64,000 bases of DNA from Pseudomonas nitroreducens TX1 (GTDB lineage Bacteria; Pseudomonadota; Gammaproteobacteria; Pseudomonadales; Pseudomonadaceae), in assembly GCF_000313755.1 (NCBI RefSeq), contig NZ_AMZB01000135.1:1-64000 (forward strand). Reading direction: 5' to 3'. Made by a program: the position numbers and the translations under genes. Below, piece after piece: positions 1 to 64,000 of the stretch (within the stretch, counting starts at the first letter, position 1; the number at the start of each line of letters is the position of its first letter). The notes below the pieces were generated by a model. The model made no database searches and had not been told where the DNA came from. It worked only from the letters and a program-made list of their open reading frames with translations.

Positions 1-47
1 GGGATTCTCGCGCCGGTTCCGGAGCGCTTCATTTCATTCCGAACCGC

Positions 48-707
48 TTACGGCTTGAAGTTCGCGGCGTCGCGCGCCCAGCCGTCGAGTACCGGTTTCA
101 GGTCGGTGAGATTCAGATGAGTGCTGGTGTTCTCCAGCGTCTTGCCCGCACCCTTGCGCACAACCTTGGCGACCGGTTTGCTGGTCGCCCCATCCAGCGC
201 CTCGAATTCGACGTAGACCTCAGTGTCCTGGTCCCGGGTACCCATGGCCGTGGTCGTGGCTGCCACCACCAGGGCGATCGGGATCACTTCGTAAGCCTTC
301 AGACCCTCGGTGGAAATGTTCACGCCCGTGATAGCGGTGCGCAGCACCAGCGTGTCGCGATCAGCCTGCTGGACGATGCGGTAGCGGCTGCCCAATTGCA
401 GCTCCACCTGTTTCTTCAGGTAGTCGGGGATCTCGTCGAGCGTCTTTTGATCGATATTCTCGTTCGGCTTGGGCGGCGGGTAGTAAACCGGCCGCTCGAC
501 CAAGACCGAGCTGTAGTTCTGCAGCTTCAGGTTCGGGTCGACCCAGCGCAGCACCGGTTGGCCGCTGGGGGAGGTGGCGGGCTTGAGTTGCGAGTAGTCG
601 CCGAGGAAGCCCGAGTACTGCGAGGTGTCCGGTTTCTGGCTGGAGCAGCCGGCCAGCGCCAGGGCACCGGCGAGGAGCAGCGTGGGTACTACGTAGCGTC
701 GCGTCAT
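48..707 (-). CDS. DUF3313-type outer-membrane-like lipoprotein
   Basis: A 219-residue protein with a lipoprotein signal peptide: hydrophobic stretch at about residues 6-19 ending in the lipobox LAGC, so Cys21 should be lipidated. The remainder looks like DUF3313, a periplasm-facing lipoprotein family of unknown function common in Pseudomonas: a proline-rich stretch near residue 75, then a mixed alpha/beta domain. The ATG is preceded by AAGGATG at good spacing. It stands alone, with a 670-base gene-poor region on its upstream side. Family assignment is from overall recognition; the molecular role is unknown. Confidence 0.75.
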   Translation of the reverse strand: MTRRYVVPTLLLAGALALAGCSSQKPDTSQYSGFLGDYSQLKPATSPSGQPVLRWVDPNLKLQNYSSVLVERPVYYPPPKPNENIDQKTLDEIPDYLKKQVELQLGSRYRIVQQADRDTLVLRTAITGVNISTEGLKAYEVIPIALVVAATTTAMGTRDQDTEVYVEFEALDGATSKPVAKVVRKGAGKTLENTSTHLNLTDLKPVLDGWARDAANFKP

Positions 708-1380
708 GGAGCATCCTTATTCAAAGTTTCACCGCATTGTGCTTTCACCACATTGAACAACCCATTGCTAACCCGGCTGTCGCGGCGGCGGCAGGGTAGC
801 CGCATGCTGGCTCGAAGCCGGTCGAACTTCACTGATGTCAGTCAATTGGGGCCTTGTGGAAACGACCTACAATCACCCACCGATTCTCGTCGGGCGATTT
901 GCCCGATTGACGGTCAGCCACCACCTCCACAATGAAGAGCGGAGTCGAGCGACTGATCCACAGCGCCCGCGCTCCAGCCAGCCTTGCCGCCGATGGGCCC
1001 TTTGCTCGCCCACGGCCATCCCCCGACGGTCCACAACGTGACCGTACATCCGGAAACAGAAAGCCGCCGTCATCGCGCCGCGGCTTCTTCTCCGATGGAT
1101 ACACGCCATTGATGGCCGATTTGAACCAAGCCTAGACGGCTTTGAAGAGCGCTGCGTGACAGGCGTTGAGGAACCTGTGTCATGCAGAAAATCAAGGTTC
1201 CTGTGACCTGGAATCGAGGTTTCAGATGCCTTTTTCCATGCCGATTGTGCATGGGGTAGGCGTTTCCGGCATTAGACGGGAAATGAGTGGGTGGGAATCA
1301 TGCGCCCCTTTTTTCGCTGGCCGTCGGCATCCCGATGGTTCGGCGACCCCGACTTCCACAAGAATCAAGGGTGACTCACT
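708..1380. other. 673-base gap between the lipoprotein gene and gltP, no convincing gene
   Basis: Short reading frames here lack ribosome sites and look like shadows. Two small hairpins are visible: TCGGGC 890-895 with GCCCGA 901-906, and AGGAACC 1169-1175 with GGTTCCT 1196-1202 on a 20-base loop. The second lies about 180 bases before gltP and could be a regulator site or leader structure. The gap should contain divergent promoters for the two flanking genes, but I cannot place them with confidence. Confidence 0.5.
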
Positions 1381-2730
1381 ATGGGCAAAGCCAAGCTCAG
1401 CCTCGCCTGGCAGATCCTCATCGGCCTGGTACTCGGAATCGCACTGGGCGCCGCGCTCAATCATTTCAGCGCGGAAAAGGCCTGGTGGATCAGCAACATC
1501 CTCCAGCCGGCGGGCGATATCTTCATCCGCCTGATCAAGATGATCGTCGTACCGATCGTGATCTCCTCGCTCATCGTCGGCATCGCCGGCATGGGTGACG
1601 CGAAGAAACTCGGCCGCATCGGCCTGAAGACCATCATCTACTTCGAAATCATCACCACGGTCGCCATCGTGGTCGGCCTGCTGCTGGCGAACCTGTTCCA
1701 GCCCGGCGCCGGCATCGATATGAGCACCCTGGGCACTGTGGATATCTCCCAGTACGCGCAGACCGCCAAGGAAGTCGAACACCATCACGCTTTCATCGAG
1801 ACCATCCTCAACCTGATCCCGTCGAACATCTTCGCGGCCATGGCCCGTGGCGAGATGCTGCCGATCATCTTCTTCTCGGTGATGTTCGGCCTGGGGCTGT
1901 CCTCGCTGCCGGCGCCGACCCGCGAGCCGCTGGTGAAGATGTTCCAGGGCGTGGCAGAGGCCATGTTCCGCGTCACCCACATGATCATGCGCTACGCCCC
2001 CATCGGCGTGTTCGCGCTGATCGCCGTAACGGTCGCCAACTTCGGCTTCGCCTCGCTGCTGCCGCTGGCCAAGCTGGTGGTGCTGGTGTACTTCGCCATC
2101 GCCTTCTTCGCCTTCATGGTGCTGGGCCTGGCCGCACGCCTGTTCGGCTTCTCGATCATCAAGCTGATGCGCATCTTCAAGGATGAACTGGTCCTGGCAT
2201 ACTCCACCGCCAGTTCCGAGACCGTGCTGCCGCGCATCATCGAGAAGATGGAAGCCTACGGCGCGCCCAAGGCGGTGAGCAGCTTCGTGGTGCCCACCGG
2301 CTACTCCTTCAACCTCGATGGCTCGACTCTGTACCAGAGCATCGCGGCGATCTTCATCGCCCAGCTCTACGGCATCGACCTGTCCATCGGCCAGCAACTA
2401 ATGCTGGTGCTGACCCTGATGGTCACCTCCAAGGGCATCGCCGGCGTGCCGGGGGTTTCCTTCGTGGTGCTGCTGGCGACCCTGGGCAGCGTGGGCATTC
2501 CGCTGGAAGGCCTGGCGTTCATCGCCGGTGTCGACCGCATCATGGACATGGCGCGCACCGCGCTGAACGTGATCGGCAACGCCCTGGCGGTGCTGGTGAT
2601 CTCCAAGTGGGAAGGCGTTTACGACGCGCAGAAAGGCGCCCGCTACTGGCAGGCCATGCAGAACGGCCGCATCGAAGCCTTCCTCGAAGGCGAGAGCGCC
2701 GACGGCAAGGAAAGCCCCGCCGCTCACTGA
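1381..2730 (+). CDS. gltP: Proton/glutamate-aspartate symporter, DAACS family
   Basis: A 449-residue inner-membrane dicarboxylate/amino-acid:cation symporter. It has about eight membrane segments and the re-entrant loop signatures of the family: a serine-rich STASSETVLP near residue 280, PTGYSFNLDG near 305, and the C-terminal substrate-binding helix with DRIMDMARTALNV near 385. Length fits GltP (about 440). The ATG follows AAGGGTG with a 6-base gap. An intrinsic terminator follows directly, so it is probably monocistronic. GltP would import glutamate or aspartate with protons; C4-dicarboxylates (DctA-like) are the main alternative, but the sequence looks closer to GltP. Confidence 0.88.
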   Translation: MGKAKLSLAWQILIGLVLGIALGAALNHFSAEKAWWISNILQPAGDIFIRLIKMIVVPIVISSLIVGIAGMGDAKKLGRIGLKTIIYFEIITTVAIVVGLLLANLFQPGAGIDMSTLGTVDISQYAQTAKEVEHHHAFIETILNLIPSNIFAAMARGEMLPIIFFSVMFGLGLSSLPAPTREPLVKMFQGVAEAMFRVTHMIMRYAPIGVFALIAVTVANFGFASLLPLAKLVVLVYFAIAFFAFMVLGLAARLFGFSIIKLMRIFKDELVLAYSTASSETVLPRIIEKMEAYGAPKAVSSFVVPTGYSFNLDGSTLYQSIAAIFIAQLYGIDLSIGQQLMLVLTLMVTSKGIAGVPGVSFVVLLATLGSVGIPLEGLAFIAGVDRIMDMARTALNVIGNALAVLVISKWEGVYDAQKGARYWQAMQNGRIEAFLEGESADGKESPAAH

Positions 2731-2748
2731 CCCGCAAGGGTTATCCAC

Positions 2749-2780
2749 AAGGCCCCGGCAGCGTCCGGGGCCTTGTCGTT
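2749..2780 (+). terminator. Intrinsic terminator after gltP
   Basis: Perfect 10-bp stem AAGGCCCCGG / CCGGGGCCTT (2749-2758 / 2765-2774) with a 6-base loop, followed by GTCGTTT. It overlaps by one base with a DnaA-box-like nonamer TTATCCACA at 2741-2749. Confidence 0.8.
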
Positions 2781-2838
2781 TATGGCGCCGGAGGGGCTCG
2801 TGCCGCTATCATCCGGGCCATTCCAAGGGGGACTCTTC

Positions 2839-4068
2839 ATGCTCAACGGCCTGTGGCTGGGCTTTTTCATCGTCGCGGCGGTCACCGCGCTTTCCCGCTG
2901 GCTGCTGGGTGGCGAGGCCAGCGTATTCGCCGCCATGGTGGAAAGCCTCTTCGCCATGGCCAAGCTGTCGGTAGAAGTCATGGTGCTGCTGTTCGGCACC
3001 CTGACCCTGTGGCTGGGCTTCCTGCGCATCGCCGAGAAGGCCGGCCTGGTGGAAAAGCTGGCCGTGCTGCTCGGCCCGCTGTTCCGCCGCCTGATGCCGG
3101 AGGTGCCCCGCGGCCATCCGGCCATTGGCCTGATCACCCTGAACTTCGCCGCTAACGGCCTGGGCCTGGACAACGCCGCCACGCCCATCGGTCTGAAGGC
3201 CATGAAGGCGCTGCAGGAACTCAACCCCAGCAGCACCACGGCGAGCAACGCGCAGATCCTCTTCCTGGTGCTCAACGCCTCGTCGCTGACCCTGTTGCCG
3301 GTGACCATCTTCATGTACCGCGCCCAGCAGGGCGCGGTGGACCCGACCCTGGTATTCCTGCCGATCCTGCTGGCCACCAGCGCCTCCACCCTGGTGGGGC
3401 TGCTCAGCGTGGCGGTCATGCAGCGGCTGCGCCTGTGGGACCCGGTGGTGCTGGCCTACCTGATTCCCGGCGCGCTGGCGCTGGGCGGCTTCATGGCGCT
3501 GCTGGCGGGGCTCTCCGCCACCGCGCTGGCGCAACTGTCTTCGCTGCTGGGCAACCTGACGCTGTTCGGCATCATCCTGCTGTTCCTGATAGTCGGCTGG
3601 CTGAAGAAGGTGCCGGTCTACGAAACCTTCGTTGAAGGCGCGAAGGAAGGCTTCGACGTCGCCAAGAGCCTGCTGCCCTACCTGGTGGCGATGCTCTGCG
3701 CCGTTGGCGTGCTGCGTGCTTCCGGTGCACTGGAGATGGCGCTGGACGGCATCCGCTGGGTGGTTGAAGGCGTCGGCTGGGATACCCGCTTCGTCGATGC
3801 GCTGCCCACTGCGCTGGTCAAGCCGTTCTCCGGCAGCGCCGCACGCGCGATGCTGCTGGAAACCATGCAGTCCTACGGCGTGGACAGCTTCCCGGCCCTG
3901 GTGGCCGCCACGGTGCAGGGCAGCACCGAAACCACCTTCTACGTGCTTGCCGTGTACTTTGGCGCCGTCGGTATCCAGCGGGCCCGTCACGCGGTGGGCT
4001 GCGCGCTGGTGGCGGACCTGGCCGGCGTGCTGGCTTCCATCGGCGTCTGCTACTGGTTCTTTGCCTGA
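2839..4068 (+). CDS. Nucleoside-recognition (GATE/spore-maturation-like) membrane protein
   Basis: A 409-residue polytopic membrane protein resembling fused SpmA/SpmB-type nucleoside-recognition (GATE) domains. Two homologous halves are visible: N-terminal, with the conserved NFAANGLGLDNAATPIGLKAM segment near residue 110, and C-terminal, with the AVLRASGALE and VQGSTETTFYVLAVYFG segments. A longer frame begins at 2773, but the ATG at 2839 has a strong AAGGGGGA site and begins at the hydrophobic start typical of the family. The transported or sensed ligand is unknown. Its 3' end overlaps the convergent lipoprotein gene by 19 bases. Confidence 0.78.
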   Translation: MLNGLWLGFFIVAAVTALSRWLLGGEASVFAAMVESLFAMAKLSVEVMVLLFGTLTLWLGFLRIAEKAGLVEKLAVLLGPLFRRLMPEVPRGHPAIGLITLNFAANGLGLDNAATPIGLKAMKALQELNPSSTTASNAQILFLVLNASSLTLLPVTIFMYRAQQGAVDPTLVFLPILLATSASTLVGLLSVAVMQRLRLWDPVVLAYLIPGALALGGFMALLAGLSATALAQLSSLLGNLTLFGIILLFLIVGWLKKVPVYETFVEGAKEGFDVAKSLLPYLVAMLCAVGVLRASGALEMALDGIRWVVEGVGWDTRFVDALPTALVKPFSGSAARAMLLETMQSYGVDSFPALVAATVQGSTETTFYVLAVYFGAVGIQRARHAVGCALVADLAGVLASIGVCYWFFA

Positions 4069-4709
4069 AGGGCGTGATGGCTCGTCCGGTGTGCCGCCTG
4101 TGCCTGGAACAGCAGCCATTCGCGCTGGATCACGCTGTAGGGCACGAACACGCTCAGGCGTGACATGCCGGCCAGTTCCGGGCGGTTCGCCGGCGGCCTG
4201 AACCCTGCCTGGAATCCGATATTGATTCCCAGCACGCTGCCATCGCTGCCGATCAGCGGCCCGCCGGACATTCCCTTGGCAATGGCCGCGTCGTGCACGC
4301 CGTAGCGTTCGCCACTGGTCGAGCCGTCATCGACGAAGGGCACCGGCCAGACCTTGCCCATGCTGCTCATCGGGATCAACAGCGAACTGCTGCCCAGCGC
4401 AGTGACAGCTTCACCCGCGCGGAACTCACGCCATCGCGGCAGTTCGCCATCGGACTTGTGGGCAATGAACAGCAGGTCGCAGCCAGTGCTGCAGCGATAG
4501 GCCTGGTTGCGCAGGAAAGGCGTATGGGCGGCGGTCACCGCGTAGTCCGCATTCCATTGCACCGCGGAAGCTACGATAAAGCCTGGAATCGGCGGGCCGG
4601 AAAGCACCGAGAAATAGCGGTCGGTCAGGCGACCATCGGTTTCCGGCGAAACCCAGCCGTTGCAGCCGGCCAGTAAAAACAGCAATAGCATTCCCCACAC
4701 TTTGTTCAT
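4050..4709 (-). CDS. Trypsin-like serine protease lipoprotein
   Basis: A 219-residue predicted lipoprotein (lipobox LAGC, Cys16) carrying a small trypsin-fold domain. Candidate triad: His62 in VTAAH, Asp78 in CDLLFI and Ser148 in KGMSGGP; the GxSGGP context is diagnostic of S1-type peptidases. Two cysteines (73 and 77) bracket the Asp loop. A GGGAG site precedes the ATG. It converges on the previous gene with a 19-base overlap and is read away from a very AT-rich region. Substrate unknown. I do not recall it at this position in P. aeruginosa, so it may be an accessory insertion. Confidence 0.72.
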   Translation of the reverse strand: MNKVWGMLLLFLLAGCNGWVSPETDGRLTDRYFSVLSGPPIPGFIVASAVQWNADYAVTAAHTPFLRNQAYRCSTGCDLLFIAHKSDGELPRWREFRAGEAVTALGSSSLLIPMSSMGKVWPVPFVDDGSTSGERYGVHDAAIAKGMSGGPLIGSDGSVLGINIGFQAGFRPPANRPELAGMSRLSVFVPYSVIQREWLLFQAQAAHRTSHHALQAKNQ

Positions 4710-5136
4710 CTGAAAGCTCTCCCTTTTTTGTGGGAAAAGCTAACTTCTACTCAGGGAATTTTCTTATATAAAAATAAGATTGTTACTCGCGGTATTTCTT
4801 TAGGAGTTATCTCGAATAATGAAGGTTTCCTACAGATTTTTATGTAGGAAGTTGGCTTTGTAATGAGGCAAATAGTTTCTCAATAGATTTATCCGAATTT
4901 TAAAAACTGAGAAGTTGTTCGAATAAACATGGAATCCGACGAACGGCATCGAAGCTTTCGCCAAGCTTTCAATTCCATAAAATATGGGCCTTTCAGCCAT
5001 TTTCCGATTGTCGAACCGAGGCTTTTACACATAGGGTTACAAATAATTCGCTCATCCAGGCCTGCCGGGCGCGGATGAGGAACATTTGATTTTCCCTCAG
5101 GGAAATCCCCCCTGTGGCAGCCAGAGTGATGTTCTT
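4710..5136. promoter_or_regulatory. AT-rich divergent regulatory region before citA
   Basis: A 427-base gap whose left 280 bases are strikingly AT-rich for this genome (for example TATATAAAAATAAG near 4765). It contains a perfect hairpin TTCCTACA / TGTAGGAA (4827-4834 / 4843-4850) and a wider inverted pair TTCTCA / TGAGAA. It must carry the promoters of the protease lipoprotein (leftward) and citA (rightward). Such AT-rich DNA is a typical target for MvaT/H-NS-type silencers; that is inference. Confidence 0.55.
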
Positions 5137-6426
5137 ATGGCCTCGAACAATTCCAAAGCCAAAGCCGTCTTCCGCGTGGTGAGTGGCAACTTTCTCGAGA
5201 TGTATGACTTCATGGTGTATGGCTTCTATGCCACCGCCATTGCCAAGACCTTCTTCCCGGGCGATGACCCCTTCGCCTCCCTGATGCTGTCGCTGGCGAC
5301 CTTCGGCGCCGGCTTCCTGATGCGCCCGCTCGGCGCGATCTTCCTCGGCGCCTATATCGACCGCCATGGCCGCCGTCAGGGGCTGATCATCACCCTCGGC
5401 CTGATGGCCGTCGGTACCCTGCTGATCGCCTTCGTGCCGGGATATACCACGATGGGTGTGGCGGCGCCGCTACTGGTGCTGTTCGGTCGGCTGCTGCAAG
5501 GCTTCTCGGCTGGCGTGGAACTTGGGGGCGTGTCGGTCTATCTCGCGGAGATTGCTCCACCCGGCAAGCGCGGCTTCTTCGTCAGCTGGCAGTCGGCGAG
5601 CCAACAGGTGGCGGTGGTGTTCGCCGGCCTGCTGGGCGTGATCCTCAACCACTGGCTGAGCCCCCAGGACATGGGCGAATGGGGCTGGCGCGTGCCGTTC
5701 TTCGTCGGCTGCCTGATCGTCCCGGCCCTGTTCATCATCCGCCGTTCGCTGGAGGAAACCGCCGAGTTCCAAAAGCGCAAGCATCACCCGAGCCTGGGCG
5801 AAGTGCTGCGTTCCATCGGCCAGAACTTCGGCCTGGTGCTGGCCGGGACCGCCATGGTGGTGATGACCACGGTATCCTTCTACCTGATTACCGCCTACAC
5901 CCCGACCTTCGGCAGGAACGAGCTGCACCTGTCGGACTTCGACAGCCTGCTGGTCACCATGTGTGTAGGCCTGTCCAACTTCATCTGGCTGCCGCTGATG
6001 GGCGCGGTGTCCGACCGGGTGGGGCGCAAGCCGCTGCTGCTGGCCGCCACGGTGCTGGCGCTGGTGACCGCCTATCCGATGCTGTCCTGGCTGGTCGCTG
6101 AACCGAGCTTCGCCCGCTTGCTGGAGGTCGAATTGTGGCTGTCCTTCCTCTATGGCAGCTACAACGGCGCCATGGTCGTGGCGCTCACCGAAGTCATGCC
6201 CGCGGATGTGCGCACCACCGGCTTCTCGCTGGCCTACAGCCTGGCGACCGCGACCTTTGGCGGCTTCACCCCGGCGGTCTGCACCTGGCTGATCCACGCC
6301 CTGGACAACAAGGCGGCACCGGGCATCTGGCTCAGTGGCGCGGCGGCCCTTGGCCTGCTCGCCACCCTGGCGCTGTTCCGCAAGGGCGCCCGCATACGCG
6401 CCGGGGCCTTGGGCGCCAGCGCCTGA
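5137..6426 (+). CDS. citA: MFS citrate/tricarballylate:proton symporter
   Basis: A 429-residue major facilitator with 12 membrane segments, of the metabolite:H+ symporter (CitA/ShiA/KgtP) group. Hallmarks: [19 protein letters not shown] at the N-terminus, DRHGRRQ after TM2, the [12 protein letters not shown] segment in TM4 and DRVGRKP in the second half. I start at ATG 5137 rather than the upstream in-frame start at 5086, because 5137 begins directly before the conserved N-terminus; its ribosome site is weak. Citrate uptake is inferred from similarity and from the order gltP...citA-GNAT-M16, remembered from P. aeruginosa. Confidence 0.8.
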
Positions 6427-6550
6427 GGCCAGCTGCGACCTTCTGCCTCAGCATGGTTCCGGGCGGCATTGACTTGAGTCAGGCTCGCCCGGCATCCGCA
6501 GGAGAAGGATAGGGTCATCCCAATCCCTCTTCGCCAGCGGAGACCGCGTC

Positions 6551-7102
6551 ATGATCACCCACACTACAGCCGAGCTCGCAGCCCTCGGGGCTGTTGGCGC
6601 CGATCACTGGATAGAAACCCTCGAAGACGGCAGCCATGTGCTAATCCGCCCGTTGCGCGCCGAAGACCGCGAGCGCGAGCGCCTGTTCCTCGAGCGCCTG
6701 TCGCCCATGACCCGCAAATTCCGCTTCCATGGCGAAGTGAAGATCGACGATCGCCTGCTCGATCGGCTGATGGACGTCGACTACCAGACCACCATGGCTT
6801 TCATCGCCCTGACCCATGTGGACGGTGAGTTGCGCGAAGTTGGCATCAGCCGTTACGCCGCTGTGGATAACCAGCAGTGCGAATGTGCGGTGACCATCGC
6901 CGATGAATTCAAGCAACTGGGTTTGGATGTCGCGCTGATGCGCCATCTGATCGACGTGGCCAAGCGCAATGGCTTCCACCAGATGTACTCCATCGACTCA
7001 TCCATGGACCGCGACATGCGCGACATGGCGCGCGAGCTGGGTTTCCGCGCCCAGATCGACCCGGACGACTCCTGCCAGGTCATTCGCCGCCTCGCACTCT
7101 GA
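6551..7102 (+). CDS. GNAT family N-acetyltransferase
   Basis: A 183-residue single-domain acetyltransferase. The N-terminal segment reads LEDGSHVLIRPLRAEDRERERLF, a usual GNAT start; the acetyl-CoA loop would be around residues 118-128 (EFKQLGLDVALMRHLID), followed by the usual helix and the C-terminal strand ARELGFRAQID. The ATG is preceded by CGGAGA. It converges on the M16 peptidase gene across a strong shared hairpin. Such proteins acetylate small amines or protein lysines; the substrate is unknown. Confidence 0.78.
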   Translation: MITHTTAELAALGAVGADHWIETLEDGSHVLIRPLRAEDRERERLFLERLSPMTRKFRFHGEVKIDDRLLDRLMDVDYQTTMAFIALTHVDGELREVGISRYAAVDNQQCECAVTIADEFKQLGLDVALMRHLIDVAKRNGFHQMYSIDSSMDRDMRDMARELGFRAQIDPDDSCQVIRRLAL

Positions 7103-7110
7103 AGCCTGAA

Positions 7111-7141
7111 GGCGCCGACGGGGTTCAGCCCCGTCGGCGCC
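7111..7141. terminator. Shared hairpin between convergent GNAT and M16 genes
   Basis: Perfect 13-bp inverted repeat GGCGCCGACGGGG / CCCCGTCGGCGCC with a 5-base loop. There is no T-run, but the position between convergent stops and the perfect stem suggest a bidirectional 3' structure. It also encodes the last arginine/glycine residues of the M16 protein. Confidence 0.6.
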
Positions 7142-8498
7142 ACAGCGCCAGCGCCAGCAGCCCCACCAGCAACAGCGCGCCCAGGCCCGCCAGCGGATAG
7201 ACCATGTCGTCATCCAGCAGTGGTTTCTCGATGCGCAGGTAACCTTCATCCTTGAACAGTTGCTTCGCCACGTCGTTGGCGTGGGCCAGGCTGACCTTCG
7301 CCAGGCGCTTGTCCTCGTCGGGGAACCTGCCGTCGTCGAAGTCCGCCAGCGCGCCCCAGTAGTAATCCGCCAGTGTCGAATTACCCGGTGTGCTCCAGGC
7401 CAGTTGTGCGCGCGCCACGCGCTGGATGCGGGCGAAGCGCTGCGGGTCGAGGCCGTCGTGACGGATCTTCTCCACCAGCTCCCCCAGGGCCTTTTGTGCC
7501 ACCTCTTGCTCGTCCCGCTCGACATTCGCGTTGAGGCTGAGGAAGCCCTGGTTGGCCCACGCGGTTCGTTCGCTCCAGGGGCCGTAGGACAACTCGCGGC
7601 GCACGCGCAGCTCGGTATAGAGGGCATCGTTCAGGTAGGCCTGAAGCAGGTCCAGCGTGGCGCCATCGGCCTGTTCCGGCTCCGGGAAGATCCAGTGCAG
7701 CACTGCGCTTTCGCCGAACAACCCAGTGATCAGGCTGCGCTGGCGTTCGGCGCTGTTCTTCATCTGCGGCAGATCGCGGCGTTCCGGCGTGTCGTGGTCC
7801 ACCAGGGCGCCATAGGTGCGGCTCAGGTAGACCGGCAGGCGCGGGTCCAGGTCGCCGACGATGATCAGGGTCATGTTGCCGGGGACGTACCAATCCTTGC
7901 GCAACTGTTCCAGCTGCGCCTGGGTGAGGTTATCCACAGGTGCGCGCTCATCGCAGGCGAGCCCCAGCTCCACAGCCAGTTGTTCCTGGCCGGCACGGCT
8001 GACGTTCTGGTGGTCCAGCCAGCGCTGCAGGTGCGAATAGTGGCCGCCGTCCTCGCGCACCAGCACCTGCTTGGCGGAGTCGATCTTGCGCTGGTCGAGC
8101 TGGGTGCGGGTGATGATCTCCAGCAGCAGGTCCAGCACCTGGCGCTGGGTGGCGGCGGGGGACTCGACCACGAAGGCGGTGTCGCCCTCGCTGGTGAAGG
8201 CGTTCCATTGGCCGCCCAGGGCCTGCATGCGTGCTTCCAGGTCAGCCTCGTCGCCGCCGTCCAGGCCGCTGAAGAACAAGTGTTCCATCAAATGCGGAAG
8301 CTGGCGCTCGCGGCAGCTGAAATCGCTGAAGCCGACGCCGACTATCAGCCGGATCGACACGTGGCCTTTCTCGCGGGTTGGCTTGAACAGAACGCCCATG
8401 CCGTTTTCCAGCTGATAGGCCTCGACCGTCTGCCGTTGGTCGGCATGGGACAAGGCGCTGAGCAGCAGGGAGAGCAGGGGGACGAACAACCAACGCAT
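7125..8498 (-). CDS. M16 family zinc metallopeptidase, membrane-anchored
   Basis: A 457-residue pitrilysin/processing-peptidase-like protein. Signal peptide at about residues 1-19; inverted zinc motif HLMEH at 69-73 and a third ligand Glu149, exactly 76 residues on, so it should be catalytically competent. The second M16 domain spans about 170-380. The C-terminus has one membrane helix (about 433-452) ending in Arg residues, so the domain is tethered in the inner membrane facing the periplasm. The longer frame at 8519 begins with TTG; ATG 8498 begins the signal peptide. Substrate unknown. Confidence 0.82.
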   Translation of the reverse strand: MRWLFVPLLSLLLSALSHADQRQTVEAYQLENGMGVLFKPTREKGHVSIRLIVGVGFSDFSCRERQLPHLMEHLFFSGLDGGDEADLEARMQALGGQWNAFTSEGDTAFVVESPAATQRQVLDLLLEIITRTQLDQRKIDSAKQVLVREDGGHYSHLQRWLDHQNVSRAGQEQLAVELGLACDERAPVDNLTQAQLEQLRKDWYVPGNMTLIIVGDLDPRLPVYLSRTYGALVDHDTPERRDLPQMKNSAERQRSLITGLFGESAVLHWIFPEPEQADGATLDLLQAYLNDALYTELRVRRELSYGPWSERTAWANQGFLSLNANVERDEQEVAQKALGELVEKIRHDGLDPQRFARIQRVARAQLAWSTPGNSTLADYYWGALADFDDGRFPDEDKRLAKVSLAHANDVAKQLFKDEGYLRIEKPLLDDDMVYPLAGLGALLLVGLLALALWRRRG

Positions 8499-8706
8499 GA
8501 GCGGTGTGCCTGAACGCAAAGCCGTGAGGATAGCGGATTGACCGGCCCGAACCCACCACGTTCAACCTTTGTCGGGGGGCGACGTCGACGCTGGGCCCTG
8601 TCCCGAAGGATCACGGTGGCTATCGGACCGCGCCACTGCGCTCAGATCATCTACCCTGACTGATGGACCTGTCGTTCGCTCCAGCCCGGGGCGATCTGGA
8701 GGCTAC

Positions 8707-9663
8707 ATGCGTGTCCTGATCACCGGCGCCGCGGGGTTTCTCGGCCAGAGCCTGCTCAGTGAGCTTGCCGTCCAGCACCTGGACTGGACGCTCATTGCCG
8801 CCGACATGCAACGGATCAAATCCCAGGGACTGCGCCCGAACATCGAGCCGGTCATGCTGGACCTGAGCGTCGCCGCGCATACACGGGCTTGCGTGGAACA
8901 CTGGAAGCCCGATGCGATCGTTCACCTGGCCGCGGTGGTCAACCCGCCGCGGGAGATGACGGCCCAGAAACGCCACTCGATCGAGGTCGGCGGCACGCGC
9001 GCGCTGATCGAGGCGGCGCGGGATACTGGCGTGCAGCAACTGATAGTCACCAGCTCTGGCGCCGCTTATGGCTTCCACCGCGACAACGCCGAGTGGATCG
9101 ACGAGTCGCACCCGCTGCGGGGCCATCCGCACCTGCTGCACGCGCGCTGCAAGCAGGAAATCGAGCAGCTGCTGGCCAACGCACGGGAACGTTATCCACA
9201 ACTCAAGCAGCTGGTTCTTCGTCCAGGCACCATCCTCGGTCGACGTGTGCATAACCCTTTGGCGGAACTGTTCGCCCGACCCACCCTGGTCGGCGTGCTG
9301 GCGCATCGCAGCCGCTTCGTCTTCATCTGGGATCAGGACGTGGTGAACGTCATTCGCCAGGGACTGGAGCGCGGCAGCGAGGGCATCTACAACCTTGCCG
9401 GCGATGGCGCGCTGTCCCTGCGCGAGATTGCCGGTCTGCTCAACAAACCCTACCGGCCGATGCCGGCCAGCCTGATGCGCATGGGTCTGGGGCTGCTCAA
9501 ACCGCTGGGGTTGTCGCGTTTTGGTCCCGAGCAGGTGGACTACCTGCGCTACCGGCCGGTGCTGGACAACCGCCGACTCAAGGAAGAGTTCGGCTATGAA
9601 CCGCGCTACTCCAGTCGCGAGGCTTTCCTGGCCTATCTCGCTGCGCGGGGGCCGCACGGCTGA
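8707..9663 (+). CDS. NAD-dependent epimerase/dehydratase (extended SDR)
   Basis: A 318-residue extended short-chain dehydrogenase. The Rossmann motif GAAGFLG is at residues 7-13; VHLAAVVNPPRE at about 72 and VTSSGAAYG at about 115 are the family's strand 4 and 5 motifs. The usual catalytic Tyr-x3-Lys appears as His145-Ala-Arg-Cys-Lys149, so the tyrosine is replaced by histidine. It may therefore be inactive as a classical epimerase, or use another acid. CTGGAGG precedes the ATG; an upstream in-frame start at 8569 lacks support. Substrate unknown. Confidence 0.78.
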   Translation: MRVLITGAAGFLGQSLLSELAVQHLDWTLIAADMQRIKSQGLRPNIEPVMLDLSVAAHTRACVEHWKPDAIVHLAAVVNPPREMTAQKRHSIEVGGTRALIEAARDTGVQQLIVTSSGAAYGFHRDNAEWIDESHPLRGHPHLLHARCKQEIEQLLANARERYPQLKQLVLRPGTILGRRVHNPLAELFARPTLVGVLAHRSRFVFIWDQDVVNVIRQGLERGSEGIYNLAGDGALSLREIAGLLNKPYRPMPASLMRMGLGLLKPLGLSRFGPEQVDYLRYRPVLDNRRLKEEFGYEPRYSSREAFLAYLAARGPHG

Positions 9664-9745
9664 ACGGGGTGCTGGGGATAACCTGTAGACAACGTTGTTG
9701 AAAACCCTGTGGGCTCTCGTCTGCAACGCACTCCCGGCAATGTCG

Positions 9746-10780
9746 CTAACCCGCGGATTGCCGCCGTTGCTGGCGATATTCGCCTGGCGTCAGGCCGGTC
9801 CAGTGGCGGAACGCACGGAAGAACACGCTGGGCTCGGAATAACCGAGCAGGGCGGCGATGTCCGTGGCCGGCAGATTGCCTTCCCCCAGGTATCGTTCTG
9901 CCAGTTGCCGCCGGGTATCAGCCAGCAGCTGTTGATAACTACTGCCTTCTTCCGCCAGGCGACGTTGCAAGGTGCGTTCGCTCAGGCCGAGCTCGCCGGC
10001 AACCGCCGCGCGGCCGGGTTCGCCGCGGGTCAGTTGCTCGCCGAGCAGGGCAACCACACGGCCACTGACGCTCGCGCTGGGCAGCTTGGCGAGCAGCCCT
10101 TCGGCGTGCTGGCGCAACAGGTCGCGAAGTGGCGGGTTGGCCTGCGGCAGCGGAGCGTCGATGAGTGCTCGAGGTAGGCCCAGGGCATAGTCCGGCGCGT
10201 CGAATTGCAGCGGGCAGTCGAAGGCCTTTTCGTAGTCTGAAAGACTTTCCGGCCGGCTGTGCATGAAGCGGCAACCGGCCAGCGGCAGGTCGCTGAGCAG
10301 GGCGCGCAGCTGGCGTGCCCAGAAGCCCAGCAGCGCCAGGGCGCGAGCGCGGGTGGCCGGCGGCTCCGGATTCAGCGGGCGGTAGCTGACCCAGATGATC
10401 TCGGCCTGGGCCTCGATGGACACCTGGCCACCTTCGCCCACCAGACGCTGGTAGCGCAGCGCCGATTCGAGGGCATCGCCCATCGTGGTGCTCGACTGCA
10501 ACAGGTAGCCCAGCGCGCTGAAGGATGCCGGCGACAGGGCCCGGCCCATGGCAAGGCCCGGCTCGTCATGCGGCAGGTCGGCCTGGATCGCCTGCCACAT
10601 ACGCTCCTGCAGCGCGAAGTCGATGCGCGCGTCCGGATCGGCGAGCTGGGATTCGCGTATGCCGCTGACCGCCAGCAGTGCGTCGCGGTTCAGGCCCAGA
10701 CGCACAGCCGCCAGCAGGATGGCCTGGGTCAGGCTGGCGCTGACCGAGGGAGTGTGTTGGGAGTGAGTGCATGCTTCCAT
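9746..10780 (-). CDS. AraC-family transcriptional regulator (OruR/ArgR-type layout)
   Basis: A 344-residue regulator: an N-terminal arabinose-operon-like ligand domain (about residues 15-205) and a C-terminal AraC double helix-turn-helix (about 245-335) with LSERTLQRRLAEEG and the PSVFFRAFRHWTGLTPGEYR signature. The layout matches OruR-type regulators. The frame extends to a TTG at 10882, but ATG 10780 gives the normal family length; no strong ribosome site is visible. It lies just downstream of the Na/Pi cotransporter on the same strand (98-base gap). Ligand and targets unknown. Confidence 0.78.
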   Translation of the reverse strand: MEACTHSQHTPSVSASLTQAILLAAVRLGLNRDALLAVSGIRESQLADPDARIDFALQERMWQAIQADLPHDEPGLAMGRALSPASFSALGYLLQSSTTMGDALESALRYQRLVGEGGQVSIEAQAEIIWVSYRPLNPEPPATRARALALLGFWARQLRALLSDLPLAGCRFMHSRPESLSDYEKAFDCPLQFDAPDYALGLPRALIDAPLPQANPPLRDLLRQHAEGLLAKLPSASVSGRVVALLGEQLTRGEPGRAAVAGELGLSERTLQRRLAEEGSSYQQLLADTRRQLAERYLGEGNLPATDIAALLGYSEPSVFFRAFRHWTGLTPGEYRQQRRQSAG

Positions 10781-10878
10781 GGCGGCGGATTCTGCCCGAA
10801 CCCTGGGCGTCGTGATATCAGGACTTTGTAGGGGCTGGCGAAGGTTCTGACAGAACGCTCGCTCAGCCTCTTCGGTCG

Positions 10879-12603
10879 TCAACCCGTCGCGCTGGAGCCG
10901 GGAGAAGCCGGTCGCTGGGAATCCTGTGTCGCCTCGACTTCGTGCTCGACGAAGTCCTCGTCTTCCACAGGCTCACCGATTGCCGAACCGCTCGCATCGG
11001 GGTTGTCCAGAACAGCATAGGCGATGGCGCAGAACAGCGAGTTCAAGCGCTTCATGTCGCTGATCAGGTCCAGGTGCAGCGAGCTGGTTTCGATGCTCTG
11101 TACCACCTGCTGGCGCAGGCGGTCGACGTGCGAGTGGGCGAAGCGCCGTTCCTGCAGGCGGAAACGCTGCTTGGCGCGGCGCAGGCGCCTGGCGCCTTCC
11201 TGGTCGCCATTGAGGAACACCGAAAGCGAAAGGCGCAGGTTCGAGAGCAACTGGCCATGCAGTACGGTGATTTCCTCCAGACCGTGATCGGAGAAAGAGC
11301 GGCTGCGCGAAGTCTTCTTGTCCTGCACGGCGCCGAGCATGTGCTCGATGATGTCGCCTGCCTGCTCGAGATTGATCGCCAGTTCGATGATTTCCGCCCA
11401 GCGGCGGCTGTCCGCCTCGCTCAGATCCTCGCGGGGCATGCGCGCCAGGTAGAGCTTTATCGCGGTGTAGAGCGCGTCGACGTCGTCGTCCAGCTTGCGG
11501 ATCTGCTTGCCCAGCAGCGGGTCCCCGCTGTGGATAACCTGCATCAGGTTGTTCAGCATCTGCTCGACGATGTCGCCCATGCGCAGGGTTTCACGTACTG
11601 CATTGACCAACGCCAGGCTCGGCGTATCCAGCGCCGCCGGGTCGAGGTGGCGCGGGCGCACGGTATCTTCCGGGGAATGGCGGTCGGGCATGATGCGCGT
11701 GCAGAAGGCTGCCATCTGCCCGGTGAGCGGCAGACAGGCCAGACAACGGGTGGCGTTGTAGAGCACGTGGAAGGCGATCACCAGTTCGGCGGTGCTGAAC
11801 TGCCAGTGATCGATCCAGTCCGCCAGCGGGCCTACCAGCGGCAGCACCAGCGCGCAACCGGCGACCTTGAACAGCAGGCTGCCAAGCGCCACTCGGCGGC
11901 CGGCCGCATTCTGCGAGGAAGCGCTGATCATCGCCAGGATGCCGCTGCCCAGGTTGGCGCCGACCACCAGGCACAGCGCCACCTTGAGCGAAATCACCTT
12001 GGAAGCCGCCAGCGTCGCGGTGAGCAGCACGGCGGCCAGGCTGGAATAGGAAATCATCGCGAACAGCGCGCCGGTCAGGGCGTCGAGCATCACGTCGCCG
12101 GTGAGGCTGGAGAACAGCACCTTCACGCCCTTGGCCTGGGTCATGGGCTCGGCCGCGGCGACGATCAATTGGAGCGCGAGGATGATCAGGCCCAGGCCGA
12201 TGAACACCCGGCCGATCTGACCGAGCCGCGTCTGTTTGCGGCCGAGGAAGAAGATCACCCCGAAGAAGATCAGCAGCGGCGACAGCCAGGACAGGTCAAG
12301 GGTCAGCACCCGCGCCATGAGCGCCGTGCCGACGTCAGCGCCGAGCATGATCGCCAGCGCGGGAGCCAGGGCCATCAGCCCGGTCGCGACGAACGAAGTC
12401 GCCAGCAACGCCGTGGCGTTGCTGCTTTGCACCAGCGCGGTGACGCCGATGCCGGCAGCGAAGGCCAGCGGGCGCTTCTCCACGCTGCGGCTGAGGACCT
12501 TTCGCAGATTACTGCCGTAGACCCTGAGGATGCCGGTGCGGACGATGTGTGTGCCCCACACCAACAGGGCGACGGCAGAGAGCAGATCGAGCAGTTTGAG
12601 CAT
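10879..12603 (-). CDS. Na+/phosphate cotransporter family protein with PhoU-like tail
   Basis: A 574-residue protein. The N-terminal about 320 residues are membrane-embedded with two Na/Pi-cotransport repeats, showing the QSSNATALLATSF segment near residue 60 and a second-repeat SYSSLAAVLLTATLAAS near 185. The C-terminal about 220 residues are helical and PhoU-like. ATG 12603 follows GAGGGGG; the longer frame to 12852 has arginine-rich N-terminal sequence without family character. Predicted role is sodium-linked phosphate movement across the inner membrane, possibly export as for YjbB. A Pho-box-like site lies 129 bases upstream. Confidence 0.8.
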   Translation of the reverse strand: MLKLLDLLSAVALLVWGTHIVRTGILRVYGSNLRKVLSRSVEKRPLAFAAGIGVTALVQSSNATALLATSFVATGLMALAPALAIMLGADVGTALMARVLTLDLSWLSPLLIFFGVIFFLGRKQTRLGQIGRVFIGLGLIILALQLIVAAAEPMTQAKGVKVLFSSLTGDVMLDALTGALFAMISYSSLAAVLLTATLAASKVISLKVALCLVVGANLGSGILAMISASSQNAAGRRVALGSLLFKVAGCALVLPLVGPLADWIDHWQFSTAELVIAFHVLYNATRCLACLPLTGQMAAFCTRIMPDRHSPEDTVRPRHLDPAALDTPSLALVNAVRETLRMGDIVEQMLNNLMQVIHSGDPLLGKQIRKLDDDVDALYTAIKLYLARMPREDLSEADSRRWAEIIELAINLEQAGDIIEHMLGAVQDKKTSRSRSFSDHGLEEITVLHGQLLSNLRLSLSVFLNGDQEGARRLRRAKQRFRLQERRFAHSHVDRLRQQVVQSIETSSLHLDLISDMKRLNSLFCAIAYAVLDNPDASGSAIGEPVEDEDFVEHEVEATQDSQRPASPGSSATG

Positions 12604-12932
12604 GTCGGGCCCCCTCGCACTCAAGCGGGCCCGTTGGCGATGCGTCCGTCGACGGACCCTGTAACGACCTCGCCCGCGGCTCCGTACAGACAGCGCGGAG
12701 GGCCGAGAAGGACACGGCAACGCACAGGCGATTGTCACAAGACTGTCATGGTAGACCCTCGTTCTTCCTTGAGGGTTCGCCAAATCGCTGATTTGCCGGG
12801 ATTCCTGTCTGTCAGTAAAGCCGATCGAAAGCACAAGCGAGAGCCTTTGCATCGGTTATTTCGCACGGAACGGCGGACGCCAATGTCTAGACTGCCGTCC
12901 ATCAAACCCACTACAGGCCGAGGAGAAGTCCC
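12604..12932. promoter_or_regulatory. Divergent promoter region with a Pho-box-like site
   Basis: A 329-base gap between the Na/Pi cotransporter (leftward) and the sugar dehydrogenase (rightward). TTGTCAC-AAGA-CTGTCAT at 12732-12749 matches the PhoB box arrangement of two CTGTCAT-like heptamers separated by 4 bases, reading rightward. The rest shows nothing I can name. Confidence 0.55.
12732..12749 (+). promoter_or_regulatory. Candidate PhoB box
   Basis: Direct heptamers TTGTCAC and CTGTCAT at the standard 11-base repeat. The second is a perfect consensus half; the first differs at two positions. Orientation points to the sugar dehydrogenase 184 bases away, while a phosphate transporter gene starts 129 bases away on the other strand. 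Confidence 0.5.
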
Positions 12933-14240
12933 ATGCATTGGTCGTTCCCCCTGCTGGTCGCACTGGCACTCGCCGGTTGCGGCGAAAAATCCGCCCTGCC
13001 ATTCACCGCCGGCACCGGGCCGCAGCCGCAGTTGCCGGAGCCCCAGAGCAGCCTGCTGCCCACCGTCAACGTCGCCACCGCCACCGGCTGGCCCGTCGGT
13101 CAGACGCCAAGGGCGGCCGAAGGCCTGGAAGTACAGCGCTTCGCCGACAAGCTCGACCATCCGCGCTGGCTCTTCGTGCTGCCCAATGGCGACGTGCTGG
13201 TGGCAGAGAGCTCCGCCCCGCCCAAGGAGGAATCAGAAGGCATCAAGGGTTGGGTGGCCGAGAAGATCATGGCCAAGGCCGGTTCCCAGGTGCCCAGTGC
13301 CAACCGCATCACCCTGCTGCGCGATGCTGACGGCGATGGCGTGCCCGAACAGCGCAGCGTGCTGCTGCAAGGACTGTTTTCACCCTTCGGCATGGCGCTT
13401 GTGGATAACTGGCTCTATGTGGCCAATGCCGATGCGGTGGTGCGCTTCCCCTACAAGACCGGCGATACGACCATTGGCGCCAAGGCCGAAAAGGTTGTCG
13501 ACCTGCCGGGTGGCCCAATCAATCACCACTGGACCAAGAACATCCTCGCCAGCCCCGATGGCCGCTACCTCTACGCTACTGTCGGCTCCAACAGCAACGT
13601 TGGCGAGAATGGCCTGGACGCCGAGAAGAACCGCGCGGCGATCCTGCAGATCGACCTGAGCAACCGCAAGGTGCGGCTGTACGCCTCGGGTCTGCGCAAC
13701 CCCAATGGTTTGGGCTGGGAACCCAACAGCGGCGTGCTGTGGACAGCCGTGAACGAGCGCGACGAGCTGGGCAACGACCTGGTGCCCGATTACATGACCT
13801 CGGTGAAGGAAGGCGGCTTCTACGGCTGGCCTTGGAGCTACTACGGCCGGCATGTGGATAAGCGTGTCGAGCCGCCGCGCCCGGACATGGTGGAAAAGGC
13901 GTTGGTGCCCGACTATGCCCTGGGCGCCCATACGGCTTCGCTCGGCCTTGCCTTCTATCAGGGCAGCCTGCTGCCGGAGCGCTATCGTGGCGGTGTATTC
14001 ATCGGCCAGCACGGCTCCTGGAACCGCAAGCCGCGCAGCGGCTACCAGGTGGTGTTCATCGCCTTCGGCGGCGGAAAACCCAATGGCCAGCCGGTGACGG
14101 TGCTGGACGGTTTCATCAACGACAAAAACGAAGCCATGGGCCGGCCGGTGGGCGTTGCTGTGGATAAGTTCGGTGGACTGCTGGTCGCCGACGACGTGGG
14201 TAACACCGTGTGGCGCCTGCGGCCGGCTACCGTGAAGTGA
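12933..14240 (+). CDS. PQQ-type sugar (sorbosone-like) dehydrogenase lipoprotein
   Basis: A 435-residue secreted beta-propeller of the soluble glucose/sorbosone dehydrogenase family. N-terminal lipobox LAGC (Cys16) suggests lipid anchoring. Blade motifs include [19 protein letters not shown] near residue 75, [26 protein letters not shown] near 190, [10 protein letters not shown] near 250 and [16 protein letters not shown] near 355, which would supply the cofactor site. GAGGAGA precedes the ATG. The likely reaction is PQQ-dependent oxidation of a sugar or aldose sugar derivative in the periplasm. An LEA2 lipoprotein gene follows after 20 bases, so the two are probably cotranscribed. Confidence 0.82.
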
Positions 14241-14260
14241 AATCTGTAAAAGGAATGGAT

Positions 14261-14734
14261 ATGGCCATCGTTCGACGCGTCACCCTGATAGCCCTGCTGC
14301 TGGCGCTGGGCGCCTGCAGCAGTCTGTTCGGCACGCGTGATCCGCTGCGTATCGATCTGGTCGGTCTTGAGCCCGCGACGGGGCAGGGCATGGAGGCGCG
14401 CTTCACGGTCAAGCTGCGGGTGCAGAATCCCAATGACCAGGCCATCGACTACAACGGCATTGCCCTGGATCTCGCAGTGAACGGCCAGCCGCTGGCCAGT
14501 GGAGTGAGCGACGCCAGCGGACAGGTGCCGCGCTTTGGTGAAAAAGTGATCAGCGTGCCGGTGAGCATTTCAGCGTTCTCCGCCTTCCGCCAGGCCTGGG
14601 GCCTGTCGGGCGGGCCACCGCGCCAGGGCATGCCCTACGAGATCAACGGCAAGCTGGCCGGCGGACTGTTTGGCACGGTGCGTTTCAACGACAAGGGCGT
14701 GCTCAACTGGCCTGCGCCGGGCGCGCGTCCTTGA
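14261..14734 (+). CDS. LEA type 2 (WHy-domain) lipoprotein
   Basis: A 157-residue predicted lipoprotein: basic N-terminus, hydrophobic helix and lipobox LGAC. The mature part is an LEA14/WHy-like beta-sandwich with the motif FTVKLRVQNPNDQAIDYNGI near residue 48. Two ATGs (14255 and 14261) are close; AGGA at 14251-14254 is best spaced for 14261. It is 20 bases behind the sugar dehydrogenase and is closed by a terminator. Bacterial LEA2 lipoproteins are linked to envelope or desiccation stress; the specific role is unknown. Confidence 0.78.
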   Translation: MAIVRRVTLIALLLALGACSSLFGTRDPLRIDLVGLEPATGQGMEARFTVKLRVQNPNDQAIDYNGIALDLAVNGQPLASGVSDASGQVPRFGEKVISVPVSISAFSAFRQAWGLSGGPPRQGMPYEINGKLAGGLFGTVRFNDKGVLNWPAPGARP

Positions 14735-14758
14735 GGGTTCCGCTGAGCCACTGTGGAT

Positions 14759-14792
14759 AAAAAAACCGGGCTGCTATAGCCCGGTTTTTTAT
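14759..14792. terminator. Bidirectional terminator between LEA2 and terC genes
   Basis: Stem CCGGGCT / AGCCCGG (14766-14772 / 14778-14784) flanked by A7 on the left and T6 on the right, so it can stop transcripts from both the rightward LEA2 gene and the leftward terC gene. Confidence 0.88.
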
Positions 14793-14819
14793 TTGAAGCC
14801 TGTGGATAGCGCCTGTGGA

Positions 14820-15578
14820 CTATTGTCCAGGAATGTCCTTGCGCAGCTTCACCGGGTTTTCCTTCTTCCCGCGCGCGGTGCGCATGCGGATGTTCAGCGC
14901 CTCCACGGCCAGCGAGAAGGCCATGGCGAAGTAGACGTAGCCCTTGGGTACGTGGACTTCGAAGGCCTCGGCGATCAGCACGGTACCGACCACGATGAGG
15001 AAGGACAGCGCGAGCATCTTCAGCGACGGGTGCTTGTCGATGAAGTCGCTGATGGCGCCGGCCGCCAGCATCATCACCAGCACCGCGACGATGATTGCCG
15101 CGATCATCACCGGCACGTTCGACACCATGCCCACCGCGGTGATCACCGAGTCCAGCGAGAACACGATGTCGATGATGGCGATCTGGATGATGGTGCCGAT
15201 GAAGCCGCCCATCACGCTCTTGGGTTCGCCCTCGGCTTCGTCCTCGCCCTCCAGGCCGTGGAAGATCTCGCTGCTGCTTTTCCACAGCAGGAACAGGCCG
15301 CCGAAGAACAGAATCAGGTCGCGGCCGGAAATGCCTTGGCCGAACACCTGGAACAGGTCCGCGGTAAGGCGCATGACCCAGGTGATCGAGAGCAACAGCA
15401 GGATGCGCGTGACCATGGCCAGCGCCAGCCCGAAGAAGCGCGTGCGCGGCTGCATGTGCTTGGGCATGCGGCCGACCAGGATGGAAATCATGATGATGTT
15501 GTCGATGCCCAGGACGATCTCCAGGGCGGTCAGGGTGAAGAACGCAATCCAGATTTCAGGGCTGGTCAGCCATTCCAT
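14820..15578 (-). CDS. TerC family integral membrane protein
   Basis: A 252-residue membrane protein with about seven segments. Two inverted motifs carry the family acidic residues: ALEIVLGIDNIIMISILVGR near residue 20 and IDIVFSLDSVITAVGMV near 137, each with the Asp/Asn thought to bind metal ions. It matches the YgdQ/YoaE-like TerC group without CBS or CorC tails. Members are linked to manganese or calcium export and membrane-protein metalation in other bacteria. It lies 17 bases from the upstream CitMHS gene on the same strand, so cotranscription is likely. Confidence 0.85.
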   Translation of the reverse strand: MEWLTSPEIWIAFFTLTALEIVLGIDNIIMISILVGRMPKHMQPRTRFFGLALAMVTRILLLLSITWVMRLTADLFQVFGQGISGRDLILFFGGLFLLWKSSSEIFHGLEGEDEAEGEPKSVMGGFIGTIIQIAIIDIVFSLDSVITAVGMVSNVPVMIAAIIVAVLVMMLAAGAISDFIDKHPSLKMLALSFLIVVGTVLIAEAFEVHVPKGYVYFAMAFSLAVEALNIRMRTARGKKENPVKLRKDIPGQ

Positions 15579-15595
15579 TTGAGCGGTACTCGAAG

Positions 15596-16900
15596 TCAGT
15601 CGTTAAAGAGAGGGAAAAGCCCCAACAGCAGGGCCGCGGCGAGAATCGCCAGGCACACCAGCACGGCCCATTTGAGGGTGAAGCGCTGGTGGTCGCCGAA
15701 GTCCACCTTGGCCAGCCCCACCAGCAGGTAGGTGGAGGGGACCAGCGGGCTGAGCAGGTGCACCGGCTGGCCGACGATGGAGGCGCGGGCCATTTCCACC
15801 GGGCTGATGCCGTACTGCGCGGCGGCCTGGGAGAGTACCGGGAGCACGCCGTAGTAGAAAGCGTCATTCGACATGAAGAAGGTGAACGGCATGCTCACCA
15901 GCGCCGTGATGGTGGCCAGGTAGGGCCCCAGCGCCGGCGGAATCACCGCCAGCAGGCTCTTGGACATGGCTTCGACCATCCCTGTTCCGGAAAGAATCCC
16001 GGTGAAGACACCGGCGGCGAAGATCAGCGAGACCACTGCGAGAACATTCTCGGCGTGGGCGCCGATGCGCTTCTTCTGCTCGATGATGCAGGGATAATTC
16101 ACGATCATCGCGATACCGAAGGCGATCATGAAGAGAACAGGCATCGGTAGCAGGCCGCCAACCAGGGCCCCCATCAGAACCACCGTGAGCACGGCGTTGA
16201 ACCACAGCAGCTTTGGTCGGCGAGCGTCGGGAAACTGCGAGACGCTGACCTCGGCCATGGCTTCGTGGTCGGTGGGCAGGTGCAATTCGCCCAGGCGCGC
16301 GCGCTCGCGTTTGCCGTAGGCCCAGGCCAGGCCGAAGATCGCCGCGATGCCGGCGAGCATGGCCGGGATCATCGGCACGAAGATATCCGCAGGGTCCACG
16401 TGCAGCGCGCTGGCCGCGCGAGCGGTGGGGCCGCCCCAGGGCGTCATGTTCAGCACGCCGCTGGAGAGCATGATCAGGCAGGCCATCAGCAGCGGGCTCA
16501 TGCCCAGCCGGCTGTACAACGGCAGTACGGCGGCCACGCAGATCATGTACGTGGTCGAGCCGTCGCCATCCAGCGAGACGATCATCGCCAGCGCGGCGGT
16601 GCCCATCGACACCTTCAGCGGGTCGCCCTTGACCAGCCTGAGGATGCGCCGCACCGCGGGGTCGAACAGCCCGGAGTCGATCATGATGGCGAAGTAGAGG
16701 ATGGCGAACATCAGCATCACGCCGGTCGGCGCCAGGGTGCGGATGCCCTCCAGCATCATCGGCCCCAGGCCCTTGGCGAAGCCGCCGAGCAGGGCGAAGG
16801 TGATCGGCACCAGGATCAGCGCGATCAGCGCCGACAGACGCTTGGTCATGATCAGGAACATGAAGGTCGCCACCATGGCGAAGGCGAGGAACGTCAGCAT
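15596..16900 (-). CDS. CitMHS-family metal-citrate:proton symporter
   Basis: A 434-residue transporter of the CitMHS family, about 12 membrane segments. Signatures include SLDGDGSTTYMICVAAVLPLY near residue 107, GVLNMTPWGGPTARAASAL near 145 and FFMSNDAFYYGVLPVL near 340. The 471-residue frame is too long; ATG 16900 follows a GGAG site and matches the family N-terminus MLTFLAFAMV. It imports citrate complexed to divalent metal. With CitA this gives the window two citrate uptake systems of unrelated families. Confidence 0.87.
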   Translation of the reverse strand: MLTFLAFAMVATFMFLIMTKRLSALIALILVPITFALLGGFAKGLGPMMLEGIRTLAPTGVMLMFAILYFAIMIDSGLFDPAVRRILRLVKGDPLKVSMGTAALAMIVSLDGDGSTTYMICVAAVLPLYSRLGMSPLLMACLIMLSSGVLNMTPWGGPTARAASALHVDPADIFVPMIPAMLAGIAAIFGLAWAYGKRERARLGELHLPTDHEAMAEVSVSQFPDARRPKLLWFNAVLTVVLMGALVGGLLPMPVLFMIAFGIAMIVNYPCIIEQKKRIGAHAENVLAVVSLIFAAGVFTGILSGTGMVEAMSKSLLAVIPPALGPYLATITALVSMPFTFFMSNDAFYYGVLPVLSQAAAQYGISPVEMARASIVGQPVHLLSPLVPSTYLLVGLAKVDFGDHQRFTLKWAVLVCLAILAAALLLGLFPLFND

Positions 16901-17171
16901 GGGGATAACTCCGGGTCGGCGCGGGGGATTCAGCAGCAGCTGTGGATAAGCACGTGCAGGGCGGACGGAGTCGGGGCGGACAGGAACAGGACAGGGGGCA
17001 TGGGCGATCACCGATTGTTGTTTTTGTACGCTGCGCGAACGCAGGTCCGGCCGGGAGGACCGAGGCGGCGATGCTAGGGGGTCAGGCTTTCAGCAGGCTT
17101 TCGGCCACGCGATATCCGGACAAGGTCCCGATGACGGGGCCCGGATGGCGACGCAGTCGGGACGATGGGGA
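16901..17171. other. Gap upstream of the CitMHS gene
   Basis: 271 bases with a DnaA-box-like nonamer at 16941-16949 and a local repeat CAGGCTTTC (17084-17103). It should hold the CitMHS promoter. No gene or terminator is visible. Confidence 0.4.
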
Positions 17172-17507
17172 TCAGGGATGGACCAGAATCGCCTGAACCA
17201 GTGTGGCGTCGTCGACGGCGGCCAAACGCTGGTCCTGGCGCAGTTCACGCAGGGCGGACGCCAGGTACGGGCCGCTGATTTCACCGTTGCTGGCGACATG
17301 CGTAGCCGCATCATCCTTGGCGTCGTGCAGCTTGTCACCGGCCATGTCGGTCAGGCCCTTGCTGAGCGTGGTGATGAGAAACGGGGCGAGCGTGGTGGCG
17401 ATGCCCACCATGGTCGGTGCGCCGACATCTTCGGCAGATGCCGATGGCAGGTGTGCCCACAACGCGAGCATGAGGCAGGCGGTTCGACAATCCTTGTAGC
17501 GCGGCAT
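17172..17507 (-). CDS. DUF2388-like small secreted protein
   Basis: A 111-residue protein with a signal peptide (cleavage expected after PSASA). The C-terminal half, KDDAATHVASNGEISGPYLA followed by an LR-rich helix and a VQAILV end, resembles the DUF2388 pattern of Pseudomonas exported proteins (DDAAxFVAxxGxIxGxxLExALxxLR...LAxAIL). An ATG six codons upstream (17525) is possible; the inner ATG has a GAG at better spacing and starts directly at the signal peptide. Function unknown. Confidence 0.6.
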   Translation of the reverse strand: MPRYKDCRTACLMLALWAHLPSASAEDVGAPTMVGIATTLAPFLITTLSKGLTDMAGDKLHDAKDDAATHVASNGEISGPYLASALRELRQDQRLAAVDDATLVQAILVHP

Positions 17508-17595
17508 GGAGAACTCAGTATCCATCTGAGAAAGGCGGCGATGGTCCCAAGTGCGGCGCCTGGGTTCAAGGTCTTGTCAGTGATTGTGCGAACGA

Positions 17596-18510
17596 TCACC
17601 CAAGCGCCTGGATCGCACCCATCACCACCAGCAGGCTGGCGCCGGCCAGCAAGGTCTGCAGCGTGATGATCCCGGCCATCAGCCCGCTCTCGCCGCCCAA
17701 CTGGCGGGTCAGCACGTAGGCGGTCGGGGCTGTGGGTAAGGCGAAGAACAGCACCAGCAGTGCGCTTTCCAGCGCCGGCAGTGCCAGCAGGCGGGCGATG
17801 GCGAAGGCCAAAAGCGGCATGGCCAGCAGGCGGATCGCACAGTTCCAGCCCAGCGCCGAGGCTTCCGCGCGCAGTTCCTGCGGCTGCAGCGCCGCCCCGA
17901 CGCAGAGCAGGCCCAGTGGCAGGCTGGCCACGGCGAGCAGGTTGAACAGCCGGTCCGTGCCGCCGGGCAGACCGATGCCCGTCACGTTGAGCAGGGCGCC
18001 GGCCACGCAGGCGAGGATCAGCGGATTCTTCACGATGGGCAGCAGCAGCGAACGCAGGCTGATTCCGCGTTCGGCGGTCAGCGCCCACACCGACATCACG
18101 TTCACCGTCGGCACCATCAGTGCCAGCATCAGCGCGGCCAGGGTCAGTCCCGGCTTGCCGTACAGGCTGCCGACGGCGGCAAGGCCCAGGTAGGTGTTGA
18201 AGCGCAGTACGCCTTGGGCAATGGCGCCGAAGCGCGCGGCGCTCCAGCCGCGCAGGCGCTTGAAGGCCAGCAGGGCGGTCCAGGCAATGCTCAGGCCCAG
18301 CATCACCGCCAGCGCCTGGCGGGCAAGGCCGGGGTCGTCCAGCGGTGCGCTGGCCAGGCTGCTGGCGAGCAGCGCGGGGAACAGGATGAAGTAGTTGAGG
18401 CGCTCCGCCGCCGGCCAGAAGGCGTCGCCGGGAAAGCCTTTGCGGCGCAGCACGAAGCCGCCCACGATCAGCGCGAACAACGGCCAGAGGGCCTGGAACA
18501 GAGCGGTCAC
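17596..18510 (-). CDS. AEC (auxin efflux carrier) family transporter
   Basis: A 304-residue membrane protein with about ten segments in two halves. The N-terminus TALFQALWPLFALIVGGFVLRRKG and the later KNPLILACVAGALLN motif near residue 165 are typical of the AEC/MdcF family. The only family-length start is GTG at 18508-18510; the in-frame extension to 18666 has no membrane or family character. Members export or import dicarboxylates such as malonate or malate; the substrate here is unknown. It stands alone on the minus strand. Confidence 0.8.
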   Translation of the reverse strand: MTALFQALWPLFALIVGGFVLRRKGFPGDAFWPAAERLNYFILFPALLASSLASAPLDDPGLARQALAVMLGLSIAWTALLAFKRLRGWSAARFGAIAQGVLRFNTYLGLAAVGSLYGKPGLTLAALMLALMVPTVNVMSVWALTAERGISLRSLLLPIVKNPLILACVAGALLNVTGIGLPGGTDRLFNLLAVASLPLGLLCVGAALQPQELRAEASALGWNCAIRLLAMPLLAFAIARLLALPALESALLVLFFALPTAPTAYVLTRQLGGESGLMAGIITLQTLLAGASLLVVMGAIQALG

Positions 18511-19066
18511 GGCAACCCCGCGATGGTGGTGGGAGCGGGCATCTTGCCGAGGGCGTGGAGGGAAGGGCAAGGCGTGTGGATAAGTTTCTGCTTCTGTCCG
18601 GAGTCGTTTTCCACAACCGGGTGCGGTGTGGAAAACCTTGTCCACAGGGCCGGCGAAGCCGTTCACCTCCCGTCGGCGTGAGCAGCACAGAACTGCCTGC
18701 CACTGAAACCGCTTCCGGCATCGTGGCGCCGAGTGGGCCGATTGCCGTCACTGGTGGGTTGCGTGCGTTGGCGGAGTTCGGCCGCATGCCGATGACGGAA
18801 TCGCATCGGCGCGCCCCGGACGTCCGCTGCGCCACGCTGGTGCAATTTCACGCGCAAGGCAGCTTTTTCTTATGGCGCAACGACATATTTAATAATTTTC
18901 CGAGCCTCCCGCTTCGGCCACCATCGGTCTGTCAGACATGTCGCGAGACAAAGCCTTCAGACGCTGGGCCATAGAGCCCGATGCCGCCCATGTCCCGGTT
19001 CTACCGGCCTCCTGGCCACTGCCGCAGTAAATCAACAACAAAGCCAAATGGCTGTGGGAGTGCTTC
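18511..19066. promoter_or_regulatory. Divergent regulatory gap before the NitT/TauT ABC operon
   Basis: 556 bases without a convincing gene. A short AT-rich stretch (ATATTTAATAATTTT, 18886-18900) is the best -10 type region for the rightward operon. A DnaA-box-like nonamer is at 18575-18583. No strong inverted repeat or sigma-54 element was found. Confidence 0.4.
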
Positions 19067-20041
19067 ATGATCAAGTCCTTGCTCGTGCGTTCCATCGCGT
19101 GTTCCGCCCTGGCTCTCGCCGCCGTTTCCGGCGCGCAGGCCGGCACCCTGTCCATCGGCCACACCACCTGGGTCGGCTACGGCACCCTGTACCTGGCCCG
19201 TGACCTGGGCTACTTCAAGGAACAGGGCCTGGACCTGCAGCTGACCACCATCGAGGAAGCCTCGATGTACATGGCGGCCCAGGCTTCCGGCCAGCTCTCC
19301 GGCTCCGCCTCCACCATCGACGAAATCCTCAAGTACCGGCCCAAGTTCTGCTTCAAGGCCGTGGCCGCGCTGGACGACAGCCACGGCGGCGACGGCGTCC
19401 TGGTGGGCAAGGACGTCACCTCCCTGGCCCAGCTCAAGGGCCAGGAAGTGGCGGTGAACGAAGGCTCCGTCTCGCAGTTCTGGCTGTCCTACCTGCTCAA
19501 GCACGCCGGCATGAGCATGGCCGACATCAAGGTGCAGAACATGACCGCCGATGACGCAGCCAGCGCCTTCATCGCCGGCCGCGTGCCCGCCGCGGTGACC
19601 TGGGAACCGCACCTCTCGCTGGTTCGCGAAAAGCAGCAGGGCAAGGTGCTGGTGGACAGCTCCACGACCCCCGGCGTGATCGTCGACGTGGTCGCCCTCA
19701 ACTGCGACGTCATCGAGAAGCAGCCCGAGGACGTGAAGGCCCTGGTGAAAGGCCTGTACAAGGCCGTGCAGTACACCAAGGAGCATCCGGACGAGGCCTA
19801 CGCGATCATGGCCAAGGGCGTCGGCGGCTACCTCGCCGATCCCAAGGCCCTGGCCGATGCCGCCAAGGGCGTGCGCTTCTACGACAAGGCGATGAGCGAG
19901 CAGCTCATGGGCACCCCCGGCAAGCCCGGCGACATCAAGGGCCTGATCCGTCTCGCCAACGAGACCTGGAGCGGCCTGCAGGGCAAGCGCCTGGAAGTCA
20001 GCTACGACGACCTGGTCGACCCGCGCTTCGTCTCCGAGTAA
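19067..20041 (+). CDS. NitT/TauT-type ABC substrate-binding protein
   Basis: A 324-residue periplasmic binding protein: signal peptide ending near GAQA, then the SsuA/THI5-like fold (IGHTTWVGYGTLYLARDLGYFKE, then a MYMAAQASGQLSGSAST segment that lines the ligand site in relatives). TGGGAG precedes the ATG. It is the first gene of a three-gene importer with the permease and ATPase behind it. The family imports nitrate, taurine, sulfonates, thiamin precursors and similar anions or amines; the ligand here cannot be read from sequence. A GMC oxidoreductase follows downstream. Confidence 0.82.
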   Translation: MIKSLLVRSIACSALALAAVSGAQAGTLSIGHTTWVGYGTLYLARDLGYFKEQGLDLQLTTIEEASMYMAAQASGQLSGSASTIDEILKYRPKFCFKAVAALDDSHGGDGVLVGKDVTSLAQLKGQEVAVNEGSVSQFWLSYLLKHAGMSMADIKVQNMTADDAASAFIAGRVPAAVTWEPHLSLVREKQQGKVLVDSSTTPGVIVDVVALNCDVIEKQPEDVKALVKGLYKAVQYTKEHPDEAYAIMAKGVGGYLADPKALADAAKGVRFYDKAMSEQLMGTPGKPGDIKGLIRLANETWSGLQGKRLEVSYDDLVDPRFVSE

Positions 20042-20099
20042 ACCGTCTCACTCTTGTCCCCGCGGGCGGCCTGGCGCCGCTCGCCTGGAGGAATCCGCG

Positions 20100-20906
20100 A
20101 TGCCTCGTCGTTCGCAATCCTGGCTCAGCCGTTGCCTGACGCCCAAGGTCGACCTGCCGCTGAAGCTGGTCTGGTCCGCCGGCACCCTGTGCTGGCTGCT
20201 CGTGTTCGGCCTGTGGGCCGGGCTTTCCTACGGCGGCGTGGTGCCGGCGATGTTCCTGCCTACCCCGGACGCGGTGCTTGCGGCCGGCGTGCGCCTGGCC
20301 AGTGACGGCACCCTCGCCACCCACGTGATGGCCAGCGTCAAGGTGGTGATGATCGGCTTCATCGTCTCCTCGCTGGTGGCGGTGCCGCTGGGGCTACTGA
20401 TGGGCAGCTTCCGCATCGTCCAGGCCTTCCTCGAACCGCTGGTGAACTTCATCCGCTACCTGCCGGTGACCTCCTTCGTACCGCTGTTCATCCTGTGGAT
20501 CGGCATCGGCCTGGAACAGCGCGTCACCGTGATCATCTTCGGCGTGTTCTTCCAGCAACTGGTGATGATCGCCGACGTCTCCCGCAGCGTCGCCAAGGAC
20601 CTGGTCAACGCCTCCTACACCCTGGGTTGCAACCGCCGCGACGTGGTCCTCCACGTGCTCGGCCCGGCCTCGCTGCCCGGCGTGCTCGACACCCTGCGCG
20701 TGACCATGGGCTGGGCCTGGACCTATCTGGTGGTCGCCGAACTGGTCGCCGCCTCCAGCGGCCTGGGCTACATCAGCCTGAAGGCCATGCGCGGCTTCCA
20801 GGTCGACGTGATCTTCCTGGCGATCGCCATCATCGGCCTGCTCGGCCTGATCACCGACCAACTCTTCCGATTCATTCGACTGAAGGTGGCGTCATGGGCG
20901 CAGTAG
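20100..20906 (+). CDS. ABC transporter permease, SsuC/TauC type
   Basis: A 268-residue permease with about six membrane segments and the EAA-like coupling loop near residue 172 (ASYTLGCNRRDVVLHVLGPASLPG). GGAGGA precedes the ATG. It overlaps the ATPase start by 13 bases, indicating translational coupling. It forms the membrane channel of the NitT/TauT-type importer. Confidence 0.85.
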   Translation: MPRRSQSWLSRCLTPKVDLPLKLVWSAGTLCWLLVFGLWAGLSYGGVVPAMFLPTPDAVLAAGVRLASDGTLATHVMASVKVVMIGFIVSSLVAVPLGLLMGSFRIVQAFLEPLVNFIRYLPVTSFVPLFILWIGIGLEQRVTVIIFGVFFQQLVMIADVSRSVAKDLVNASYTLGCNRRDVVLHVLGPASLPGVLDTLRVTMGWAWTYLVVAELVAASSGLGYISLKAMRGFQVDVIFLAIAIIGLLGLITDQLFRFIRLKVASWAQ

Positions 20907-21727
20907 CGATCAAGCAGGAAGAACAAGCCGTGACCGGCCAGCCAGCCGCCAACCCGGCCCGCCTGCGGGTGGAGAACGTCAGCCTGCGCTACCGCACGCC
21001 GGAAGGCGGCACCTTCAGCGCACTGGAGAACGTTTCCTTCGAAGTGCCGGACCAGCAGTTCGCCGTCATCGTCGGCCCCTCCGGCTGCGGCAAGTCGAGC
21101 CTGCTCTACCTCACCGCCGGCCTGGCCGAGCCCACCGACGGCGACATCTACGTCGGCGGGCAGTTGGTCGACGGCCCTGGCGCCGACCGCGGCATGGTGT
21201 TCCAGAGCTATACGCTGTTCCCCTGGCTCACCGTGCGCCAGAACGTCGAGTTCGGCCTGAAACGCCGCGGCATGCCGGCGGCCGAGCGCCGCGAGATCGT
21301 CGACTACTACCTCGACGAAGTCGGCCTGCGCCGCTTCGAGAACAACTACCCCAAGCAGCTCTCCGGCGGAATGATGCAGCGCGTGGCGATCGCCCGCGCG
21401 CTGGCCAACGACCCGCAGATCCTGCTGATGGACGAGCCCTTCGGCGCCCTCGACAGCCAGACCCGCATGCAGATGCAGCAACTGCTGCTGCGCGTGTGGG
21501 ACCACAGCAAGAAGACCGTGGTGTTCGTCACCCACGACATCGACGAGGCCATCCTGCTGGGCGACCGCGTCTATGTCATGGGTGCGCGCCCAGGCCGCAT
21601 CAAGCGCATCCTCGACGTGCCCATCGAGCGCCCGCGCTCGCTGGACATGGTCATGGACCGCACGTTCATCGAGATGAAGCGCGAAATCCTCGGGCTGCTC
21701 CACGACGACCTGGAAGAAGCGCACTGA
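20894..21727 (+). CDS. ABC transporter ATP-binding protein, SsuB/TauB type
   Basis: A 277-residue ATPase: Walker A GPSGCGKSS at 61-69, Q-loop VFQSYTLFPW near 100, signature LSGGMMQRV near 156, Walker B ILLMDEP near 177 and the H-loop FVTHDIDEA near 212. The frame is open far upstream, but ATG 20894 inside the permease end is the natural start. It powers the importer encoded by the two preceding genes. A degenerate CCCTCTCCC-type repeat follows it. Confidence 0.87.
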   Translation: MGAVAIKQEEQAVTGQPAANPARLRVENVSLRYRTPEGGTFSALENVSFEVPDQQFAVIVGPSGCGKSSLLYLTAGLAEPTDGDIYVGGQLVDGPGADRGMVFQSYTLFPWLTVRQNVEFGLKRRGMPAAERREIVDYYLDEVGLRRFENNYPKQLSGGMMQRVAIARALANDPQILLMDEPFGALDSQTRMQMQQLLLRVWDHSKKTVVFVTHDIDEAILLGDRVYVMGARPGRIKRILDVPIERPRSLDMVMDRTFIEMKREILGLLHDDLEEAH

Positions 21728-21864
21728 CCTGCCGCCGGCTGGCGCCTCCTGCAGGGCGCCAGCCGATGCGGTGATTCGCTGCAGCACCGTTCGGCCCCCT
21801 TTCCCATTGGGAGAGGGTTGGGGTGAGGGGTTCTGCCATTCACGCAAGGACCCAAGGAAACCCC

Positions 21865-23487
21865 ATGTCCAACGATTCCACCTACGACTATCTCATCGTC
21901 GGCGCCGGTTCCGCCGGCTGCGTGCTGGCCAACCGCCTGAGCGCCGACCCGGCCGTGCGCGTCTGCCTGCTGGAAGCCGGCGGCAGCGACGCCAGCCCTC
22001 GCGTGCAGACGCCGGCCGGCACCATCACGCTGTACAAGAGCAAGGTGTTCAGCTGGAACTTCTATTCCGCGCCGCAGAAGCGCCTGAACAACCGCTCGTT
22101 GCATTGCCCGCGCGGCAAGGCGCTGGGCGGCTCCAGTTCGATGAACAGCATGATCTACATCCGCGGCCACGCCTCCGACTACGACCGCTGGGAAGCCGAA
22201 GGCTGCCCAGGCTGGGGCTGGAAGGACGTGCTGCCGTTCTTCAAGAAATCCGAACGCAACCTGCTCGGCCAGGACCCGGCGCTGCACGGCACCCTCGGTG
22301 AGCTGGTGGTGGACAAGCCGCGCGACCCCAACCCGCTGTCGCAGCTGTTCATCAAGGCCGGCGAGCGTATTGGCCTGCGCCGCAACGATGACTTCAACGG
22401 CCGCGAATTCGAGGGCGTGGGCATCTACAACCTGACCCAGAAGGACGCCAAGCGCCTGAGCAGCTACCGCGCCTTCGTCGCGCCGCTGCAGCGCAACAAC
22501 CTCACCGTGCTGACCAACCGCCAGGTGGGTCGCCTGCTGCTCGAAGGCGAGCGTGTCGCCGGCCTCGAACTGCGCGGCGGCGAACGCCTGCTGGCGCGCC
22601 GGGAGGTGATCCTCTCGGCCGGTTCCCTCGGCTCGCCGCAGATCCTTCTGGCTTCCGGCATCGGCCCGGCTGCCGAGCTGAAGGCTGCGGGCATCCCGGT
22701 GAACCATGACCTGCCGGGCGTGGGCAAGAACCTCCAGGACCACCTCGACGGCCTAGTCACCGTCCGCTCGCCGAGCCCGCTGAGCCTGGGTTTCTCCCTC
22801 GGCTCGCTGCCGCAGATCCTGCTCTCGCCGTTCAAGTACCTGCTGGCGAAGAAGGGCTGGCTGACCACCAACTATGTCGAGGCCGGTGGCTTCGCGCGTA
22901 CGCCGCTGGCCGATTCGCTGGCCGATGTGCAGTTCCACTTCGTGCCCGGCTACCGCAGCCACCGTGGCCGCCTGTTCGAGTGGGGCCATGGCTACGCCGT
23001 GCATACCTGTGTACTGCGTCCGAAAAGCATCGGCGAACTGCGCGTGAAGCAGGGTGGCGACATCGAGATCGACTACAACTTCCTCGCCAACGAAGAAGAC
23101 GGCCGCGTGCTGGTGGAAGGCGTCAAGCTGGCGCGCAGGATCCTCGCCCAGCCGGAATTCGACAATATCCGTGGTGCCGAGATGCTCCCCGGTCCGCAGG
23201 TACAGACCGACGAGCAGCTGCTTGAGCACCTGCGCGAATACGCCGCCACCGTGTTCCACCCGGTGGGCACCTGCAAGATGGGTGAGGACGCGATGGCCGT
23301 GGTCGACCTGCGCCTGCGCGTGCACGGCCTGAAGGGTCTGCGCGTGGTGGATGCGTCGATCATGCCGACGCTGATCAGCGGCAATACCAACGCGCCCTGC
23401 ATCATGCTCGGCGAGCGCGCGGCGGCGATGATCCTCGAGGACAGCCGCGAGCATGCAGCGGCTCCCGCCCACGCCGTGCCAGCCTGA
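21865..23487 (+). CDS. GMC family FAD-dependent alcohol/choline dehydrogenase-like oxidoreductase
   Basis: A 540-residue flavoprotein. The FAD dinucleotide motif GAGSAG is at residues 12-17; GMC signatures are PRGKALGGSSSMNSMIYIRG near 80 and the second one near 260 (GSLGSPQILLASGIGP). The catalytic region has FHPVGTCKMG near 470, with the proton-accepting His, and NTNAPCIMLGERAA near 513. AAGGAA precedes ATG 21865. It oxidizes an alcohol with FAD; choline dehydrogenase BetA is a relative, but there is no betB or betI partner here. It probably acts on the product of the ABC importer just upstream, since both are on the same strand. Confidence 0.83.
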   Translation: MSNDSTYDYLIVGAGSAGCVLANRLSADPAVRVCLLEAGGSDASPRVQTPAGTITLYKSKVFSWNFYSAPQKRLNNRSLHCPRGKALGGSSSMNSMIYIRGHASDYDRWEAEGCPGWGWKDVLPFFKKSERNLLGQDPALHGTLGELVVDKPRDPNPLSQLFIKAGERIGLRRNDDFNGREFEGVGIYNLTQKDAKRLSSYRAFVAPLQRNNLTVLTNRQVGRLLLEGERVAGLELRGGERLLARREVILSAGSLGSPQILLASGIGPAAELKAAGIPVNHDLPGVGKNLQDHLDGLVTVRSPSPLSLGFSLGSLPQILLSPFKYLLAKKGWLTTNYVEAGGFARTPLADSLADVQFHFVPGYRSHRGRLFEWGHGYAVHTCVLRPKSIGELRVKQGGDIEIDYNFLANEEDGRVLVEGVKLARRILAQPEFDNIRGAEMLPGPQVQTDEQLLEHLREYAATVFHPVGTCKMGEDAMAVVDLRLRVHGLKGLRVVDASIMPTLISGNTNAPCIMLGERAAAMILEDSREHAAAPAHAVPA

Positions 23488-23496
23488 GCGGCTTCA

Positions 23497-23536
23497 TGTA
23501 GGAGCGAACTTGCTCGCGAACAAGCTCGCTCCTACA
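23497..23536. repeat. REP hairpin after the GMC gene
   Basis: Two inverted REP cores fused into one long hairpin: TGTAGGAGCGA at the left and TCGCTCCTACA at the right. A partial core, CGCTCCTACAACAGC, follows at about 23556. Confidence 0.8.
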
Positions 23537-23594
23537 GGGCTGGCTCTGCGATTTCCGCTCCTACAACAGCCAATCCGATGCTGTGGATAACCCT

Positions 23595-24065
23595 CTACAG
23601 CCCCAGCTCGCTCAGCGACGGATGATCGTCCGGCCTACGGCCCTGCGGCCAATGGAACAGGCGCTCGTCCTCGCCGATCGGCAGGTCGTTGATGCTGGCA
23701 TGGCGCTCGAACATCAGGCCGTTGTCGTCGAAGGCCCAGTTCTCGTTGCCGTAGGAACGGAACCAGTTGCCCGAGTCGTCGTGCCACTCGTAGGCGAAGC
23801 GCACGGCGATGCGGTTCTCGGTAAAGGCCCAGAGTTCCTTGATCAGCCGGTATTCCTGCTCGCGCACCCACTTGGCGGCAAGGAACTGCACGATCTGCTC
23901 CCGGCCCTGGACGAAGGTCGCGCGGTTGCGCCAACGGCTGTCCGGCGTATAGGCCAGCGAGACGCGGTGCGGATCGCGGCTGTTCCAGCCGTCCTCGGCG
24001 AGACGGACTTTCTGGATGGCGGTGTCGCGGGTGAAGGGCGGCAGTGGGGGACGGGCTTCGCTCAT
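23595..24065 (-). CDS. NTF2-like superfamily (DUF1348) protein
   Basis: A 156-residue single-domain protein of the nuclear-transport-factor-2-like fold: [26 protein letters not shown] near residue 23, then a strand-rich C-terminal half with [21 protein letters not shown]. This matches the DUF1348 family. CGGAGG precedes the ATG. It converges on the GMC gene across a REP hairpin and lies between it and cdhR. Often annotated as a SnoaL-like isomerase or binding protein, but the function is unknown. Confidence 0.8.
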
Positions 24066-24200
24066 GGTGCGCCTCCGAGGGCAGTGGGTGAGGAATCTGG
24101 TGCCCATCCTCCGCTTGGTCGGCGGATGGGTAAATGACGGTGATCCCACAGATATTGCCAAGTGCTCCTGAGAACGCTCCTGCTGCCGGTGTTACGCCGA

Positions 24201-24293
24201 TCCCTCTCCCTGGAGGGGACCGTTCGGTGCAGGATGAAACCTGGGTGACAGCCGGCTCTCCCTCTCCCTTCAGGGAGAGGGCTGGGGAGAGGG
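24201..24293. repeat. CCCTCTCCC-type inverted repeat element
   Basis: A degenerate left arm (TCCCTCTCCCTGGAGGGGA), a core with CGTTCGG...AGGATGAAAC, and a right arm CCCTCTCCCTTCAGGGAGAG followed by GGCTGGGGAGAGGG. It overlaps the 3' end of cdhR and supplies its last codons. Confidence 0.75.
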
Positions 24294-25268
24294 ACTCTTG
24301 GCCACAAATCCAGAACTGCCCGCCACCTTGCGCAACCCCACCCGATCCTGGCTCGGACATACGCCGAACTTCGCCCGATAGCTGCGCGACAGGTACGAGG
24401 GGGTCTCGAAGCCGCAGGCCACGCCGATCTCCAGCACGCTCATGTCGGTCTGGCGCAGCAGCTGGCGCGCCTTGTCCAGGCGCAGGCCGAGGTAGAAGTT
24501 CGACGGCGTGTCGTTCAGGTGCAGGCGGAACAGGCGCTCCAGCTGGCGCCGGGTCACCTGGATGCGCTCGGCCAGTTCCAGCGTGGTCAGCGGCGGTTCG
24601 GTGTGGCGCTCCATCTCGCCGATCACCTGCACCAGCTTGCGGTTGCTCACTCCGTAGCGGCTGGCGATCTGCAGGCGCTGGTGGTCCTGGCGGGTGCGGA
24701 TGCGCCCGACCACGAACTGCTCCGACACCTGCACCGCCAGCTCCGGCCCGTGGGCCTGGGCGATCAGGTCGAGCATCAGGTCGATGGACGCGGTACCCCC
24801 GGCCGAGGTGATGCGCGGTCCGTCGATCTCGAACAGTTCCTGGGTCGCCTGCACCTGTGGATAAGTCTCCCGGAAGGCATCCAGCGCCTCCCAGTGCACC
24901 GTACAGCGCTGGCGCTGCAGCAGGCCGGCCTCGGCCAGGACGAAGCTGCCGGTATCGATACCGCCCAGGGTCACGCCTTCGCGATCCAGGCGCTTGAGCC
25001 AGTGCCGCAGCGCCGGCGTGCAGGCGCGCAGCGGCTCGAAGCCCGCCACTACCAGTAGCGTGTCGCCCTCGCGCAGTGCTTCCAGGCCGCTGTCGGCGTT
25101 CATCGACATGCCGTTGCTGGCCAGCACCGGCCCGCCGTCCAGGCTCATCAGGTGCCAGCGATACAGCTCGCCGCGAAAACGGTTGGCCACCCTCAGGGGC
25201 TCCACCGCGGAGACGAAGCCCATCACGGAAAAACCGGGCAACAGCAGGAACCAGAAGTCTTGGGACAT
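24270..25268 (-). CDS. cdhR: Carnitine catabolism activator CdhR (GlxA/AraC family)
   Basis: A 332-residue regulator: N-terminal DJ-1/PfpI-like (GlxA) domain, beginning SQDFWFLLLPGFSVMGFVSA, and a C-terminal AraC helix-turn-helix pair with TRRQLERLFRLHL and the CGFETPSYLSRSYRAKFG segment. It is divergent from caiX-cdhCAB, the place of CdhR in P. aeruginosa, where it activates the carnitine operon in response to carnitine. ATG 25268 is chosen because the family N-terminus starts there; ribosome site weak. The last residues, KSPSPQPSP, are translated from a dispersed CCCTCTCCC repeat, so the C-terminal tail is probably not native. Confidence 0.85.
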   Translation of the reverse strand: MSQDFWFLLLPGFSVMGFVSAVEPLRVANRFRGELYRWHLMSLDGGPVLASNGMSMNADSGLEALREGDTLLVVAGFEPLRACTPALRHWLKRLDREGVTLGGIDTGSFVLAEAGLLQRQRCTVHWEALDAFRETYPQVQATQELFEIDGPRITSAGGTASIDLMLDLIAQAHGPELAVQVSEQFVVGRIRTRQDHQRLQIASRYGVSNRKLVQVIGEMERHTEPPLTTLELAERIQVTRRQLERLFRLHLNDTPSNFYLGLRLDKARQLLRQTDMSVLEIGVACGFETPSYLSRSYRAKFGVCPSQDRVGLRKVAGSSGFVAKSPSPQPSP

Positions 25269-25341
25269 GGCGGGTACCGTGCGGCTTGATGGCAGCGTGC
25301 CCATCGTTATGAACCAGGGACGTCGCCCTGGCAATCGGGGA

Positions 25342-25376
25342 GGTCGCTGCTGTGCAAGAGCTGGTCGCCGCAGTGC
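25342..25376. promoter_or_regulatory. Candidate CdhR operator, two direct repeats at 21 bp
   Basis: GGTCGCTGCTGTGC (25342-25355) and GGTCGCCGCAGTGC (25363-25376) match at 12 of 14 positions and are offset by exactly 21 bases, two helical turns, the usual geometry for an AraC-family dimer. On the other strand they read GCACAGCAGCGACC and GCACTGCGGCGACC, close to the motif upstream of cbcX. They lie 108-142 bases before caiX. Confidence 0.6.
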
Positions 25377-25483
25377 GATTCACCAGCCCTGCAGCTGCGT
25401 AACTTGATCACCACAGCCCCGTCAGGGGCCGCATGACACACAACAACGATAACCAACGCCGCAAAGGCCTTGAGGGAGAAGTC

Positions 25484-26422
25484 ATGAAGCTATCGATCAA
25501 AGCGCTCGGCTGCGCCGCGCTGATGCTCGCCGCCGGCAGCAGCTGGGCCGCCGAGCCCGCCCAGTGCCAGAACGTGCGCATGGGCAGCGTGAACTGGACC
25601 GACGTGGTGGCCAGCAGCGCCGTGGCCGAGGCCGTGCTCGACGGCCTGGGCTACACGGTCAAGCAGACCAGCGCCTCGCAGCAGATCATCCTCGCCGGCA
25701 TGGCCGACAAGCAACTCGACGTCTTCCTCGGCTACTGGCAACCGACCATGCAGCCGGTGGCCAAGCCCTACCTCGACAAGCAGCAGATCGACGTGATCAC
25801 TCCGCCGACCCTGCCCGACGCGCAGTCCACCTACGCCGTGCCGAGCTACGTCTACGACGGCGGTCTGAAGACCTTCGCCGACATCGCCAAGTTCAAGGAC
25901 AAGCTGGGCAACAAGATCTACCTGATCGAGCCCGGCAGCGGTTCCAACCGCATCACCGCGAAGATGATCGCCGACGACAAGTTCGGCCTGAGGGGCTTCC
26001 AGATCGTCGAGTCCAGCGAGGCCGGCATGCTCACTGCGGTCAAGCGCGCCATCAAGCGCAAGCAGTGGGTGGTGTTCTTCGGCTGGAAGCCGCACCCGAT
26101 GAACCTGCAGATCGACATGAAGTACCTCACCGGCAGCGACGACGTATTCGGCCCCAACGAAGGCTCCGCCACCGTTTCCATCATGACCGCCGGCGGCTAC
26201 CAGGCGCAGTGCGGCAACGTCGCCAAGCTGCTGCACAACCTCAAGTTCAGTAGCGAGCAGGTCAGCCAGGTCATGGTACCGATCCTTGACCGCAGCCAGC
26301 CGGTAGACGCCGCCAAGGCCTGGCTGAAACAGAACCCCGAGCCGCTCAAGGCCTGGCTCGAGGGCGTGACCACCTTCGATGGCAAGGATGGCTTTGCGGC
26401 CGTCCAGGCCTCACTGAAGTAA
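25484..26422 (+). CDS. caiX: Carnitine/betaine-binding periplasmic protein CaiX
   Basis: A 312-residue binding protein of the glycine betaine/carnitine/choline (OpuAC) class with a signal peptide cleaved near SSWA. Motifs shared with CbcX include VNWTDVVASSAVAEAVL, LDVFLGYWQPTM, YLIEPGSGSN and FFGWKPHPMN; aromatic residues in these segments usually cage the quaternary ammonium. GAGGGAGA precedes ATG 25484. No permease or ATPase accompanies it; in P. aeruginosa CaiX, ChoX and BetX share the CbcWV core, encoded 13 kb to the right here. First gene of the carnitine operon. Confidence 0.87.
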   Translation: MKLSIKALGCAALMLAAGSSWAAEPAQCQNVRMGSVNWTDVVASSAVAEAVLDGLGYTVKQTSASQQIILAGMADKQLDVFLGYWQPTMQPVAKPYLDKQQIDVITPPTLPDAQSTYAVPSYVYDGGLKTFADIAKFKDKLGNKIYLIEPGSGSNRITAKMIADDKFGLRGFQIVESSEAGMLTAVKRAIKRKQWVVFFGWKPHPMNLQIDMKYLTGSDDVFGPNEGSATVSIMTAGGYQAQCGNVAKLLHNLKFSSEQVSQVMVPILDRSQPVDAAKAWLKQNPEPLKAWLEGVTTFDGKDGFAAVQASLK

Positions 26423-26497
26423 CCCCCTGACACAGCACTCCCTGCGCGCGCTCTGTCGCGCAGGGCCTGCGTTCGCCCAGAAGAAAGGACAGCCACC

Positions 26498-27382
26498 GTG
26501 AACTACGAAGTGATCGTCACCTGCGCGGTGACCGGCGCCGGCGATACCGTCGGCAAGCACCCGGCCATTCCCGTCACCCCCAAGGAAATCGCCGCCGCCG
26601 CCATCGAGGCTGCCAAGGCCGGCGCCACCGTCGCCCACTGCCACGTGCGCGACCCGCAGACCGGCAAGCCGAGCCGCGACGTGCACCTCTACCGCGAAGT
26701 GGTCGAACGCATCCGCGAGAGCGACACCGACGTCATCATCAACCTCACTGCCGGCATGGGCGGCGACCTGCAGATCGGCCAGGGCGAGCGGCCGCTCGAG
26801 TTTGGCGCCGGCACCGACCTGGTCGGCCCGCTGGAGCGCCTGAAGCACGTCGAGGAGCTGCTGCCGGAAATCTGCACCCTGGACTGCGGCACCCTGAACT
26901 TCGGCGACGGCGACTTCATCTACGTCTCCACCCCGGCCCAGCTGCGCGCCGGCGCCAAGCGCATCACCGAGCTGGGTGTGAAGGCCGAGCTGGAAATCTT
27001 CGACACCGGCCACCTCTGGTTCGCCAGGCAGATGCTCAAGGAAGGCCTGCTGGAAGACCCGCTGATCCAGATCTGCCTCGGCATCCCGTGGGGCGCGCCG
27101 GCCGACACCACCACCATGAAGGCCATGGCCGACAACATCCCCGACGGCCTGACCTGGGCCGGCTTCGGCATCGGCCGTTCGCAGATGCCGATGGTCGCCC
27201 AGGCCATGCTGCTGGGCGGCAACGTGCGCGTCGGCCTGGAGGACAACATCTGGCTCGACCGCGGCGTGCATGCCAGCAACGGCCAGTTGGTCGAACGCGC
27301 CATCGAGATCATCGAACGCCTCGGTGGCCGCGCCCTGACCCCGGCCGAAGGGCGCAAGAAGATGAACCTCAAGCCGCGCTGA
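26498..27382 (+). CDS. cdhC: Dehydrocarnitine cleavage enzyme (BKACE family)
   Basis: A 294-residue beta-keto acid cleavage enzyme. The zinc motif HCHVRD places His47 and His49 in the metal site; TAGMGGD and [11 protein letters not shown] are further family segments. The start is GTG, after AGAAAGGA. It would condense 3-dehydrocarnitine with acetyl-CoA to give betainyl-CoA and acetoacetate, the second step of aerobic carnitine breakdown. It sits directly after caiX and before cdhA. Confidence 0.87.
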
Positions 27383-27402
27383 TCTGCCGCGCCGAACTGC
27401 TC

Positions 27403-27430
27403 CCGTAGGAGCGGACCTTGTCCGCGAATG
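27403..27430. repeat. Single REP-like sequence in the cdhC-cdhA gap
   Basis: CGTAGGAGCGGACCTTGTCC followed by GCGAATGC is a variant REP core with an internal GGAC/GTCC stem. It lies inside the carnitine operon. Confidence 0.6.
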
Positions 27431-27496
27431 CCCCCGCAGGGGCCCGTTCGCCCACCGGCCCGCTCCCGCCCAACGCCCTTATCCGCTGGAGTCGCC

Positions 27497-28462
27497 ATGT
27501 CCTTCATCACCCAAATCAAAACCTTCGCCGCCCTCGGCAGCGGCGTCATCGGCAGCGGCTGGGTCGCCCGCGCCCTGGCCCACGGCCTCGACGTCGTCGC
27601 CTGGGACCCGGCCCCCGGCGCCGAAGCCGCGCTGCGCGCGCGCATCGCCAATGCCTGGCCGGCGCTGGAAAAGGCCGGCCTGGCCCCCGGCGCCTCGCAG
27701 GATCGCCTGCGCTTCGTTCGCACCATCGAAGAATGCGTGCGTGACGCTGACTTCATCCAGGAAAGCGCCCCCGAACGCCTGGACCTGAAGTGCGAGCTGC
27801 ACGCGAAGATCAGCGCCGCCGCCAAGCCCAATGCGCTGATCGGCTCCAGCACCTCGGGCCTGCTGCCCAGCGAGTTCTATGCCGACGCCACGCACCCCGA
27901 GCGTTGCGTGGTCGGCCACCCGTTCAACCCGGTGTACCTGCTGCCGCTGGTGGAAGTGGTGGGCGGCGAGAAGACCGCGCCCGAAGCGGTGCAGGTCGCC
28001 ATCAAGGTCTACGAATCCCTCGGCATGCGCCCGTTGCACGTGCGCAAGGAAGTTCCCGGCTTCATCGCCGACCGCCTGCTCGAAGCGCTCTGGCGCGAGG
28101 CGCTGCACCTGGTCAACGACGGCGTTGCCAGCACCGGCGAGATCGACGATGCGATCCGCTTCGGTGCCGGTCTGCGCTGGTCCTTCATGGGTACCTTCCT
28201 CACCTACACCCTGGCCGGCGGCAACGCCGGGATGCGTCACTTCATGGCCCAGTTCGGCCCGGCGCTGCAACTGCCCTGGACCTACCTGCCGGCTCCGGAG
28301 TTGACCGAGACCCTGATCGACCGCGTGGTGGAAGGCACCGCCGAACAGCAGGGCAGCCGCAGCATCGCCGAGCTGGAACGCTACCGCGACGATTGCCTGC
28401 TGGCAGTGCTCGGCGCCATCAAGGAAACCAAGTCGAAACACGGCTTCGCCTTCGCCGACTAA
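27497..28462 (+). CDS. cdhA: L-carnitine 3-dehydrogenase
   Basis: A 321-residue protein of the 3-hydroxyacyl-CoA dehydrogenase fold. The NAD motif GSGVIGSG is at residues 14-21; [10 protein letters not shown] near 88 and [18 protein letters not shown] near 140 carry the catalytic His and Asn region; the C-terminal helical domain completes the fold. It oxidizes L-carnitine to 3-dehydrocarnitine with NAD+. Preceded by CTGGAG. The order cdhC-cdhA-cdhB is that of P. aeruginosa. Confidence 0.88.
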
Positions 28463-28490
28463 CCTCACGGTTCATCATTCGCTCCAAACC

Positions 28491-28528
28491 ACCCCCTCTC
28501 CCTTCAGGGAGAGGGCCGGGGAGAGGGG
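28491..28528. repeat. CCCTCTCCC-type repeat between cdhA and cdhB
   Basis: A single unit with palindrome CCCTCTCCCTTCAGGGAGAG followed by GGCCGGGGAGAGGGG. It ends 16 bases before the cdhB start, where no other ribosome site is obvious. Confidence 0.75.
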
Positions 28529-28544
28529 CTCTTCGGACGCGAAC

Positions 28545-29021
28545 ATGACCCACGCCCTGAAAACCTACGAAACCCCCATCCTCGCCGAGTGGACCGACTA
28601 CAACGGCCACCTGCGCGACGCCTTCTACCTGCTGCTGTTCAGCTATGCCACCGACGCCCTGATGGACCACCTGGGTCTGGATGCCGAGCATCGCGCTGCG
28701 ACCCACGACTCCCTGTTCACCCTCGAAGTGCACCTCAACTACCTGCACGAGGTGAAGGAGGACGAGAGGGTCGAAGTGCGCACCCAGTTGATCGCCCATG
28801 ACCGCAAGCGCCTGCACGTTTTCCACAGCCTGCACCGTGCCGGCGAAGACCTCGCGCTGGCCGCCAGTGAGCAGATGCTGCTGCACGTCAACCTCGAGGG
28901 CGGTGCGCGCTCTGCCCCCTTCGAAGGTGTGGTGCTCGAGCGCGTGCTGGCGCTGGCCGAAGCCCATCGCCCGCTGCCGCGCCCGGACTACGTCGGCCGC
29001 GTCATCGGCCTGCCGGGCTGA
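28545..29021 (+). CDS. cdhB: Betainyl-CoA thioesterase
   Basis: A 158-residue hotdog-fold thioesterase of the 4HBT type: EWTDYNGHLRDAFYLLLFSYA near residue 15 is the active-site segment (Asp18 and the NGH turn), followed by the long central helix. In carnitine catabolism this step releases glycine betaine from betainyl-CoA. The gene sits between cdhA and hocS. The start ATG has no strong ribosome site and lies right behind a dispersed repeat, so its expression may differ from that of its neighbours. Confidence 0.85.
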   Translation: MTHALKTYETPILAEWTDYNGHLRDAFYLLLFSYATDALMDHLGLDAEHRAATHDSLFTLEVHLNYLHEVKEDERVEVRTQLIAHDRKRLHVFHSLHRAGEDLALAASEQMLLHVNLEGGARSAPFEGVVLERVLALAEAHRPLPRPDYVGRVIGLPG

Positions 29022-29026
29022 GCGGC

Positions 29027-29959
29027 ATGAACCGGCGCTATCCGCTGTCCGATGCCATGCAGGCCTTCGTCGCCGAGACGGAGGCTCATCCGCTGGCCGG
29101 CCCGACGCTCGATGCCCAGCGGGAAAACTACGAGCGCATGGCGGCGGCCTTTGCGCCTCCGGTTCCGCCGGGCCTGCGGGTCCGCGACATTCGCCCCGAA
29201 GGCCTGGTCGAACTGCGTCTGTACCGGCCCGAAGGTACGCCGCCGGCGAATGGCTGGCCCACGGTGTTCTACATCCATGGCGGCGGCTGGGTGCTGGGCA
29301 GCGCCCGCACCCACGACATGATCTGCATTCCTCTGGCTGTCGAACTCGGTGCGTTGGTGGTCGCCATCAGCTACCGGCTGGCGCCCGAGCACCCTTATCC
29401 CGCCGCCCTCAACGATTGCCTCGACACCTGGCGGCGCATTCACCGGGACGGTCTCGGCGAGCCAGTGGATAACACCCGTACCGCGGTCGCCGGCGACAGC
29501 GGCGGCGCCAATCTCGCCGCCGCGCTGTGCCTGGCGCTGCGCAATGGCGGCGAAGCGCTGCCGCTGGCCCAGGCGCTGATCTACCCGGCGCTGGGCAACC
29601 TCGACACCCCCTCGCGCACCACCTGCGCCGACGCGCCGCTGATGACCCGCGCGGCCGTTGACGAATACCTCGCTGCCTATCTCTCGCGACCCGCCGATTG
29701 GCGCGACCCGCTGGCGCTGCCGCTGCTGGCCGAAGACCTCGGCGGCCTGCCGCCGGCCTTCATCGCCGTTGCCCAGTTCGACCCGTTGCGCGACGACGGC
29801 GCGCTGTACCGCGACCGCCTGCGCGAAGCCGGCGTGGCGGTGGATTACTTCCCCGGTGCCGGGCTGGTCCACGGCTGCCTGCGCGCTCGCCGCGTGGCCG
29901 AAGTGGATGCCCTGCGCGGCGCCCTGATCGCGGCCTTGCGCCGCAGCCTGAGTCGATGA
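29027..29959 (+). CDS. hocS: Short-chain O-acylcarnitine hydrolase
   Basis: A 310-residue hormone-sensitive-lipase-type alpha/beta hydrolase: oxyanion motif HGGGW at 84-88, nucleophile Ser158 in GDSGG, the acid in QFDPLRDD and the His in GLVHGC. The position directly after cdhB matches HocS of P. aeruginosa, which splits short acyl groups from carnitine to feed CdhA. It starts 5 bases after the cdhB stop, so it is translationally close-coupled. Confidence 0.82.
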   Translation: MNRRYPLSDAMQAFVAETEAHPLAGPTLDAQRENYERMAAAFAPPVPPGLRVRDIRPEGLVELRLYRPEGTPPANGWPTVFYIHGGGWVLGSARTHDMICIPLAVELGALVVAISYRLAPEHPYPAALNDCLDTWRRIHRDGLGEPVDNTRTAVAGDSGGANLAAALCLALRNGGEALPLAQALIYPALGNLDTPSRTTCADAPLMTRAAVDEYLAAYLSRPADWRDPLALPLLAEDLGGLPPAFIAVAQFDPLRDDGALYRDRLREAGVAVDYFPGAGLVHGCLRARRVAEVDALRGALIAALRRSLSR

Positions 29960-29969
29960 GGAGCAACGC

Positions 29970-31148
29970 ATGCAGACCACGCAGGACAACCCCGCCGTCG
30001 CCGACTGGCGTACCTACCGGCTGACCGCCGAACTGGCCAGCCTGCGCCCGCTCGACAATCGTCTGGAAGTGCTCTGGGCCGACGGCCGCGTCAGCCCCTT
30101 CCACCATCAGTGGCTGCGCGACAACTGCCCGTGCGGCGAGTGCGTCTACAGCGTCACCCGCGAGCAGGTGCTGGAGATCATCGACGTGCCGGCGAGCCTC
30201 GCCCCGGCCCGCGCCAGCCTCGATCAGGGCCAGCTGTGTGTCGACTGGCAGGACGGTCACCGCAGCCGTTTCGACCCCGGCTGGCTGCGCGCCCACGCCT
30301 ATGACGACGAGTCCCGCGCGGAGCGTCTGGCCGCGCACCAGACCACCCGCGTCTGGCGCCGCGACTTCGAAGTTCCGGTGTTCCAGCACGACCGGCTGCT
30401 GGAGGACGACTCGGCGCTGCTGGAGTGGATGCTCGCCCTGCGCGACCTCGGCCTCAGCCGCGTGGACGGCGTGCCCACCGCACCCGGCTCCCTGCACCGC
30501 ATCGCGCAGCGCATCGCCTTCATCCGCGAGACCAACTTCGGCGTATTGTTCGACGTGAAGTCCAAGGCCGCCGCCGCCGACAGCAACGCCTATACCGCCT
30601 TCAACCTGCCGCTGCACACCGATCTGCCGACCCGCGAGCTGCAGCCCGGGCTGCAATTCCTGCATTGCCTGGTGAACGATGCCGAGGGCGGCGACAGCGT
30701 GTTCGTCGACGGTTTCGCCATCGCCCAGGCGCTGCGCGACGAAGCGCCGGAAGACTTCCGCACGCTCTGCGAGATGCCCATCGAGTTCCGCAACAAGGAC
30801 CGCCGCAGTGACTACCGCTGCCTGGCGCCGGTGATTGCCCTGGACGCGCGGGGCGAGATCAGCGAAATCCGCATCGCCAACTTCCTGCGCGGCCCCTTCG
30901 ACGCCCCGGCCGAGCACATGGACGCGCTGTACCACGCCTGGCGCGCCTTCCTCACGCTGACCCGCGATCCGCGCTTCCGCCTGCAACAGAAGCTGCGTGC
31001 CGGGCAGATGTGGTGCTTCGACAACCGCCGCACCCTGCACGCCCGCACCGCCTTCGACCCGGCCAGCGGCGAACGGCACCTGCAGGGCTGCTACATCGAC
31101 CGCGACGAACTGCTGTCGCGCATCCTGGTGTTGCAGCGCGAAAGCTGA
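29970..31148 (+). CDS. Gamma-butyrobetaine 2-oxoglutarate dioxygenase
   Basis: A 392-residue Fe(II)/2-oxoglutarate oxygenase strongly resembling Pseudomonas AK1 gamma-butyrobetaine hydroxylase. The N-terminal zinc domain has Cys53, Cys55 and Cys58 (CPCGEC) and His109 in RAHAYD. The double-stranded beta-helix has His216 and Asp218 (HTD) and the distal His357 in LHART, the facial triad. It hydroxylates gamma-butyrobetaine to L-carnitine, releasing CO2 and succinate. GAGGAGCAACGC precedes the ATG, 10 bases after hocS, so it looks like the last gene of the operon, letting cells enter the carnitine pathway from gamma-butyrobetaine. Confidence 0.9.
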   Translation: MQTTQDNPAVADWRTYRLTAELASLRPLDNRLEVLWADGRVSPFHHQWLRDNCPCGECVYSVTREQVLEIIDVPASLAPARASLDQGQLCVDWQDGHRSRFDPGWLRAHAYDDESRAERLAAHQTTRVWRRDFEVPVFQHDRLLEDDSALLEWMLALRDLGLSRVDGVPTAPGSLHRIAQRIAFIRETNFGVLFDVKSKAAAADSNAYTAFNLPLHTDLPTRELQPGLQFLHCLVNDAEGGDSVFVDGFAIAQALRDEAPEDFRTLCEMPIEFRNKDRRSDYRCLAPVIALDARGEISEIRIANFLRGPFDAPAEHMDALYHAWRAFLTLTRDPRFRLQQKLRAGQMWCFDNRRTLHARTAFDPASGERHLQGCYIDRDELLSRILVLQRES

Positions 31149-31165
31149 AGCGGCTAAAGCCGGGC

Positions 31166-31204
31166 AAAAAAAATCCCCTGCGGCGCCCGACGCGCGGCAG
31201 GGGA
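31166..31204 (-). terminator. Leftward intrinsic terminator after the carnitine operon
   Basis: Stem TCCCCTGC / GCAGGGGA (31174-31181 / 31197-31204) with eight A on its left side, so a T-run follows the stem only for leftward transcripts. The next leftward gene ends at 31684, so this would stop read-through antisense to the small gene between. Confidence 0.6.
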
Positions 31205-31240
31205 CAAATCGAGCCGATTCGGGCTCTTTCGTGTGCGAGG

Positions 31241-31272
31241 CCCCGCAACCGGCGCCGGTGCCGGTTGCGGGG
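31241..31272. other. Perfect 13-bp inverted repeat
   Basis: CCCCGCAACCGGC (31241-31253) and GCCGGTTGCGGGG (31260-31272) with a 6-base loop and no T-run. A smaller stem GAGCC / GGCTC precedes it at 31211-31226. It sits between the dioxygenase and the 83-residue gene; role unknown. Confidence 0.7.
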
Positions 31273-31428
31273 TATGGAAGCCAGTCTGCGCGTCGTGCCG
31301 CCGCCTCGGTTAGCCGAAAACGACCTGCGCTTGCCCGCCGCGGACATTCCGTCGGACAGGTGCTTGCCGCGCTCTTCCGGGCTTACCAGAATCGATGCAG
31401 ACCTCTGCCGCTCCCAAGGAGACCCGCG

Positions 31429-31680
31429 ATGATGCACGCCGACCTGATCGACCAGGACGATTTCCGCGAACGCCTGCAAGCGCTGGGTTTCGCCGTGCCG
31501 CCGGGCATCACTGCCGAGCAGGCCTGCGAGTACGCCGTACGCGGCCTGACACCGGAGCGCTCGCTGGCGCTGCGCCGCCTGGTGGAGGAAATGCTCGCTG
31601 GCAATGCGACCCTGCTGCCCGCCGTGCGCGAGGCGATCTCCCGGCAGTTGCTGCCGGCGTTGGTGCCCAAGCCCTTGTGA
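31429..31680 (+). CDS. Small protein of unknown function (83 aa)
   Basis: An 83-residue acidic, helix-rich protein with no signal peptide or membrane segment. AAGGAG is well placed before two adjacent ATGs; I use the first. Composition is soluble, with LRRLVEEMLAGNATLLPAVREAI suggesting a helical bundle. I do not recognise a family. Its stop is 3 bases from the convergent stop of the next gene. A leftward terminator and a strong hairpin lie upstream. Confidence 0.6.
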   Translation: MMHADLIDQDDFRERLQALGFAVPPGITAEQACEYAVRGLTPERSLALRRLVEEMLAGNATLLPAVREAISRQLLPALVPKPL

Positions 31681-31683
31681 TCG

Positions 31684-33198
<1,515 letters not shown>

Positions 33199-33258
33199 TC
33201 AGGACATTTTGCGATTCAGACGAATCTGAATGATGGTGCGTCATGCGTCACAGGCATG

Positions 33259-33288
33259 AAAAAGGGAGGCCACGGGCCTCCCTTTTTT
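33259..33288. terminator. Bidirectional terminator downstream of gbdR
   Basis: Stem GGGAGGCC / GGCCTCCC (33264-33271 / 33275-33282), 3-base loop, flanked by A5 and T6. It ends gbdR transcripts moving left and can stop anything coming from the other side. Confidence 0.88.
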
Positions 33289-33304
33289 CGTTTGTAACTC
33301 GGGC

Positions 33305-34411
33305 TCAGAGCACCCGCACGCTGGCGAAGGTGGATTCGCCCTGGGCTTGGCTGAGGGCGGAGATGGCCGAGGAGTTGGGCATGAGGGCCAGGTCCTGCGG
33401 GATCGGCATGACCATCACCGGCTGGCCGATGGGCTGGCCCTGGCGCTCGTCGCGCGGGGGGATGCCGAAGTATTCGCGGTAGCACTTGGAGAAGTGCGGC
33501 GTGGAGACGAAGCCGCACACCGAGGCGACCTCGATGATCGACATCGACGTCTGCTTGAGCAATTGGCGCGCGCGGATCAGGCGCAGCTTCAGGTAGTAGC
33601 GCGACGGCGAGCAGTGCAGGTACTTCTGGAACAGACGCTCGAGCTGGCGGCGCGAGACGTTGACGTAGACGGCCAGTTCGTCGAGGTCGATGGGCTCCTC
33701 GAGGTTGGCTTCCATCAGCGCGACGATTTCCTGCAGCTTGGGCTGGTTGGTGCCGAGCATGTGCTTGAGCGGCACGCGCTGGTGGTCCTGCTCGTTGCGG
33801 ATGCGCTCGTAGATGAACATCTCGGAGATCGCCGCCGAGAGTTCACGGCCGTGCTCGCGGCCGATCAGGTGCAGCATCATGTCCATCGGCGCGGTGCCGC
33901 CGGAGGAGGTGAAGCGGTTGCGGTCGATGGAGAACAACCGGGTGCTCATGGCCACGCGGGGGAAGGCTTCCTGCATGGCGGCCAGGCATTCCCAGTGCAC
34001 CGAGCAGTCGTAGCCGTCGAGCAGGCCGGCCCGGGCCAGGGCCCAGCTGCCGGTACACACGGCGCCGAGTTTGCGGCCGTGGCGCGCCTGGGCCTGGAGG
34101 AAGAGGGTGTGTTCGCGGGTGACGCTGCGCTGGATGCCGACGCCGCCGACCACGATCAGCGTGTCCATCTGCGGGGCGCTGTCGCAGGCCGCGTCGGGGG
34201 TGATCTGCAGGCCGTCGCTGGCCCACACCTGGCGGCCGTCGAGGCTCAGGGTGTGCCAGCGGTAGAGTTCGCGTCCGGAAAGCTGGTTGGCCATGCGCAG
34301 CGGTTCCACCGCCGAGGCCAGGGAGATCAGGGTGAAGTTGTCCAGCAGCAGGAAGCCGATGGACTGCGGAGCTCGGTTTTGCGGGGGAACTCCGGGGTTG
34401 AACGCATTCAT
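33305..34411 (-). CDS. gbdR: Glycine betaine/dimethylglycine-responsive activator GbdR
   Basis: A 368-residue GlxA-type AraC regulator. The N-terminal DJ-1/PfpI-like domain begins IGFLLLDNFTLISLASAVEP and includes GAVCTGSWALARAGLLDG, the pseudo-nucleophile elbow; the C-terminal double helix-turn-helix has SRRQLERLFQKYL and CGFVSTPHFSKCYREYFG. In P. aeruginosa GbdR sits beside sdaB and the cbc genes and activates choline, betaine and carnitine catabolism when glycine betaine or dimethylglycine is present. The gene order here is the same. It is a paralog of CdhR encoded 8 kb to the left. Confidence 0.9.
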   Translation of the reverse strand: MNAFNPGVPPQNRAPQSIGFLLLDNFTLISLASAVEPLRMANQLSGRELYRWHTLSLDGRQVWASDGLQITPDAACDSAPQMDTLIVVGGVGIQRSVTREHTLFLQAQARHGRKLGAVCTGSWALARAGLLDGYDCSVHWECLAAMQEAFPRVAMSTRLFSIDRNRFTSSGGTAPMDMMLHLIGREHGRELSAAISEMFIYERIRNEQDHQRVPLKHMLGTNQPKLQEIVALMEANLEEPIDLDELAVYVNVSRRQLERLFQKYLHCSPSRYYLKLRLIRARQLLKQTSMSIIEVASVCGFVSTPHFSKCYREYFGIPPRDERQGQPIGQPVMVMPIPQDLALMPNSSAISALSQAQGESTFASVRVL

Positions 34412-34793
34412 TCGATCACCTCACGCTAGTCACAGTCGCCTCACGGGAGGCGTTTCTTATGCTTGTTGTTCTGTTCGGGAATCCGCCTCGGGGGTGGCCC
34501 GGGCTGTTCCTCTGTTCTCTCTGCCTGTTAACAAGGCAAATGCCGTGCCTAGGTTGAATGGCCGTTCAATTAAAAAAGAAAACGGCATGGGAATGCCGTT
34601 TTTGCAGGTCCGGATTGCGACGCCGCGAAGGTCGCAAATACGCATGGATCGGGGCCTGGGGTTTTTGGTAGCACTCACCGGTCATAGGGCCGGCGGTGCC
34701 CTGCGCGGAACGGTAACGCCCTTGTGTTGTCGGGACGGGCGTACCGCTTGCGCCATCAGGGGGCGCGCCGGGGCTGGCGTGGTCGATTGCGGG
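34412..34793. promoter_or_regulatory. gbdR upstream region and sdaB 3' region
   Basis: A 382-base gap. It contains the sdaB terminator (34579-34604) and an AT-rich part near 34540-34580 that should hold the gbdR promoter. No copy of the 21-bp-phased GCACTG-type motif was found here. Confidence 0.45.
34579..34604. terminator. Terminator of sdaB
   Basis: Stem AAAACGGCAT / ATGCCGTTTT (34579-34588 / 34593-34602) with a 4-base loop and an A-rich left flank, which gives a T-run for leftward sdaB transcripts. Confidence 0.82.
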
Positions 34794-36170
34794 TCAGCAC
34801 TCGATGATGCTGACGGCCAATCCGCCGCGCGAGGTTTCCTTGTACTTGTCGTGCATGTCCGCGCCGGTGTTGCGCATGGTGCGGATCACCTGGTCGAGGC
34901 TGATGAAGTGCTGGCCGTCGCCGCGCAGGGCCATCTGTGCGGCGTTGATGGCTTTCACCGCGGCGATGGCGTTGCGCTCGATGCAGGGCACCTGGACGAG
35001 GCCGCCGACCGGGTCGCAGGTGAGGCCAAGGTTGTGTTCCAGGCCGATCTCGGCGGCATTCTCCACCTGTTCGGGCGTGGCGCCGAGCACTTCGGCCAGA
35101 CCCGCCGCGGCCATGGCGCAGGCCGAGCCGACTTCGCCCTGGCAGCCCACTTCGGCGCCGGAGATGGAAGCGTTCTTCTTGCACAGGATGCCGACGGCGG
35201 CGGCCGCCAGAAGGTAGTTGGTGACGTCGTCGTCGCTGGCATCGGGGTTGAAGCGCATGTAGTAGTGCAGCACCGCGGGGATGATGCCGGCCGCGCCATT
35301 GGTGGGCGCGGTGACCATGCGCCCGCCGGCGGCGTTTTCCTCGTTCACCGCGAGGGCGAAGAGGTTGACCCACTCCATGGCGGAAAGCGTCGAGCCGATG
35401 ACGTTGGGCCTGCCGATTTCCTGCAGGTTGCGGTGCAGGCGTGCGGCGCGGCGTTGCACGTTGAGGCCGCCGGGGAGGATGCCTTCGTGGCGCAGGCCGT
35501 TGTCGACGCAGTCGCGCATGGCCTGCCAGATGGTCCTGAGGCCTTCGCGGATGTCGGTTTCGCTGCGCCACATGCGTTCGTTGGCCATCATCAGTTCGGA
35601 CACGCGCAGGTTGTGGCGGCGGCAGAGCATGAGCAGTTCGGCGGCGCTGGCAAAGTCGTAGGGCAGCACGGTGTTGTCGGTGTCGAGGCTGCCGGAGGCG
35701 GCCTGTTCCTCGTCGACCACGAAGCCGCCACCGATGGAGTAGTAGGTGTCGCTGTGCAGCACGTGGTCGCCTTCGATGGCGGTCAGGCGCATGGCGTTGG
35801 GGTGGTAGGGCAGGTTTTCTTCGAGCAGGCGCATGTCGCGTGCCCAGTCGAAGTGGATCGTCCGGCTGCCGGCCAGCAGCAGTTCGCCGGAGCGGCGCAA
35901 CTGCGCCATGCGCGGTTCGATCTGGCTGGGGTCGATGCGGTCCGGCCATTCGCCCATCAGGCCCATGATCACGGCGCGGTCGGTGCCGTGGCCGACGCCG
36001 GTGGCGGACAGCGAGCCGTACAGGCGCACTTCCACGCGGCTGGTGCGTTCGAGCATCTGCCGTTCGCGCAGGGCGCCGACGAACAGGGCGGCGGCGCGCA
36101 TGGGGCCGACCGTGTGCGAACTGGAAGGGCCGATACCGATCTTGAACAGGTCGAACACACTGATTGCCAT
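34794..36170 (-). CDS. sdaB: L-serine dehydratase, iron-sulfur type
   Basis: A 458-residue single-chain serine deaminase. N-terminal beta domain with [20 protein letters not shown]-terminal alpha domain with the conserved cysteines in [25 protein letters not shown] and [18 protein letters not shown], which ligate the 4Fe-4S cluster. It converts L-serine to pyruvate and ammonia. It is divergent from cbcX and next to gbdR, consistent with its role as the last step when choline, betaine and sarcosine are degraded via glycine and serine. GGAG precedes the ATG; the frame is open far upstream but without family sequence. Confidence 0.9.
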
Positions 36171-36504
36171 GCCGGACTCCGGGCGAGCTGCACATCCATG
36201 AGAGAGTGGGATAGGCACGTCCCTGTGCCCGCGATGCCCGGCCATCATCGACCCAAGTCCGGCACTGGCTGCGTCCATCGACGACGCGGCCGTATCCAAT
36301 AACGCCGCCTGCGCACCCCGTTGGGGCCGGGTGCGGGAGCACCTGTTCCGGGGCCGACGAAAGCTTGCCTCTTTACGACGCGAGCGCTGCGAACCACGAC
36401 CGGTCGATAGGCGTGGGCGGCCCTGCTGTTCCATGATCCGCCACCGACGAACGGCCGCGTTCGCCCGTATCCACCCCCATTCTCCGCAGTCAGAGGCTGG
36501 TCTC
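36171..36504. promoter_or_regulatory. sdaB-cbcX1 divergent regulatory region
   Basis: A 334-base gap with probable activator sites. CACTGGCTGCGTC at 36263-36275 matches the cbcX2 upstream motif at 11 of 13 positions. CGACGAAAGC (36355-36364) and CGACGCGAGC (36376-36385) agree at 8 of 10 and are 21 bases apart, with a weaker CGAC third copy at 36397. GbdR is the natural candidate to bind here. Confidence 0.5.
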
Positions 36505-37443
36505 ATGAAGAGTCTTGTGTCGTCGCTGTTGGCGTTATCCGTGGTACTACCGGGCGCTGTGCGCGCCGCCGAACCCGAATCCTGCGCCGTGGTGCGCTTC
36601 GCCGATGTCGGCTGGACCGACATCACCGTGACCACCGCGGTGACACGTCTGGTGCTCAGCCACCAGGGCTACCGCACGCAGGTGGTGCGGCTGTCGGTGC
36701 CGGACACCTACAAGGCGATGTCGGAGAAGAAGATCGACGTGTTCCTCGGCAACTGGATGCCGAGCATGGCAGGCGACATCAAGCCTTTCGCCGACAAGGG
36801 CCAGGTGGAGACGGTGGGCGCCAACCTCGAGGGTGCCAAGTACACCCTGGCGGTGCCGCGCTACGCCTATGAGGCGGGCCTGAAGACTTTTGCCGATATC
36901 GCAAAATTCAAGGATCAGCTTGGCGGGCGGCTCTATGGCATCGAGCCGGGCAATGACGGCAACCAGCTGATCCAGAAGATGATCAACGAAAAAGCCTTCG
37001 GCCTGGGCGACTTCAAGCTGGTGGAGTCCAGCGAGGCCGACATGCTGGCCTACGTCAAGCGAGCCGGGGCCTTGAAGCAGCCCATCGTGTTCCTGGGCTG
37101 GGAGCCGCACCCGATGAATACGCGCATCCAGATGAACTATCTGGAGGGAGGGGATTCCTATTTTGGCCCCAACTTTGGCGGCGCGACGGTCTTCACCAAC
37201 GTCAGAGCAGGCTATCTTCAGGAGTGCCCCAATGTCGCGCGGCTGCTGAAGAACCTGAAATTCGACCTGGCGATGGAGAACCAGCTGATGGATGCGGTGC
37301 TCAACGAGCGACGCAATCCCCGCCAGGCCGCCAAGAGTTGGCTCAAAGCCAATCCGCAGGTCCTCGATGGCTGGTTGCAGGGTGTCGCTCCGAACACATC
37401 GGGCGCGGCGCCAGGGGGTCAGAAAACCGCCGCCATGGAGTGA
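36505..37443 (+). CDS. Choline-binding periplasmic protein, first copy
   Basis: A 312-residue periplasmic binding protein of the ChoX/CbcX class: signal peptide to VRA/AEPESC, then [45 protein letters not shown] and [10 protein letters not shown], the segments that form the aromatic cage for quaternary amines. It is a close relative of the next gene and was probably duplicated in tandem. It has a diverged tail ([14 protein letters not shown]) and more substitutions, so it may have a shifted ligand. It opens the choline import cluster, divergent from sdaB. Confidence 0.83.
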
Positions 37444-37479
37444 TCCGGGCCTCTGGAAGTCGCTGGAACCGGGCCTTTC

Positions 37480-37534
37480 CACTGGATGCGACATGGCTGG
37501 TGCTGAATACGACTCCGCCTGCACTGGATGCGAC
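37480..37534. promoter_or_regulatory. Three tandem 13-bp repeats at 21-bp spacing before cbcX2
   Basis: CACTGGATGCGAC at 37480-37492 and again at 37522-37534 are identical; TGCTGAATACGAC at 37501-37513 matches 9 of 13. All three are spaced by exactly 21 bases. This is AraC-family operator geometry, and GbdR is encoded 3 kb away. Confidence 0.62.
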
Positions 37535-37684
37535 CCACCCGGTAGGCGACGAAATTTTCCTGTTCCATGATCGTTTACGAAATGACAACAAAAGGACCTG
37601 CGCTTCGAGGTCCCACTCATAATTCAGACCGCCGCGCCCCACTGTGGGCAGCGCCGGCGCCCCACCCCGCAGAGGAGTACGCTC

Positions 37685-38626
37685 ATGAAAGGTTGCAAGT
37701 CTTTGCTGCTGGCTGCTGTGTCCGTTTGCGCACCGCTGGCGGTTCAGGCCGCTGAACCTGAGTCGTGCGGCACGGTACGTTTCTCCGATGTCGGCTGGAC
37801 CGACATCACCGTGACCACCGCTACTACCCGTCAGGTGCTCGAGTCGCTTGGCTACACCACCAAGGTCACCATGTTGTCCGTGCCGGTGACCTACAAGTCG
37901 CTGGCGAACAAGGATCTGGACGTGTTCCTCGGCAACTGGATGCCGAGCATGGCCAACGACATCAAGCCCTACGCCGACAACGGTTCGGTTGAGACGGTGA
38001 AAGCCAACCTCGAGGGCGCCAAGTACACCCTGGCCGTGACCCAGGCCGCCTACGACGGCGGGCTGAAGTCCTTCGCCGACATCGCCAAGTATGCCGACAA
38101 GCTGGGCAACAAGATCTACGGCATCGAGCCGGGCAACGACGGCAACCGCCTGGTCCAGGGCATGCTGGACAAGAACCAGTTCGACCTGGGCAAGTTCAAG
38201 CTGGTGGAATCCAGCGAGGCCGGCATGCTCTCGCAGGTCGGGCGTGCCGACCGCCGCAACCAGTGGATCGTGTTCCTGGGCTGGGAACCGCATCCGATGA
38301 ACACCCGCTTCAAGATGAAGTACCTCGAGGGCGGGGATGACGTGTTCGGCCCCAACTACGGCGGCGCGACCATCTACACCAACGTCCGCAAGGGCTACGT
38401 CCAGGAGTGCTCGAACGTCGGCAAGCTGCTGACCAACCTGACCTTTACCCTGGACATGGAAAACAAACTCATGGATGCCGTGCTCAACGGGGGCAAGAAG
38501 CCCGAAGAGGCGGCAAAAGCCTGGTTGAAGGACCATCCGGAACTGCTCGACGCCTGGCTTGCCGGCGTGACCACCCGTGACGGCAAACCGGCCTTGGCGG
38601 CAGCCAAGGTGGCACTCTCGAAATAA
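37685..38626 (+). CDS. cbcX: Choline-binding periplasmic protein CbcX
   Basis: A 313-residue binding protein with signal peptide cleaved after VQA. It shares with the preceding gene the segments [42 protein letters not shown] and [16 protein letters not shown] precedes the ATG. It lies right before cbcW-cbcV and has its own 241-base upstream region with phased operator-like repeats, so it can be expressed independently. It delivers choline (or a related quaternary amine) to the CbcWV transporter. Confidence 0.87.
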   Translation: MKGCKSLLLAAVSVCAPLAVQAAEPESCGTVRFSDVGWTDITVTTATTRQVLESLGYTTKVTMLSVPVTYKSLANKDLDVFLGNWMPSMANDIKPYADNGSVETVKANLEGAKYTLAVTQAAYDGGLKSFADIAKYADKLGNKIYGIEPGNDGNRLVQGMLDKNQFDLGKFKLVESSEAGMLSQVGRADRRNQWIVFLGWEPHPMNTRFKMKYLEGGDDVFGPNYGGATIYTNVRKGYVQECSNVGKLLTNLTFTLDMENKLMDAVLNGGKKPEEAAKAWLKDHPELLDAWLAGVTTRDGKPALAAAKVALSK

Positions 38627-38693
38627 AAAGTCGAAGTAAGTGCCGAAGTAATTGCCGTTGGCCGATTCCTCAAGCTTCTGATGGGCCCGCATT

Positions 38694-39533
38694 ATGTTTC
38701 TGACTGACCACAAGCTACCGCTGGGCGAGCATATCGCCGCCTTCGTCGACTGGCTTACGCAACACGGCGCGTCGGTGTTCGACAAGATTTCCGACACCCT
38801 CGAGTTCCTCATCCACGGCGTCACCAACAGCCTGCTCTGGTTCAACCCGCTGGCGCTGATCGCGCTGATGGTCTTCCTGGTGTTCTACATCCAGCGCAGC
38901 TGGGGGCTCGCCGCTTTCGCCCTGGCTTCGCTGCTGCTGATCCTGAACCTGGGGTACTGGCAGGAAACCATGGAGACCCTGGCGCAGGTGATCTTCGCCA
39001 CGGTGGTGTGTATCGCCATCGGAGTGCCGCTGGGCATCCTGGCGGCGCACAAGCCCTGGTTCTACACCGCGCTCAGGCCCTTATTGGACCTGATGCAGAC
39101 GGTGCCCACCTTCGTCTACCTCATTCCCACCCTGACCCTGTTCGGCCTGGGTGTGGTTCCGGGTCTGATCTCCACGGTGATCTTCGCCATCGCCGCGCCC
39201 ATCCGCCTCACCTGCCTGGGTATCCAGGACGTGCCGGCGGAGCTGATGGACGCCGGCAAGGCCTTCGGCTGCTCGCGCTGGCAACTGCTGACGCGCATCG
39301 AGTTGCCGCACGCCATGCCGAGCATCGGCGCGGGGATCACCCAGTGCATCATGTTGTCGCTGTCGATGGTGGTTATCGCCGCGCTGGTGGGTGCTGACGG
39401 CCTCGGCAAACCGGTGGTCAACGCGCTCAACACGGCGGACATTTCCCTCGGCTTCGAGGCCGGTCTGGCCATCGTCCTGCTCGCCATCCTGCTCGACCGG
39501 GTGTGCAAGCAACGTTCGCTGCGGGGGAGGTAA
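38694..39533 (+). CDS. cbcW: Choline/betaine/carnitine ABC permease CbcW
   Basis: A 279-residue permease of the ProW/OpuAB type. N-terminal soluble segment (about 45 residues), then six membrane segments and the EAA-like loop with MDAGKAFGCSRWQLLTRIELP near residue 185. It is the membrane channel for quaternary-amine uptake and, in P. aeruginosa, is shared by several binding proteins, including CaiX encoded in this window. The cbcV start follows 5 bases after its stop. Confidence 0.88.
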   Translation: MFLTDHKLPLGEHIAAFVDWLTQHGASVFDKISDTLEFLIHGVTNSLLWFNPLALIALMVFLVFYIQRSWGLAAFALASLLLILNLGYWQETMETLAQVIFATVVCIAIGVPLGILAAHKPWFYTALRPLLDLMQTVPTFVYLIPTLTLFGLGVVPGLISTVIFAIAAPIRLTCLGIQDVPAELMDAGKAFGCSRWQLLTRIELPHAMPSIGAGITQCIMLSLSMVVIAALVGADGLGKPVVNALNTADISLGFEAGLAIVLLAILLDRVCKQRSLRGR

Positions 39534-39538
39534 GCACT

Positions 39539-40717
39539 ATGTCGGCGATTCGATTCGAACATGTGGATGTGATTTTCGGCACCCACACCAAGGAAGCGCT
39601 CAAGCTGCTGGACCAGGGCCTGGGCCGCGAGGAAATCCTCAAGCGCACCGGCCAGGTGCTGGGCGTGGAGGATGCCTGCCTGGACGTCAATCGCGGCGAG
39701 ATCTGCGTGATGATGGGCCTGTCGGGCTCGGGCAAGTCCAGCCTGCTGCGCTGCATCAACGGCCTCAACCGGGTCAGCCGCGGCAAGCTGCTGATCGAGC
39801 ACGAGGGCCAGCAGGTGGATATCGCCAGCTGCTCGCCGGCGACGCTCAAGACCATGCGCACCAAGCGCATCGCCATGGTGTTCCAGAAGTTCGCCCTGAT
39901 GCCCTGGCTGACCGTCGCCGAGAACATCGGCTTCGGCCTGGAGATGCAGGGACGCCCGGCCAACGAGCGCAAGAAGGTGATCGACGAGAAGCTCGAACTG
40001 GTCGGCCTGTCGCAGTGGCGCGACAAGCGCCCGGATTCGCTCTCCGGCGGCATGCAGCAGCGCGTCGGCCTGGCCCGCGCGCTGGCGATGGATGGCGACA
40101 TCCTGCTGATGGACGAACCCTTCTCCGCGCTGGACCCGCTGATCCGCCAGCAGCTGCAGGACGAACTGCTGGTGCTGCAGCGCCAGTTGCACAAGACCAT
40201 CGTCTTCGTCAGCCACGACCTGGACGAGGCGCTGAAGATCGGCACGCGCATCGCGATCATGAAGGACGGCCGCATCATCCAGCACGGCAAGCCCGAGGAA
40301 ATCGTGCTCAGCCCGGCGGACGACTACGTGCGTACCTTCGTCGCCCACACCAACCCGCTCAACGTGCTGTGCGGTTCCAGCCTGATGCGTGGCCTGGACC
40401 AGTGCCGCCGCCAGGCCGACGAGGTGTGCTTCGACCAGGGACGCGATTGCTGGCTGGGGCTGACCGAGACCAACCAGATCAAGACCGCGCGCCAGGGCAG
40501 CAACATCATCGACCTGCAGCAATGGCGCCCGGGCGACCCGGTGGAGAAGCTCAAGCACGAGCCGACCCTGGTGGACGTCAACATCCGCATGCGCGACGCG
40601 CTGCAGATTCGTTACCAGACCGGCCACAAGCTGGTGCTGCAGGAGCAGAGCCGGGTGGTCGGCGTGCTCGGCGACAGCGAGCTGTACCACGCGCTGCTGG
40701 GCAAGAACCTGGGCTGA
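39539..40717 (+). CDS. cbcV: Choline/betaine/carnitine ABC ATPase CbcV
   Basis: A 392-residue ProV/OpuAA-type ATPase. Walker A LSGSGKSS at 61-68, LMPWLTVAENIGFGLE near 120, signature LSGGMQQRV, Walker B ILLMDEPFSALDP, then a C-terminal extension of about 120 residues resembling the CBS-type osmosensing tail of this family, here shortened. GGGGGAGG precedes ATG 39539. It energises CbcW. A strong terminator follows, closing the cluster. Confidence 0.88.
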   Translation: MSAIRFEHVDVIFGTHTKEALKLLDQGLGREEILKRTGQVLGVEDACLDVNRGEICVMMGLSGSGKSSLLRCINGLNRVSRGKLLIEHEGQQVDIASCSPATLKTMRTKRIAMVFQKFALMPWLTVAENIGFGLEMQGRPANERKKVIDEKLELVGLSQWRDKRPDSLSGGMQQRVGLARALAMDGDILLMDEPFSALDPLIRQQLQDELLVLQRQLHKTIVFVSHDLDEALKIGTRIAIMKDGRIIQHGKPEEIVLSPADDYVRTFVAHTNPLNVLCGSSLMRGLDQCRRQADEVCFDQGRDCWLGLTETNQIKTARQGSNIIDLQQWRPGDPVEKLKHEPTLVDVNIRMRDALQIRYQTGHKLVLQEQSRVVGVLGDSELYHALLGKNLG

Positions 40718-40733
40718 TTCTTTCGGCCACATG

Positions 40734-40772
40734 AAAACGCCGGCTCCCTGCGAGGGGAGCCGGCGTTTTTGT
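40734..40772 (+). terminator. Terminator after cbcV
   Basis: Stem AAAACGCCGGCTCCC / GGGAGCCGGCGTTTT, among the longest in the window, with a short loop and a T5 tail. Confidence 0.9.
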
Positions 40773-40793
40773 TGTTGCTGCAGCCTTGGTTTT

Positions 40794-40873
40794 TGTGGGA
40801 GCGAGCTTGCTCGCGAATGGACTTCCCGGTAGTTCGGGGTGCTGGGCGGTTCGCGAGCAAGCTCGCTCCTACA
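40794..40873. repeat. REP pair (inverted)
   Basis: GTGGGAGCGAGCTTGCTCGC at the left and its inverse GCGAGCAAGCTCGCTCCTAC at the right, separated by about 32 bases: a typical two-REP unit. Confidence 0.85.
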
Positions 40874-40897
40874 GGTTTTGCCCGGTGCTGCGGCTGA

Positions 40898-41012
40898 CCC
40901 TCACCCTAGCCCTCTCCCAGAGGGAGAGGGGATCGTTCGGCGGAGGATGAAACGGCAGCATCAGCCGGCACAATCGGCTCCCTCTCCCTCCGGGAGAGGG
41001 CTGGGGTGAGGG
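40898..41012. repeat. 115-bp CCCTCTCCC element with 21-bp terminal inverted repeats
   Basis: Left end CCCTCACCCTAGCCCTCTCC and right end GGAGAGGGCTGGGGTGAGGG form 21-bp terminal inverted repeats with one mismatch. The core holds GATCGTTCGG...GGAGGATGAAACGG, which recurs in other copies. This is the cleanest full-length copy in the window. Confidence 0.8.
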
Positions 41013-41088
41013 GAACCTCCAGCGCCGGCGCGGGACCGGGTTGCGGGCATGGCCCGCTCCTGCAAGGGCCTCTACCCCTGCGTCGACA

Positions 41089-42099
41089 TCAGTGCTTGAG
41101 GTCCGCCAGGCCCTTGAGCAGTGCCTCGTGGAAGCGCTTCGGGTCCTGGATCTGCGGCGCATGGCCCAGGTCGTCGAACTCCACCAGGGTGGCGTCGGGG
41201 ATGGCCTTGGCGGTCGCCTTGCCCAGTTCGGCGTAGTTGCCCAGCTTGGGTTTGAGCTCTGCCGGGGCGATGTCCTTGCCGATGGCGGTGTTGTCCCTGG
41301 TGCCGATCAGCAGCAGGGTCGGCATTTTCAACTGGCCGAATTCGTAGACCACCGGCTGGGTGAAGATCATGTCGTAGAGCAGCGCGGAGTTCCACGCCAC
41401 GCGCTCGTGACCGGCACCGTTGAACAGGCCGGCGAGCATGTTCACCCACTTGTCGTACTCGGGTTTCCACTGGCCGGCGTAGTAGGTCGCCTGTTCGTAC
41501 TGGCGGATGCTCTCGGCGCTGGTCTTCAGCTCGCGCTCGTACCACTGGTCCGGGGTGCGGTAGGGCACGCCAAGGGCTTTCCAGTCTTCCAGGCCGATGG
41601 GGTTGACCATCGCCAACTGCTCGACCTGCTGCGGGTACATCAGCGCGTAGCGGGTGGCGAGCATGCCGCCGGTGGAGTGGCCCAGCAGGGTGATCCTGCC
41701 GACCTTGAGGTGCTCCAGCAGGGCATGGGTGTTGGTCGCCAGCTGCTGGAAGCTGTACTGGTAACGCTCGGGCTTGGTGGATTTGCAGAAGCCGATCTGG
41801 TCCGGCGCGACGACGCGGTAGCCGGCGTCGCTCAGGGCCGCGATGGTGGTTTCCCAGGTGCCGGCGCAGAAGTTCTTGCCGTGCAGCAGCACCACGGTGC
41901 GGCCGTTGGGCTGCTTCTTGGGCTTCACGTCGATGTAGGCCATGTGCATGTGGTGGCCCTGGGACGCGAAGCTGTAGTGACCGACCGGGTAGGAGTAGTT
42001 GAAGCGCTCCAGTTCCGGGCCGTAGGTGGGTTTGGATTCGGCGGCGTGCAGCGGCAGGGCGGCGGCCAACAGCAAGGCGGGTAGCCAGCGTCGGGACAT
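41089..42099 (-). CDS. Secreted alpha/beta hydrolase
   Basis: A 336-residue protein: signal peptide (RRWLPALLLAAALPLHAA), then an alpha/beta-hydrolase domain with oxyanion motif LLHGKNFCAGTW, nucleophile in LLGHSTGGMLA, acid in LIGTRDNTA and catalytic His in DLGHAPQI. AGGAGAG precedes ATG 42099; an in-frame ATG 9 codons upstream is less good. It is likely a periplasmic or secreted esterase/hydrolase of small molecules. It lies between two repeat blocks, so it may be a separate transcription unit. Confidence 0.82.
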   Translation of the reverse strand: MSRRWLPALLLAAALPLHAAESKPTYGPELERFNYSYPVGHYSFASQGHHMHMAYIDVKPKKQPNGRTVVLLHGKNFCAGTWETTIAALSDAGYRVVAPDQIGFCKSTKPERYQYSFQQLATNTHALLEHLKVGRITLLGHSTGGMLATRYALMYPQQVEQLAMVNPIGLEDWKALGVPYRTPDQWYERELKTSAESIRQYEQATYYAGQWKPEYDKWVNMLAGLFNGAGHERVAWNSALLYDMIFTQPVVYEFGQLKMPTLLLIGTRDNTAIGKDIAPAELKPKLGNYAELGKATAKAIPDATLVEFDDLGHAPQIQDPKRFHEALLKGLADLKH

Positions 42100-42198
42100 C
42101 GGGAAGCTCTCCTGGTGATGGGGCACGGATCAGACAGCGGGGAATGCCATAGGTTGGCAGATTTTCCGAGCCCGCGCCGCATCGGTGCTTTTGCTTTT

Positions 42199-42269
42199 CG
42201 TAGGAGCGAGCTTGCTCGCGAATGCTTCACACCGTGCCTGCCCGGTTCGCGAGCAAGCTCGCTCCTACA
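42199..42269. repeat. REP pair (inverted)
   Basis: CGTAGGAGCGAGCTTGCTCG at left and CGAGCAAGCTCGCTCCTACA at right, spaced by about 23 bases, between the hydrolase and the LuxR gene. Confidence 0.85.
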
Positions 42270-42278
42270 GGCTTGGGA

Positions 42279-43157
42279 TCAGGCGGCGGCGTCGCCGGTC
42301 AACCAGTCGATGAACAGCGAGAACAGCTCCGCCTGGGAGTTGATCGCAAGCTTGGTGTAGAGGTGCTTGCGGTGCATGCGCACGGTTTCCGGGGAGATAT
42401 CCAGCACCCGCGCGCTGGATTTCACCGAGTGGCCGCGCAGCAGCAGGTGGGCGATTTCCCGTTCGCGCTCGGTGAGCCGGTCGGCGCCGAAGTTCATGAA
42501 GGCCGCGCGGATGTGCCGGTTCAGCGGCGCCTGATCGTCCGGCGCGCTGACTTTAACGCCGCGCCCGGCCAGCAGCAGGTCCAGCCCGCCATTGCGCTCG
42601 AACTGGCGGAACAGCTCACGCACCAGCGGCAGGGCGGTGGCCAGCAGGTCCAGCTGGGTTTCGCTGAAGCGCGCGCCGCTCTCGCCCTGGTACAGGCACA
42701 GCGAGACCTTGCGCGCTTCGCCCAGGTCGATGATGAAGTGACAGTCCTCGGTGCAGCCGAACTTGAGGTAGTAGGTCTTGTAGTACTCGCTGGCAAAGAA
42801 ATCGTCCGGGGCGATGTCGGCCAGCGGATAGAAACCTTCGGTGAGGCCGTCTTCCATGGCCAGGCAGAAGGGGTCCAGCAGGTAGCCGCGGGCGTAGTAG
42901 CGGTCGACCAGCGCCTCGTGGTGTTCCGGGTGGACGCCGCGCTGGTACAGCGGTTGCGGCGGCTGGCCGCGCTGTTCCAGGCCGAGCATCACCGACTCCA
43001 CCGGCACCAGGCAGCCCAGGGCGTCGGCCAGGCGCTCGACGAAGACGACTTCGCCGACGCTGGCCAGGGCGCGCGCCAGCCCTGCATGCCAGGCATGCAG
43101 GGCCGGTGCGTCGGACGTTTCGCTCAGCGCCTGGGATTCGCTCATGTCCGGCAGCAT
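42279..43157 (-). CDS. LuxR-family (GerE-type) transcriptional regulator
   Basis: A 292-residue regulator with a long N-terminal domain (about 1-210) of no recognised ligand type and a C-terminal LuxR helix-turn-helix: LTEREREIAHLLLRGHSVKS followed by SARVLDISPETVRMHRKHLY. ATGs at 43157 and 43145 are both possible; neither has a strong ribosome site. It is 29 bases downstream of the aminotransferase stop on the same strand, so it probably regulates that operon. Ligand unknown. Confidence 0.75.
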   Translation of the reverse strand: MLPDMSESQALSETSDAPALHAWHAGLARALASVGEVVFVERLADALGCLVPVESVMLGLEQRGQPPQPLYQRGVHPEHHEALVDRYYARGYLLDPFCLAMEDGLTEGFYPLADIAPDDFFASEYYKTYYLKFGCTEDCHFIIDLGEARKVSLCLYQGESGARFSETQLDLLATALPLVRELFRQFERNGGLDLLLAGRGVKVSAPDDQAPLNRHIRAAFMNFGADRLTEREREIAHLLLRGHSVKSSARVLDISPETVRMHRKHLYTKLAINSQAELFSLFIDWLTGDAAA

Positions 43158-43186
43158 AAAGGGCCGCCGGGGTGTAGGCAAAATCA

Positions 43187-44605
43187 TCAGTTCCCCGCGT
43201 AATCACCGCTGCGCTTGAGATCTTCGGCGGCTTCGAGGATCGACTCGCGCAGGGTGTCGACGATCTCGTCGACCTGCTCGCGGGTGATGGTCAGCGGCGG
43301 CGACATCACGTTCAGGTGCACGATCGGCCGCACCAGCAGGCCGCGGGCCTGGGCGCGCAGGTGGATCTTCTCGCCGATGTTCAGCTCCTCGGGGAAGAGC
43401 GCCTTGCTGCGCTTGTCGGCGACGAATTCGACGCAGGCCATCAGCTTCTGGCAGCGAACGCTGCCCACCAGCGGCAGGTCGGCCAGCTCCTGCAGGCGCT
43501 GCTCGAGGTAGCCGCCGACGTCCTTCACGTGCTCCAGCAGATTCTCGCGCTCGATGATCTCGATGTTCTTCAGCGCCGAGACACAGCTCACCGGGTGCCC
43601 GCTGTAGGTGAAGCCGTGGGCGAAGCAGCGGCCCTTGTCGGCCTCGCCGATCACCTTCCAGATGCGGTCGGAGAAGATGCACGCGCCCAGCGGCAGGTAG
43701 CCGGAGGTCAGGCCCTTGGCGGTGGTGATGATGTCCGGCTGCATACCGAACACGTCCTCGGAAGCGAAGAAGGCGCCGAGGCGGCCGAAGGAGGTCACCA
43801 CCTCGTCGGCGACATAGAGCACGTCGTATTGCTGGCAGACCTGCCACATGCGCTGGTGGTAGCCCTTGGGCGGAATGATCACGCCGCCCGAGCCCATGAT
43901 CGGCTCGGCGAAGAAGGCGGCGACCTTGTCTTCGCCCAGTTCGAGGATCTTGTCTTCGAATTCCTTCACCAGGAATTCGAGGAAGTCGCCTTCTGTCATC
44001 CCTTCCGGGGCGCGGTAGGGGTTGGGGCAGGAGATGTGGTGGATGACGTCCTTGAGGAAGTCGAACTCGGCCGGGTGGTCGGCGACCTTGCCGCCCAGGG
44101 ACATGGTGAGGAAGGTCGAGCCGTGGTAGGCGTTGACCCGGCTGATGATGTGCTTCTTCTCATGCTTGCCGCGGCAGTTCTGGTAGTACTGGATCAGGCG
44201 GTAGGCGGTGTCCACGGCGGTGGAACCACCGGTGGTGAGGAACACGTGGTCGAGGTCGCCCGGCGCCAGTTCGGCGAGCTTCTCGCAGAGCTGGATGGCG
44301 GTGACGTTGGCCATGTCGCAGAAGGGGTTGGAGTAGGCCAGCTGGCGCACCTGTTCGGCGATGGCGTCAGCCATTTCCGCGCGGCCCAGGCCGATGTTGG
44401 TGCACCACATGCCGCCCACGGCGTCCAGGTAGCGATTGCCCTTGGTGTCGTAGATGTAGGCGCCCGAGCCTGCGGCGATGTTCAGCGCACCGTTGACCCG
44501 GTGATCGTCGAACACGTGGTAGCCGTGCATGTAATGGGCCTTGTCGGCGGCGACCAGCTGCTCGTCGTTGAACTGGGCGAAGAAGGCTGGGGTTGGGGTG
44601 GTCAT
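43187..44605 (-). CDS. Class III PLP aminotransferase (omega-amino acid/polyamine type)
   Basis: A 472-residue fold-type-I aminotransferase. PLP lysine is Lys297 in TTAKGLTSG, with Asp267 in YVADEVVTSFGR for the pyridine nitrogen and the TTGGSTA phosphate loop near residue 124. The chain resembles polyamine/beta-alanine:pyruvate aminotransferases. GAGGTACAG precedes the ATG. Next to a polyamine-type binding protein and a LuxR regulator, it probably transaminates a diamine or omega-amino acid; the exact amine donor is not readable. Confidence 0.82.
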   Translation of the reverse strand: MTTPTPAFFAQFNDEQLVAADKAHYMHGYHVFDDHRVNGALNIAAGSGAYIYDTKGNRYLDAVGGMWCTNIGLGRAEMADAIAEQVRQLAYSNPFCDMANVTAIQLCEKLAELAPGDLDHVFLTTGGSTAVDTAYRLIQYYQNCRGKHEKKHIISRVNAYHGSTFLTMSLGGKVADHPAEFDFLKDVIHHISCPNPYRAPEGMTEGDFLEFLVKEFEDKILELGEDKVAAFFAEPIMGSGGVIIPPKGYHQRMWQVCQQYDVLYVADEVVTSFGRLGAFFASEDVFGMQPDIITTAKGLTSGYLPLGACIFSDRIWKVIGEADKGRCFAHGFTYSGHPVSCVSALKNIEIIERENLLEHVKDVGGYLEQRLQELADLPLVGSVRCQKLMACVEFVADKRSKALFPEELNIGEKIHLRAQARGLLVRPIVHLNVMSPPLTITREQVDEIVDTLRESILEAAEDLKRSGDYAGN

Positions 44606-44646
44606 CGTCTGTACCTCGAAATTACGGTTCGTCGTGCGATTCCTTG

Positions 44647-44812
44647 CCCTCTCCCTGACCCTCTCCCTGAAGGGAGAGGGGACCCTTCGGAGCACTGGGT
44701 GACTACGAAGGTCATTGCGGGCCCGCTGTCAGCGGGGCATCAGGAAGATGACGTCCATGAACCCTGCTGCGGGCTGCCCCCTCTCCCTTCAGGGAGAGGG
44801 CTGGGGAGAGGG
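44647..44812. repeat. CCCTCTCCC element between aminotransferase and binding-protein genes
   Basis: Left arm CCCTCTCCCTGACCCTCTCC with TGAAGGGAGAGGGG, core with CCTTCGGAGCACTGGG, right arm CCCTCTCCCTTCAGGGAGAG followed by GGCTGGGGAGAGGGG. It separates two leftward genes that otherwise look like one operon. Confidence 0.75.
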
Positions 44813-44830
44813 GGCTTTGGGACTGACTGA

Positions 44831-45934
44831 TCAGGTTCCGGTTTTCACCGCTGCCCAGGTGCGGGTGATCAGGCGAGTGGCCTTGGGGTTCTGCACCTTC
44901 TGGGTGAACAGCCGCGCGCGGGTTTCGGCGTCGGGGTAGATCGCCGGGTCGTTGCGTACTTCGGCGGCCAGCAGCGGGGTGGCGGCGGCGTTGCTCGAGG
45001 CGTAGCGGATGTAGTCGGCGACGCCGGCGGCGACCTTCGGCTGCAGCATGTATTCGATGAACTTGTGGGCGTTTTCCACGTGCGGCGCGTCGGCCGGGAT
45101 GTAGAAATCGTTGAACCAGATCAGCGAGCCTTCCTTGGGCACGAAGTAGCCCAGCTTGACCTTGGCGCCAGCCTCGTCGGCGCGGGCCTGGGCGGTGGCG
45201 TAGTCGCCGGACCAGGTCATCGCCATGCACTGGTCGCCGTTGGCCAGGCCGTTCAGGTAGCTGGTGGAGTCGAACTTGCGGATGTACGGGCGGATCGATT
45301 GCAGCAGGTCCTGGGCGGCCTTGAGGTCCTCGGGCAGCGCGCTGTTGGGGTCGCGCTTGAGGTAGGCCAGGGCCAGCGGGATCACGTCGGTGGGCGAGTC
45401 GATGATGGTCACCCCGCAATCGGCGAATTTCGACACGATCTTTGGATCGAACAGCATCGCCAGCGAGCCGATGGGCGCATCGGGCATGCGCTGCCTGATC
45501 TTGTCGATGTTGTAGGTGATGCCGTTGCTGCCCCAGGTGTAGGGCGCCGAATACTTCACGCCCGGATCGTAGTGATCCAGGTGCTTGAGCACCTCGGGGT
45601 CGAGATTGTTCCAGCTCGGCAGCTTGGTCTTGTCCAGCGGCTGGAACACGCCCGCTTTCAGCAGCGGCGGCACCAGGGCGGCGTTGAGCACCACCAGGTC
45701 GTAGCCCGAGCGGCCGGGCAGCAGTTTGCCCTGCACGGTTTCGTAGGAATCGAAGGTGTCGTAGACCACCTTGATCCCGGTTTCCTTCTCGAAGTCGGCG
45801 ATGGTGTGTTCGCCGATGTAGTCGGTCCAGTTGTACAGCCGCAGCGTCTTCGCGCCTTCGGCTTCCTCCCCGTGACCCAGTGCCGGCAAGGTCGCCAGCG
45901 CCGCGCTGAGTACTGCTGCGAGCGTTTTCTGCAT
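44831..45934 (-). CDS. Polyamine-type ABC substrate-binding protein (PotF/SpuD-like)
   Basis: A 367-residue periplasmic binding protein: signal peptide to GHGEEAEGA, then KTLRLYNWTDYIGEHTIADF, the start typical of putrescine/spermidine-binding PotF/SpuD proteins, with YDLVVLNAALV, YTWGSNGITYN and LIWFNDFYIPADAPH as further pocket segments. No permease or ATPase adjoins it, so it would use a transporter encoded elsewhere or act as a sensor. It is divergent from the TetR gene. ATG 45934 is chosen over an upstream start without a signal peptide. Confidence 0.82.
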   Translation of the reverse strand: MQKTLAAVLSAALATLPALGHGEEAEGAKTLRLYNWTDYIGEHTIADFEKETGIKVVYDTFDSYETVQGKLLPGRSGYDLVVLNAALVPPLLKAGVFQPLDKTKLPSWNNLDPEVLKHLDHYDPGVKYSAPYTWGSNGITYNIDKIRQRMPDAPIGSLAMLFDPKIVSKFADCGVTIIDSPTDVIPLALAYLKRDPNSALPEDLKAAQDLLQSIRPYIRKFDSTSYLNGLANGDQCMAMTWSGDYATAQARADEAGAKVKLGYFVPKEGSLIWFNDFYIPADAPHVENAHKFIEYMLQPKVAAGVADYIRYASSNAAATPLLAAEVRNDPAIYPDAETRARLFTQKVQNPKATRLITRTWAAVKTGT

Positions 45935-46050
45935 GTCAGTCCCACCTTTGGTTTTCTTATGAATTGGAGTTGTCGCGGATGAAGCCACTGTCGACCAGGG
46001 GCGGTGCCCGGACCATTCCCCGAACGGGTAGGTAAGGCTGGCTTCCTGTC

Positions 46051-46062
46051 GAACAATCGTTC
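46051..46062. promoter_or_regulatory. Candidate TetR operator GAAC-AATC-GTTC
   Basis: A perfect 4+4 inverted repeat 33 bases before the TetR gene and in the divergent gap to the binding-protein gene. Its left nine bases recur inverted (CGATTGTTC) at 46744-46752, just after the TetR stop. The same GAAC-N4-GTTC layout occurs at 52802-52813. Confidence 0.5.
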
Positions 46063-46094
46063 AGATTGGCCACCTGAACCTTGAGGAGCCAGGC

Positions 46095-46742
46095 ATGAAC
46101 GAGGAAGTCCGCTTTACCCGACTGGAGCCGGAGCAGCGCAAGGCGCTGCTGATCGAGGCCACCCTCGCGTGCCTGAAACGCCATGGTTTCCAGGGAGCCT
46201 CCATACGCAAGATCTGCGCCGAGGCGGGTGTTTCGGTGGGGCTGATCAACCACCATTATTCAGGCAAGGATGAACTGGTCGCCGAGGCCTACCTGACCGT
46301 CACCGGTCGTGTCATGCAGCTGCTTCGCGAGGCCATCGCCGAAGCAGCACCCGATGCCCGTGCGCGCCTGTCTGCGTTCTTCCGTGCGTCGTTCTCCGCC
46401 GAGCTGCTCGATCCGCAGCTGCTGGACGCCTGGCTGGCGTTCTGGGGCGCGGTGAAGACGGCCGAGGAAATCAACAAGGCCCACGACCATTCCTACGGTG
46501 AGTACCGCACCTTGCTGGCCCTGGCGCTGAATGATCTGGCGAAGGAGCAGGACTGGTCGGATTTCGACGCCGATCTCGCCGCGATTGCCCTTAGTGCCCT
46601 GCTCGACGGCCTGTGGCTGGAGTCGGGCCTGAACCCCAATACCTTTACCCCGGAGCAAGGTGTGCAAATATGCGAGGCCTGGGTGGATGGCCTTCAATAC
46701 GGTGGCCGGCAGCGTTTCAGTCGGACGTCGGGAGCCTGTTGA
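46095..46742 (+). CDS. TetR-family regulator, BetI-like
   Basis: A 215-residue TetR protein. N-terminal helix-turn-helix: LIEATLACLKRHGFQGASIR and KICAEAGVSVGLINHHYSGK; the C-terminal helical ligand domain has AFWGAVKTAEEINKAHDHSY, resembling the BetI C-terminal domain. GAGGAG precedes the ATG. It lies between a polyamine-type binding protein (divergent) and the response regulator, so it may control either. It is not beside betBA, so the BetI name is not transferred. Confidence 0.8.
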   Translation: MNEEVRFTRLEPEQRKALLIEATLACLKRHGFQGASIRKICAEAGVSVGLINHHYSGKDELVAEAYLTVTGRVMQLLREAIAEAAPDARARLSAFFRASFSAELLDPQLLDAWLAFWGAVKTAEEINKAHDHSYGEYRTLLALALNDLAKEQDWSDFDADLAAIALSALLDGLWLESGLNPNTFTPEQGVQICEAWVDGLQYGGRQRFSRTSGAC

Positions 46743-46858
46743 TCGATTGTTCAGCGACCGGTAACCTGCCGCCATCTGCAGGACAGTTCCTACAGCTCTA
46801 CCTCCACGCATAACAAGAATGGCCCCGTCACGAGCGGCGGCTTCAGCAGGGTATTGCG

Positions 46859-47599
46859 ATGACTTCCCGTGTACTGATCGTCGACGACGATCCGGTGATT
46901 CGCGAGCTCCTCCAGGCCTACCTCGGCGAGGAAGGCTATGACGTGCATTGCGCCGGCACCGCCGAACAGGCCGAGGCGAGCCTGGCCGAAGCCGAACAGG
47001 CCGAGCAGCCCATCGATCTGGTGATGCTCGATATCCGCCTGCCCGGCAAGGACGGCCTGACCCTGACCCGCGAGCTGCGCGTGCGTTCGGAGGTCGGCAT
47101 CATCCTGATCACCGGACGCAACGATGACATCGACCGCATCGTCGGCCTGGAATGCGGCGCCGACGACTACGTGATCAAGCCACTGAACCCCCGCGAGCTG
47201 GTGTCCCGCGCGAAGAACCTGATCCGCCGCGTGCGCCATGCGCGCCAACCCGCCGCCATAGCCGCGCCGGGCAGCCGGCAGCAGCACAAGCGCTTCGCCC
47301 ACTGGACGCTGGACCCGGACCGCCGCCGCCTGATCGACAGCGATGGCAGCGAAACCCCGCTGACCCATGGCGAGTTCCAGCTGCTCGGCGTGTTCCTGCG
47401 CAACACCGGCCACACCCTGAGCCGCGACCAGCTGATGGACCAGATCCGCAACCGCGAGTGGCTGCCCAACGACCGCTCCATCGACGTGCTGGTCGGCCGC
47501 CTGCGCCGCAAGCTGCGCGACGACCCGGCCGAGCCCGAGCTGATCATCACCATCCACGGCGCCGGCTACCTGTTCACCGCCACGCCTGCCGACGCCTGA
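46859..47599 (+). CDS. aruR: AruR-like response regulator (OmpR/TorR type)
   Basis: A 246-residue regulator: receiver domain with Asp9/10/11, phospho-acceptor Asp58 and Lys107; then a winged-helix OmpR output domain (about 140-240) with RDQLMDQIRNREWLPNDRSI and VLVGRLRRKLRDD. The segment GIILITGRNDDIDRIVGLEC is typical of the TorR/ArcA subgroup. It is followed by a binding-protein gene, a hybrid kinase and the arginine transaminase genes, so I equate it with AruR, which induces the arginine transaminase pathway in P. aeruginosa. Symbol inferred from context. Confidence 0.78.
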   Translation: MTSRVLIVDDDPVIRELLQAYLGEEGYDVHCAGTAEQAEASLAEAEQAEQPIDLVMLDIRLPGKDGLTLTRELRVRSEVGIILITGRNDDIDRIVGLECGADDYVIKPLNPRELVSRAKNLIRRVRHARQPAAIAAPGSRQQHKRFAHWTLDPDRRRLIDSDGSETPLTHGEFQLLGVFLRNTGHTLSRDQLMDQIRNREWLPNDRSIDVLVGRLRRKLRDDPAEPELIITIHGAGYLFTATPADA

Positions 47600-47609
47600 G
47601 GTTCTGCCG

Positions 47610-48518
47610 ATGCCCCGTTTCTTCGGGCGTAACGTGAAGCTATCGGTGACTCCAGTGCATACCGTAAGCACAGGACAGCTCCCTCTCCCTTCGGAGCGGG
47701 GCGCGCAGCCAGGGTTGGGGAGAGGGCGGCGGCCGCTCCGATCTTTCCAGCATCTCGTGGCCCTCCTGCTCCTGCTCTTCTGCACGTTTGCCCAAGCCGC
47801 CCAACCCATCCGCTACTGCGACTACCCCGTCTACCCGCCCATTTCCTGGAGCGACGGCCACGAAGTACGCGGCCTGGCGCCGCAGACCGTGCGCAGCGTG
47901 CTCGGCGAGTTGGGCTACGAAGTGAAGACCGTGGTGCTGGGCAACTGGAAGCGCTGCCTGCTGGACGCCGCCGAGGGTCGCGTCGATGTGGTGCTCGCCT
48001 ACCAGACCCCGCAGCGTGACGACGGCCTCCTGTTCTCCCGCGTGCCGGTGCTGCGCGAGGAAGTGGCGATCTTCTACAACCGCCGCAAGCCGGTGCGTTT
48101 CGACCAGCTGGGCGACCTCGCGCAGTATCGCGGCGGTCTGCTGTTCGGCGAGAGCTACGGGCCGCAGTTCGACCGCTTCGTCGCCGAGCACGGCAACGTC
48201 GAATGGGTCTCCGACAGCCGCCAGAACTTCGGCAAGCTGATCCGCCAGCGCATCGACTTCATCGCCCACGAGCGGCGCACCGGCACGCTGTTCGCCGAAC
48301 AACTGGCCGGTGGGCAGGACATCTTCGCGCTGTCCAAACCGCTCACCGTCGATTACCTGCGCATCGCCGTCTCCCGCCATTCCCCGCTGGCGGCGAGGAT
48401 GGACGAGATCGACGCGCTGCTGAAGAAGCGCGTGGACGACGGCAGCGTCGCCCGCTGGCTGGAACAGAGCGAGCACGACTACCGCGCCATGCTCGCCGGC
48501 GACGGGGTGCCGCGTTGA
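47610..48518 (+). CDS. Family 3 periplasmic binding-protein-like sensor partner
   Basis: A 302-residue reading frame whose conserved part starts near residue 50 with a signal peptide ([15 protein letters not shown]) and continues as a family 3 solute-binding fold ([20 protein letters not shown]; later [21 protein letters not shown]). The first 50 residues include [16 protein letters not shown], encoded by a CCCTCTCCC repeat (47681-47726). The true start is ATG 47610 (AGG site) or GTG 47757. Its stop overlaps the kinase start as TTGA, so it is coupled to AruS and may be its periplasmic ligand receptor. Confidence 0.7.
47681..47726. repeat. CCCTCTCCC repeat inside a coding sequence
   Basis: CCCTCTCCCTTCGGAGCGGG plus GCGCGCAGCCAGGGTTGGGG and AGAGGG. 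It is almost identical (one difference over 46 bases) to the inverted left arm at 55011-55056. It is translated in frame near the N-terminus of the binding-protein gene. Confidence 0.75.
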
Positions 48519-50758
48519 GGCTGCCCGGCGGCCTGGCCCGGCGCCTGCTGTTGCGGGTGCTGCTGTTCAGCCTGTGCTTCACCGTGCTGGCCAGCGTGGT
48601 GCAGCTGTACTTCGAATATCGCCGCGAGATGCGCGACATCGACAACCGGCTGGAGCTGATCCGCGTCGGCTATCTCGCCAGCTTCGAGCGCAGCCTGTGG
48701 GACCTCAACCAGGAACAGCTCAACGTGCAGCTGCACGGCCTGGCCGACTTCCCCGACATCGCCCAGGTGCGCCTGCGCAGCGCCGACTTCAACCTGGTGC
48801 AGGACGCCGATGAAAAGCGCGGGCCCTTCCGTGTCGAGCACTATGCCCTGGCTTTCCAGCCGCCGGACGGCGAGCGCCGCGACCTCGGCGAGCTGGAAAT
48901 CAGCATCGACCTGGGTGCCGTCTACCGGCGCCTGCTTCAGGGCGGACTGACCAGCCTGCTGTGGATGGGGGTGTTCCTCTGTGGCCTGGCGGTGGCGCTG
49001 AGCTGGCTGTTCCATAGCCTGGTCACCCGTCATCTGCGCGCCATGGCCGATTTCGTCCGCGGGCTCACCGGCGGCGACTTGGGCACCGAGCTGGCGCTGG
49101 ACAAGAAACGCTCAGGCGAAGAGGACGAGATCGACACCGTCGCCGATGCCCTCGACGGCCTGCGCCGCGCCCTGCGCGCCGAGTTGCGCCGGCGCGAGGC
49201 CGACCGCGCGGCCCTGCAGAGCAAGCGCGACGAACTCCAGCGCCGGGTCGAGCGGCGCACCGCCAGCCTGCGTCGGGCCAAGGAGGATGCCGAGGAGGCC
49301 AACCGCGCCAAGAGCCGCTTCCTCGCCACCATGAGCCATGAAATCCGCACGCCGCTCAACGGCATCCTCGGCATGGCCGAACTGCTGCGCGCCGCGCCTT
49401 TGGGCGAGCAGGACCGGCGCCGTCTGCAAGCACTGTCCACCGCCGGCGAAGGGCTGCTGGCGATCCTCAACGAGGTGCTGCACTTCGCCAAGCTGGAAGA
49501 CGGCGCCAGCCGGCCCGAGCCGGTGGACTTTTCCTTGCGCCGTCTGCTCGACGACGTGGTGACCCTGCTGGAGCCGCGCGCCGAGGACAACGGCACCTGC
49601 CTGCGCCTGCGTGTCGGGCCCAGGGTGCAGGATGGCTGCCGTGGCGCCGAGCAGTTCCTGCGCCAAGTGCTGAGCAACCTGCTGGCCAACGCCGTGAAAT
49701 TCACCGAGGAAGGCGAGGTGCTGCTGGAGGTCGTCGTGTTGGAGAGCGGCGACGCCGGGCAGCGTCTGCGTTTCAGCGTAACCGACGACGGCATCGGTAT
49801 CTCCGCCGAGCAGCAGGAGAAGATCTTCCAGCGCTTCACCCAGGCCAGCGACGAAGTGGCGCGACGCTACGGCGGCACCGGGCTGGGGTTGGCGATCAGC
49901 AAGCGCCTGGTGGAGGCCATGGGCGGCGAGATCGGCGTGGAGAGCCTCGAAGGCGAAGGCAGCACCTTCTGGTTCGAAATCTTCCTGGCGCAGGGCGTGG
50001 TGTCGCGTTCCACCTCGGCCGTCGAACAGGCGTCGGCGCTGGGCGTGCTGGTGGTGGAAGACGTTGCCCTCAACCGCGAAGTCGCCCAGGCGTTGTTGGA
50101 GCGCGACGGCCATCATGTCTATCTCGCCGACGACGCGGAGCCGGCGCTCGCGCTTACCGCCAAGCGAGCCTTCGACCTGATCCTTCTGGACATGCACCTG
50201 CCGGGCATGAACGGCCTCGACCTGTGCCGGGCGATCCGTGCGCAGGCCGGCGGGCTCAATGCGACCACGCCGATCCATGCCTTCACCGCCAGCGTGCAGC
50301 CGGGGATGGTCCGCCGTTATTTCGAAGCGGGCATGCAGGGCGTGCTGGGCAAGCCGCTGCGCCTGGACGACCTGCGCCGGGCGCTGTCCGACGTGGCTGC
50401 TGCGGAGCCGTCGGAGGCTGTGGATAACGGTCCGCTGGACCGCCAGGTGCTGGACACCCATCGTCGCCTGCTGGGCGAGCACAAGCTGAACGAACTGCTC
50501 GCCAGCCTGTGGAAGCTGCTCGACGAGCAGTGGCCGCTGTTGCTGGAAGCCTTGCGCCAGGAGGACGCCGTGGAGGTCGCCAGTCTGGCCCATCGGTTGG
50601 CGGGGAGCTGTCGGTCGATGGGGTTGCGCGGGTTGGGGGATGGCCTGGGGGAGCTGGAGCAGGCGGCGTTGGCGGGGGCCTTGCTGATGGATTGGGCGGA
50701 GCGGCTTGAGCAGGAGAGGGCGCTTGCCGCTGAATGTCTGAAGAGCGCTCAGGCGTAA
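48515..50758 (+). CDS. aruS: AruS-like hybrid sensor histidine kinase (HisKA-HATPase-REC-HPt)
   Basis: A 747-residue hybrid kinase. TM1 about 10-33 and TM2 about 146-170 bracket a 110-residue periplasmic domain; HAMP to about 225; coiled coil; HisKA with His275 in [11 protein letters not shown]; ATPase with [19 protein letters not shown] and [10 protein letters not shown]; receiver with Asp559 in [13 protein letters not shown]; HPt with His693 in [13 protein letters not shown]. The start is TTG 48515, overlapping the upstream stop. It should pass phosphate through D559 and H693 to the response regulator Asp58. Symbol inferred from the aruR-permease-aruHI context. Confidence 0.82.
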
Positions 50759-50798
50759 GTTCGGCATGGCACCGATGCCATCGTGGGGCGCCTGACCT

Positions 50799-50878
50799 GT
50801 AGGAGCGAGCTTGCTCGCGAACCCGCCCAACCCCGTTATGGCCGGCTGAATCCGTTCGCGAGCAAGCTCGCTCCTACG
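50799..50878. repeat. REP pair (inverted)
   Basis: TGTAGGAGCGAGCTTGCTCG and the inverse at the right, with a spacer ACCCGCCCA...GGCCGG...ATCCG that is shared with the pair at 52695-52774. Confidence 0.85.
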
Positions 50879-51041
50879 AAAACCTGAAGCCTGAAACCCC
50901 CGCCCCACGCGCCACGCACAAAATCCTTACATCTTTCTACAACTTCGATCCCGCCGAACAACGGGGTCTTACATCGCCTTCCAATAATCCGCTGGCATCC
51001 GTGCCCGAGCCACGGCCTCTGATTGATTGGAGATAACAATA
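50879..51041. promoter_or_regulatory. Promoter region for the permease operon
   Basis: AT-richer DNA (AATCCTTACATCTTTCTACA, ATTGATTGG, ATAACAATAATG) between the REP pair and the leader ORF. GGAG at 51029-51032 serves the leader start. No intrinsic terminator was seen between leader and permease. Confidence 0.45.
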
Positions 51042-51104
51042 ATGATCCAACGTAGAGTTCCGCTCAGCCGCGCCCGCCGTTCCGTGGAGGTGCGCCATGT
51101 CTGA
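51042..51104 (+). CDS. Arginine-rich 20-codon leader ORF before the permease
   Basis: ATG 51042 with GGAG 9 bases upstream opens a 20-codon frame, MIQRRVPLSRARRSVEVRHV, ending at TGA 51102-51104. Six of 20 residues are Arg (positions 4, 5, 10, 12, 13 and 18), one coded by AGA, rare in this genome. The permease ribosome site (GTGGAGG, 51084-51090) lies inside it and its stop overlaps the permease start region. This fits a leader peptide whose translation couples permease expression to charged arginine-tRNA. Too short to be sure; conservation is the test. Confidence 0.5.
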   Translation: MIQRRVPLSRARRSVEVRHV

Positions 51105-52509
51105 GTCGCAAGAGAAGATCCAGCTCACCCGCGCGCTCAAGAGCCGCCATATCTTCATGCTGTCGCTGGGCGGCGTGATCGGCACCGGCCTGTTCATGGG
51201 CTCCGGCGTCACCATCGGCTCCGGCGGCCCCATGGGCGCCATCCTCGCCTACCTGGTCGCGGGCCTCTTGATGTACCTGGTGATGGTCTGCCTGGGTGAG
51301 CTGTCCGTGCAGATGCCCGTCTCCGGCTCCTTCCAGGCCCACGCCACGCGTTTCATCGGTCCGGCCACCGGCTTCATGATCGGCTGGGTGTACTGGATGA
51401 GCTGGGCCTCCACCGTCGGCCTGGAATTCACCGCCGCCGGCATGCTGATGACCCGCTGGTTCCCCGATGTGCCGATCTGGATCTGGTCGGGCTTCTTCGT
51501 CGTCGTGCTGTTCTCCCTCAATGCCCTGGCCACCCGCGCCTTCGGTGAGGCGGAATACTGGTTCTCCGGGATCAAGGTCGCGGCCATTCTCGGTTTCATC
51601 GTCGTCGGCCTGCTGGTGATCTTCGGCGCCATCCCGCTCAACAGCGGCGCGGCCGCACCGGGCCTGTCCAACCTGGTCAGCGACGGCCTGTTCCCCAACG
51701 GCCTGTCCGCCGTGTTCGCGGTGATGATGACGGTGGTCTACGCCTTCCAGGGCTGCGAGATCATGGGCGTTGCCGCCGGCGAGACCGACCAGCCGGAAAA
51801 GAGCATCCCGCGCGCCGTGCGCAACGTGGTGTTCCGCGTGCTGATCTTCTACGTGCTGGCGATCGTCGTGCTGTCCTGCATCGTGCCATGGAAACAGGCC
51901 GGCCTGATGGAAAGCCCCTTCGTGCAGGTATTCGACATGGTCGGCATTCCCTATGCCGCCGACCTGATGAACTTCGTGATCCTCACCGCCATCCTGTCCG
52001 TGGGTAACTCCGGCCTGTATGCCTCCACCCGCATCCTCTGGGCCATGTCCAAGACCGGCATGGCGCCGCGTACGCTGTCGAAACTCAGCGCCCGCGGCGT
52101 TCCGCTCTATGCGCTGCTGATCAGCCTGGGCTTCGCCCTGCTGTCGCTGCTCACCAGCATCGTCGCCGCCGACACCCTGTTCATGGTGCTGATGGCGGTA
52201 AGCGGGATGTCCGGCACCGTAACCTGGATCGTCATCGCCTACGCCCAGTACCGCTTCCGCCGCGAGCACCTGGCCAAGGGCGGCACCGTGGCCGACCTGA
52301 AGTACGCCGCGCCGCTGTTCCCGCTGATCCCGCTGGCGTGCATCGCGATCTGCTGCTCGTTGTTCGTGTTCCTCGCCCTGGACCCGACCCAGCGGCCGTC
52401 GCTGTACTGGGGCTTCGGCTTCATGGCCGCCTGCTACCTCGCCTACTACCTGCTCAAGCGCAAGCGCGGGCAGGTACTGACCGACGAGGCGGTACCGAGC
52501 CTGGGCTGA
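51097..52509 (+). CDS. Amino-acid permease, AAT/APC family (likely basic amino acid or arginine-related)
   Basis: A 470-residue APC permease with 12 segments. LKSRHIFMLSLGGVIGTGLF at residues 10-29 and GGPMGAILAYLVAGLLMYLV are the AroP/GabP/LysP-type N-terminal signature; MSGTVTWIVIAYAQYRFRR is near 368. GTGGAGGTGCGCC precedes the ATG. Placed between aruRS and the arginine transaminase genes, it probably imports arginine or a related amino acid; specificity is not readable. It overlaps the leader ORF by 8 bases. Confidence 0.85.
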   Translation: MSESQEKIQLTRALKSRHIFMLSLGGVIGTGLFMGSGVTIGSGGPMGAILAYLVAGLLMYLVMVCLGELSVQMPVSGSFQAHATRFIGPATGFMIGWVYWMSWASTVGLEFTAAGMLMTRWFPDVPIWIWSGFFVVVLFSLNALATRAFGEAEYWFSGIKVAAILGFIVVGLLVIFGAIPLNSGAAAPGLSNLVSDGLFPNGLSAVFAVMMTVVYAFQGCEIMGVAAGETDQPEKSIPRAVRNVVFRVLIFYVLAIVVLSCIVPWKQAGLMESPFVQVFDMVGIPYAADLMNFVILTAILSVGNSGLYASTRILWAMSKTGMAPRTLSKLSARGVPLYALLISLGFALLSLLTSIVAADTLFMVLMAVSGMSGTVTWIVIAYAQYRFRREHLAKGGTVADLKYAAPLFPLIPLACIAICCSLFVFLALDPTQRPSLYWGFGFMAACYLAYYLLKRKRGQVLTDEAVPSLG

Positions 52510-52526
52510 GCCTTCGCGCTCTACAG

Positions 52527-52553
52527 AAGCCCCGCATCGCGGGGCTTTTGCTT
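52527..52553 (+). terminator. Terminator of the permease gene
   Basis: Stem AAGCCCCGC / GCGGGGCTT with ATC loop (52527-52535 / 52539-52547) and TTTGCTTT tail. Confidence 0.88.
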
Positions 52554-52556
52554 TGC

Positions 52557-52607
52557 GTAGGGCGGATAACGCGCCAGCTTTATCCGCCGCAGGACCGGCG
52601 GATAACC
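52557..52607. repeat. GTAGGGCGGATAAC dispersed repeat
   Basis: GTAGGGCGGATAACGCGCC, an inverse TTATCCGCC and another GGCGGATAACC. The same family occurs upstream of aruI at 57453-57484. Confidence 0.7.
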
Positions 52608-52653
52608 TGTCCCAGGTCATGCGCTCTACAAGCCTGCCTTTGCCTGACAAGAC

Positions 52654-52680
52654 GCCCCGCATCGCGGGGCTTTTTCTTTT
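52654..52680 (+). terminator. Second, duplicated terminator
   Basis: GCCCCGC / GCGGGGC (52654-52660 / 52664-52670) with the same ATC loop and a longer T-rich tail TTTTTCTTTTGC. The flanking words GCGCTCTACA and GCTTTGCG also recur, so the stretch looks duplicated around the dispersed repeat. Confidence 0.85.
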
Positions 52681-52694
52681 GCTTTGCGGCTCTT

Positions 52695-52774
52695 CGTAGG
52701 AGCGAGCGTGCTCGCGAACCCGCCCAGCTCCAGAGCGGCCGGATAATCCGTTCGCGAGCAAGCTCGCTCCTACA
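52695..52774. repeat. REP pair (inverted)
   Basis: CGTAGGAGCGAGCGTGCTCG at left, CGAGCAAGCTCGCTCCTACA at right; spacer homologous to that of 50799-50878. Confidence 0.85.
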
Positions 52775-52801
52775 GGTACACCACCGGCCCCCTCTCTTGC
52801 T

Positions 52802-52813
52802 GAACGTTTGTTC
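52802..52813. promoter_or_regulatory. Candidate TetR-type operator GAAC-GTTT-GTTC
   Basis: Perfect 4+4 inverted repeat; a related TGAAC-AAG-TGTT site is at 52936-52947. Layout equals the palindrome beside the TetR gene at 46051-46062. Both precede the enoyl-CoA hydratase operon. Confidence 0.5.
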
Positions 52814-53003
52814 GAAGTTGTAACAAGCTCACGGCGAAAGCCCTGGAAAAAACCCTCAGCCCCCGCGCCGCGCGGCCTTCCCCTCGATGGGAAGGGCGTT
52901 ACAAGCCACCCATTCGGGTGGATTGCCGGCTTGCTGAACAAGTGTTTAGTATTGACTCCAACGCTTCATCGCCTCAGCAAACGACTACAAGAACGAGGGC
53001 AGC

Positions 53004-53792
53004 ATGACTCAGCCATCCCCGCTCAGCCGGGTCCAGGGCGGTATCGCCTGGATCACCCTGAACCGCCCCGAGCAGCGCAATGCGCTCGACGTCCCCACGC
53101 TCAAGAACCTGCACGCCCTGCTCGACGCCCATGAGGCCGACCCGGCGGTGCGCGTCATCGTGCTCACCGGCCAGGGCCGCAGCTTCTGCGCTGGCGCCGA
53201 CCTCGCCGAATGGGCCGAGGCCGAAGCGCGCGGCGAGCTGGAAACCTACGGCTGGACCGAAACTGCCCACGCCCTGATGCGCCGCCTGTACAGCCTGGAC
53301 AAGCCGACCATCGCCGCCGTCAACGGCACCGCCGTCGGTGCGGGGATGGACCTGACCCTGTGCTGCGACTTCCGCGTCGTCGGTGCTTCCGCCCGCTTCA
53401 AGGCCGGCTACACCGGCATGGCCTACTGCCCGGACGCCGGCGCCAGCTGGCACCTGCCACGCCTGATCGGCAGCGAAGCGGCCAAGCGCCTGCTGTTCCT
53501 CGACGAGCTGTGGAACGCCGAGCGCGCCCTGAACGCCGGCCTGGTCAGCGAAGTGGTCGCCGATGAACAACTGCAGGCACACGTCGGCGAATTCGCTGCG
53601 CGCCTGGCCGCCGGCCCGACCTTCGCCTTCGCCCAGACCAAGCGCCTGATGCGCGACGGCGCCGCTCGCACCCTGGCCCAGCAACTGGAGGCTGAACAGG
53701 CCGCCGGCCTGCTCTGTGGCCGCAGCGAAGATGCCGCCGAGGCGCTGCGCGCCGTGGCTGAAAAACGTTCCCCCCAATTCAAAGGCCGCTGA
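53004..53792 (+). CDS. Enoyl-CoA hydratase/isomerase family protein
   Basis: A 262-residue crotonase-fold protein: WITLNRPEQRNALDVPTLKN, VLTGQGRSFCAGADLAEW (oxyanion hole Ala-Gly-Ala) and VNGTAVGAGMDLTLCCDFRV. No canonical second Glu is obvious (YCPDAGASWHLPRLIG), so hydratase versus isomerase cannot be told. GAGGGC precedes the ATG. It opens an acyl-CoA cluster with the next two genes and lies inside the arginine transaminase block, so it may act on an acyl-CoA from the carbon skeleton of arginine. Confidence 0.83.
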   Translation: MTQPSPLSRVQGGIAWITLNRPEQRNALDVPTLKNLHALLDAHEADPAVRVIVLTGQGRSFCAGADLAEWAEAEARGELETYGWTETAHALMRRLYSLDKPTIAAVNGTAVGAGMDLTLCCDFRVVGASARFKAGYTGMAYCPDAGASWHLPRLIGSEAAKRLLFLDELWNAERALNAGLVSEVVADEQLQAHVGEFAARLAAGPTFAFAQTKRLMRDGAARTLAQQLEAEQAAGLLCGRSEDAAEALRAVAEKRSPQFKGR

Positions 53793-53809
53793 CGGCTGCA
53801 GGTGATGTG

Positions 53810-54970
53810 ATGGATTTCCAACTGACCCAGGAACAGGAAATGCTCGTCGAGGCGGTCAAGGCTTTCGTCGAGAAAGAACTGCTGCCGTACGAAGAAGAAG
53901 TGGACCGCGCCGACGCGGTGTCCCCGGAGCTGGCCGCGCAGATTCGCGGCAAGGCCCTGGCGGCCGGCTTCTATGCCTTCAACATGCCCGAGGAAGTCGG
54001 CGGCGGCGGCCTGGACTACCTGTCCCAGGCGCTGGTCGAGCGTGAGCTGTCCAAGGTTTCCTGGGCGCTGCACGTGTTCGTCGCGCGTCCCTCGAAGATC
54101 CTCATGGCGTGCAAGGGCCAGCAGATCCAGGACTACCTGCTGCCGGTGGTGCAGGGCGAAAAGATCGACTGCTTCGCCCTCACCGAGCCGGGCGCCGGTT
54201 CCGACGCCAACTCGATCAAGACCCGCGCCGTGCGTGACGGCGAGGACTTCGTGATCAACGGCTCCAAGCACTTCATCAGTCACGCCGGCCACGCCGACTT
54301 CGCCATCGTCTTCGCGGTGACCGACACCTTCGAGCGCAACGGCAAGAAGCGCAACGCCGTGACCGCCTTCCTGGTGGACAAGGGCACCCCGGGCATGACC
54401 GTGCGCCGCGGCCCGAAATGCGTGAGCAACAAGGGCTACCACACCTACGAAATCTTCTTCGACGACTGCCGCGTGCCGGCCTCCAAGGTCCTCGGCGAAG
54501 TCGACAAGGGCTGGGAAGTGGCCAACGCCTGGCTCACCGCCGGCCGCGTGATGGTCGCCGCCAACTGCGTCGGCCAGGCCCAGCGCGCGCTGGACCTGGC
54601 GCTGCAGTGGTCGGCCGACCGCAAGCAGTTCGGTGCGGCCATCGGCAGCTACCAGGGCATCTCCTTCAAGCTCGCCGACATGGCCACGCAGATTCGCGCC
54701 GCCGAGCTGATGACCCTGCACACCGCCTGGAAGATGGACCGCGGCAGCATGACTGACGGCGAAGCCGGCATGGCCAAGCTGTTCGCCAGCGAAGTGCTGG
54801 GTAAGGTCGCCGACGAGACCGTGCAGATCTTCGGCGGCATGGGCCTGATGGACGAAGGCCCGGTGGAGCGCATCTGGCGCAACGCGCGCATCGAGCGCAT
54901 CTGGGAAGGCACCTCGGAAATCCAGCGCCACATCATTTCCCGCGAACTGCTGCGGCCGTTGTTGCGCTGA
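53810..54970 (+). CDS. Acyl-CoA dehydrogenase family protein
   Basis: A 386-residue flavoprotein: FALTEPGAGSDANSIKTRAV near residue 127, RKQFGAAIGSYQGISFKLADM near 275 and a C-terminal RIWEGTSEIQRHIISRELLR. Catalytic Glu is probably in the WEGTSE segment region (about 365). The codon before ATG 53810 is GTG; ATG with CAGGTG is preferred. It removes two hydrogens from an acyl-CoA, passing electrons to ETF. It belongs with the hydratase 17 bases upstream. Confidence 0.87.
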   Translation: MDFQLTQEQEMLVEAVKAFVEKELLPYEEEVDRADAVSPELAAQIRGKALAAGFYAFNMPEEVGGGGLDYLSQALVERELSKVSWALHVFVARPSKILMACKGQQIQDYLLPVVQGEKIDCFALTEPGAGSDANSIKTRAVRDGEDFVINGSKHFISHAGHADFAIVFAVTDTFERNGKKRNAVTAFLVDKGTPGMTVRRGPKCVSNKGYHTYEIFFDDCRVPASKVLGEVDKGWEVANAWLTAGRVMVAANCVGQAQRALDLALQWSADRKQFGAAIGSYQGISFKLADMATQIRAAELMTLHTAWKMDRGSMTDGEAGMAKLFASEVLGKVADETVQIFGGMGLMDEGPVERIWRNARIERIWEGTSEIQRHIISRELLRPLLR

Positions 54971-55010
54971 TTGCGCGGGGCTTCGGGGAGCGGCCGGCGT
55001 TGCCGGATGG

Positions 55011-55154
55011 ACCCTCTCCCCAGCCCTGGCTGCGCGCCCCGCTCCGAAGGGAGAGGGGGCAAGAGCGATTCGGCGCGTGGGCTGGCACCAGACGCTGAAG
55101 GATGACCCTGAAAAGCTCACCTCTCCCCTCAGGGCGAGGGGTTGGGGGAGAGGG
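55011..55154. repeat. CCCTCTCCC element between acyl-CoA dehydrogenase and synthetase genes
   Basis: Left arm CCCTCTCCCCAGCCCTGGCT...GGGAGAGGG, core with CGATTCGGCG and GCTGAAGGATGA, right arm CCTCTCCCCTCAGGGCGAGG then GGTTGGGGGAGAGGG. The left arm inverted matches the coding copy at 47681-47726. Confidence 0.75.
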
Positions 55155-55177
55155 CGCAGGCCCGTACGAGACCCGAC

Positions 55178-57265
55178 ATGAAAAGAGAAAACCTCCAGCG
55201 CCTGCTGGCGCCCCGGCACCTGGCCTTCATCGGCGGCCGCAGCATGGCGCGTGCGCTCAAGCGCTGCGCCGAAGGCGGCTTCCCGGGTGCGATGTGGCTG
55301 GTCAACCCGCAATATGACGAACTCGAAGGCGTGCCCTGCGTGCGCAGCATCGCCGAGCTGCCCGAAGGCCCGGATGCGGTGTTCGTCGCCACCAACCGCG
55401 ACCTGACCCTGCAGGCCGTCGCCGAACTGGCCGCCAAGGATGCCGGCGGCGCCATCTGCTATGCCTCCGGCTTCGCCGAGACCGGCGCCGACGGCGAAGC
55501 GCTGCAGCGCCGCCTGCTCGCCAGCGCCGGCGACATGGCCCTGCTCGGCCCCAACTGCTACGGCCTGCTCGATTACCTGCACGGCGCAGCGCTGTGGCCG
55601 GTGGCCCACGGCGGGCACCTGGTGGAGAAGGGCGTGGCGGTGCTGACCCAGAGCGGCAACTTCGCCTACAACCTGTCCATGAGCGACCGCTCGTTGCCCA
55701 TCGCCTACATGGCCTCGGTGGGCAACCAGGCGCAGCTGGGCGTGGCCGAACTGATGGACGTGCTGCTCGACGAGCCGCGCGTCACCGCCATCGGCCTGCA
55801 CCTGGAAGGCCTGAAGAACGTCCCCGGCTTTGCCCGAGCCGCCTACAAGGCGCTGCAGAAAGGCATCCCGGTGATTGCCCTGAAGACCGGCGTTTCCGAG
55901 ATCGGCGCCGAGCTCGCGCTCAGCCACACCAGCTCCCTGGCGGGCTCCGATGCGCTGTACGACGCGCTGTTCGACCGCCTCGGGGTGATCCGCGTCAGCG
56001 GCCCGGTGAGCTTCATCGAAACCCTCAAGGCGGCCGCCTGCGGCAACCTGCCGGCCGGCCCGAGCCTCGCTGCGCTGGCCTGCTCCGGCGGTGACGCCGG
56101 GCTGATCGCCGACTATGCCGAACGCAACGGCCTGAGCCTGCCCAAGCTGGTCGACGCGCAGCGCGCCGAGCTGGCCCAGGTGCTGCCGGACTACGCCAAC
56201 ATCGCCAACCCGCTGGACTTCACCACCGCCATCTGGGGCGACGGCCCGGCGCTGGAGCGCATGCTCGACAGCGCCCTGCAGACCGACGCCGATGCCGCCC
56301 TGCTGGTGCTGGACTACCCCGGCGAGGACACCGGCGAACGCCCGCAGTGCGACCTGCTGCTGGAGCTGTATTGCGCCGCGCTGGAGCGCCACGGCAAGGT
56401 CGGCTTCATCGCCTCCGCTTTGCCGGAGCTGCTTCCCAAGCATGCCCGCGAATTGCTGCATTCCCACGGCGTCGCCGCGCTGCAGGGTGTCGAAGACGGT
56501 CTCGCCGCCTGGGGCCGCATCGCTCATTACCGCCAGCGCCGCGAAACACTGCTGGCCCGTGGTGAAGCCGCGCTGGTGCCGCTCTGCCCACAGGCGCTGG
56601 ACAGCGACGGCCGGCTGCTCGATGAGTGGCAGTCCAAGCAGGCGCTGAAACCATTTGGCCTGCCACTGCCGCGCGCCGCCCTGAGCACCCCGACGCAAGC
56701 CCGCGAGGCGGCGGCCGACGTCGGCTTCCCGCTGGCGCTGAAAGTGGTCAGCGCGCAATTGCCGCACAAGACCGAGGCCGGCGGCGTGGCGCTCAACCTG
56801 CGCAACGAGGCGGCGCTGGAAGCCGCACTGTTCGACATGCGCGAGAACATTGCCCGTCACGCGCCGGGTGTGCCCTTCGACCAGGTGCTGCTGGAGCGCA
56901 TGGCCAACCCGCCGCTGGCCGAGCTGATCGTCGGCATCAAGCGCGAGAACGGCTTCGGCCTGGCGCTGGTGCTGGGCGCCGGCGGCATCCTCGTCGAGCT
57001 GCTCAAGGACAGCCGAAGCCTGCTGCTGCCGACCACCGACGCGGCGATCCGCGATGCCCTGCTGAGCCTGCGCAGCGCGCCGCTGCTCACCGGCTTCCGC
57101 GGCCGCCCGGCGGTGAACCTGGATGCACTGGTGGAAGCCGTGCGCGCCGTGGCCGACTACGCCTGCGAACACGTGGACAACCTGCTGGAATTGGACGTGA
57201 ACCCACTGCTGGCGGACGCCGAAGGCGCCGTGGCGGTGGATGCGCTGATCCGCATCGCCGAATGA
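55178..57265 (+). CDS. ADP-forming acyl-CoA synthetase (acetate-CoA ligase family)
   Basis: A 695-residue NDP-forming acyl-CoA synthetase. CoA-binding domain (about 10-135), succinyl-CoA-ligase-like flavodoxin domains (about 145-440) with VLTQSGNFAYNLSMSDRS, and a C-terminal ATP-grasp domain (about 485-695) with PLALKVVSAQLPHKTEAGGV. A His at the phospho-transfer site is probably the one in PHKTEAGGV. ATG 55178 is used; an in-frame start lies in the repeat. It would activate a carboxylic acid, plausibly 4-guanidinobutyrate or another arginine-derived acid, for the two preceding enzymes. Confidence 0.83.
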   Translation: MKRENLQRLLAPRHLAFIGGRSMARALKRCAEGGFPGAMWLVNPQYDELEGVPCVRSIAELPEGPDAVFVATNRDLTLQAVAELAAKDAGGAICYASGFAETGADGEALQRRLLASAGDMALLGPNCYGLLDYLHGAALWPVAHGGHLVEKGVAVLTQSGNFAYNLSMSDRSLPIAYMASVGNQAQLGVAELMDVLLDEPRVTAIGLHLEGLKNVPGFARAAYKALQKGIPVIALKTGVSEIGAELALSHTSSLAGSDALYDALFDRLGVIRVSGPVSFIETLKAAACGNLPAGPSLAALACSGGDAGLIADYAERNGLSLPKLVDAQRAELAQVLPDYANIANPLDFTTAIWGDGPALERMLDSALQTDADAALLVLDYPGEDTGERPQCDLLLELYCAALERHGKVGFIASALPELLPKHARELLHSHGVAALQGVEDGLAAWGRIAHYRQRRETLLARGEAALVPLCPQALDSDGRLLDEWQSKQALKPFGLPLPRAALSTPTQAREAAADVGFPLALKVVSAQLPHKTEAGGVALNLRNEAALEAALFDMRENIARHAPGVPFDQVLLERMANPPLAELIVGIKRENGFGLALVLGAGGILVELLKDSRSLLLPTTDAAIRDALLSLRSAPLLTGFRGRPAVNLDALVEAVRAVADYACEHVDNLLELDVNPLLADAEGAVAVDALIRIAE

Positions 57266-57300
57266 CTGTCTGCAGGGCCTGAAGAAAGAACACGAACGCT

Positions 57301-57409
57301 CCCCTCTCCCGCTTGCGGGAGAGGGGCTGGGGGAGAGGGTGGTGGGCCCGTAACTCGGTGCCACCGACACAGCCCCTCTCCCCCAGCACTCTCCCTGAAG
57401 GGAGAGGGA
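57301..57409. repeat. CCCTCTCCC element before aruI
   Basis: CCCCTCTCCCGCTTGCGGGA with GAGGGGCTGGGGGAGAGGG, a short core, then the inverse AGCCCCTCTCCCCCAGCACT and CTCCCTGAAGGGAGAGGG. The two arms are inverted relative to each other. Confidence 0.75.
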
Positions 57410-57452
57410 GCAAAAGCGGCGCGCGCCTGAGGCACGGTGCTCGTCCCAACGA

Positions 57453-57484
57453 GTAGGGCGGATAACCGTTCGCGGTTATCCGCC
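57453..57484 (+). repeat. GGCGGATAACCG palindrome with TTCG loop, upstream of aruI
   Basis: GGCGGATAACCG (57457-57468), TTCG loop and CGGTTATCCGCC (57473-57484): a 12-bp perfect stem with a very stable UUCG tetraloop, ending 11 bases before the aruI ribosome site (GGGAGA). It is the same repeat family as at 52557. Confidence 0.75.
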
Positions 57485-57508
57485 GAAAAACAAATCGGGA
57501 GAACGCGA

Positions 57509-59119
57509 ATGCAGAACAACAAGAACCTCACCGGCGGCCAGGCCCTGGTCCGCCTGCTGGCCAACTACGGCGTCGACACCGTGTTCGGCATTCCCGGTGT
57601 ACACACCCTGGAGCTTTACCGGGGCCTGCCCGGCAGCGGCATCCGCCACGTGCTGACCCGTCACGAACAGGGCGCCGGCTTCATGGCCGACGGCTACGCG
57701 CGCGTCAGCGGCAAGCCGGGCGTGGCCTTCATCATTACCGGCCCCGGCGTGACCAACGCCGCCACCGCCATCGGCCAGGCCTATGCCGATTCCATCCCGA
57801 TGCTGGTGATTTCCAGCGTCAACCACACCGCCAGCCTGGGCAAGGGCTGGGGCTGCCTGCACGAAACCCAGGACCAGCGCGCCATGACCGCGCCGATCAC
57901 CGCCTTCTCCGCCGTTGCCCTGACTCCGGAAGACCTGCCCGAGCTGATTGCCCGCGCCTACGCCGTGTTCGACAGCGAGCGCCCGCGCCCGGTGCACATC
58001 TCCGTGCCGCTGGACGTGCTCGCCGCGCCCATCGCCCGCGACTGGACCCACGAAGTGGTACGCCGCGCCGGCCGTGGCCAGCCCGCCGCCGATGCGCTGA
58101 AGCAGGCTGTGGATAAGCTCAAGGCCGCCCAGCGTCCGATGATCATCGCCGGCGGCGGCGCGCTGCATGCCGCCGACGCCCTGGCCGCGCTGAGCGAGCG
58201 CCTGGCCGCGCCGCTGTTCACCAGCGTCGCCGGCAAGGGCCTGCTGGCGCCGGAAGCGCCGCTGTCCGCAGGCGCCACCCTGTGCACCCAGGCCGGTTGG
58301 GACATGATCGCCGAGGCCGACGTGGTCCTGGCCATCGGCACCGAAATGGCCGACACCGACTTCTGGCGCGACCGCCTGCCGGTCACTGGCGAGGTGATCC
58401 GCGTCGACGTCGACTCGCGCAAGTTCAACGACTTCTACCCGAGCGCCGTGGCGCTGCTGGGCGACTCCAAGGCCACCGCCGAAGCGCTGCTCGCCGCGCT
58501 GCCCAGTGCGACCCGCGACGCGGCGAAAGCGCAGTCGCGCATCGCCGAGCTGCGGGCGCAGATCGAAGCCGGCCACGCGCCGCTGCAACTGATCCACAAG
58601 TCGATCCTGGAGCGCGTCGCCAAGGCCCTGCCGGACAACGCCTTCATTGCCAGCGACATGACCCAGCTGGCCTACAGCGGCAACTACCTCTACCCGAGCA
58701 AGGCCCCGCGTGGCTGGCTGCACCCCACCGGCTACGGCACCCTCGGCTACGGCGTGCCCGCCGGCATCGGCGCCAAGTTCGGCGCGCCGGAGCGTCCGGG
58801 CCTGGTGCTGGTGGGCGACGGCGGCTTCCTCTACACCGCCCAGGAACTGGCCACCGCCACCGAGGAGCTGGACAGCCCGCTGGTGGTGCTGCTGTGGAAC
58901 AACGATGCGCTGGGCCAGATCCGCGACGACATGATCGGCCTGGACATCGAGCCCATTGGCGTGCTGCCGCGCAACCCGGACTTCGCCCTGCTCGGCCGCG
59001 CCTACGGCTGCGAGATGCGCCAGCCGCAGAGCCTGGACGAACTGGAGCGCGACCTGCGCGCCGGCTTCGCCCATCCGGGCGTGACCTTGATCGAGCTGAA
59101 ACACGCCTGCGCCAGCTGA
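57509..59119 (+). CDS. aruI: 2-ketoarginine decarboxylase AruI (TPP enzyme)
   Basis: A 536-residue thiamine-diphosphate enzyme of the acetolactate synthase superfamily: PYR domain with catalytic Glu53 in RHEQGAGFMADGYAR, central domain about 190-340 with IIAGGGALHAADALAAL, and PP domain with the metal/TPP motif VGDGGFLYTAQELATATEEL and WNND. It decarboxylates 2-ketoarginine to 4-guanidinobutyraldehyde. GGGAGA precedes ATG 57509. AruI with AruH and an aldehyde dehydrogenase makes the three-step arginine to guanidinobutyrate route. Assignment rests on similarity and on the aruH neighbour. Confidence 0.86.
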   Translation: MQNNKNLTGGQALVRLLANYGVDTVFGIPGVHTLELYRGLPGSGIRHVLTRHEQGAGFMADGYARVSGKPGVAFIITGPGVTNAATAIGQAYADSIPMLVISSVNHTASLGKGWGCLHETQDQRAMTAPITAFSAVALTPEDLPELIARAYAVFDSERPRPVHISVPLDVLAAPIARDWTHEVVRRAGRGQPAADALKQAVDKLKAAQRPMIIAGGGALHAADALAALSERLAAPLFTSVAGKGLLAPEAPLSAGATLCTQAGWDMIAEADVVLAIGTEMADTDFWRDRLPVTGEVIRVDVDSRKFNDFYPSAVALLGDSKATAEALLAALPSATRDAAKAQSRIAELRAQIEAGHAPLQLIHKSILERVAKALPDNAFIASDMTQLAYSGNYLYPSKAPRGWLHPTGYGTLGYGVPAGIGAKFGAPERPGLVLVGDGGFLYTAQELATATEELDSPLVVLLWNNDALGQIRDDMIGLDIEPIGVLPRNPDFALLGRAYGCEMRQPQSLDELERDLRAGFAHPGVTLIELKHACAS

Positions 59120-59158
59120 GCCCGTCCAATGCCTGCCTGCGCTTGCTCATGCTGCGTT

Positions 59159-59235
59159 GAAAGCAGGCTCAAAATGCTCATTTGGCGCGCCAAACTGCGC
59201 TTTTTCGCCTGCTTTCGCCTTGCCTGAGCGGCGCT
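59159..59235. promoter_or_regulatory. Nested inverted repeats between aruI and aruH
   Basis: GAAAGCAGGC (59159-59168) and GCCTGCTTTC (59207-59216) form a perfect 10-bp inverted repeat enclosing the 14-bp palindrome TTTGGCGCGCCAAA (59181-59194). CTGAGC / GCTCAG follows at 59224-59238. A direct repeat TGCTCAT (59144, 59175) is spaced by 31 bases. Either an operator array for AruR or an intergenic mRNA structure that sets the aruI/aruH ratio. Confidence 0.6.
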
Positions 59236-59269
59236 CAGACAGGCCTTGAACAGGCTCAGGAGAATGAGA

Positions 59270-60460
59270 ATGCGATATTCACACTTCACCCAACGCATCG
59301 CCGGCGACGGCGCCGCCGCCTGGGACATCCACTACCGCGCCCTGGCGCGCATGGAGCAGGGCGACGACATCCTCCTGCTGTCGGTGGGTGACCCGGACTT
59401 CGACACCCCGGTGCCCATCGTGCAGTCGGCCATCGACAGCCTGCTGGCCGGCAACACCCACTACGCCGACGTGCGCGGCAAGCGCTCGCTGCGCGAGGCC
59501 ATTGCCCGCCGTCACACCCAGCGCAGCGGCCAGGCTGTCACCGCCGACGAGGTCGTGGTGCTGGCCGGTGCCCAGTGCGCGCTCTATGCCGTGGCGCAAT
59601 GCGTGCTCAATCCGGGCGATGAAGTCATAGTCGCCGAGCCGATGTACGTCACCTACGAAGCGGTGTTCGGCGCCTGCGGCGCCAAGGTCATCCCGGTGTC
59701 GGTACGTTCCGAGCACGGCTTCCGCGTGCAGGCCGAGGACGTCGCCGCGCTGATCACCCCGCGCACCCGCGCCCTGGCCATCAACAGCCCGCACAACCCC
59801 TCCGGCGCCAGCCTGCCGCGCGCCACCTGGGAGAAGCTGGCCGAGCTGTGCGTGAACAATGACCTGTGGATGATTTCCGACGAGGTCTACAGCGAGCTCC
59901 TGTTCGACGGCGAGCACATCAGTCCCGCCAGCCTGCCGGGCATGGCCGAGCGCACCGCGACCCTCAACAGCCTGTCGAAATCCCACGCCATGACCGGCTG
60001 GCGCGTGGGCTGGGTGGTGGGCCCGAAGGAACTCTGCGCCCATCTGGAAAACCTCGCCCTGTGCATGCTCTACGGCTCGCCGGACTTCATCCAGGACGCC
60101 GCCTGCACCGCGCTGGAAGCGAAGCTGCCGGAACTGGAAGCCATGCGCGAGGCCTACCGCCAGCGCCGCGACCTGGTGATCGACTGCCTGGCGGACTGCG
60201 TCGGCGTGCGCGCCCTGCGCCCGGACGGCGGCATGTTCGTGATGGTGGATATTCGCGCCACCGGCCTGTCCGCCCAGGAGTTCTCTGACCTGCTGCTGGA
60301 CCGCCACGGCGTCTCCGTGCTGGCCGGCGAAGCCTTCGGTCCCAGTGCCGCCGGGCACATTCGCCTGGGCCTGGTGCTCGGCGCCGAGCCGCTGCGCGAA
60401 GCCTGCCGCCGCATCGCACTGTGCGCTGCCGAACTGCTCAAGGAAAAACGCTATGCATGA
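59270..60460 (+). CDS. aruH: Arginine:pyruvate transaminase AruH
   Basis: A 396-residue class I/II aminotransferase: phosphate/substrate segments GDPDFDTPVP (about 40-49) and AINSPHNPSGA (170-180), Asp204 in ISDEVYSE, and PLP lysine Lys237 in SLSKSHAMTGWRVGW. AGGAG sits 7 bases before ATG 59270. With AruI it converts L-arginine plus pyruvate to 2-ketoarginine plus alanine. It overlaps the aldehyde dehydrogenase start by 8 bases. In P. aeruginosa, by memory, aruH precedes aruI, so the reversed order here is worth noting. Confidence 0.85.
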   Translation: MRYSHFTQRIAGDGAAAWDIHYRALARMEQGDDILLLSVGDPDFDTPVPIVQSAIDSLLAGNTHYADVRGKRSLREAIARRHTQRSGQAVTADEVVVLAGAQCALYAVAQCVLNPGDEVIVAEPMYVTYEAVFGACGAKVIPVSVRSEHGFRVQAEDVAALITPRTRALAINSPHNPSGASLPRATWEKLAELCVNNDLWMISDEVYSELLFDGEHISPASLPGMAERTATLNSLSKSHAMTGWRVGWVVGPKELCAHLENLALCMLYGSPDFIQDAACTALEAKLPELEAMREAYRQRRDLVIDCLADCVGVRALRPDGGMFVMVDIRATGLSAQEFSDLLLDRHGVSVLAGEAFGPSAAGHIRLGLVLGAEPLREACRRIALCAAELLKEKRYA

Positions 60461-61871
60461 CCGTACGCAGCTCTATATCGGCGGCGCCTGGGTGGCGCCG
60501 CAGGGGCAGGGCGTGGCCGAGGTGCAGAACCCGGCCACCGAAGAAGCCATCGGCCGCGTGCCGCTGGGTGGCGAAGCCGACGTGAATCGCGCGGTGGATG
60601 CTGCGCGCCGTGCCTTCCCGGCCTGGTCGCAAACGCCGTCCCATGTGCGCGCCGGCTACATCCGCGCCCTCGCCGAGCAACTGAAGCACCGCGCCGAAGA
60701 AATGGCCGCGCTGATCACCGCCGAGCTGGGCATGCCGGTGCAGTGGTGCCGCATGGTACAGGTGGACGGGCCGATCGAGGGCCTGGAAAGCTACGCCGAC
60801 ATGGCCGCGCACATGGACGAAGTGCGTGAGGTTGGCAACTCGCTGATCGTCAAGGAAGCGGTGGGCGTCTGCGCCTTCATCAACCCCTGGAACTACCCGC
60901 TGCACCAGCTGATCGGCAAGCTCGCACCGGCACTTGCCGCGGGTTGCACCGTGGTGGTCAAGCCCAGCCAGGACACCCCGCTGCATGCCTTCCTGCTGGC
61001 CGACCTGGTCCACGCCATCGGCCTGCCTGCCGGCGTGTTCAACCTGGTCAGCGGCCCCGGCTCCAAGGTCGGCGAAGCCCTGGCCCGGCATCCGGACGTG
61101 GACATGGTGTCCTTCACCGGCTCCACCGGTGCGGGCGTCAAGGTTTCCGAAGCGGCAGCGCCGACGGTCAAGCGTGTGTGCCTGGAGCTGGGCGGCAAGT
61201 CGCCGTTCCTGATCACCGCCGATGCCGACCTGGCCGCCGCCGTGCGCCACGGCGTGCAGGACGTGATGATCAACTCCGGGCAGACCTGCACCGCGCTCAC
61301 CCGCATGCTGCTGCCGGCCCATCGTTATGCCGAAGCCGTCGAGATCGCCCGCGCCGAAACCCTCGCGCTGAAGATGGGCGACCCGCTGGACACCGACAGC
61401 TTCCTCGGCCCGATGTGCTCGGCTGGCCAGCGCCGCACCGTGCTCGACTACATCCGCGTTGGCCAGGAAGAGGGCGCACAGCTGGTGTGCGGCGGCGCCG
61501 AACGGCCTGCGCATCTGGAGCGCGGCCACTATGTGCAGCCGACCATCTTCGCCAGCGTGAACAACCGCATGCGCATCGCCCGCGAGGAAATCTTCGGCCC
61601 GGTGCTGTGCCTGATTCCCTACGCCGACGAAGCCGAGGCCATTTCGATTGCCAACGATTCACCGTTCGGCCTGTCCAGCGCCGTCTGGGCGGGCGACCGC
61701 GAAAATGGCCTGCGCCTCGCCCGGCAGATGCGCGCCGGCCAATGTTTCGTCAACGGCGGTGCCTTCAACTACCGGGCGCCGTTCGGCGGCTACAAGCAGT
61801 CCGGCAACGGCCGCGAATGGGGCGAGCAGGGCTTGCACGAATTCGTCGAGCTCAAGGCCATTCAGCTCTGA
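60453..61871 (+). CDS. NAD-dependent aldehyde dehydrogenase (candidate 4-guanidinobutyraldehyde dehydrogenase)
   Basis: A 472-residue aldehyde dehydrogenase: NAD motif FTGSTGAG at 221-228, general base Glu245 in LELGGKSP and nucleophile Cys279 in NSGQTCT. AAGGAA precedes ATG 60453 within the end of aruH, so translation is coupled. Its position makes 4-guanidinobutyraldehyde, the AruI product, the likely substrate, giving 4-guanidinobutyrate. KauB/GbuB-type broad enzymes can also do this, so the exact substrate is inferred. Confidence 0.83.
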   Translation: MHDRTQLYIGGAWVAPQGQGVAEVQNPATEEAIGRVPLGGEADVNRAVDAARRAFPAWSQTPSHVRAGYIRALAEQLKHRAEEMAALITAELGMPVQWCRMVQVDGPIEGLESYADMAAHMDEVREVGNSLIVKEAVGVCAFINPWNYPLHQLIGKLAPALAAGCTVVVKPSQDTPLHAFLLADLVHAIGLPAGVFNLVSGPGSKVGEALARHPDVDMVSFTGSTGAGVKVSEAAAPTVKRVCLELGGKSPFLITADADLAAAVRHGVQDVMINSGQTCTALTRMLLPAHRYAEAVEIARAETLALKMGDPLDTDSFLGPMCSAGQRRTVLDYIRVGQEEGAQLVCGGAERPAHLERGHYVQPTIFASVNNRMRIAREEIFGPVLCLIPYADEAEAISIANDSPFGLSSAVWAGDRENGLRLARQMRAGQCFVNGGAFNYRAPFGGYKQSGNGREWGEQGLHEFVELKAIQL

Positions 61872-61891
61872 GGCTCTGAGCGGCTGGAAAG

Positions 61892-62107
61892 CCCCTCTCC
61901 CCAGCCCTCTCCCGCAAGCGGGAGAGGGGGCCGTTCGGCGTTTTCGGAGGGCAAAGAGTCAGCCGGCGGGCGCGGAAATCTTCGCCCCGCGGCACAGTTC
62001 CCTCTCTCTTCGAGGGCATGCGCGCTTCGGTGCTGCCCGCGGGAGATGGCGCTGAAGGATGAACACGAATACCCCCTCTCCCTTCAGGGAGAGGGCTGGG
62101 GAGAGGG
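61892..62107. repeat. 216-bp CCCTCTCCC composite element
   Basis: Left arm CCCCTCTCCCCAGCCCTCTC with CGCAAGCGGGAGAGGGG, core with GGCCGTTCGGCGTTTTCGGA and GCGCTGAAGGATGAACACGA, right arm CCCTCTCCCTTCAGGGAGAG with GGCTGGGGAGAGGG. It is longer than the 115-bp copy, with an extra block near 61990-62040. Confidence 0.75.
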
Positions 62108-62161
62108 TGCCGAGCCAGCACACCGATCCGCCAGGTACCGCCTTTCTGGCCAGGAACTCAC

Positions 62162-62866
62162 ATGAACGTACTGATCGTCCACGCCCACAACGAACCGCAA
62201 TCCTTCAGCACCGCACTGTACCAGCTCGCCGAGGAAACCCTGCGCGGCCAAGGGCACGAAGTGCAGGTCTCCGACCTCTATGCGATGAACTGGAATCCGG
62301 TGGCCAGCGCCGCCGACTTCGGCGCGCGCAGCAACCCGGACTATCTCGTCTACGCGCTGGAGCAGCGCGAAGGCGCCAAGAGCCAGACCATTGCCGCCGA
62401 CATCCAGGCCGAGCTGGACAAGCTGCTCTGGGCAGACCTTGTGATCTTCAACTTCCCGATCTACTGGTTCTCCGCGCCGGCCATCCTCAAGGGCTGGTTC
62501 GACCGCGTGCTGGTTTCGGGCATCTGCTACGGCGGCAAGCGCTTCTACGACCAGGGCGGGCTGGCCGGCAAGAAGGCGCTGGTCACCGTGACCCTCGGCG
62601 GGCGCGACCACATGTTCGGCGAAGGCGCCATCCACGGCCCGCTGGAAGACATGCTGCGGCCGATCCTGCGCGGCACCCTGGCCTACACCGGCATGAGCGT
62701 GCTGCCGCCCTTCGTCGCCTGGCACGTGCCCTACATCAGCAACGACGCGCGCCAGGACTTCCTGCGCCAGTATCAGGAGCGCCTGCAGCACCTGGACGAC
62801 GACCAGCCGCTGGAATTCGTGCGCCTGGACCAGTTCGACGAGCGCCTCTACCCGCTGCCGCGCTGA
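62162..62866 (+). CDS. NAD(P)H:quinone oxidoreductase, flavodoxin-fold
   Basis: A 234-residue NQO1/MdaB-like flavoprotein: MNVLIVHAHNEPQSFSTALY at the start binds the FMN/FAD phosphate, WADLVIFNFPIYWFSAPAIL and KGWFDRVLVSGICYGGKRFY are the family's later signatures. AGGAACTCAC precedes the ATG. It is separated from the aldehyde dehydrogenase by a repeat element. I recall such a gene next to aruHI in P. aeruginosa; its link to arginine degradation is unproven, and it may simply be a detoxifying quinone reductase. Confidence 0.83.
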   Translation: MNVLIVHAHNEPQSFSTALYQLAEETLRGQGHEVQVSDLYAMNWNPVASAADFGARSNPDYLVYALEQREGAKSQTIAADIQAELDKLLWADLVIFNFPIYWFSAPAILKGWFDRVLVSGICYGGKRFYDQGGLAGKKALVTVTLGGRDHMFGEGAIHGPLEDMLRPILRGTLAYTGMSVLPPFVAWHVPYISNDARQDFLRQYQERLQHLDDDQPLEFVRLDQFDERLYPLPR

Positions 62867-63264
62867 CGGCTTTTCTGTAGGACCGAGGGGGGCGCCCAGC
62901 CCTTGCTCGCGAACAGATTCCCGGCGACTCCGCAGTGAAGCGGATTTGCGAGCCAGCTCGCTCCTGCAAGGGCTGCAAGCGCCGGAGAAACGAAAAAGGG
63001 CGGCCATCCGCAGAAGGCCGCCCCAGGAGAAAAAGTCAGTCGCTGCAGCGGATATGCGCGGGGGAGAAGGCCGTCGATGGGTGTATCGGCGGCCGTACGA
63101 TGAGCCTGGTATGCCCAACGTTGCTGCAGCGACTTGTCCGGCACTATACGTGGTAACAATCGGCAAAAAACGACCCTATACTGCGATTCAGTTTTGCGGC
63201 GCGGACAACAATGGTTGTCGTCTCCTACAGGCGCCTACGACAAGATCAACAGGCAGGGGGAAGC
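62867..63264. promoter_or_regulatory. Gap with degenerate REP, leftward hairpin and LysR promoter
   Basis: A degenerate REP pair (62876-62970) is followed by GGGCGGCC / GGCCGCCC (62998-63005 / 63016-63023) with an A-run on its left, which would act as a terminator only leftward. Nearer the LysR gene lies GACAAC-AATG-GTTGTC (63204-63219), a perfect inverted repeat likely to be an autoregulatory or promoter site. Confidence 0.5.
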
Positions 63265-64000
63265 ATGGACGTACTTCACGCGATGCGGGCATTCGTCCGG
63301 GTGGTGGATGCCGGCAGTTTCACCGCTGCCGCCAACGCCCTGGGGCTATCCACAGCCCAGGTCTCGCGCGTGGTCTCCGATCTTGAAGCCCAACTCGAAG
63401 CACGTCTGCTGCACCGCACCACAAGACGCCTGGCGCTGACCGAAACCGGCGAGCGCTACCTGCTGCGCTGCCGGGAAATCCTCGCCGATGTCGAAGAAGC
63501 CGAAGCCGAGGCCAGCGGGGCGCATCTCAAGCCACGCGGCCGCCTGCGCGTACATTCGCTGACCGGTCTGGGCCAGCAGCACCTGATCCCGCTGATCTCC
63601 CGCTACTGCGAGTCCTTCCCCGAGGTCTACATCGAGCTGACCCTGGCCCAGCGCCAGCCGGACATTCTCGAAGAAGGCCAGGACGTGGTGATCACCCGCG
63701 ACCGCGAGCTGCCCGACTCGGAGTTCGTCGCCCAGACCCTGGGCACCATCTACAGCGTGCTCTGCGCCAGCCCCGAGTACCTCAAGCGGCGCGGCACCCC
63801 GACCAGCGTCGCCGACCTGCACCAGCACCAGTGCCTGCGCCTGCAGGACCCGACCTTCCCCGAGGGCTGGGCGTTCGAGGAGGGCAACGAGGAAAGCGTG
63901 ATCCGCCCGCGCGACACCTTCATGGTCAACGTCGCCGAAGCGCTGACCGGGGCCGCCGCCGCCGGCATGGGCATCTGCCTGTTGCCCAGCTACGTCGCCG
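63265..64000 (+). CDS. LysR-family transcriptional regulator, 3' end outside the window
   Basis: The frame is open from ATG 63265 to the window edge (245 codons). GGGGGAAGC precedes the ATG. N-terminal winged helix: MRAFVRVVDAGSFTAAANAL, LGLSTAQVSRVVSDLEAQL and RLLHRTTRRLALTETGERYL; then the periplasmic-binding-like effector domain beginning RGRLRVHSLTGLGQQ. Target unknown; the upstream quinone reductase is a candidate. The C-terminal part is missing only because of the window boundary. Confidence 0.83.
   Translation, partial: MDVLHAMRAFVRVVDAGSFTAAANALGLSTAQVSRVVSDLEAQLEARLLHRTTRRLALTETGERYLLRCREILADVEEAEAEASGAHLKPRGRLRVHSLTGLGQQHLIPLISRYCESFPEVYIELTLAQRQPDILEEGQDVVITRDRELPDSEFVAQTLGTIYSVLCASPEYLKRRGTPTSVADLHQHQCLRLQDPTFPEGWAFEEGNEESVIRPRDTFMVNVAEALTGAAAAGMGICLLPSYVA

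Follow-up and report, generated by a model that had tools for sequence, protein, structure and literature searches.

Repression by Hfq in Pseudomonas aeruginosa is reported to proceed through binding to A-rich stretches in the ribosome-binding site of its target mRNAs (PMC4063720), with ARN triplets being used for binding to A-rich RNA (PMC9890229), and in uptake and catabolism genes that are direct Hfq/Crc targets, such as amiE, A-rich ARN motifs of this type occupy the ribosome-binding site (PMC4063720, PMC9890229). In the cbrX-cbrA system of P. putida, a short open-reading frame (ORF) with a candidate 5′ A-rich Hfq/Crc site overlaps the next gene in another frame (PMC6591292, PMC8871633). 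The two ORFs are translationally coupled, an arrangement described as conserved in Pseudomonadaceae and in which the peptide sequence is dispensable: CbrA is very low when the cbrX start is abolished, and coupling is retained with a frameshifted peptide of equal length (PMC6591292). Expression is raised 2-fold in LB when crc is mutated, and repression of cbrA by Hfq/Crc by way of cbrX is the authors' proposal (PMC6591292). Upstream ORFs are also the site of regulation in uof-pqsR of P. aeruginosa, where PhrS acts at the upstream ORF and the downstream gene is coupled to it (PMC8395346), and in orf34-speF of Salmonella, where translation of an Arg-containing leader upstream of a basic-amino-acid gene is needed for speF control (PMC6386406).

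Here we analyze a 64,000-nt stretch of Pseudomonas nitroreducens TX1 (contig NZ_AMZB01000135.1, positions 1 to 64,000; hereafter, the window) in which an amino-acid permease gene is preceded by a 20-codon leader ORF. This leader shares the anatomy of cbrX and lends itself to the same reading of coupling through a dispensable peptide, but it is shorter and varies in length and frame among relatives (16-33 codons, against 58 codons and a 17-nt overlap for cbrX), has its motif exactly between Shine-Dalgarno (SD) sequence and ATG, and has probably been lost in one clade. Coupling is proven for cbrX only, and even there the Hfq/Crc step stands on the authors' inference and the crc effect. In amiE-type targets, the regulated gene has the motif at its start; here the leader has it, the leaderless clade excepted. 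Whereas PhrS activates by opening structure, the leader has an A-rich motif of the repressor type. The orf34 leader begins at nt 32, a long way ahead of speF at nt 516, and has a conserved core, HIRRT*HIMM, in which Arg-Arg is required, whereas the present leader overlaps the permease and its Arg-Arg pair is not conserved; inspection of the listed leaders by eye did not reveal that core. On the basis of the anatomy shared with cbrX-cbrA, together with the tighter motif position and the shorter, freely varying ORF, we propose that the leader functions as a translational relay, in which Hfq/Crc would block initiation at the leader and the permease would follow by translational coupling. Judging from sequence comparison and from analogy, we assign this reading a probability of about 60%.

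The leader ORF and its locus

The leader ORF extends over 51042..51104 of the forward strand, from an ATG at 51042-51044 to a TGA stop at 51102-51104, and its 20 codons specify the peptide MIQRRVPLSRARRSVEVRHV. Its SD, GGAG (51029..51032, +), is separated from the ATG by a 9-nt spacer and is invariant in the 100 distinct sequences compared below; between SD and ATG sits AACAATAA (51035..51042, +), which matches the Hfq/Crc-type motif AANAANAA, taken by us to be the Crc motif by name. The permease has its own SD, GGAGG (51086..51090, +), within the leader and its ATG at 51097-51099, where the leader stop overlaps the permease start at ATGTCTGA. Six leader codons encode Arg (CGT 51051, AGA 51054, CGC 51069, CGC 51075, CGT 51078 and CGC 51093): the first two form a CGT-AGA pair at codons 4-5 (51051..51056, +), a basic pair with conserved counterparts in relatives, and the last, codon 18, falls in the SD-ATG spacer of the permease. 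Coordinates and translation bear out the initial annotation, which had described a 20-codon ORF with its own GGAG and six Arg codons, containing the permease ribosome site and ending in an overlap with the permease start. Its statement that no terminator lies between the two holds as well, since a scan of 50740-51200 found no terminator-like site. Given this absence and the overlap of leader and permease, control is probably translational. A transcription attenuator with an intrinsic terminator was rejected, there being no hairpin followed by a T run and the two ORFs overlapping.

The 470-aa product of the downstream gene (51097..52509, +) is identified by its ORF, by family matches and by the AruS-like kinase upstream as an APC-type amino-acid permease of the aru cluster. 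Genes are arranged in the order sensor kinase, permease, enoyl-CoA hydratase, acyl-CoA dehydrogenase, another long gene and 5-guanidino-2-oxopentanoate decarboxylase, the latter matching NF005712 above cut-off, and this order matches that of the arginine transaminase cluster; the gene-order check in addition covers PA4982-PA4985. The names AruS, AruR and PA4981 are used here as presumed from gene order. PA4981, the P. aeruginosa counterpart of the permease, appears in PMC2542419 and is not among the genes named in the main text of PMC6235884, on the Crc regulon, where 'PA49' has 0 occurrences. Among NCBIfam substrate models, S-methylmethionine permease was the best match, followed by GABA permease among others; because all fall below their cut-offs, the designation 'arginine permease' is not established. 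Between the response regulator and kinase genes, an ORF at 47610-48518 has a product resembling periplasmic binding proteins; the kinase ORF as listed (48203-50758) begins within it, and the true kinase start may be further downstream. The decarboxylase (aruI-like) ORF has its likely start at 57509, immediately followed by AACAACAAGAA (window positions 57509-57525), where AANAANAA matches at 57515 and again, with overlap, at 57518; this is a candidate for direct Hfq/Crc binding within the cluster. The window as a whole contains 22 occurrences of AANAANAA (4.4 expected), some of them close to gene starts.

Upstream of the leader, a promoter-like pair of elements, TTACAT (50969-50974, +) and AATAAT (50983-50988, +), to which a function may be ascribed from sequence pattern, recurs as TTACA[TAG]-N-AATAAT in 97 of the 100 distinct sequences; a sigma-70 consensus scan of the region found no promoter. 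A second TTACAT (50927-50932, +) lies 42 nt from the first, and at least two TTACA[TAG] copies are present in 82 of the 100 sequences, as possible boxes for the response regulator AruR. Near the expected mRNA 5′ end, the pattern CCGTG-N7-CACGG (50999..51015, +) may form a hairpin, and a best-hairpin search run without shuffle control returned stems of at least 5 pairs, with varying pair types, at -56..-15 in 98 of the 100 sequences. Between the kinase and permease genes lies a near-perfect palindrome (TAGGAGCGAGCTTGCTCGCGAA ... TTCGCGAGCAAGCTCGCTCCTA, window positions 50800-50879) that resembles Pseudomonas REP elements. A search of 50700-51300 with the covariance models of Rfam 15 matched no known RNA family, returning two eukaryotic microRNA models only, on the palindrome (there placed at 50786-50891) and far below gathering score.

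The predicted fold of 50985-51140 is unremarkable (z 0.17). The permease SD is predicted to be mostly paired, with a mean unpaired value of 0.15 versus 0.19 in shuffles and with 60 of 98 sequences under their shuffle mean; control SDs give 0.11 (hydratase) and 0.28 (dehydrogenase). Burial is predicted to be strong in some length classes only, such as d=84 (0.02 vs 0.22). An SD-masking hairpin was therefore considered as a defining feature and demoted, being persuasive in L056 and L048 yet overall not above controls; the modeled burial would be compatible with a relay, and is not distinctive of it.

Conservation across relatives

Whole-genome searches identified the permease in 25 of 25 genomes of the window's genus (E up to 1e-100). 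Family-wide searches returned it in 42 of 198 (1e-180) and 64 of 398 genomes (1e-240), within 3 of 19 genera, and an order-wide sample in 3 of 145 (1e-180), none of the three lying outside the window's genus. Upstream DNA was obtained from 149 loci (L001-L149), and the permease N-terminus served as anchor in 145 of them. Setting aside L027-L030, distant homologues lacking this anchor, and L026, a second permease copy elsewhere with a variant start, left 144 loci that collapse to 100 distinct sequences (rows). These rows remain linked by common ancestry, and counts over them are therefore not counts of independent events. L149 was retained as a leader row though its permease match (G050:C1:717816-719132) has one in-frame TAG; its leader and start block are intact. 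Among contigs of named genomes, the best 80 of 147 relatives were kept, and in 80 of these 80 loci an AruS-like kinase gene lies upstream of the permease, which therefore marks them as orthologous places. The second permease copy (G018, L026:1368-1508) is 83% identical and lies away from aru genes. It follows a 46-codon leader of its own, in which the start is A-rich (GAGGACAACAAGATG) and the stop overlaps the start of that permease at ATGGCTAA; this leader repeats the architecture of the main ones with unrelated sequence, and of the ten window proteins the permease alone matches at that locus.

The start block, GGAGAYAANAAYA-ATG, is present with zero mismatches to the search pattern in 144 of the 145 anchored loci, comprising 100 distinct sequences, so that the leader ATG, the conservation of which had been put forward for checking, is kept together with its block. 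Positions -14 to -1 of this ATG are 95-100% conserved, save for -8 (80%, otherwise C) and -5. The leader start contains the motif AANAANAA in 100/100 rows and the start of the permease itself in 0/98; for the hydratase and dehydrogenase gene starts, the counts are 0/70 and 0/67, respectively. The composite pattern GGAG-N(0-7)-AANAANAATG is found once in the window, versus 0.01 expected, and 15 times in the whole genome, versus 1 for the reversed pattern. Fourteen of these 15 sites open ORFs of at least 173 codons, which indicates that the block marks working translation starts, and the remaining one is the leader; no further leader of the same build was found among the 15 matching starts in the window's genome.

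A separate leader of 16-33 codons is present in 98 of the 100 rows. Counted from the permease ATG, its stop lies at +7 (48 rows), -10 (31), +3 (6), -12 (5), -11 (5) or -2 (3), with the leader-to-permease start distance occupying all three frames (56, 31 and 11 rows). Every separate leader ends within -12..+7; the overlap at the permease start, likewise put forward for checking, proves to be one instance of a stop placement kept in 98/98 rows. For this placement, a shuffle null that kept the 3′ flank constant, with values averaged inside the 20 length classes and then multiplied across them, yields 4.4e-4. In all 48 rows where NCT at permease codon 2 makes the leader stop, this codon is TCT (36), ACT (8) or GCT (4), as compared with NCT in 6 of the 50 other rows and in 2-4% of Ser, Thr or Ala codons of the permease body, a comparison that is partly circular, because NCT makes that stop, and is further affected by start-proximal codons often being unusual and by rows sharing descent. 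Of the 98 leader interiors, none has a stop in frame 0, 3 do in frame +1 and 38 in frame +2; given how rich in C and poor in A these interiors are, an open frame by itself is only weak evidence of selection, and stop placement appears, from the sequences, to be the stronger evidence. From leader codon 7 onward, no clear third-position excess of variation was detected in four length classes. In the permease, this excess is clear in classes d=84 and d=78, small in d=49 and absent in d=55, the permease N-termini of which vary in length.

Two distinct rows, representing 14 loci, are leaderless, and in them the block's ATG starts the permease itself (MKGRKAEGI[HQ]LTRAL). We placed 10 of these 14 loci on a midpoint-rooted permease tree of 94 rows (93 loci plus L026), where they form one clade (support 100/99) within a larger, well-supported leader-bearing group and adjoin L094 (P. 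putida GM4FR), which has a leader (join support 91/90). Since this clade is nested among leader-bearing loci, the leader was probably lost there. Besides that one loss, the FastTree topology entails at least 25 leader-length changes and 12 frame changes (26 and 13 with the loss).

Arginine codons and competing explanations

The initial annotation had proposed that ribosome stalling for Arg-tRNA, or arginine itself, would gate permease translation. Its Arg content alone makes the leader only mildly unusual, given that 10 of 402 ATG-started window ORFs of 15-40 codons have at least 30% Arg. The 24 distinct rows of the window's clade have a mean of 5.6 Arg per leader, and the remaining 74 rows one of 3.1 in about 23 codons; the PA7 leader (MSHLEDPCAYSHPEVRHG) has one Arg, located in the permease SD-ATG spacer, and the L132 leader has zero. 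Tallies that allow one codon gap in 11 rows give Arg at codon 4 in 92/100 rows, Lys (61) or Arg (23) at codon 5 in 84/100, and Ala (74) or Val (21) at codon 6. Arg-Arg stands at codons 4-5 in 22 of 98 rows, 21 of them from the window's clade, Arg-Lys does so in 47 others, and an Arg-Arg pair occurs anywhere in the leader in 39 of 98. AGA, a rare codon (2 of 308 Arg codons across nine cluster genes), occupies codon 5 in 22 of 23 rows of the window's leader length and in none of other length. At Arg codons 10, 12 and 13, the 23 same-length rows show 10 non-synonymous and 3 synonymous row-level differences, a ratio that, for related rows, seems near to that left by absence of selection.

Conservation of the Arg codons is split: Arg at codon 4 and the AGA among same-length leaders are kept, and neither Arg-richness nor the Arg-Arg pair is. 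Arginine or Arg-tRNA sensing does not stand as a conserved function, with Arg-richness not maintained outside the window's clade, and arginine attenuation went unsupported in that capacity in view of the count of Arg-Arg pairs, of PA7 and L132, and of the mid-leader Arg codons, which seem unconstrained. Given the Arg at codon 4, the kept AGA and the pairs found elsewhere in the leader, a clade-specific Arg effect may nevertheless exist. Most of the later Arg codons can, we infer, be accounted for by the C-rich interior and by the SD-ATG spacer of the permease, and the conserved Arg-Lys/Arg-Ala at codons 4-6 could serve to promote initiation, to lengthen the contact with Hfq or to monitor tRNA charging.

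A leader that senses arginine, with scarce Arg-tRNA stalling ribosomes at CGT-AGA and later Arg codons and so altering access to the permease start, would have in its favor the six Arg codons, the conservation at codons 4 and 5 just described and the precedent of orf34, with two consecutive Arg codons and a setting in arginine/polyamine metabolism (PMC6386406). We nonetheless deem it very unlikely: Lys-Lys in place of Arg-Arg is reported to abolish arginine control in orf34, whereas Lys is the prevailing residue at codon 5 here; PA7 and relatives have no Arg pair; mid-leader Arg codons show no purifying selection; and the permease substrate is unproven. The C-rich, G-poor composition of the leader raises a different prospect, namely that its translation mainly shields this stretch from Rho, which would otherwise end transcription early in a coupling at the transcription level. 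C exceeds 1.5 x G in the interior of 97 of 98 leaders, the interior means being 0.47 for C and 0.21 for G versus 0.34 and 0.30 in the early permease, and translation of orf34 likewise prevents Rho termination (PMC6386406); the C-rich stretches are, however, short (about 23-62 nt), which makes Rho unlikely as the main explanation, and it could act alongside a relay.

The strength of the permease SD, a leader peptide unconstrained past codon 6, an interior kept open through composition and a clade that tolerates leader loss would all suit a relic, with the permease translated independently from its own SD and the upstream start a leftover or weak decoy. Against this stand a start block without mismatch in 144/144 loci despite many indels, stops that always fall at the permease start, often from rare codons, and the adoption of the block by the permease after leader loss, and we find the relic quite unlikely. 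Highly doubtful, too, is a two-signal leader, in which Hfq/Crc would set entry, codons 4-5 (CGT-AGA here, CGT-AAA mostly) would make early ribosome speed track charged Arg/Lys tRNA, and the C-rich rest would be exposed to Rho when devoid of ribosomes; if true, catabolite and amino-acid control would be merged in a 20-codon leader.

The proposed relay and its implications

Under the translational relay that we favor, the A-rich block between leader SD and ATG would be an Hfq/Crc site at which, during catabolite repression, Hfq with Crc would bar ribosomes from the leader. The permease start, with its own SD and without the motif, lies within the leader and overlaps or abuts its stop, so ribosomes finishing the leader would supply most permease translation, by opening local structure, by reinitiation or by both, and repression at the leader would pass on to the permease. 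Titration of Hfq by CrcZ-type RNAs would then allow both to be translated. The peptide past its first six residues would be irrelevant, what is retained being an open frame that ends at the permease start. We count for the relay that leaderless loci begin their permease at the motif-bearing start, and that 14 long ORFs in the genome are opened by the same combination of SD, motif and ATG; the strong SD of the permease and the unexplained Arg-Lys/Arg-Ala codons count against it. Binding by Hfq/Crc, dependence of the permease on leader translation and the physiological direction of control are the conditional elements of this proposal.

Literature searches did not find such a leader, or post-transcriptional control of the aru permease, in print, and the aru permease gains a candidate for control at this level. 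The striking run of Arg codons that first drew attention to the leader can be largely a by-product of C-rich composition and an embedded ribosome site. The leaderless clade, with the permease itself placed on the motif, offers a natural experiment through which the idea can be tested directly. Across the genus, the motif appears to act on the permease at one remove, via a leader whose own sequence hardly matters.
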